Below, one piece after another: positions 1-27,750 of a stretch of 27,750 bases of DNA (the stretch's first letter is position 1; each line of letters begins with the position of its first letter). The stretch is from contig PWOD01000003.1 in NCBI GenBank assembly GCA_003557545.1, positions 1-27,750 of the forward strand. The letters run 5' to 3'. The position numbers were made by a program, and so were the translations under genes. The notes below the pieces were generated by a model. It worked only from the letters and a program-made list of their open reading frames with translations. It made no database searches and was not told where the DNA came from. This stretch comes from a bacterium. GTDB taxonomy: Bacteria > T1Sed10-126.

Positions 1-410
1 CGGCCGGGCAGGCTGATCCGGCACCACCCGTGGGACCCGCGTTAGGACAACACGGACTGAATATTATGGAGTTTTGTAATGCGTTTAACCAAAAAACTTC
101 TGACCAGGAACCGGGGATACTTATTCCGGTCGAAATAACAGTTTACAAGGATAGAAGTTATGATTTTATTACAAAAACACCGCCCGCCTCAGTTTTGCTT
201 AAACGAACTGCAGGTCTGGTAAAAGGGTCTGGAGAACCAAAGAAAAACAAGGTAGGAAAGATTTCCCGGCAACAATTACGGGAAATAGCAGAAAAAAAAC
301 TTCCCGATCTCAACGCTTATACGGTGGAGCAGGCAATCAAGATTATTTCTGGAACTGCCCGGAGCATGGGTATTGAGATTGAGGGTCAAAGAGCAGGTGG
401 AACTAAATGA
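1..410 (+). CDS. rplK: 50S ribosomal protein L11 (5' end cut by window)
   Basis: L11 forms the base of the L7/L12 stalk with L10 and binds the GTPase-associated region of 23S rRNA. The first complete codon is at position 3, and the frame reads [20 protein letters not shown], the classic L11 N-terminal signature with its proline-rich loop, followed by MEFCNAFN. About 20 N-terminal residues lie outside the window. The C-terminal rRNA-binding domain ([10 protein letters not shown], then [12 protein letters not shown]) is intact. The stop overlaps the rplA start in ATGA at 407-410, so translation is probably coupled. Nothing in the visible part is unusual. Confidence 0.97.
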
Positions 411-1111
411 CAACTCAGAGTCGAAGGTATAGAGAATTATCAGGCAAGGCACCGAAAAATTTAATGACAGATCTGGAAGAAGCAATCGCTGAGGTTTTAA
501 AACTGGCGACAGCCGATTTTGTTGAAACCATAGAATGTCATGTAAATTTGAATATCGATCCCCGGAAAGCCGATCAGCAATTGCGCAGTTCGATAGTTTT
601 GCCCGCCGGAACCGGCCAGGAGGTCAGTGTGATTGTATTTGCCCGGGGAGAAAAGCAGCGGGAAGCTGAAGAAGCAGGGGCTGACCGTGTGGGTGCCGAG
701 GATTTAATAGAGGAGGTTGAAAATGGTTGGCTCGATTTTGATGCTGCTATAGCAACCCCTGATATTATGGCTGATGTGGGAAAACTGGGTCCACAGCTTG
801 GACCCCGTGGATTGATGCCGAATAATAAAGCGGGAACAGTAACTTTCGATGTGGCTGAGACGGTGGAAAAGATCAAAGGTGGTCAGATCGAAATCCGTAA
901 TGATAGCTATGGAATCATACATACGCCGGTTGGAACCGATGAGATGACGCCGGCTGAACTATTGGAAAATCTAAAAACCGTACTCAGGTTTGTGGTGGCT
1001 GATAGACCTTCGGTTGTGGGACGCGGTCAATATATTAAATCTATTACTCTCGTCGCTTCCATGTCACCTGCCGTCGGGGTCGAACCCGCGGTGGCCTGGG
1101 AACTGGACTGA
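407..1111 (+). CDS. rplA: 50S ribosomal protein L1
   Basis: L1 forms the mobile stalk at the E site and in many bacteria represses its own operon. The protein has 234 residues, close to the family norm of about 230. The signature [14 protein letters not shown] lies at about residues 132-145. The N-terminal RNA-binding half and the C-terminal [17 protein letters not shown] segment match the two-domain fold. The ATG overlaps the rplK stop by 4 nt. An L1 autoregulatory site would normally lie upstream of rplK, outside this window, so regulation cannot be judged here. Confidence 0.97.
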
Positions 1112-1136
1112 TAATCAGGGAGGTACGTTAGGAATA

Positions 1137-1973
1137 ATGGTAGATGTTAGAAAGATAGAATGGGTAGAACAGCTGGAGGATATGATTAAACAGAACCGCT
1201 ATATGGTGTTGACCGGTTTTCAAGGTCTGTCGGTTGAGCAGCTGGAAAATCTGCGAGGTAGCCTTTATGAACTCGATTCGGAGTTTTGTGTGGTTAAAAA
1301 CCGGCTGGCAAAATTGGCTTTTGAACGGGCCGAAACAGCTGAATTAAAAACTGATGAGAAGGTTGCGGAAGAGGTTGAAACTGCAGTTCTTGAGCTGAAG
1401 TTAGCGGATCTGGATGGAGCTGGTCCGGCCAAGGTGAAAGCTCTCGAAGAGGCGGGTTTTAATGAAGTTGCTGACGTTGCGTTGGCGGCGGCTGAGGAGC
1501 TTCAGGAAATATCAGGTGTGGGCCCCGCACTGGCTGAGAAGTTAAAGGCAAGTGCTGACAGCCTGCTGAGTGAACAGCCGGTAGAACAATCTGGCGGAGA
1601 CCACCAAGTTGAAGAAACAGCAGATATTACCGCCGGCGAGGGTTCTCTTGCTGCAGCGGTCAGCACACACCTGCGTGGAAGTACAGCGATAGTCTTTACG
1701 AACAATGAGATCAGCCAGGTCGCCAGTATCCTGGTTAAATTTCGTGACAAAACAGAAATTCTTGAATTGAAGGCAGGTGTTATTGAGCAGGAACTGATCG
1801 ATTCTGAAAAACTTGAACGAATTGCTGAGTTACCACCACGCAAGCAGCTACTGACGGCTCTTGCTATTAGTCTTAATTCACCAATTCAGAAGCTGGCACG
1901 TTATCTTATCGATCCAATCTATAAGTTTGTTGATGTGTTAAATCAGGTAAAGAAAGAAAAAGAAAACCAATAA
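1137..1973 (+). CDS. rplJ: 50S ribosomal protein L10 with inserted helix-hairpin-helix domain
   Basis: L10 anchors L7/L12 dimers to the ribosome and binds 23S rRNA at the stalk base. The open frame extends upstream into rplA, but the ATG at 1137 follows AGGGAGG (1117-1123) and opens with MVDVRKIEWVEQL, a normal L10 start. The product has 278 residues against about 165-180 in the family. Residues 1-67 are the L10 start (TGFQGLSVEQL, CVVKNRLAKLAF). Residues 169-278 are the rest (GSTAIVF, LKAGVIEQELIDSEKLERIAELP, C-terminal L12-binding helix). Residues about 68-168 are extra: an acidic helix, two helix-hairpin-helix-like units (GAGP at 94-97, GVGP at 127-130), and an acidic linker. The frame is uninterrupted across both junctions, so a sequencing frameshift is unlikely. 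Identity as L10 is secure; the function of the insert is unknown. Confidence 0.95.
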   Translation: MVDVRKIEWVEQLEDMIKQNRYMVLTGFQGLSVEQLENLRGSLYELDSEFCVVKNRLAKLAFERAETAELKTDEKVAEEVETAVLELKLADLDGAGPAKVKALEEAGFNEVADVALAAAEELQEISGVGPALAEKLKASADSLLSEQPVEQSGGDHQVEETADITAGEGSLAAAVSTHLRGSTAIVFTNNEISQVASILVKFRDKTEILELKAGVIEQELIDSEKLERIAELPPRKQLLTALAISLNSPIQKLARYLIDPIYKFVDVLNQVKKEKENQ

Positions 1974-1986
1974 GGAGTGAGTTTTG

Positions 1987-2373
1987 ATGGCTGCGTTGAG
2001 TAAAGAGGAGATTATTAGTTCTATTGAAGAGATGACGGTTCTGGAACTGTCGGAATTGGTTGAAGAGATTGAGGAACGTTTTGATGTGGAAGCTGGAGCC
2101 ATGGCCGGCGCCGTAATGGCCGCCCCTGCTGCTGGTGCCGGGGATGAAGAGGATGACGACAGTGGTGTTGTCGATGTTATCCTGGCGGATTTTGGCGACA
2201 GTAAAATTCAGGTCATTAAAGAGGTCAGAGCGTTGACAGACCTGGGTCTTAAAGAAGCTAAAAAGCTGGTTGAAGATGCACCCAGTCCGGTCAAGGAAGG
2301 TATCGCACGTGAGGATGCCGAAGAGATTGTGGAAAAACTGGAAGCTGCCGGTGCAACGGTTGAACTTAAATAA
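1987..2373 (+). CDS. rplL: 50S ribosomal protein L7/L12
   Basis: L7/L12 is the multicopy stalk protein that recruits and activates translational GTPases. It has 128 residues: an N-terminal dimerization part ([25 protein letters not shown]), an Ala/Gly/acidic hinge at about 37-58, and a C-terminal domain with [20 protein letters not shown] and a final AGATVELK. The hinge is strongly acidic (DEEDDD). A TTG three bases upstream could also initiate, but the ATG at 1987 is better spaced from AAGGAG (1972-1977), which overlaps the rplJ stop. It lies 13 nt after rplJ. Confidence 0.97.
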
Positions 2374-2438
2374 CAGTTTATCGTGGATGAGGGGTAGCGT
2401 TAGTTGTAAGTAGTTAACCTGGCTGACATTATTTTTGT

Positions 2439-2463
2439 GTACCAATAGGAGGGTCCCTGGTAT
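2439..2463 (+). promoter_or_regulatory. Hairpin enclosing the rpoB ribosome binding site
   Basis: GTACCA (2439-2444) can pair with TGGTAT (2458-2463), counting one terminal G-U pair. This closes a loop holding the Shine-Dalgarno AGGAGGG (2447-2453) and reaches the first two bases of the rpoB ATG. Two more G-C pairs (2448-2449 with 2456-2457) can form inside. Such a fold would limit ribosome access. Stability was not computed, and the pairing is short enough to arise by chance. Confidence 0.3.
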
Positions 2464-5400
2464 GGTGATTGATAAGGTCGAGGCAAAAGGAAATGTCCTT
2501 GATTTTGGTAGGTTGAACGAAGTTTATGAAGAGGATGATCTTCTACGTATCCAGAAGGTTCATTATGAGTGGTTTTTACAGCCTGATTGTAGCCCGGGGG
2601 AAAGGAAAATCCAGGGATTTGAAGAGGCTTTACGAGACACTTTTCCGATTGAGAATGATGCTGTATCGCTTGAATATGAGCATTATGAGGTGGGAAAAGT
2701 TGAGGGAACTCCACAGCTGTGTAAAGACCAGGGTTCTACTTACTCGGTCCCTATCACTGCTCGGATGCGACTGATTTTTAAGGATACCGGTGAGATTATT
2801 GAGGAGGATGTTTTTCTTGGTGATTTCCCCTTTATGACACCGACCGGTTCATTTGTTGTTAATGGAACTGAGCGGATTATTACCAGTCAATTGATACGTT
2901 CGCCCGGAGTTATTTATGATTATGATGATTCTAAGGAACGGTTCACCTGTAAGATTATTCCCTATCTTGGTACCTGGGTGACGATTGATATAGACGCACG
3001 TCACCGGATGAAGATCAGTATCGATCGGGAACGACGTCTTGAAGCAACTACTTTTTTGCGGATTTTACCGGAAGATCCTGAAGCCGATGAGATTTCTTAT
3101 TTGATGCCGACGAATGAAGATATAGTTGAACATTTTTATGAGACCAGGAAAGTGGCTTTAGATGAGATTGAGGATTATACGCAGGAGTATATTGCCGAAC
3201 CGATCACCCAGGAGGAAACTGTGGTTGTCGGGACCGATGAAGATGGTGAGGAGATCACTGAAGTTCAGGATGTGATCATTTACGATGCTGGTCAGCGGAT
3301 CGACAAAAAAATCTTACGGGATGCTGGAGATCTTGGATATGCCGAGCTTAAGATCGTTGATCGGGAAGAGACCGACCAGTTTAACCCTGTAATTCTCAAT
3401 ACGCTTGCCAAGGATCCCACTGCGGATCCGGCGGCTGCTTTCAAACGGCTGTTTAAACAGCTGCGTCCAAACGACCCGTATAACATAGATAATGCACGAG
3501 ATTATATTTACGGTGCTTTTTTTGATCGTTCCCGGATCGACCTGGAAAGAGTTGGTCGCTATAAGATTAATAAGAAGTTGGGTCATAAAGGTCTGAGTGA
3601 AGAGGAGTTAGATGAGCGAGCTTTAACACCCGATGATCTGATTAAAATTTTCGAATATTTTATTTCGATCGCAGATGGTGAGGGGACTATTGATGATATT
3701 GATCATCTGGCCAATCGGCGTGTTAGAACGATTGGTGAGTTGCTCTACCAGCAGACAAAGAATGGTCTTAACCGGGTTCGCCGCAATATTGAGGATAAGT
3801 TAAATGTCCATGTGCAGGACGATGAACGTCCTACACCGGCTCGATTAATCAATATTAAACCTTTGACCGCTGATATTCAGGAATTTTTCGGAACCGGTTC
3901 TTTAAGTCAGTTTATGGATCAGACTAATCCACTGGATGAGCTCACCCATAAACGTCGTCTGTCGGCGCTGGGACCTGGTGGTCTGTCCCGTGAACGTGCC
4001 GGGTTTGACGTGCGTGATGTTCATCACACCCATTATGGCCGGATCTGTCCGATTGAGACTCCGGAAGGGCCTAATATCGGTCTGATTGTTAGTCTTGGAA
4101 CTTATTCAAGGGTTAATAACCTGGGTTTTCTGGTCACCCCCTATCGGAAAGTAAAGGATGCTGTGGTGACCGATGAGGTTGTTTTTCTCGATGCTGATGA
4201 TGAGGAACAGGCCCGGATTGCTGCGGCTGGAACGCCGCAGGATGACAAAGGAGCTTTTATTGAAGATCTTGTTCGTGCCCGTTATCAGGGTGAGTTTGAA
4301 CTGGTTCACCGTGAAGAAGTTGATTATATTGATGTCTCTCCGAGACAGATTGTTAGTATTTCTACATCCTGTATTCCCTTCCTGGAAAATGATGACGCCA
4401 ACCGGGCCCTTATGGGTTCTAATATGCAGCGTCAGGCGGTGCCCTTGGTTAAAACAAAACGGCCCCGGGTTTCAACCGGTGTTGAAGGAAAAGCAGCCAG
4501 GGACAGCGGAGCAGTGGTTGTTGCCAGCAGAGGAGGCAAGGTGGTTCGCTGTACTGCGAATGAGATCTGGTTGGAAACAGATGAAAAATTAGATGAGCCT
4601 CAGATTGATCAGCGCACCGGTGAGGTTATTGCTGACAAAGGGGATAAGAAGATCGATATCTATCCCCTGTTGAAATACCGTCGCTCTAACCAGGGCAGCT
4701 GTTTTAATCAGAAGCCTATAGTTCAGCTTGGTGATGAAATCTCTGACGGCGGTGTGCTGGCCGATGGACCGGCCACCAGCCAGGGAGAACTGGCTCTGGG
4801 CAAAGATGTCAAGGTAGCTTTTATGCCCTGGGAAGGTTATAACTTTGAGGATGCGATTCTCGTTTCCGAAAGACTTGTCAGGGATGATGAGTTCACTTCT
4901 ATTCATATTGAAGAGCTGGATGTTGCTGCCCGGGAGACAAAGGTTGGGAAAGAGGAGATTACCCGGGATATACCCAGCCAGAGTAAACGTGTTCTGCGCG
5001 ATCTGGATGACAACGGAATAATTAAGATTGGAAGTTATGTGGAGCCGGGTGATCTTCTTGTGGGTAAAGTTACACCGAAGACACATGTGGATCTTTCGCC
5101 CGAATATAAACTGCTCCATTCAATCTTCGGCGAAAAGGCTAAAGATGTAAAGGATACCTCCCTGAAGGTTCCGCATGGGACAAAAGGGGTAGTGGTTGAT
5201 GTTAAGCAGTTTAGCCGGGAGAACAACGATGACCTTGAGGCCGGAGTTGAAAAGAAGGTTAAGGTATATATCGCTGATAAACGGAAGATTTCAGTTGGAG
5301 ATAAACTTGCCGGTCGACATGGTAATAAAGGTGTTATTTCCCGTATTATGGCGGTTGAAGATATGCCCTATACCGACGAAGGGGAGCCGGTTGATGTTGT

Positions 5401-6016
5401 GCTTAATCCGCTGGGTGTGCCCAGTCGGATGAACCTTGGCCAGGTGCTTGAAACCCACATTAATCTGGCACTTGAAAAACTTGGTTATAGAGTAATTGCT
5501 CCGGTTTTTCAGGGTCCAACCGAGGATGATATTGGTGATCTGCTGGAAGAGGCAGGTCTGCCCCGGGATGGTAAGGTTAAACTTCGGGATGGCCGTACCG
5601 GGAATTATTTTGATCAGAAGGTTACTATTGGTGATATGCATATAATGAAGCTTGAGCATCTGGCGGAGGACAAGGTTCATGCCCGTTCAATTGGGCCCTA
5701 CTCCCTTGTTACTCAGCAACCGCTGGGTGGTAAAGCTCAGTTTGGTGGTCAACGACTGGGTGAGATGGAGGTCTGGGCTCTGGAAGCCTATGGTGCAGCC
5801 CATACCCTGCGGGAGTTTTTAACCGTCAAAAGTGATGATGTGAGCGGTCGGTCCCGCACCTATGCTTCAATTGTGAAGGGTGAGGAAAGTTTTGTCCCGG
5901 GTGTTCCTGAATCGTTTAATGTGTTGCTCAAAGAGATGCAGGGATTGGGACTGGATATTCGGGTTTTTGATGAAAAATCCCGGGAGATTGATATTGATGA
6001 AATGGTTACTGAATAA
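2462..6016 (+). CDS. rpoB: DNA-directed RNA polymerase subunit beta
   Basis: This is the beta subunit of core RNA polymerase. The ATG at 2462 sits 8 nt after AGGAGGG (2447-2453). The product has 1184 residues, near the compact Bacillus length and lacking the larger insertions of the 1342-residue E. coli protein. The rifampicin region at about 476-540 reads GSLSQFMDQTNPLDELTHKR and then LSALGPGGLSRERAGFDVRD. The residues equivalent to E. coli D516, H526 and S531 are unchanged, so no common resistance substitution is seen. GDKLAGRHGNKG at 946-957 holds the active-site lysines. A small acidic segment (about 230-280) differs from well-known homologues. The C-terminus (GLGLDIRVFDEKSREID) is intact. 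The gap from rplL is 88 nt and rpoC follows after 23 nt. Confidence 0.98.
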   Translation: MVIDKVEAKGNVLDFGRLNEVYEEDDLLRIQKVHYEWFLQPDCSPGERKIQGFEEALRDTFPIENDAVSLEYEHYEVGKVEGTPQLCKDQGSTYSVPITARMRLIFKDTGEIIEEDVFLGDFPFMTPTGSFVVNGTERIITSQLIRSPGVIYDYDDSKERFTCKIIPYLGTWVTIDIDARHRMKISIDRERRLEATTFLRILPEDPEADEISYLMPTNEDIVEHFYETRKVALDEIEDYTQEYIAEPITQEETVVVGTDEDGEEITEVQDVIIYDAGQRIDKKILRDAGDLGYAELKIVDREETDQFNPVILNTLAKDPTADPAAAFKRLFKQLRPNDPYNIDNARDYIYGAFFDRSRIDLERVGRYKINKKLGHKGLSEEELDERALTPDDLIKIFEYFISIADGEGTIDDIDHLANRRVRTIGELLYQQTKNGLNRVRRNIEDKLNVHVQDDERPTPARLINIKPLTADIQEFFGTGSLSQFMDQTNPLDELTHKRRLSALGPGGLSRERAGFDVRDVHHTHYGRICPIETPEGPNIGLIVSLGTYSRVNNLGFLVTPYRKVKDAVVTDEVVFLDADDEEQARIAAAGTPQDDKGAFIEDLVRARYQGEFELVHREEVDYIDVSPRQIVSISTSCIPFLENDDANRALMGSNMQRQAVPLVKTKRPRVSTGVEGKAARDSGAVVVASRGGKVVRCTANEIWLETDEKLDEPQIDQRTGEVIADKGDKKIDIYPLLKYRRSNQGSCFNQKPIVQLGDEISDGGVLADGPATSQGELALGKDVKVAFMPWEGYNFEDAILVSERLVRDDEFTSIHIEELDVAARETKVGKEEITRDIPSQSKRVLRDLDDNGIIKIGSYVEPGDLLVGKVTPKTHVDLSPEYKLLHSIFGEKAKDVKDTSLKVPHGTKGVVVDVKQFSRENNDDLEAGVEKKVKVYIADKRKISVGDKLAGRHGNKGVISRIMAVEDMPYTDEGEPVDVVLNPLGVPSRMNLGQVLETHINLALEKLGYRVIAPVFQGPTEDDIGDLLEEAGLPRDGKVKLRDGRTGNYFDQKVTIGDMHIMKLEHLAEDKVHARSIGPYSLVTQQPLGGKAQFGGQRLGEMEVWALEAYGAAHTLREFLTVKSDDVSGRSRTYASIVKGEESFVPGVPESFNVLLKEMQGLGLDIRVFDEKSREIDIDEMVTE

Positions 6017-6039
6017 AATTCAGGTAGAGGTGTTTTCCC

Positions 6040-9000
6040 TTGGCTAAAAATTCTCAAACTGATGCAGAAACTATCGGAAGCAGTCAACTGTCGGATAGTG
6101 GTCTGTTAGGTGAAAATTCAGCAGCGGAGATGTACGGGCATAATTTTTTCTCAGAGTTCGATCACATAAGCATTGGGCTTATGGATAAGGATAGGGTGCT
6201 GGAGATTTCCAGCGGTGAGGTAGAGGAACCGGAAACTATCAATTACCGCTCCCTGCGTCCGGAACGGGGTGGATTGTTTTGTGAAAAGATTTTTGGCCCG
6301 ACCCGTGACTGGGAATGTTTTTGTGGAAAATACAAGAGCAAAAAATATGCCGGTGTGGTCTGTGATAAATGTGGCGTAGAGGTCGCCCGCTCCAAGGTTA
6401 GAAGGGTGCGGACAGGTCATATAAATCTTATGTCACCGGTAACCCATATCTGGTTTCTCAAGGGAATCCCCTCCAAGCTCAGTCTGGTTTTGGACATGCG
6501 GATCAAAGATCTGGAAAAAATTGTCTACTTTGAGAACTATGTGGTTATTGACGCTGAAAACACCGGACTTAAAGAGAAAGAGCTGTTGAATGAAAAAGAA
6601 TACCAGCGAGCCCGGGAAGAATACAGCAACAAGTTTGATGCTGATATGGGCGCCGATGCTATCCGTAAGTTGCTGGATCGGTTAGATCTGGAGGCGGAAA
6701 TAAAACAGATCGAAACGGACCTGGAGCTGGACAGGCAAAAATCCAAAGTAAGAACTAAAATCAGACAGAAAAACCGCAAACTTATTCGGCGGTTGCGGGT
6801 ATTGAAAGGGTTTTATGATTCAGGACTGAATCCGAAAAACATGACCCTGGATATACTCCCCGTGTTGCCTCCTGATTTAAGACCGATGATTCAGTTGGAA
6901 CGGGGTCGTTTTGCCACATCGGATGTTAATGACCTTTATCGCCGGGTGATCAACCGGAACAACCGGCTTAAAAAGTTATTAGAACTGCGCACGCCGGATA
7001 TTATTATTCGGAATGAAAAGCGAATGTTACAGGAAGCGGTCGATGCGCTGATCGATAACTCACGGGTGGATCGACCTGTCAGAGGACCTAACAACCGCCC
7101 ACTGAAATCTTTGACTGACCTACTGAAAGGGAAGCAGGGCAGGTTCCGCCAGAATCTGCTGGGTAAACGTGTTGATTATTCAGGCCGGGCTGTAATTGTC
7201 AATGGTCCCGAGCTTAAGTTTAATGAGTGTGGAATACCGAAAAAAATGGCAATTGAACTGTTCAAGCCGTTTATTATGCAGCGGCTGGTCAATGATAATA
7301 TTGCTTCCAGTATCAAGTCGGCCAAAAAAATGATTGAACGTGAAGAGTCAGAGGTCTGGGATGCACTGGAAGAGGTAATCAAAGGCCACCCTGTAATGCT
7401 GAACCGGGCTCCGACACTGCACCGGTTAGGGATGCAGGCATATGAACCTGTTTTGACCGAGGGTAACGCTATTAGGTTGCATCCCCTGGCCTGTCCTCCG
7501 TTTAATGCTGATTTTGACGGAGACCAGATGGCAGTGCATGTCCCCTTGTCTAAAACCGCTCAGATTGAGGCCCGGGTTCTAATGCTTAGTACTAATAACC
7601 TGTTATCGCCAGCGCACGGCGGGGCGGTTAGTGTTCCAACTCAGGATATGGTTATTGGAATAAATTATTTAACCCGCTCCCCGTTTGGGCTCGAGCTGGA
7701 TGATATTGATCAACCGGACTATAAGTTTTCCAACCCGGATCAGGTACGGTGGGCCTATGAACAGGGTGTGTTGACCCTGCACAGTCCAATTCTTTACCGG
7801 ATCGATGGAAAACGTTATGTGACAACCGCCGGCCGGGTAATTTTTAATGATTATCTGCCGGACGGTCTGGGTTTTAGAAACGAGGAATTTGATAAAAAGG
7901 CACTATCCAAACTGGTGGCGGAGGTAGTTGAGGAGGAAGGGACCTACACCACCGTGAATATGTTGGATACCCTTAAAGAGCTGGGATACCACGAGTCAAC
8001 CTTGATGGGTTGTTCGATCGGTTATGCCGATCTGTTTGAGCCGCCGGAACGAAAGAAATTAATGCAGCAGGGTGAGAAGGAGATTGAGGACATTAACCGG
8101 CGTTATGAAAAAGGTGAGCTGGTTGCCGAAGAGAAATATAATCAGGTAATCAACGTCTGGCATCGTGTTACACAGGAGGTCAGTGATGCGCTGATTAAAG
8201 CTCTCAGTACCGATCAGGAAGGATTTAATCCGACCTATATGATGGCCCATTCTGGAGCTCGGGGTTCCGAGGAGCAGCTGCGTCAGCTGGCCGGGATGCG
8301 TGGCTTGATGGCAAAACCAAGTGGTAAAATTATTGAGCTGCCGATTAAGGCCAGTTTCCGTGATGGTCTGTCAGTTATGGAATATTTTATTTCAACCAAT
8401 GGTGCCCGTAAGGGGTTGGCCGATACCGCCCTTAAGACTGCTGATGCTGGATATCTGACCCGGCGTCTTGCCGATGTAGCCCAGGGCTGCAGAGTTGTTG
8501 GGGAGGATTGTGAAACTCTCCAGGGTGTTGAGGTTGAACCGATCAGGTCAAGTGACGAGATAGTTGAGAACCTTTACGATAGGATAGTTGGTCGGGTGGC
8601 GCGGGATGATATAAAACACCCGCAGACCGGTGAAACAATTGTTGAAGAAAATCAGCTAATTGAAGAGAAACAGGCCGCACGGATTGAAGAGTGTGGATTT
8701 GACTCGATTAAGATTCGTAGTGTGCTTACCTGTGAGGCTGAAGAAGGGGTCTGTTCACGCTGTTATGGTCGGGATCTTTCGACCAGGCAGATGGTTAATA
8801 TCGGTGAGCCGGTGGGTATTATCTCGGCTGAATCGATTGGAGAGCCTGGCACTCAGCTGACCATGCGTACCTTCCACACCGGAGGAACAGCTGCCGGTGG
8901 TGGTGAACATGCAGTTCAGGCAGAGAATGATATTTTTGTTGAAACATTGCCTCAAAATGCAGTTGAATATAAACGGCAGACCGGAGAAAATGTTCTGGTA

Positions 9001-10434
9001 TGTCTTGCCGAGTCGGAAATGGGTATTAGAAAAATCAAGCAGGAGATAGATCTTCAGCCTGCCGAGGGTAAGATTGAACCGGTAGTTTTTGAAGGACTCT
9101 GGGTCTATGAGGGTGACCAGGTGGCCACCTTTATTGATGAAGATGGAGAAGAAGAGGATGTTTATGCTGAAACTGAGGGTGTTGTGACTGTAGCCGATCA
9201 AACTCTCAGAATTCTTGGTAGCGATTATTCGGTCAATGTCGGGATAGGTGCTCATATCCTTGTTTCTGAAGGGGATGTTGTTAGAGCCGGTGAGACTTAT
9301 GTTGAAACAGATCCTTACAATGAGTTGATTCTGGCTGAATTTGACGGAGAAGTTAAGCTGCGTGATGTGGAAGTTGGCCGGACTCTGAGTGAAGAGGTTG
9401 ATGAAACAACCGGTCTGATCAATAAGGTGATTATTGAGGATAAACAGGGGAAAATGTTCCCTAGCATTATTTTGAAGAAGAAGGGTAAGAAATTAACCCG
9501 TCGTTATGATCTTCCCTATGGAGCGATTCTTGTGGCTGATGATGGTGAGGATGTCCAGTCAGGACAGGTACTTGCCAAGATGCCCAAAGGAGCGGTTCTT
9601 ACCAAGGATATAACCGGTGGTCTGCCCCGTGTAGAAGATCTGTTTGAGGCCCGTAAGAGGACCAAACAGAGTGCGGATATTGCTGAAATTTCTGGGGAAA
9701 TTGAGTTTATTAAGCCGGAGAAACGGGAAGAAAAAGGTATTCGAACGATTCAGATTACAAACCCTGAGACCGAGGACACAAAGAATTACCGAATTAAACC
9801 GGGTGTTCATATTCGGGTCAGAGATGGTGAGTTGATTGAGGAGGGGACACCGCTGACCGAAGGTTATGTTAATCCTCATGACCTGTTGAGAGTTAAAGGT
9901 GTGCGGGCGTTGGAAAACTATCTGGTTTCTGAAATTCAGACAGTTTATCGCCAGCAGGGTGTGGGAATTAATGATAAACATATCGAACTTATGGTCAGAC
10001 AGATGGTTCGACGGGTAATGATCACCGAGGCCGGTGATACAAAGTTTCTCCCCGGAGAACTGGTTGACCGCCATCGATTGGCAAGAATTAATAGTGAACT
10101 CAGCCAGAATTCCAAAGAACCGGCCACTTTTACGTCGGTTCTCCAGGGAATCACAAAGGCTTCTCTGGCTACTGACAGTTTTATTTCTTCGGCCAGTTTT
10201 CAGGATACCAAGCGTGTTCTGTCTGATGCGGCTGCCCAGGGTCAGGTTGATGAGCTTACAGGATTGAAAGAAAATGTTATAACCGGACATTTGATTCCAG
10301 CCGGAACCGGTTACTATACCTATAGAAATATGTTTAAAAAGGATCTTCGAGAGGTTGTTGATAAAGCCCGATCCTTTACCAGGCAGGCCGCTGAGGCCGA
10401 GGCAACTGCTGATGAAGAGGTGACGCCGGCCTGA
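6040..10434 (+). CDS. rpoC: DNA-directed RNA polymerase subunit beta' with trigger-loop insertion
   Basis: This is the catalytic beta' subunit, 1464 residues. Start is the TTG at 6040, after GAGGTG (6026-6031). A non-conserved N-terminal stretch (about 1-35) precedes the domain that contains zinc finger 1 (C93, C95, C108, C111). NADFDGDQ at 489-496 supplies the three Mg-binding aspartates (D491, D493, D495). Zinc site 2 is C824, C898, C905 and C908. The trigger loop [14 protein letters not shown] (938-951) is separated from [18 protein letters not shown] (from 1188) by about 235 residues, an insertion at the site of E. coli SI3 and longer than it. Bacillus-type beta' lacks this insertion, so it argues for a diderm-type lineage. 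The C-terminus [10 protein letters not shown] is intact. Confidence 0.98.
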
Positions 10435-10471
10435 TCGGGTCATTAATTAGTTTATTAATTGCGTTAAATAG

Positions 10472-10500
10472 TTGACATAATTAGAGTATAAAGTTAAAGT
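10472..10500 (+). promoter_or_regulatory. Predicted promoter of the str operon (rpsL-rpsG-fusA-tuf)
   Basis: The 99-nt gap between rpoC and rpsL is AT-rich and holds a perfect -35 TTGACA (10472-10477). A 17-bp spacer leads to TAAAGT (10495-10500), four of six matches to TATAAT. Transcription would begin near 10507, shortly before the rpsL Shine-Dalgarno (10519-10526). No terminator is seen after rpoC, so read-through from rpoBC is also likely. The nearby TATAAA at 10487-10492 is too close to the -35 to serve. Confidence 0.5.
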
Positions 10501-10533
10501 TATCAGTCATTTTTGGCAAAGGAGTGTTTACAG

Positions 10534-10902
10534 GTGCCGACCATTAATCAGCTCGTCCGTAAAGGACGTAAGATCGAAAAGACAAAACGCAGTACCCCAG
10601 CGCTGGGTGGAAGTCCTCAGTTAAGGGGAGTTTGCACACGAGTTTATACTACTACCCCGAAGAAACCCAACTCGGCTCTTCGGAAGCTGGCCAGGGTAAG
10701 GTTGACCTCGGGTTATGAGGTGGCAGCCTATATTCCGGGTGAAGGTCACAGTCTCCAGGAACATAATATTGTTCTGGTTCGTGGCGGTCGTGTTAAGGAC
10801 CTTCCCGGAGTACGTTATACGGTTGTTAGAGGAGCTCTTGATTCTGGTGGAGTTGAAGGTAGGAAACAGGCACGTTCAAAATATGGAACTAAAAAGGAGT
10901 AG
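10534..10902 (+). CDS. rpsL: 30S ribosomal protein S12
   Basis: S12 lies at the decoding centre and controls translational accuracy. The GTG at 10534 opens [11 protein letters not shown] (read as [11 protein letters not shown]), the universal S12 start, 7 nt after AAAGGAGT. The 122 residues include [13 protein letters not shown] (40-52) and [12 protein letters not shown] (84-95). Lysines at 43 and 88 and the proline after DL are the wild-type residues associated with streptomycin sensitivity. The aspartate that is methylthiolated in some bacteria (D89) is present. rpsG follows after 8 nt. Confidence 0.97.
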
Positions 10903-10910
10903 GTTGAAAG

Positions 10911-11384
10911 ATGCCCCGTAGAAGATCAGGTTTGTCGAAAAAAAAGGTGGAAGCTGACCCGGTATATAAGAGTAAGCTTGTGACCCGTTTTATCAACAAG
11001 ATTATGCTTGATGGTAAAAAATCACTGGCCGAGCGACTTGTTTATGACGCGCTGGAAATTATTCAATCGAAGACCGATGAAGATCCATTGATGATTTTCG
11101 AAAATGCTATTGATAATGTTCGACCCCGGCTTGAAGTTCGCCCCCGCCGTGTTGGAGGTGCGACCTTCCAGGTTCCTATGGAAGTGGATCGTCGTCGAAG
11201 TCTGGCTCTTTCTATTCGCTGGCTCAAGGAGTCAGCCCGGGCAAGAAATGAAAAACGTATGGAAGAAAAAATTGCTAATGAGATTCTTGATGCTTCCAAC
11301 TATCGGGGAGCTGCCTATACAAAACGTGAGAACGTGCATAAAATGGCCGAGGCTAACAGAGCTTTCGCCCATTATCGCTGGTAA
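10911..11384 (+). CDS. rpsG: 30S ribosomal protein S7
   Basis: S7 nucleates assembly of the 30S head and contacts E-site tRNA. The 157 residues match the usual length of about 156. The start MPRRRSGLSKKKVEADP and the conserved VRPRRVGGATFQVPMEV and AFAHYRW (C-terminus) are all present. The Shine-Dalgarno GGAG (10896-10899) overlaps the end of rpsL. In several bacteria S7 represses the str operon; no equivalent site was identified in the 8-nt rpsL-rpsG gap. Confidence 0.97.
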   Translation: MPRRRSGLSKKKVEADPVYKSKLVTRFINKIMLDGKKSLAERLVYDALEIIQSKTDEDPLMIFENAIDNVRPRLEVRPRRVGGATFQVPMEVDRRRSLALSIRWLKESARARNEKRMEEKIANEILDASNYRGAAYTKRENVHKMAEANRAFAHYRW

Positions 11385-11422
11385 GTTAGTTAGAGAAATT
11401 TTTTATAAACGGAGTGTTGAAA

Positions 11423-13507
11423 GTGAAAAGAGAAGTACCACTTAAAAGAACGCGTAATATAGGTATTGCCGCTCATATTGATGCGGGTAAGACTACAGTA
11501 ACAGAACGTATTTTGTTTTATACTGGAAAGATTCATAAGATTGGTGAAACCCATGAAGGTGCCGCTGAGATGGATTTTATGGATCAGGAGAAAGAGCGGG
11601 GTATTACCATTACCTCGGCTGCTACCACCTGTTACTGGAAGGATCACAGGATTAATATCATTGATACTCCGGGACACGTTGATTTCACTATTGAAGTGGA
11701 AAGATCGCTCCGTGTTCTTGATGGGATGATCGGTGTTTTCTGTGCGGTTGGTGGTGTAGAACCTCAATCTGAAACAGTCTGGCGGCAGGCCAGAAAATAT
11801 AATGTTCCGGCAATTGCCTTTGTTAATAAAATGGACCGGATAGGTGCTAATTACGATCGTGTGATAGAGTCGATGGAAGAGCGGTTAGGGGCTAACCCTG
11901 TTCCGGTTCAGATTCCGGTCGGTGCGGAGGATCAGTTCGAAGGTGTGATTGATCTGCTGGAATTGAAATTTTATCACTGGGGAAAGGATTCGACCGGTGC
12001 TCAGTATGAGATCGAAGAAATCCCCGAGGATATGGTTGAGCAGGTTGAACAGGCTCGGGCCAGTTTGATTGAAAAGATTGTGGAATTTGACGATGAATTA
12101 CTGGAAAAATATCTGGAAGATCAAGAGTTACCCTTAGAGGATATCAAAAAGGTGATTCGTCGAGCCACTCTGGATAATCAGCTGCTGCCGGTTTATGTTG
12201 GTTCGGCGTTGAAAAACACCGGTGTTCAGACTCTGATCGATGGAATAATCGAATTTTTGCCCTCTCCACTGGATATCCCTCCGATCGAAGGGGTTAATCC
12301 AGAAACCGAAGAGACAGAGCTTCGGAGAGCAGATGATAATGAGCCGTTTGCGGCTATTGCTTTTAAAATTGTTACCGACCCCTATATTGGTAAATTGACC
12401 TTTTTCCGCTGTTACAGCGGGAAGTTAGAGGCTGGGACCTATGTTCTTAACCCCAGAAATAGAGATCGTGAAAGAATCAGTCGAATCGTCCAGATGCATG
12501 CCAATGATCGGGAAGAACGGAAGGTTATTTTTTCCGGTGATATAGCTGCGGCAGTTGGACTTAATGATACTAAAACTGGAGATACATTGACCGATGTTGA
12601 AGCACCGATTATTCTTGAAGAGATGGAGTTTCCTGAGCCTGTTATCAGTGTTGCTATTGAGCCAAAATCCCAGGCTGACCAGGAAAAGCTCTCTGAATCT
12701 TTGAGAAAACTGGCTGAAGAGGATCCTACATTTCTTATGGAGATCGACCATGATACCGGCCAGACTATCATCAGTGGTATGGGTGAACTTCACCTTGAGG
12801 TAATTGTGGACCGGTTGCTCCGGGAGTTTAAGGTTGATGCTAATGTTGGTGCGCCTCAGGTTGCTTATAAAGAATCAGTAACCGGGAAGGCTGATGTTGA
12901 AACTGAGTATATTAAACAGAGCGGTGGTCGTGGACAGTATGGACATGTGTTGATCAGAATGGAGCCGCTTGACCGGGGTGAAGGTTTTGAGTTTGAAGAT
13001 TCTATTAAAGGGGGTACTATTCCCAAAGAGTTTATTCCTGCCGTGGAAGATGGTATAGTAGAGGCTATGCAGTCCGGTCCACTGGCCGGCTATCCGGTTG
13101 ATGATTTGAAGGTTGAGTTGTATGATGGTAGTTCGCATGATGTTGATAGTAGTGAGAACGCCTTTAAAATTGCTGGTTCGAAGGCTTTTAAAAAGGCTTT
13201 TGGTGAGGCCAGCCCCGTTCTGCTTGAACCGATAATGAGCTGCGAAGTGGTGGTTCCTGAGGATTATTCAGGGGATGTTATAGGTGATCTCAATTCACGG
13301 CGCGGTCAGGTTCAAGGGATGGAAAAGCGGGATCGTGATCAGGTTATTAAAGCCCTGGTTCCGTTGTCTGAAATGTTTGGATATGCGACTGACATGCGCT
13401 CGCTGACACAGGGGCGTGGAGGCTACACAATGGAATTCTGTAAATATGAGATTGTTCCTGATAATATTGCAAAGGTTGTTATTGAAAAGGAGTCCTTGGT
13501 TAGTTAA
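11423..13507 (+). CDS. fusA: Elongation factor G
   Basis: EF-G is the GTPase that drives ribosomal translocation. The best start is the GTG at 11423, 6 nt after GGAGTG (11411-11416), giving 694 residues ([20 protein letters not shown]). Upstream in-frame GTG and TTG codons overlap or crowd the ribosome binding site. GTPase motifs: AHIDAGKT (17-24), DTPGH (81-85), NKMD (135-138). Domains II-V follow, including [16 protein letters not shown] and GGRGQYGHV. Length and order match canonical bacterial EF-G. It lies 38 nt after rpsG and 24 nt before tuf. Confidence 0.98.
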
Positions 13508-13531
13508 TTAATTTTATGGGAGGTATCTGTT

Positions 13532-14725
13532 ATGGCTAAAGAAAAATTTGAACGAACTAAACCGCACGTTAACGTTGGTACTATAGGACACGTTGACCAC
13601 GGTAAAACTACTCTGACGGCAGCGATTGTTCAGCATCTTTCTTCGAAAGGTTATGCTGATTGTCTTGGATTTGATGACATTGACAATGCGCCTGAGGAAA
13701 AGGAGCGGGGAATTACCATCGCCACCGCTCACGTTGAGTATGAATCTGATAATCGGCATTATGCCCATGTTGATTGTCCTGGACACGCTGATTATGTTAA
13801 AAACATGATTACCGGTGCGGCTCAGATGAATGGTGCTATCCTCGTTGTTAGTGCCGCCGATGGCGCTATGCCCCAGACCCGTGAGCATCTGTTACTGGCT
13901 CGTCAGGTAGGAGTACCTGATATTGTTGTCTTTATTAATAAAACGGACCAGGTGGATGACCCGGAACTGATTGAAATTGTTGAGATGGAGATTCAGGAGC
14001 TGCTGAGTGAGTATGATTATGACGGTGACAACGTAAGAATTGTCAAAGGATCAGCTTTACAGGCTCTGGAAAATCCTGATGACGAAGAAAAAACGGCTCC
14101 GATTGATGAGTTGATCGAGGCAATTGACGAGGCTATTCCCGAGCCTGAAAGAGAAACAGACAAGCCGTTTTTGATGGCGGTTGAGGACGTTTTCTCAATT
14201 ACTGGTCGGGGAACAGTTGCTACCGGTCGGGTTGAGCGGGGTAAAATCAGTGTTAAGGATGAAGTGGAAATTGTCGGCCTCCGTGAAGAGCCGATGACCT
14301 CGGTAATAACCGGTCTTGAAATGTTCCGTAAACTGTTGGATGAAGCAGAAGCTGGTGATAATATTGGTGCTCTGTTGAGAGGAGTAGAGAAAGATGAGAT
14401 TGAACGTGGTATGGTTATCTGTGAACCGGGTTCAATTACTCCTCACACCAAGTTTAATGCTCAAATTTATGCCCTGACCAAGGATGAGGGTGGACGACAC
14501 ACACCTTTCCGCCAGGGATACAGACCTCAGTTTTACATGAGAACCACCGATGTAACCGGTGATGTACATCTGCCCGCCGGCGTCGACATGGTAATGCCGG
14601 GTGATGATGTTGAGGTTGAGATTGAGTTGCTTGAACCAGTAGCTCTTGAAGAAAACCAGAAGTTTGCTATCCGTGAGGGTGGTCGGACTGTTGGTGCAGG
14701 TGTTGTAACCGAGATTCTCGAGTAA
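13532..14725 (+). CDS. tuf: Elongation factor Tu
   Basis: EF-Tu delivers aminoacyl-tRNA to the A site. The 397 residues begin [20 protein letters not shown]. GTPase motifs: GHVDHGKT (19-26), RGITIA (59-64), DCPGHADY (81-88), NKTD (136-139) and SAL (174-176). Threonine in NKTD replaces the more usual Cys or Val. Domains II and III are complete and end [16 protein letters not shown] strong GGGAGGT precedes the ATG. Only one tuf copy lies in the window. It is the last gene before a hairpin and a new promoter. Confidence 0.98.
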
Positions 14726-14770
14726 GTTTTAAGAGAGTTTTCGCTGTTTTTATTTTGACAGATCTTTATA

Positions 14771-14799
14771 CAGCCCGGACCATTGTTAGGTCCGGGCTG
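14771..14799 (+). terminator. Perfect 11-bp hairpin after tuf, probable str operon terminator
   Basis: CAGCCCGGACC (14771-14781) pairs perfectly with GGTCCGGGCTG (14789-14799) around the loop ATTGTTA. The GC-rich stem lies 46 nt after the tuf stop. The tail ATAAATTTATA is AU-rich but not a clean run of U, so termination may be partial or factor-aided, or the hairpin may stabilise the 3' end. Confidence 0.65.
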
Positions 14800-14864
14800 A
14801 TAAATTTATACTGCTGATGATAAATAACAAACCGCTTTATGCTGGAATAGACGATGTTAGATTT

Positions 14865-14908
14865 TTTACCGTCAATTTCAAATTTTGTTGTTGCAACTCA
14901 GCGGTAAA
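14865..14908 (+). repeat. Inverted repeats overlapping the rpsJ promoter
   Basis: TTTACCG (14865-14871) and CGGTAAA (14902-14908) are perfect 7-bp inverted repeats, 30 nt apart. Between them GTTGCAAC (14890-14897) is a perfect 8-bp palindrome that covers the predicted -35 of the rpsJ promoter. They could be operators, but repeats this short also occur by chance. Confidence 0.3.
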
Positions 14909-14918
14909 TTGGTATACT
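14891..14918 (+). promoter_or_regulatory. Predicted promoter for rpsJ and the S10 operon
   Basis: TTGCAA (14891-14896) is followed after 16 bp by TATACT (14913-14918), preceded by TG at 14910-14911, an extended -10. Transcription would begin near 14925, leaving a leader of about 70 nt. The leader holds CGGG...CCCG and GTTAA...TTAAC complementary pairs (about 14932-14956) and ends in a strong GAGGAGGA. A second TATACT at 14807-14812, with TTGTTA 18 bp upstream, is a weaker candidate. The rest of the 272-nt tuf-rpsJ gap shows no reading frame of note. Confidence 0.55.
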
Positions 14919-14997
14919 TTTAGGCGCTTTTTGTTAACCGGGTTTTAACGAGCCCGTGCTGGTAATCTGGGATTAATTTTGTGAGGAGGACGGCGTT

Positions 14998-15303
14998 TTG
15001 CTCCGTAAGATTAGAATTAAGTTAAAAGCGTATGATTACAGGTTGATTGATCGGTCGGCAAAAGAGATTGTTTCAGCTGCGGAGAGGACAGGGGCCAGTG
15101 TAGGAGGTCCGGTGCCGCTCCCGACTGATATTCGCCGTTATACCGTCAATAAAGCTCCGCATAAGTTTGAACAGGGAAAGGAACAGTTCGAACTGCGGAC
15201 TCATAAACGTCTGCTCGATATTTACGAGCCTAACAACGACACTATGGAAGCTTTAAGTCAATTGAACCTGGTAGCTGGTGTAGACGTCCAGATCAAAGGT
15301 TAA
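14998..15303 (+). CDS. rpsJ: 30S ribosomal protein S10
   Basis: S10 is a 30S head protein and, as NusE, an antitermination partner of NusB and NusG. The TTG at 14998 lies 7 nt after GAGGAGGA (14983-14990) and gives 101 residues starting [20 protein letters not shown]. Conserved [14 protein letters not shown] and [14 protein letters not shown] are present. The loop [13 protein letters not shown] differs from the common SPHVNKKSREQFE. The gene is followed by an unusually long 227-nt spacer before rplC, where most bacteria have a short gap. Confidence 0.97.
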
Positions 15304-15342
15304 GGCTAGGTTTTATATGCTTCTACTTTATATATTTGTAGC

Positions 15343-15441
15343 AAAAAGGATGATGGCGCGCTGCCTCAGTGCTTAGCTGAATGCTTTTAGATAAAAGTTT
15401 TCGGTTAGGTGCTGAGGGGTTTTAAAACTATCATTCCTTTT
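15343..15441 (+). ncRNA. Structured RNA element in the rpsJ-rplC spacer (candidate cis-regulator)
   Basis: A nested fold can be drawn by hand. The outer stem pairs AAAAGGATGAT (15344-15354) with ATCATTCCTTTT (15430-15441), with one bulged T at 15434. The central stem pairs CCTCAGTGCTTAGCTGA (15364-15380) with TCGGTTAGGTGCTGAGG (15401-15417): all 17 positions pair, 12 Watson-Crick and 5 G-U. The apical part holds CTTTT (15384-15388) with AAAAG (15393-15397) around an AGAT loop. Asymmetric internal loops separate the stems. G-U pairs inside a long stem suggest selection as RNA rather than as a DNA site. It lies upstream of rplC-rplD, so control by L4 or another ribosomal protein is one guess. 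A weak attenuator is the alternative, as GGTTTT follows the central stem. Confidence 0.55.
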
Positions 15442-15443
15442 CG

Positions 15444-15502
15444 CCCGTATTCGCTTTTATGAACTGCGAACCGTGCAAACCAACTGATTGCGTCGATACG
15501 GG
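15444..15502 (+). promoter_or_regulatory. Second hairpin just upstream of rplC
   Basis: CCCGTAT (15444-15450) pairs perfectly with ATACGGG (15496-15502). After a small internal loop, CGC (15452-15454) pairs with GCG (15490-15492). The 35-nt interior shows no strong fold by eye. It starts directly after the larger structured element and ends 15 nt before the rplC Shine-Dalgarno (CAGGTGA, 15518-15524), so the two may form one two-domain leader. Confidence 0.4.
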
Positions 15503-15530
15503 AAATTTATAGACAAACAGGTGAACTCAA

Positions 15531-16163
15531 ATGCGGAAAGTTTTGCTTGGTAAAAAAGAAGGTATGTCCCGTCTTTATGACGCGGAGGGTTCAGCAGTGC
15601 CGGTAACTGTTATTCAATCATTAGATTGTGTGCTGGTGGGCTGTCGTGAGTTTGATGGTATTAACTCAGTTCAGCTTGGTCTGGAGAAGACTGATAAGGT
15701 TAATCGACCGGTGCGTGGTCAGTTTGAATCACGTGGTATAGAGCCACGTAAAATTTTACGTGAATTTCAGGTGTCAGCTGATTCCCCGCTTCTGGAGATA
15801 GAAGCGGGCGAGCTGATCAAACCCAGTTTATTCGAAACCGGCGAGGTTGTGGATGTGACTGCCGTAACCAAAGGACGCGGGTTTCAGGGGGTAGTTAAAC
15901 GGTGGAATTTCGCCGGTGGTCCGGCTTCGCACGGGGGACGTTTTGCTCGTCGAACAGGATCTATCGGGCAGGCCGCTGACCCTAGCAGGGTTTTCCCCGG
16001 ACGTAAGATGCCCGGGCAGTATGGTGGCGATACACAGACCGTTCAGTGTTTAACGGTCGAGCGGATAATTGAAGACGAAAGTTTGATTCTGGTTGCCGGG
16101 TCAATTCCTGGCGCCCGGGGTGGAACCGTCGTTGTTCGTAGTACATTAAAAGGTGATAAATGA
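15531..16163 (+). CDS. rplC: 50S ribosomal protein L3
   Basis: L3 is an early assembly protein whose long loop reaches toward the peptidyl transferase centre. It has 210 residues: MRKVLLGKKEGMSRLYDAEG, VPVTVIQ, then TKGRGFQGVVKRWNFAGGPASHG without a break, and GSIGQAADPSRVFPGRKMPG. These match the L3 core and its extended loop. The ATG follows CAGGTGA (15518-15524). The stop overlaps the rplD start in ATGA. It is the first gene after the structured spacer. Confidence 0.97.
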   Translation: MRKVLLGKKEGMSRLYDAEGSAVPVTVIQSLDCVLVGCREFDGINSVQLGLEKTDKVNRPVRGQFESRGIEPRKILREFQVSADSPLLEIEAGELIKPSLFETGEVVDVTAVTKGRGFQGVVKRWNFAGGPASHGGRFARRTGSIGQAADPSRVFPGRKMPGQYGGDTQTVQCLTVERIIEDESLILVAGSIPGARGGTVVVRSTLKGDK

Positions 16164-16771
16164 TGACGGCAGAAATTAAACAACTGACAGCAGAACAGCT
16201 TCAGGACTGGGTTGAAGTTCCCTATCTTGAAGGTTTGATTCACCAGGCGGTAGTTAGTTATCAAAACAATCGCCGAACCGATCTGGCAGCGGTGAAAAAC
16301 CGTTCTAAAGTTGCCGGGACCAATCAGAAACCCTGGCGACAGAAGGGGACTGGCCGCTCGCGGCACGGTAGTATGATTTCCCCTCTCTGGGTTGGCGGTG
16401 GTCGTGCTCATGGTCCGCAGGGAACACAAAATCACTCGGTCCAGTTAAACAAAAAAATGAAGCGGAAGGCGTTGCTAAGCGCGCTTGGCCAGAGGGCTCG
16501 TGAGGATGCTATCTATTTAATTGAAAACCAGGAGTTTGATACGCCCAGCACTTCCACTGCGGACAAGATGTTTCAACAGGCCGGTCTGTCGGATGAATCA
16601 TTAGCTGTAATACTGGATTTATCTGAAGAAACGCTCCGGTTGTCGACACGCAATCTTAGCTACTGTCGATTGTACAACGCAGACAATCTTACAACTTATC
16701 ACGTGGTGGCAAACAGTTATCTTTTCTTTACGGATAAATCTTTTGCCAGAATCAAGGAGCGACTTAGCTGA
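16160..16771 (+). CDS. rplD: 50S ribosomal protein L4
   Basis: L4 lines the exit tunnel and, in E. coli, represses the S10 operon. It has 203 residues. The central loop KPWRQKGTGRSRHGS and SPLWVGGGRAHGP is diagnostic. The N-terminal part before the loop is slightly shorter than usual. The start is the ATG at 16160, which overlaps the rplC stop, or the ATG at 16163. The gene lies close behind the structured rpsJ-rplC spacer, which makes L4 a natural candidate ligand, though nothing in the sequence proves this. Confidence 0.96.
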   Translation: MMTAEIKQLTAEQLQDWVEVPYLEGLIHQAVVSYQNNRRTDLAAVKNRSKVAGTNQKPWRQKGTGRSRHGSMISPLWVGGGRAHGPQGTQNHSVQLNKKMKRKALLSALGQRAREDAIYLIENQEFDTPSTSTADKMFQQAGLSDESLAVILDLSEETLRLSTRNLSYCRLYNADNLTTYHVVANSYLFFTDKSFARIKERLS

Positions 16772-17064
16772 TGGAATATCATGATGTGATAATTCAACCG
16801 CTGGTTACCGAAAAACTAATTGACAACCGTCGAGAGGCCAATGAGTATAATTTCATGGTTAACCGTCGGGCTAACAAAGTGGAGATTAAACAGGCTGTTG
16901 AGCGGATGTTTGATGTGACGGTTGAGGATGTTCGAACCATGGTTGTTCGCGGCAAGGAAAAACGTGTTCGCTGGGCCACCGGTTATGCGTCCGATTGGAA
17001 AAAAGCCGTAGTCCGTCTGTCAGAAAAAGATGCTATAGATGAATTGGAGGGTTTACTAGGATGA
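16771..17064 (+). CDS. rplW: 50S ribosomal protein L23
   Basis: L23 sits at the tunnel exit and is a docking site for trigger factor and SRP. The 97 residues include the start MEYHDVIIQPLVTEKLIDNR, YNFMVNRRANKVEIKQAVE and VRTMVVRGKEKR, all typical. The ATG shares one base with the rplD stop (TGATG), and the stop overlaps rplB in ATGA, so translation is probably coupled through rplD-rplW-rplB. Confidence 0.97.
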   Translation: MEYHDVIIQPLVTEKLIDNRREANEYNFMVNRRANKVEIKQAVERMFDVTVEDVRTMVVRGKEKRVRWATGYASDWKKAVVRLSEKDAIDELEGLLG

Positions 17065-17882
17065 GCATGAAAAAATATAAGCCGACTTCTCCGGGACGTA
17101 GACAGTTAGTAATTGAGGATCGATCTCATCTGTCTAAAGAACGTCCTTTGAAAAGTCTTACATATTACATCGATAAATCGGCCGGACGTAATAACCTCGG
17201 TCGTATAACTGTGCGGGGTCAAGGTGGAGGCCATAAGCGGCTTTATCGCAAAATAGATTTTAAGCGCGATAAGCTTGGTGTTATCGGTCGGATTGATCGG
17301 TTAGAATATGATCCAAATAGATCGGCTAATATAGCCCTGGTTGTTTATGAAGATGGTGAAAAGCGTTATATAATCGCTCCTCAGAAGTTGCAGCCGGGAG
17401 ATAAGATCCAGGCCGGACCGGATGTTCCGGTGAGGGTTGGTAATCATCTGCCGATTGAGCGGATTCCCCTGGGAGCTTTTATTCATAATATTGAGCTAAA
17501 ACCCGGGCATGGCGGTCAAATTTGCCGGGGAGCCGGAACCTCTGCTCAGCTGGTCAGTAAGGATCGAGGATATGGACTTCTGCAGCTGCCCTCGGGTCAG
17601 GGTCGCCGGGTTAACTGGAAATGCAGTGCTACTATCGGTATCGTGAGCAACTCTGAACATAGTAATGTGAGTTCGGGTAAGGCCGGTAGAACCCGTCATC
17701 TCAATCGCCGTCCTATTACACGTGGAATGGCTCGGAACCCGGTTGATCACCCACTTGGTGGTGGTGAAGGTAGGAGTAAAGGTGGTTTGCCCCGCCCGCC
17801 CAGTGGACGTTTCAACATGGGTAAGAAGACACGTAATAATAAGCGAACCGACAAGTTTGTTGTAAAGAAAATACAGGAATAA
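17061..17882 (+). CDS. rplB: 50S ribosomal protein L2
   Basis: L2 is needed for subunit association and peptidyl transferase activity. The 273 residues match the standard length. [13 protein letters not shown] follows the first two residues, so the ATG at 17067 is an alternative start. [19 protein letters not shown] and [15 protein letters not shown] are clear. The essential histidine (E. coli H229) is H230, but the second histidine of the usual VDHPHGGG is leucine here (L232). rpsS follows after an 11-nt gap containing AAGGAGG. Confidence 0.97.
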
Positions 17883-17893
17883 GGAGGAACTCA

Positions 17894-18181
17894 ATGCGTA
17901 GTTCAAAAAAAGGTCCATTTATTGATGAGCATTTATTGAACAAGGTTAAAGCGGCAAAAAAGGCTGATGGTGATGAGGTAATAAAGACCTGGTCGCGCCG
18001 TTCAATGATTTCCCCTGATATGGTTGGATTGACTATTCAGGTCTATAACGGCCGCAAGCATATGCCTGTTTATATTTCAGAAAATATGGTTGGTCATAAG
18101 CTGGGAGAACTGGTTCCAACCCGGACATTTAGAGGTCATAAAGCTAGCGAAAAACGAGTAATCAGAAAACCTGGAGGATAA
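17894..18181 (+). CDS. rpsS: 30S ribosomal protein S19
   Basis: S19 is a 30S head protein that pairs with S13 near the A-site tRNA. It has 95 residues: [39 protein letters not shown], and [17 protein letters not shown]. All hallmark segments are present, and the length is typical. A strong GGAGG lies upstream, and the ribosome binding site of rplV overlaps its 3' end. Confidence 0.97.
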
Positions 18182-18189
18182 TTAAATCA

Positions 18190-18540
18190 ATGGAAGCTAA
18201 TGCGATCGCCAAACATGTTAGAATGTCACCGTCTAAAATTCGCCCTGTGGCCGATGCCATACGGGGTAAAAAGATAGAAAAAGCCTATATAACGCTGAGA
18301 AACCTTAATAAGCGTGCTGCTGAATTTCTGCTCAAAACAGTCAACAGTGCCGTGGCTAATCTGCAGGATCAGGATCCTGTGGCCCGGCTGGATGAAATGA
18401 TTATAAAGGAAATACGGATTGATGAAGGTACAACTCTTAAACGCTGGCAACCCCGAGCTATGGGTCGAGCAACTCCTATCAGGAAACGTTCGAGTCATAT
18501 TAGTGTGGTTGTAAGTACTGAAGAAACGGAGGCGGATTAA
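18190..18540 (+). CDS. rplV: 50S ribosomal protein L22
   Basis: L22 has a long beta-hairpin that lines the exit tunnel next to L4. It has 116 residues: AIAKHVRMSPSKIRPVADAIRGK at the start and the hairpin KRWQPRAMGRATPIRKRSSH near the C-terminus, then ISVVV. No insertion or deletion typical of macrolide-resistant variants was noticed. The Shine-Dalgarno TGGAGGA lies across the end of rpsS, 8 nt upstream of the start. Confidence 0.96.
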   Translation: MEANAIAKHVRMSPSKIRPVADAIRGKKIEKAYITLRNLNKRAAEFLLKTVNSAVANLQDQDPVARLDEMIIKEIRIDEGTTLKRWQPRAMGRATPIRKRSSHISVVVSTEETEAD

Positions 18541-18543
18541 ACT

Positions 18544-19173
18544 TTGGGTCAACAAGTAAATCCGACAGGTTTTAGACTCGGGATCACCAAGGACTGGGAA
18601 GATCGGTGGTACGCCGAGGGAAGTGATCTGGTTGAGAAAATTGATGAAGATATAAAAATTCGGCAGGAGATTCGTAAACAGTATCCACATGCCATGATTA
18701 GTGAAATAATAATCAAACGGTTCGGGGATAAAATTCGTATTGATCTGTCTGCGGCACGTACAGGTATTATTATCGGCCGGGGTGGGTCGAACATAAAACG
18801 TCTTCGAAAAGATCTGTTGAAGAAGATTGGTGACAAGGATCTTGAAATAAATATTGAAGAGGTTACTGATCCAGAAACTGACGCAAGGTTAGTTTCTCAG
18901 GAAATAGCTCGTAAGCTGGAAAGTCGAGTACATCACCGGCGAGCTATGAAGGAGGCAATTCAAAACGCGATGAGGAAAGGTGCCCGGGGAATTAAAGTCC
19001 AGGTTGCCGGACGTCTCAATGGTGTTGATATTGCACGAACTGAGTGGTACAGAGAAGGTCGAATTCCTCTTCATACTTTGAGGGCTAAAATTGATTATGC
19101 ATTTGCTCAGTCCTCGACTAAATTTGGAATTATTGGTGTGAAAGCCTGGATTTTCAAAGGAGAAGAGCTCTAA
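18544..19173 (+). CDS. rpsC: 30S ribosomal protein S3
   Basis: S3 lies at the mRNA entry channel and contributes to helicase activity. The TTG at 18544 opens [23 protein letters not shown], the standard S3 start, with GGAGG (18528-18532) inside the end of rplV. It has 209 residues. The KH motif [18 protein letters not shown] and the C-terminal domain [20 protein letters not shown] are present. It ends soon after [12 protein letters not shown] without the basic tail of longer homologues. The stop overlaps the rplP ATG by one base. Confidence 0.97.
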
Positions 19174-19586
19174 TGTTACAACCAAAACGATATAAGTTTA
19201 TGAAACAACACCGGGGTCGAATGAGGGGTGCTGCCCAGCGTGGAAGCCGTCTGGCCTTTGGTGAGTTTGGATTAAAAGCACTCGAACCTGCCTGGATCAC
19301 TTCCCGTCAGATAGAAGCTGCCAGGGTTGTTATTGCCAGACGTTTACAGAAAGAGGGACGGTTCTGGCTGCGTATTTTTCCTGATAAACCGGTAACTAAA
19401 ACTGCCGCTGAAACTCGTATGGGTAAGGGAAAAGGTGCTGTTGAGTATTATGTTGCAGTTGTTAAGCCCGGCCGTATAATCTATGAAGTGTCCGGTATTG
19501 AGGAGCATCTTGCGGCTGACGCTATTCGCCGGGCGGGGCATAAACTGCCGATCAAAACTAAGTTTGTTAAGAGGGAGATTGTTTAA
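19173..19586 (+). CDS. rplP: 50S ribosomal protein L16
   Basis: L16 contacts the A-site and P-site tRNA arms and completes the large subunit late in assembly. The 137 residues match the family: [59 protein letters not shown] and [15 protein letters not shown]. The arginine of AETRMG, hydroxylated in some bacteria, is present. Confidence 0.97.
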
Positions 19587-19588
19587 TC

Positions 19589-19792
19589 GTGGATATCGAG
19601 AAAATACGCCGGATGAATGATGAGGAACTAAGTGCGAAACTTGAGGAGCTGTATGAAGAAAAGGCTAATATTCGCATTCAATCAGCCCTGGCTCCCCTGG
19701 AAAATCCGATGCGAATTCAACATTTAAGAAGGACTGTGGCTAAAATTAAAACTGTTCAGACCGAGCGGGAGGCTGGATCTAATAATGACTGA
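19589..19792 (+). CDS. rpmC: 50S ribosomal protein L29
   Basis: L29 is a small helical-hairpin protein next to L23 at the tunnel exit. The GTG at 19589 gives 67 residues, the usual length, with [20 protein letters not shown] and [17 protein letters not shown]. The central RFQ-like motif of many homologues is replaced by [16 protein letters not shown], which is still in family range. The 3' end overlaps the rpsQ start by 8 nt. Confidence 0.95.
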
Positions 19793-20138
19793 AAAAAATC
19801 TTCAAATTGAAAAGAAACCAAAGCTTCGTACAGGGCTGGTCGTTTCAGATAAAATGGATAAAACAATTGTGGTTGAGATTAGTTATGTGCTCAATCATCC
19901 GCTGTACAAAAAACGTCTTCAGCGATCGAAAAAAGTTAAGGCACATGACGAACAGGAACTGGCTACCGCTGGAGATATGGTTTTGATTGAGGAAACTCGC
20001 CCTCTCGCTTCTACTAAGTGCTGGAGGTTGCTGGAAGTTATCGAGGAAAAACCTGAAATGGATGAGGATAAGATTAGCTCCTCTATGGATAGTCCAGAAG
20101 CGTTTGATAGTGAGGTTGAATCTGATGATACAGTCTGA
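19785..20138 (+). CDS. rpsQ: 30S ribosomal protein S17 with acidic C-terminal tail
   Basis: S17 is a primary 16S rRNA-binding protein of the OB-fold family. Residues 10-86 are the core ([53 protein letters not shown]). The protein has 117 residues against about 84 in E. coli. Residues 87-117 are an extra acidic tail with 13 Asp/Glu and 2 Lys. The tail runs into the next gene: the stop at 20136-20138 lies 14 nt inside rplN, and the tail's codons hold the rplN ribosome binding site. The family assignment is secure; the tail's role is unknown. Confidence 0.96.
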
Positions 20139-20493
20139 AACAAAATTAAAGGTTGCAGATAATTCAGGCGGACGGTTTATTCGCTGTATTAAGGTCCTTG
20201 GTGGTTCGAGGCGTCGTTACGCCTCGGTTGGTGATATAATTACCGCCAGTGTGACTAACTCGATTCCTGCTGCTAAGATTAGTAAGGGTGAGGTGGTCAG
20301 GGCTGTTATAGTTCGGACCAGTAAAGAAAAATCCCGGGCTGATGGAAGCCGGGTAAGGTTTGATGATAATGCTGCAGTTATTATTGATAACAATGATCTT
20401 CCAGTCGGAACACGGGTATTTGGCCCGATCGCCCGTGAACTGCGTGAAAAAGAGTTCATGCGGATAATTTCGCTGGCACCGGAGGTAGTCTGA
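20125..20493 (+). CDS. rplN: 50S ribosomal protein L14
   Basis: L14 lies at the subunit interface and contacts 16S rRNA. The frame is open further upstream inside rpsQ, but the ATG at 20125 opens [16 protein letters not shown], which matches the L14 start, and gives the normal 122 residues. Conserved [30 protein letters not shown] and [15 protein letters not shown] are present. The start lies within the acidic tail of rpsQ, so translation is probably coupled. Confidence 0.97.
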
Positions 20494-20494
20494 A

Positions 20495-20824
20495 GTGGCA
20501 AACAAAGTAAAAGGTATTAAGGTAGGCGATGAAGTTGTCGTAATCGCAGGAAAGGACCGGGGCAAAATAGGTGAGGTTATCAAGGTCTTTCCGGACCAGA
20601 ACAGGGTGGTAGTTGAAAATATTAATATCATCACCCGCCATCAGCGACAGACCAAACAGGGTCAGCCCTCCGGGAGAATAGAAAAGGAAGCACCGATCCA
20701 TCTTTCTAACGTGATGGTTGTGGACCCCGAGACCGGCGAACCAACCCGCATCAGTCGTCAATATGATGAAAAAGCAGGACAATGGGTGAGAGTTACCAAA
20801 AAAAGTAACACCAGGTTAGATTAG
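20495..20824 (+). CDS. rplX: 50S ribosomal protein L24
   Basis: L24 is an early assembly initiator protein with a KOW motif. The GTG at 20495 follows GGAGGT (20481-20486) at good spacing and gives 109 residues. The KOW segment (GDEVVVIAGKDRGKIGEVIK) and the following ENINIITRHQRQTKQGQPSG are typical. It starts one base after the rplN stop. Confidence 0.96.
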   Translation: MANKVKGIKVGDEVVVIAGKDRGKIGEVIKVFPDQNRVVVENINIITRHQRQTKQGQPSGRIEKEAPIHLSNVMVVDPETGEPTRISRQYDEKAGQWVRVTKKSNTRLD

Positions 20825-20848
20825 TCAACTGTGAAGGAGATAGTTTAA

Positions 20849-21403
20849 ATGTCTGTAAGAAAAATTAGCGGCACTGATCGAAAAAAACCCGAAGAAATTC
20901 GTGATAATTTAATGGAGCGTCTTGAACTGGAAAATGTTCAGGCTGTGCCACGTTTAGAAAAAATTGTAGTTAATATGGGTATTGGTGATGCTTCGGATAA
21001 TATTAAAAAGATCGACGAGGCACGTGATCTGTTGGCCCGGGTTACAGGTCAGCAGCCGGTGCTTACAAGAGCCCGTAAATCAGTTGCAAATTTCGGGGTT
21101 AGAGCTGGTGACCCCATGGGTTTTAAAGTGACTTTGAGAAAACAAAAGATGCGTGAGTTTTTCAGGAAATTAATCCATATAGTGCTTCCCAGAACCAGAG
21201 ATTTCCGTGGGTTGAGTTCTGGAAGTTTTGATGGTCGGGGTAACTATACGCTCGGTTTGAAAGAGCAGGGAGTTTTTCCCGAGATTACTTATGAGGAAAT
21301 CCATCATACTCTCGGTATGGATATTACGATAGTTATCTCCAGTGATGAGGATGAGCAGGCTAAGGCTCTGCTGGAGGAATACGGATTTCCCTTTAAAACT
21401 TAA
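20849..21403 (+). CDS. rplE: 50S ribosomal protein L5
   Basis: L5 binds 5S rRNA in the central protuberance. The 184 residues match the family: VPRLEKIVVNMGIGDAS, TGQQPVLTRARKSVANFGVR, PRTRDFRGLSSGSFDGRGNY and IHHTLGMDITIV. GGAG lies upstream of the ATG. A 60-nt gap before rpsN is longer than most gaps here but shows no clear structure. Confidence 0.97.
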   Translation: MSVRKISGTDRKKPEEIRDNLMERLELENVQAVPRLEKIVVNMGIGDASDNIKKIDEARDLLARVTGQQPVLTRARKSVANFGVRAGDPMGFKVTLRKQKMREFFRKLIHIVLPRTRDFRGLSSGSFDGRGNYTLGLKEQGVFPEITYEEIHHTLGMDITIVISSDEDEQAKALLEEYGFPFKT

Positions 21404-21463
21404 CGTTCGGTTTAAATTTAGTTGAGAAAGCAATTTTAACTTGTTACTTGATAGGTGATTTTA

Positions 21464-21649
21464 TTGGCACGGAAAGCGCTGATTGAAAAGCATAAGCGTA
21501 AGAAAAAATTTGGAGTTAGAGAATATACACGCTGTAATAGGTGTGGAAGAACCGGTGGATATATTCGGGATTTTGGACTGTGCAGGTTATGTTTTAGAAA
21601 GCTTGCTCATAAAGGTCAGATTCCCGGTGTTAGAAAATCAAGCTGGTAG
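21464..21649 (+). CDS. rpsN: 30S ribosomal protein S14, zinc-binding (type Z)
   Basis: S14 is a 30S head protein. The TTG at 21464 follows AGGTGA (21453-21458) and gives [21 protein letters not shown], 61 residues, exactly the size of the zinc form. An upstream in-frame GTG at 21455 lies inside the ribosome binding site. Cysteines C24, C27, C40 and C43 form the zinc site (CNRC, CRLC). The end [16 protein letters not shown] is canonical. The zinc-free form often found in proteobacteria is longer (about 100 residues). Confidence 0.96.
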
Positions 21650-21692
21650 TTAGGTGTCTTACAGCTAAAACTTATATTTGGAGGAAGTAGCT

Positions 21693-22091
21693 TTGAATGT
21701 CACAGATCCAGTTGGAGATATGTTGTCTCGTATTAATAATATTCTGACTAGAAATAAACAGATGGTAGACGTTCCCGCATCGAACTTAAAGCGGGAAATA
21801 GCCGAGAAACTTCTGGAAGAAGGATTTATAACTGATTGTAAAAATATTAGAAACCCCCGCCAGGGGACTCTTCGTCTTTATCTGAAATACGGCCCCAATG
21901 GAGAGCCTGTAATTCAGGGAATAAAGCGGAAAAGTACCCCGGGCCGGAGGCAGTATGTTAAAGTCGATGAAATACCACAGGTAAAAAGCGGCCTGGGTAT
22001 TGCCCTGATTTCAACTAATCAGGGAGTGCTTACCGGAAAACAAGCCCGGGAAGCAAATCTCGGCGGCGAATTTCTCTGTGAGGTGTGGTGA
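21693..22091 (+). CDS. rpsH: 30S ribosomal protein S8
   Basis: S8 is a central 16S rRNA-binding protein and in E. coli represses the spc operon. The start is most likely the TTG at 21693 (MNVTDPVGDMLSRINN), because GGAGGAAG (21680-21687) lies just before it; a TTG at 21678 would precede that site. The 132 residues match the family. VPASNLKREIAEKLLEEGFI and the C-terminal GIALISTNQGVLTGKQAREANLGGEFLCEVW (read in two blocks around GVLT) are typical. Confidence 0.95.
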   Translation: MNVTDPVGDMLSRINNILTRNKQMVDVPASNLKREIAEKLLEEGFITDCKNIRNPRQGTLRLYLKYGPNGEPVIQGIKRKSTPGRRQYVKVDEIPQVKSGLGIALISTNQGVLTGKQAREANLGGEFLCEVW

Positions 22092-22094
22092 TCG

Positions 22095-22652
22095 ATGTCC
22101 CGACTTGGAAAACGACCGATAGAATTACCGGAGTCAGTTACGGTCAAACAACAAGGTAATACCCTGGTTGTTTCAGGACCTGAGGGTGAGCTTTCCCAAA
22201 AACTCCTGCCTGGTATTTCGGTTGAAATTGAACCGAATTCAGTCTTGATCAAACGGAAAAGTAACTCTAAACGACAGAGAAGTTATCATGGTCTTATCTG
22301 GTCTTTGATGCAGAATATGGTTGAGGGTGTAACCAATAAATTCACTAAAACACTGGTATTGAAGGGGATTGGATACCGCGCCCGGTTACAGGGTCAGGAG
22401 TTAATTATTGAGCTTGGTTATTCAAATCCCTGTGAGATGAAGATCCCGGAGGGAATAACGGTTGATGTTCCCAACAGGACAACTATCAATGTGACCGGTA
22501 TTGATAAGGAACGGGTAGGTCAGTTTGCTGCTAAATTACGTCATTTGCGCAGCCCTGACCCCTATAACCAAAAAGGTATTAAATATGAAGGAGAATATAT
22601 TCGTCAAAAGGTCGGGAAGACTGTTGGCGGAGAAGGAAGCCTGGGTGACTAA
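22095..22652 (+). CDS. rplF: 50S ribosomal protein L6
   Basis: L6 lies near the GTPase-associated centre and the sarcin-ricin loop. The 185 residues hold the two repeated alpha/beta domains: MSRLGKRPIELPESV, NMVEGVTNKFTKTLVLKGIG, then the C-terminal KGIKYEGEYIRQKVGKT. The length is slightly above the usual 175-180. The ATG lies 3 nt after the rpsH stop. Confidence 0.96.
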   Translation: MSRLGKRPIELPESVTVKQQGNTLVVSGPEGELSQKLLPGISVEIEPNSVLIKRKSNSKRQRSYHGLIWSLMQNMVEGVTNKFTKTLVLKGIGYRARLQGQELIIELGYSNPCEMKIPEGITVDVPNRTTINVTGIDKERVGQFAAKLRHLRSPDPYNQKGIKYEGEYIRQKVGKTVGGEGSLGD

Positions 22653-22654
22653 AA

Positions 22655-23020
22655 TTGACTGTTAAAGTTAATCGTAAAGAGCGTAGAAAGAAGAAACATC
22701 GCCGTGTTAGAAAAAAGGTTTTCGGTCGACCGGATCGGCCTCGTTTGTTTGTTAACAAGACTCGTCGACATATTTATCTACAACTGATCGATGATTTTAC
22801 CAGCAGGGTGCTGACTGGTGTTTCCAGCTTGACCCCTGAAATCAGGGAAGAATACGCGAGAGGTAACTGTGATGCGGCCCGTGCCGTAGGTAAATTGCTG
22901 GCTGAGCGGGCAGCTGAGGTTGGAATAAAAGAGGTTGTTTTTGATCGTGGTGGTTTTAAATATCACGGTCGAATAGCAGCAGTTGCCGAAGGTGCGAGAG
23001 AAGCTGGTCTTAACTTCTAA
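22655..23020 (+). CDS. rplR: 50S ribosomal protein L18
   Basis: L18 binds 5S rRNA together with L5. The TTG at 22655 gives 121 residues, the usual length. A basic N-terminus (KVNRKERRKKKHRRVRKKV) precedes GRPDRPRLFVNKTRRHIYLQ and ends with FDRGGFKYHGRIAAVAEGAREAGLNF (read in two blocks). GGGTGA (22643-22648) may be the ribosome binding site. A 69-nt gap follows. Confidence 0.95.
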   Translation: MTVKVNRKERRKKKHRRVRKKVFGRPDRPRLFVNKTRRHIYLQLIDDFTSRVLTGVSSLTPEIREEYARGNCDAARAVGKLLAERAAEVGIKEVVFDRGGFKYHGRIAAVAEGAREAGLNF

Positions 23021-23046
23021 TTATGCGGTTGGTGTGAAAATTTGAA

Positions 23047-23072
23047 TCCGCCATTCGGTGGAAATATTTTTT
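23047..23072 (+). terminator. Short hairpin with U run between rplR and rpsE (possible attenuator)
   Basis: TCCGCC (23047-23052) pairs with GGTGGA (23057-23062), one pair being G-U, around the loop ATTC. Five bases later a run of six T (23067-23072) appears. The stem is short, so it would at most attenuate transcription within the operon. The rpsE ribosome binding site follows at about 23077-23083. Confidence 0.3.
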
Positions 23073-23089
23073 AAGGGTAGGAGATAGTT

Positions 23090-23746
23090 GTGGCTAAAAA
23101 AAATCAACTTGATGATAAAGTTATCTATATTAACCGGGTCTCGAAAGCGGTGGCAGGTGGTTCTACCTTCTCTTTCAGTACCATGGTCGCAGTTGGCGAC
23201 AATGATGGTTCTGTTGGAATCGGCATCGGACAGGCCGATGAGGTTGTCCCTTCCATTCAGAAGGGTAAGGCCGCCGCAGAAAAAAACATGATTAAGGTTC
23301 CACGGCTGAACACCACAATTCCTCATGAGATTGAGGCCAAACATGATGGAGCTCGTGTCTTTCTTAAACCGGCCCATCCTGGAACTGGAGTTATCGCCGG
23401 TGGTGCTGTTAGAGCAGTGGTTGAGCTGGCCGGTATTAATGACATTCTGAGTAAATCCCTGGGCTCCGATAATTCACTTAATATTGCCCGAGCCACCATT
23501 AAGGCTCTGCAAAATTTACGTGACCCCCATCTGGTAGCTAATTTACGGGGTAAAACACTTGATGAAATTTTGAGTGATAATCCTTACGGAGGTCCCGATA
23601 AGGCTCCGGAGGAAGAGAGTGAGCAGGAACCAGCAGATCCCGCCGATGAAGATGCTCCGGTTGAATCAACCGGGGATGAGGAGTCGGAAGATGCGGCGGA
23701 GCAGATTGATGATGAAGAAGAGGTGAGTCCAGTTGAAACTACATGA
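23090..23746 (+). CDS. rpsE: 30S ribosomal protein S5 with acidic C-terminal tail
   Basis: S5 lies at the mRNA entry channel and affects accuracy. The GTG at 23090 follows GGTAGGAGA and opens MAKKNQLDDKVIYINRVSKA. Residues 1-165 are the normal S5: VAGGSTFSFSTMVAVGD, KVPRLNTTIPHE, ARVFLKPAHPGTGVIAGGAVR and LAKSLGS-like LSKSLGSDNS. Residues 167-218 are an extra tail with 23 Asp/Glu among 52 residues and a single Lys. rpmD (L30) normally follows rpsE; here the tail occupies that interval and its end overlaps the rplO start by 14 nt. The tail is too acidic to be degenerate L30 in the same frame. Confidence 0.96.
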   Translation: MAKKNQLDDKVIYINRVSKAVAGGSTFSFSTMVAVGDNDGSVGIGIGQADEVVPSIQKGKAAAEKNMIKVPRLNTTIPHEIEAKHDGARVFLKPAHPGTGVIAGGAVRAVVELAGINDILSKSLGSDNSLNIARATIKALQNLRDPHLVANLRGKTLDEILSDNPYGGPDKAPEEESEQEPADPADEDAPVESTGDEESEDAAEQIDDEEEVSPVETT

Positions 23747-24191
23747 TTTGTCACCCGACCCCGGAAGTCGAAAGAAGAAAATAAGACGTGGACGTGGTCG
23801 TGCGGCACGGCGTGGTGAAAAGTCCGGTCGAGGAACAAAAGGACAGAAAAAACGTTCTAGCGTTCCCGGTTATTATGAAGGTGGTCAAACACCTCTCTAT
23901 CGACGTCTGCCCAAACGCGGGTTTCGACCGCCCAATCAACAAAAAAACATTCAGGTGGTAAACATCTCTCAGCTTAACCGGTTTGATTCGGGGGAGCTGG
24001 TTGACCCTGAAAAGCTGCTTGCAGCCGGTCTTGTGAAAAAACCGTTTCCCATAAAACTTCTTGGAGACGGTCAGATGGAGCAGGCCCTGACGATCCAGGT
24101 TCATGCTGCTTCTAAATCGGCCGCAGAAAAAATTTCCCAGGCCGGTGGAAAGTTGGAACTACTCAGATCACCCAAAGATGGGGTAAACTAA
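23733..24191 (+). CDS. rplO: 50S ribosomal protein L15
   Basis: L15 is a late assembly protein linking several 23S rRNA domains. The TTG at 23733 opens MKLHDLSPDPGSRKKKIRRG, the classic L15 start, giving 152 residues. KSGRGTKGQKKRSSVPGYYE and GGQTPLYRRLPKRGF are typical. The start and its ribosome binding site (GAGGTG, 23720-23725) lie inside the end of rpsE, so translation is probably coupled. secY follows after 1 nt. Confidence 0.96.
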   Translation: MKLHDLSPDPGSRKKKIRRGRGRAARRGEKSGRGTKGQKKRSSVPGYYEGGQTPLYRRLPKRGFRPPNQQKNIQVVNISQLNRFDSGELVDPEKLLAAGLVKKPFPIKLLGDGQMEQALTIQVHAASKSAAEKISQAGGKLELLRSPKDGVN

Positions 24192-24192
24192 A

Positions 24193-25494
24193 GTGCTTAA
24201 AGCATTTATTAACATCTTTAAGATAGAGGATCTACGGAATAAGCTGTTCTTTACTCTGGGATTGATTGCTGTCTATCGTATTGGAGCACAGATTGTTATT
24301 CCGGGCGTTGATCCAACGCTGGTTCGCCAGTTAGGTGAACAGACTGGCTGGCTTGAGCTGGCCGATATGTTCTCCGGCGGGGCTTTTTCCCAGTTTGCCA
24401 TACTTGCGCTCGGGATAATGCCCTATATTAGTGCTTCGATTATAATGCAGCTGCTTACCGCAGTAATTCCCTTACTTGAAGAGTTGAAAAAACAGGGCAA
24501 AGAGGGTCGTGACAAGATTAATCAGTATACTCGTTATCTAACTGTTTTTATTAGTCTGATCCAGGGACTGGGTATGACGATACGTGCTGAACATGTGGGT
24601 GTAGCACCCTCCACCTGGACTTTTCGTTTAACTGCTGTGATTACTCTGACAGCGGGTGCTGTCTTTTTGATGTGGCTGGGTGAACAGATAAGTGAATACG
24701 GGATAGGTAATGGTATTAGTTTGATAATCTACGTAAGTATCGTTTCGAGTCTGCCCCAGTTTGTGATGGGAGTTTTTAGAACCTGGCTTGTTGGCGCTTT
24801 TAACCCCCTGACAATTGGATCACTGTTTGCTTTGTTATTGGGATTGTTTATTATTTCGGTCTGGATAGAAACCGCCGATCGGAAGATTCCCGTTCGCTAT
24901 TCCCGGCAGGTCCGGGGCCGGAAGGTTTATGGTGGCCAGCAAACTGAGCTACCATTGAAGGTTGATTATAGTGGGGTTATTGCAGTGATCTTTGCTTCCA
25001 GTGTGATGATGTTTCCCGCTTTGATAATGGGTTTTGTTGGGGTTGGTGAGGAGGCCGGCGGTTGGGTTGGGCGGATTATAAGGCTGTTTGGTCAGGGGAC
25101 TGCTCTCTGGGCGGTAATTTTTGCGGCGCTGATTATCTTTTTCTGTTATTTTTATACTGCTATTAGTTTTAATCCCAGCGATGTCGCGGATAATCTCAAG
25201 CAGAGCGGAGGATTTGTTCCTGGCCGACGACCCGGACCCAGTACCGCCGATTATATCGATCGAATCCTTACGCGGATAACATTGGTTGGTGCGGTTGTTG
25301 TTTCATTTATCGCTATTTTACCGATATTTATGTCTGATTGGTATGCGGTCGAACTTTATTTTGGTGGGACATCATTGCTGATCATGGTTGGTGTGGGGTT
25401 GGATTTTGTTCATCAGCTGGAAAGCCAGCTGTTGATGCGCCATTACGAGGGATTTATGGAGTCGGGTAAAGTTAAAGGTCGGGGGTTTGGTTAA
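24193..25494 (+). CDS. secY: Protein translocase subunit SecY
   Basis: SecY is the channel subunit of the SecYEG translocon in the inner membrane. The GTG at 24193 gives 433 residues, the usual length, with about ten hydrophobic segments. Conserved parts include FRIGAQIVIPGVD-like YRIGAQIVIPGVDP near the N-terminus, GIMPYISASIIMQLL, GEQISEYGIGNGISLIIY and the cytoplasmic loop VQVRGRKVYGG-like RQVRGRKVYGGQQTELPLKV. NPSDVADNLKQSGGFVPGRRPG in the last cytoplasmic loop region is diagnostic (read in two blocks around QSGG). adk follows after 22 nt. Confidence 0.97.
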   Translation: MLKAFINIFKIEDLRNKLFFTLGLIAVYRIGAQIVIPGVDPTLVRQLGEQTGWLELADMFSGGAFSQFAILALGIMPYISASIIMQLLTAVIPLLEELKKQGKEGRDKINQYTRYLTVFISLIQGLGMTIRAEHVGVAPSTWTFRLTAVITLTAGAVFLMWLGEQISEYGIGNGISLIIYVSIVSSLPQFVMGVFRTWLVGAFNPLTIGSLFALLLGLFIISVWIETADRKIPVRYSRQVRGRKVYGGQQTELPLKVDYSGVIAVIFASSVMMFPALIMGFVGVGEEAGGWVGRIIRLFGQGTALWAVIFAALIIFFCYFYTAISFNPSDVADNLKQSGGFVPGRRPGPSTADYIDRILTRITLVGAVVVSFIAILPIFMSDWYAVELYFGGTSLLIMVGVGLDFVHQLESQLLMRHYEGFMESGKVKGRGFG

Positions 25495-25516
25495 CCATGA
25501 CCGGGGAATTAAAATT

Positions 25517-26167
25517 ATGCGTTTAATTATTCTGGCACCACCGGGTGGAGGAAAAGGAACCCAGGCCAGCCGGCTGAGTGATCAATATAATATTCCTCAG
25601 GTTGAAACCGGCAAAATTCTCCGGCAGGCCGTCCAGGAGGGCAGCCAGCTGGGCAAGGACGCCAAAAGTTATATGAGTTCTGGAAATCTCGTTCCCGATG
25701 AGATTATGATCGAGATTATCCGGAATCGTTTTGCAGAAGCCGATTGTCAGGCCGGATTTATTCTTGATGGTTTCCCGCGAACTTTGCAGCAGGCCCGGGC
25801 TCTGGATAAGTTGTTAGATGAACAGGAGGTTGAACTGGACGCGGTTATTTACCTGAATGTTCCGGTGGCCGTTATTCAGGAAAGACTTAGTCGTCGCCGG
25901 GTCTGTTCCGATTGTGGAGCCACCTATCACCTGGATACTAAACCTCCTGGTCAAACCGGTATTTGTGATAGTTGCCAGGGAGAGTTAATTCAACGGAGCG
26001 ATGATCGTGAAGAGGCGATTGAACAGCGTTTGAAACAGTATAGTTCGAAAACTGAACCGCTGCTGGAATTTTATCAGGATAAAGGTGTCTTATTGGAAAT
26101 CGATGGAGCTCAATCGATTAGCCGGGTGGAATCGGCGATTGATACTGCTCTGACAGAGTCTCAATAA
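25517..26167 (+). CDS. adk: Adenylate kinase, zinc-type LID, with altered active-site residues
   Basis: Adenylate kinase interconverts AMP and ATP with two ADP in the cytoplasm. The ATG at 25517 gives MRLIILAPPGGGKGTQASRL, 216 residues, the long form. LDGFPRT (83-89) and the arginines of RSDDREEAIEQRL fit the AMP site and LID closure. The LID carries CSDC and CDSC (C130, C133, C150, C153), the zinc-binding type. Two positions differ from almost all known forms: the first P-loop glycine is alanine (A7), and TGD is TGK (K33). The core lysine K13 is kept. The enzyme is probably active but kinetically altered. The adk-map-infA order after secY is common in many bacteria. Confidence 0.93.
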   Translation: MRLIILAPPGGGKGTQASRLSDQYNIPQVETGKILRQAVQEGSQLGKDAKSYMSSGNLVPDEIMIEIIRNRFAEADCQAGFILDGFPRTLQQARALDKLLDEQEVELDAVIYLNVPVAVIQERLSRRRVCSDCGATYHLDTKPPGQTGICDSCQGELIQRSDDREEAIEQRLKQYSSKTEPLLEFYQDKGVLLEIDGAQSISRVESAIDTALTESQ

Positions 26168-26197
26168 AATTATGACGGTTATGGCGTCGCCCTGATC

Positions 26198-26962
26198 ATG
26201 AAAGAACATACAGAAGTAACATTTGAGGGTATGATGAAGGCGAATCAGATTGTCGCCAGAGTTCTGGAAATGCTCGCCGATATGGTTGGTCCCGGTGTGG
26301 ATACTAAAACGCTGGATAAGCGAGCGGAACAGTTTATAAGAGATAATGACGCCAAACCGGCGTTTAAAGGGTATCGAGGTTATCCAGCCACTATTACTAC
26401 CTCGATCAATCATCAGATTGTGCATGGAATTCCCTCTAAAAAGCAGGTTATAAAGCCGGGGGATATAGTTTCCATAGATGTGGGCTGTAACCATTCAGGT
26501 TGTTATGGCGATTCGGCCCTGACTGTTCCAGTCGAACCTATTACTGCCTCATCCAGGAAACTGATTGATATTACAAGAAAAGCCCTTTACGAAGGGATTA
26601 AAAAGGTTCAAGTAGGAGAAAAACTGGGAGCAGTTGGAGCAGCAATCGAACAGTTTGTTTTGCCCCATGGGTTTTCAGTTGTCCGAGAATGGGCAGGCCA
26701 TTTCATCGGACATAAGATGCATCTGAATCCACAGATCCCGAATTTTGGTCCGGCTGACTGGGGACCGATACTTGAGCCCGGTATGTATCTGGCCATTGAA
26801 CCGATGGTCAATATGGGTGAGTATCAATCGGAAATACTTTCTGATGGTTGGACTGTAGTGACAAAAGATAATAGTTTGAGTGCACATTTTGAACATTCAG
26901 TTGCGGTTACTGAGGATGGACCTAAAATTCTTAGTAAACGTAAAAACGAGGTGTTAATTTAG
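26198..26962 (+). CDS. map: Methionine aminopeptidase, type I
   Basis: This enzyme removes the initiator methionine from new proteins. It has 254 residues. The five metal ligands are all present: D94 (SIDVG), D105 (YGDSA), H168 (AGH), E201 (AIEPMV) and E232 (HFEHS), as are H76 (VHGIP) and H175. The segment after H168 reads GHFIGHKMH instead of the usual GHGIGR, so F169 replaces a glycine next to a metal ligand. The ATG at 26198 has no clear Shine-Dalgarno, so initiation may be weak or the start may lie elsewhere nearby. Confidence 0.95.
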   Translation: MKEHTEVTFEGMMKANQIVARVLEMLADMVGPGVDTKTLDKRAEQFIRDNDAKPAFKGYRGYPATITTSINHQIVHGIPSKKQVIKPGDIVSIDVGCNHSGCYGDSALTVPVEPITASSRKLIDITRKALYEGIKKVQVGEKLGAVGAAIEQFVLPHGFSVVREWAGHFIGHKMHLNPQIPNFGPADWGPILEPGMYLAIEPMVNMGEYQSEILSDGWTVVTKDNSLSAHFEHSVAVTEDGPKILSKRKNEVLI

Positions 26963-27181
26963 ATGGCTGGAGAAGATGCAATAGAAGTAGAAGGTGAAGT
27001 GATCAAGACTTTGCCAAATGCTAAGTTCCGGGTTGTTTTAGATAATGATCATGAGGTGCTTGCTCATATATCCGGTAAGATGCGGATGCATTATATAGAA
27101 ATTTTACCGGGTGATAAGGTTAAAGTTGAGCTTTCTCCCTATGATCTGACCCGTGGAAGAATTACTTATCGCTATAAATAA
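26963..27181 (+). CDS. infA: Translation initiation factor IF-1
   Basis: IF-1 blocks the A site during initiation and helps IF-2 and IF-3. The 72 residues match the family: [39 protein letters not shown] and [17 protein letters not shown]. The ATG follows the map stop directly, with GAGGTG inside the end of map as ribosome binding site. A 99-nt gap with a predicted promoter follows. Confidence 0.97.
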
Positions 27182-27206
27182 ATTATTTGCTATTTGTCTA
27201 TTGGCC

Positions 27207-27235
27207 TTGAAAATAAGATTCTCTTTTGATATGCT
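27207..27235 (+). promoter_or_regulatory. Predicted promoter for rpmJ-rpsM (alpha operon)
   Basis: TTGAAA (27207-27212) is followed after exactly 17 bp by TATGCT (27230-27235), preceded by TG at 27227-27228, an extended -10. Transcription would start near 27242, about 40 nt before the rpmJ GTG. This is the best promoter match in the window and suggests that rpmJ-rpsM and later genes are also transcribed apart from infA. Confidence 0.6.
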
Positions 27236-27280
27236 ACTTGGCTTGTGTGGCAATAGCTATTTAGATTGGGAGTGTTAACT

Positions 27281-27397
27281 GTGAAGGTCAAGGCTTCAGT
27301 AAAAAAACGTTGTGAAAAATGTAAAATTATCAGACGCGATGGTGTGGTCAGAATTATCTGCAAGGCCGACCCCCGTCATAAGCAAAAACAAGGATGA
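27281..27397 (+). CDS. rpmJ: 50S ribosomal protein L36
   Basis: L36 is the smallest large-subunit protein and binds zinc. The GTG at 27281 follows GGGAGTG (27268-27274) and gives 38 residues starting [20 protein letters not shown] (first residue read as Met). Zinc ligands are C11, C14, C27 and H33. The end [13 protein letters not shown] has the one-residue-longer spacing of the E. coli protein rather than the 37-residue form of many Gram-positives. Confidence 0.95.
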
Positions 27398-27464
27398 TAA
27401 ATTATTCTCTGTTAGCCAGTGCTGCTGAATATTCCGGCTGCAGAAATTGGAGGAATTGTGAACA

Positions 27465-27750
27465 ATGCGAATTGGTGGTGTAGATTTACCGTCGGACAAG
27501 CGAATCGAAGTGGCTCTCACTTATATTTTTGGTATCGGTCGCTCGCTGTCAAATGAGATTCTGGATAAGGCTCAGATAGATCCCGACAAACGGACTTATG
27601 AGTTAAACTCAGATGAAGTTGGGCTGTTGAGAAACCTGATCGAACATGATTACGTAGTCGAGGGAGAGTTACGTAGTAAAATAAAAAAAGATATTCAAAG
27701 GTTGAAAGATATCAACTGTTATCGTGGTATCAGGCATAAGTCAGGTCTTC
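27465..27750 (+). CDS. rpsM: 30S ribosomal protein S13 (3' end cut by window)
   Basis: S13 is a 30S head protein that contacts P-site tRNA and the 50S subunit. The ATG at 27465 follows GGAGGAA (27449-27455) and opens MRIGGVDLPSDKRIEVALTY, matching the S13 start. IFGIGRSLSNEIL (helix-two-turn-helix) and DINCYRGIRHKSGL are present. The window ends at about codon 95, so the basic C-terminal tail is not seen. A weak CTGC...GCAG pairing lies in the 67-nt gap after rpmJ. Confidence 0.96.
   Translation, partial: MRIGGVDLPSDKRIEVALTYIFGIGRSLSNEILDKAQIDPDKRTYELNSDEVGLLRNLIEHDYVVEGELRSKIKKDIQRLKDINCYRGIRHKSGL

What the first reader, a model, noticed from the sequence alone, without database searches (positions are those of the whole stretch)
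1338..1640. Helix-hairpin-helix domain inserted inside ribosomal protein L10
Residues about 68-168 of L10 interrupt the N-terminal rRNA-binding domain between VVKNRLAKLAF and GSTAIVF, positions adjacent in ordinary L10. The insert has two similar units, LADLDGAGPAKVKALEEAG (89-107) and LQEISGVGPALAEKL (122-136), each with a GxGP hairpin, like the tandem helix-hairpin-helix of RadA/Rad51 N-termini. Such units usually bind the backbone of double-stranded DNA or RNA. Placed at the stalk base, the insert could contact 23S rRNA, an mRNA leader, or another factor. The frame is continuous and flanked by intact L10, so it is not an assembly fusion by appearance. Whether it has been described before could not be checked.
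Basis: partly seen in the sequence, partly recalled or inferred. Interest (0 to 1): 0.82.

Follow-up and report, generated by a model that had tools for sequence, protein, structure and literature searches.

The report
Extra hairpin domain inside ribosomal L10
In a little-known salt-lake bacterial phylum, the ribosome-stalk protein L10 carries a whole extra protein module (a double helix-hairpin-helix domain on two loose acidic linkers) in its middle; both sequenced members have it and no other bacterium sampled does, so the ribosome's factor-binding region seems to have gained a new docking part.

Summary
The only L10 (uL10) gene of this genome (window 1137-1973, 278 aa) has its ~165-residue body split after residue 68 by about 108 residues: acidic linker, (HhH)2 domain of family HHH_5 (residues 88-146), second acidic linker. 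It is in frame, in the normal L11-L1-L10-L7/L12-rpoB-rpoC operon, and present at the same site in the one other held genome of the phylum (T1Sed10_126; 49% identity overall). Between the two, the HhH domain is as conserved (52%) as the L10 halves (58%, 51%), while the linkers are not (22%, 18%): a constrained, tethered domain, not an artefact. In none of 384 other bacterial genomes did a match span the insert. AlphaFold folds the domain alone well (pLDDT 86), like RadA's N-terminal domain and NusA's AR2. Closest sequences are the haloarchaeal eL32 N-terminal HhH and the NusA C-terminal HhH; its origin is unresolved. Function is inferred, not shown. New variant of a known kind.

The parts
1137..1340 (+). 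L10 N-terminal half (residues 1-68), rRNA-binding domain, first part
   Evidence: Pfam Ribosomal_L10 residues 5-76; B. subtilis L10 8-70; 58% identical to T1Sed10_126 over 1-66
1341..1397 (+). Insert: variable acidic linker 1 (residues 69-87)
   Evidence: No counterpart in other L10; residues 67-87 are 22% identical to the relative
1398..1574 (+). Insert: tandem helix-hairpin-helix domain (residues 88-146), hairpins GAGP 94-97 (1416-1427) and GVGP 127-130 (1515-1526)
   Evidence: HHH_5 E 2.7e-10; 52% identical to relative; AF2 pLDDT 86.4; RadA Z 11.8, NusA Z 9.8
1575..1646 (+). Insert: variable linker 2 (residues 147-170)
   Evidence: 18% identical to the relative, 7 gaps
1647..1970 (+). L10 second half (residues 171-278): remainder of the rRNA-binding domain and C-terminal L7/L12-binding helix; residues 171-176 are the junction with the insert
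   Evidence: NCBIfam L10 model 172-276; B. subtilis L10 74-151; 51% identical to relative
407..1111 (+). L1 gene, directly upstream (25-base gap to L10)
   Evidence: Translation; same gene order in L044
1987..2373 (+). L7/L12 gene, directly downstream
   Evidence: Translation; same gene order in L044

Best explanation
This is the working uL10 of the ribosome in a salt-lake bacterial phylum (T1Sed10-126, 'Ca. Busufiota'), into which a complete, acidic (HhH)2 domain was inserted at the loop between the KNRLAKLAFERAE helix and the LRGSTAIVF helix-strand. The domain hangs from the stalk base on two flexible acidic linkers and most likely acts as a protein-docking module that captures or positions a partner near the factor-binding centre (a translation factor, an assembly factor, or the transcription machinery), in the way that domain II of archaeal/eukaryotic uL10 and the AR2 domain of NusA dock proteins. 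Shown: insertion, frame, sole copy, conservation in the relative, predicted fold of the isolated domain, acidity. Inferred: flexible tethering, surface exposure, protein docking. The partner is unknown.
For: Sole L10 match in the genome and in the relative. Same-site insert at 49% identity in T1Sed10_126; HhH 52% identical against 22% and 18% in the linkers and 58%/51% in the L10 halves, so the domain is under selection as a unit. Isolated domain predicted at pLDDT 86 and superposes on RadA N-terminal HhH (Z 11.8, 2.3 A over 62), E. coli NusA 431-494 (Z 9.8, 2.1 A over 64) and AR2 in the SuhB complex (6ib8, Z 8.7). Net charge -7/-13 like the NusA HhH of the same genomes (-5/-10), unlike RuvA (+2/+3) and UvrC (+4/+7). 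NusA AR2 is a dual HhH that binds RNAP alphaCTD and SuhB (PMC6614801). Human uL10 domain II, also an insertion in this domain, binds GCN2 and contacts GTPases (PMC6421407). Both genomes encode an RNAP alphaCTD.
Against: No partner identified; charge is only a proxy for binding mode, and acidic HhH domains also occur in haloarchaeal RadA and HhH-methylase fusions. Only two sequences carry the insert. The full-length model failed (pLDDT 32), so the placement of the domain on the ribosome is unknown. Acidic tails on S5 and S17 in the same genomes suggest that part of the acidity may be general salt adaptation.
Confidence: 0.45

Rival explanations
1. Nucleic-acid contact: the HhH pair holds 23S rRNA near the stalk base, a tRNA, or the operon's mRNA for autoregulation.
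For: HhH domains of RadA, UvrC and RuvA type bind nucleic-acid backbones (established knowledge), and the fold matches RadA. Hairpin 1 keeps one conserved Lys (K99) in both genomes.
Against: Domain net charge -7/-13 versus +2 to +7 for RuvA/UvrC HhH in the same genomes; hairpin 2 is GVGPALAEKL with no Lys/Arg straight after the hairpin, versus GVGKKTARRL in RuvA; no L10 leader at Rfam's gathering score.
Confidence: 0.2
2. Salt adaptation or passive passenger: an acidic module accreted on a surface loop raises solvation of the ribosome in brine, or was fixed neutrally, without a specific partner.
For: Habitat is hypersaline soda-lake sediment (PMC11382960). The insert is very acidic (-18 and -22); S5 and S17 carry acidic tails in both genomes. 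The best sequence match outside bacteria is the HhH on a halophile ribosomal protein, eL32.
Against: The HhH core is as conserved as L10 itself while the acidic linkers are not; charge alone would not keep both hairpins. Most other ribosomal proteins in the window stay basic.
Confidence: 0.25
3. Assembly artefact or chimeric gene.
For: None found; both genomes are draft assemblies in many contigs.
Against: Two different species with diverged sequence have the same junctions, frame and operon; each HhH insert is by far the best match of the profile built from both.
Confidence: 0.01

Closest known systems
Archaeal/eukaryotic uL10 (P0) domain II, also called the BEAN insertion (PMC6421407, PMC11515920)
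   Same: A domain inserted into the rRNA-binding domain of uL10; a docking site in eukaryotes (binds GCN2, contacts GTPases).
   Different: Different domain (HHH_5, not BEAN) and different site: a profile of insert-free L10 runs collinearly through archaeal and yeast uL10 past our insert site and stops about 20-40 residues later, where domain II begins. Those papers state that domain II/BEAN is absent from bacterial uL10.
Haloarchaeal eL32 N-terminal HhH domain (NCBIfam PRK12766)
   Same: HHH_5 domain on a large-subunit ribosomal protein of a halophile; best non-L10 sequence match in the PDB (E 2.6e-9 and 8.2e-11) and among the best in NCBIfam (E 1.1e-9 and 2.6e-12); 41-52% identical in a core alignment.
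   Different: Different host protein, N-terminal extension rather than internal insertion, different domain of life.
NusA C-terminal HhH (AR1/AR2)
   Same: Same fold (Z 9.8), acidic, closest bacterial sequence relatives of the insert.
   Different: Part of a transcription factor; C-terminal. Descent of the insert from NusA is neither shown nor rejected (AU p 0.38).
RadA/Rad51 N-terminal HhH domain
   Same: Best fold match (Z 11.8); sequence E 3.9e-5 to Rad51.
   Different: Recombinase context.
NCBIfam PRK12278 L21 models (long L21)
   Same: Weak matches of the HhH region to these ribosomal-protein models (E 1e-4 to 2e-3).
   Different: C-terminal part of another ribosomal protein; similarity weak.

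Membership tests
Bacterial ribosomal protein uL10 | Matches L10 family models above curated cut-off | tested here: met
   PF00466 71.8 bits vs 22.8; NF000955 126 bits vs 85
Bacterial ribosomal protein uL10 | Encoded between L1 and L7/L12, single copy | tested here: met
   Gene order; one match in genome
HHH_5 (PF14520) tandem helix-hairpin-helix | Profile score over cut-off with two GxG hairpins | tested here: met
   41 bits vs 27; residues 88-140 match profile 3-55 of 57
HHH_5 (PF14520) tandem helix-hairpin-helix | Compact helical HhH fold | tested here: met
   AF2 of residues 82-149, pLDDT 86.4, helices 16-24, 30-35, 38-42, 49-64; RadA Z 11.8
Nucleic-acid-binding HhH | Basic face and basic residue after the hairpins | tested here: inconclusive
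   Net charge -7/-13; hairpin 2 without Lys/Arg after the GxG; a sequence proxy only
uL10 domain II (BEAN) | Inserted about 30 residues downstream, after the GxxAIVF strand and following helix | tested here: not met
   Collinear match through our insert site in archaeal/yeast uL10, ending at profile 88-96; our insert follows residue 68
eL32 N-terminal HhH (PRK12766) | HhH followed by an eL32 domain | tested here: not met
   HhH similar but the host protein is uL10
NusA AR2 | Binds RNAP alphaCTD | not testable with these tools
   alphaCTD is present in both genomes; binding needs experiment or a complex prediction

The most novel reading that the evidence does not exclude
The insert is an AR2-like dock at the base of the ribosomal stalk that binds RNA polymerase (alphaCTD) or a Nus-type factor, tying the leading ribosome to the polymerase, or that recruits a dedicated translation or stress factor as uL10 domain II does: a bacterial stalk that has independently gained a factor-recruiting domain.
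Probability: 0.12. Interest if true: 0.85.

Novelty: new variant of a known kind. Interest (0 to 1): 0.6.

Why it matters
Core ribosomal proteins of bacteria rarely gain whole internal domains. Insertions into uL10 were described as archaeal/eukaryotic and, with those in RNA polymerase, as a process that tapered off after early evolution (PMC11515920). A phylum-restricted HhH insertion in a bacterial uL10 is an exception, at the site that recruits translation GTPases. Together with the haloarchaeal eL32 HhH it points to repeated use of one module on ribosomes of halophiles, which can be tested.

Tried and rejected
Full-length AlphaFold with two sequences failed (pLDDT 32) and was not used. No L10 relatives in viral contigs to deepen the alignment. 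A haloarchaeal centre for genome searches was not accepted, so eL32 and other haloarchaeal HhH came only from the PDB, plasmids and viruses. Origin: tree weak (46/68) near eL32 plus Halococcus HhH; AU tests reject neither a NusA clade (p 0.38) nor an exclusive eL32 clade (p 0.10): unresolved. HhH on another ribosomal protein of G000: all other HHH_5 hits there look like RuvA, NusA, UvrC, PolX, ComEA-like, LigA, RecR or RecG by sequence; several G001 hits were not named. Rfam found no L10 leader. Literature searches found no report of an HhH in L10 or of the eL32 HhH; the library is open-access only. A phmmer run with a made-up L10 consensus was not used.

Full report
What is there. The window starts inside the L11 gene and runs L11-L1-L10-L7/L12-rpoB-rpoC and onward through the str/S10/spc ribosomal clusters (gene names outside L10, S5 and S17 read from the translated sequence). 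L10 is ORF 1137-1973, 278 aa, and the only L10 match in the 2.15-Mb genome. Both of its ends are ordinary L10. Against B. subtilis L10, residues 5-68 and 177-254 align to residues 8-70 and 74-151, so about 108 residues stand where B. subtilis has three. The insert contains an HHH_5 domain at residues 88-140 (E 2.7e-10; 8.3e-11 for the insert alone).

Not an artefact. The only other held genome of the same family, G001, has an L10 with the same architecture, 49% identical over its length. A scan of 84,980 species genomes returned just this relative, named T1Sed10_126 (PWHN01000050.1; same 96,065-base contig length as G001's contig). T1Sed10-126 is an uncultured phylum ('Ca. Busufiota'), listed with two genomes of 2.15-2.2 Mb from hypersaline soda-lake sediment (PMC11382960), which fits G000 and G001; that G000 belongs to it is inferred from shared family and size. 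Identity by segment: L10 N-half 58%, linker 1 22%, HhH 52%, linker 2 18%, L10 C-half 51%. This pattern is what a folded domain on two free linkers, kept by selection, would give.

How rare. A profile of the two proteins run over 386 genomes of the bacterial domain (about 260 families) spans the insert only in G000 and G001. In the 55 other L10 frames examined (some genomes are represented twice) the two halves join directly. A profile of the insert alone finds, besides the two L10 inserts, weaker matches in 385-700-residue frames; the five such frames read in full are NusA by their sequence. The genome-contig scan used only two short peptide patterns, so it is not an exhaustive exclusion.

Fold. 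The first AlphaFold run on the full protein failed for lack of sequences. Residues 82-149 with 19 relatives, mostly small haloviral HhH proteins fetched from IMG/VR, gave pLDDT 86.4. The model matches archaeal RadA N-terminal HhH (Z 11.8, rmsd 2.3 A over 62 residues), E. coli NusA 431-494 in the RNAP-NusA and coupled transcription-translation complexes (Z 9.8, 2.1 A over 64) and AR2 in complex with SuhB (6ib8, Z 8.7). For small helical domains such Z values show a fold class, not function.

Relatives of the domain. By sequence the best PDB matches are the N-terminal HhH of haloarchaeal eL32 (E 2.6e-9 for the window insert, 8.2e-11 for the relative's), ahead of Rad51/RadA; NCBIfam agrees (PRK12766 eL32, E 1.1e-9 and 2.6e-12). 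Conversely, the eL32 HhH searched against the 386 bacterial genomes hits the two L10 inserts first (57% and 44% identity, E 2.6e-13 and 4.3e-10; next 2.7e-8). Haloarchaeal plasmids and viruses carry many similar HhH modules fused to methylases, RNase H-like proteins and others. The NusA HhH of the same genomes shares an EGLQ motif with the relative's insert. Trees of 59 columns cannot decide between an eL32-like and a NusA-like source. Shared halophile composition may explain part of the eL32 similarity.

Binding mode. The HhH domain has net charge -7 (window) and -12 to -13 (relative), against +2/+3 for RuvA and +4/+7 for UvrC in the same genomes, and -5/-10 for NusA HhH. Hairpin 2 (GVGPALAEKL, GIGPAMAEKI) lacks the basic residues that follow the hairpin in RuvA (GVGKKTARRL). 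This argues for protein rather than nucleic-acid contact, as in NusA AR2, a dual HhH that binds alphaCTD or SuhB (PMC6614801). It is a proxy: many haloarchaeal HhH domains, including RadA's, are acidic too. No L10 leader was detected at Rfam's gathering score in either operon and the L1-L10 gap is 25 bases, so the mRNA-leader reading has no support; the window lacks the region upstream of L11.

Place on the ribosome. uL10 NTD insertions are known: domain II (BEAN) of archaeal/eukaryotic uL10, which extends toward the A site, binds GCN2 and contacts GTPases (PMC6421407; PMC11515920). A profile of insert-free L10 aligns collinearly with archaeal and yeast uL10 through our insertion site and ends where domain II begins, so this is a separate insertion at a different loop. 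Whether it points to the factor site, L11 or solvent could not be computed here.

Verdict. A true, phylum-specific domain insertion in a core ribosomal protein; fold right, nucleic-acid function doubtful. Best explanation: a tethered protein-docking module at the stalk base (0.45); salt adaptation/passenger 0.25; nucleic-acid binding 0.2. New variant of a known kind.

Noticed in passing
window 23090-23746 (S5) and 19785-20138 (S17): S5 has a ~50-residue Asp/Glu-rich C-terminal tail (whole-protein pI 4.5) and S17 an acidic C-tail; both tails also occur in T1Sed10_126 (L159, L160), so acidic add-ons to ribosomal proteins recur in this phylum.
   Followed up: partly
L130 601-753 and L132-L152: Haloarchaeal viruses commonly encode ~185-residue frames starting with a small acidic HhH domain; in HJTV-4 it is annotated as similar to ribosomal protein L32e.
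   Followed up: partly
L123, L127, L128: In haloarchaeal plasmids the same HhH module is fused to DNA methylases and RNase H-like proteins: a mobile module in halophiles.
   Followed up: no
L097 (G282): A bacterial ~200-residue frame begins with a basic HhH domain similar to the eL32 one, followed by a domain not identified.
   Followed up: no
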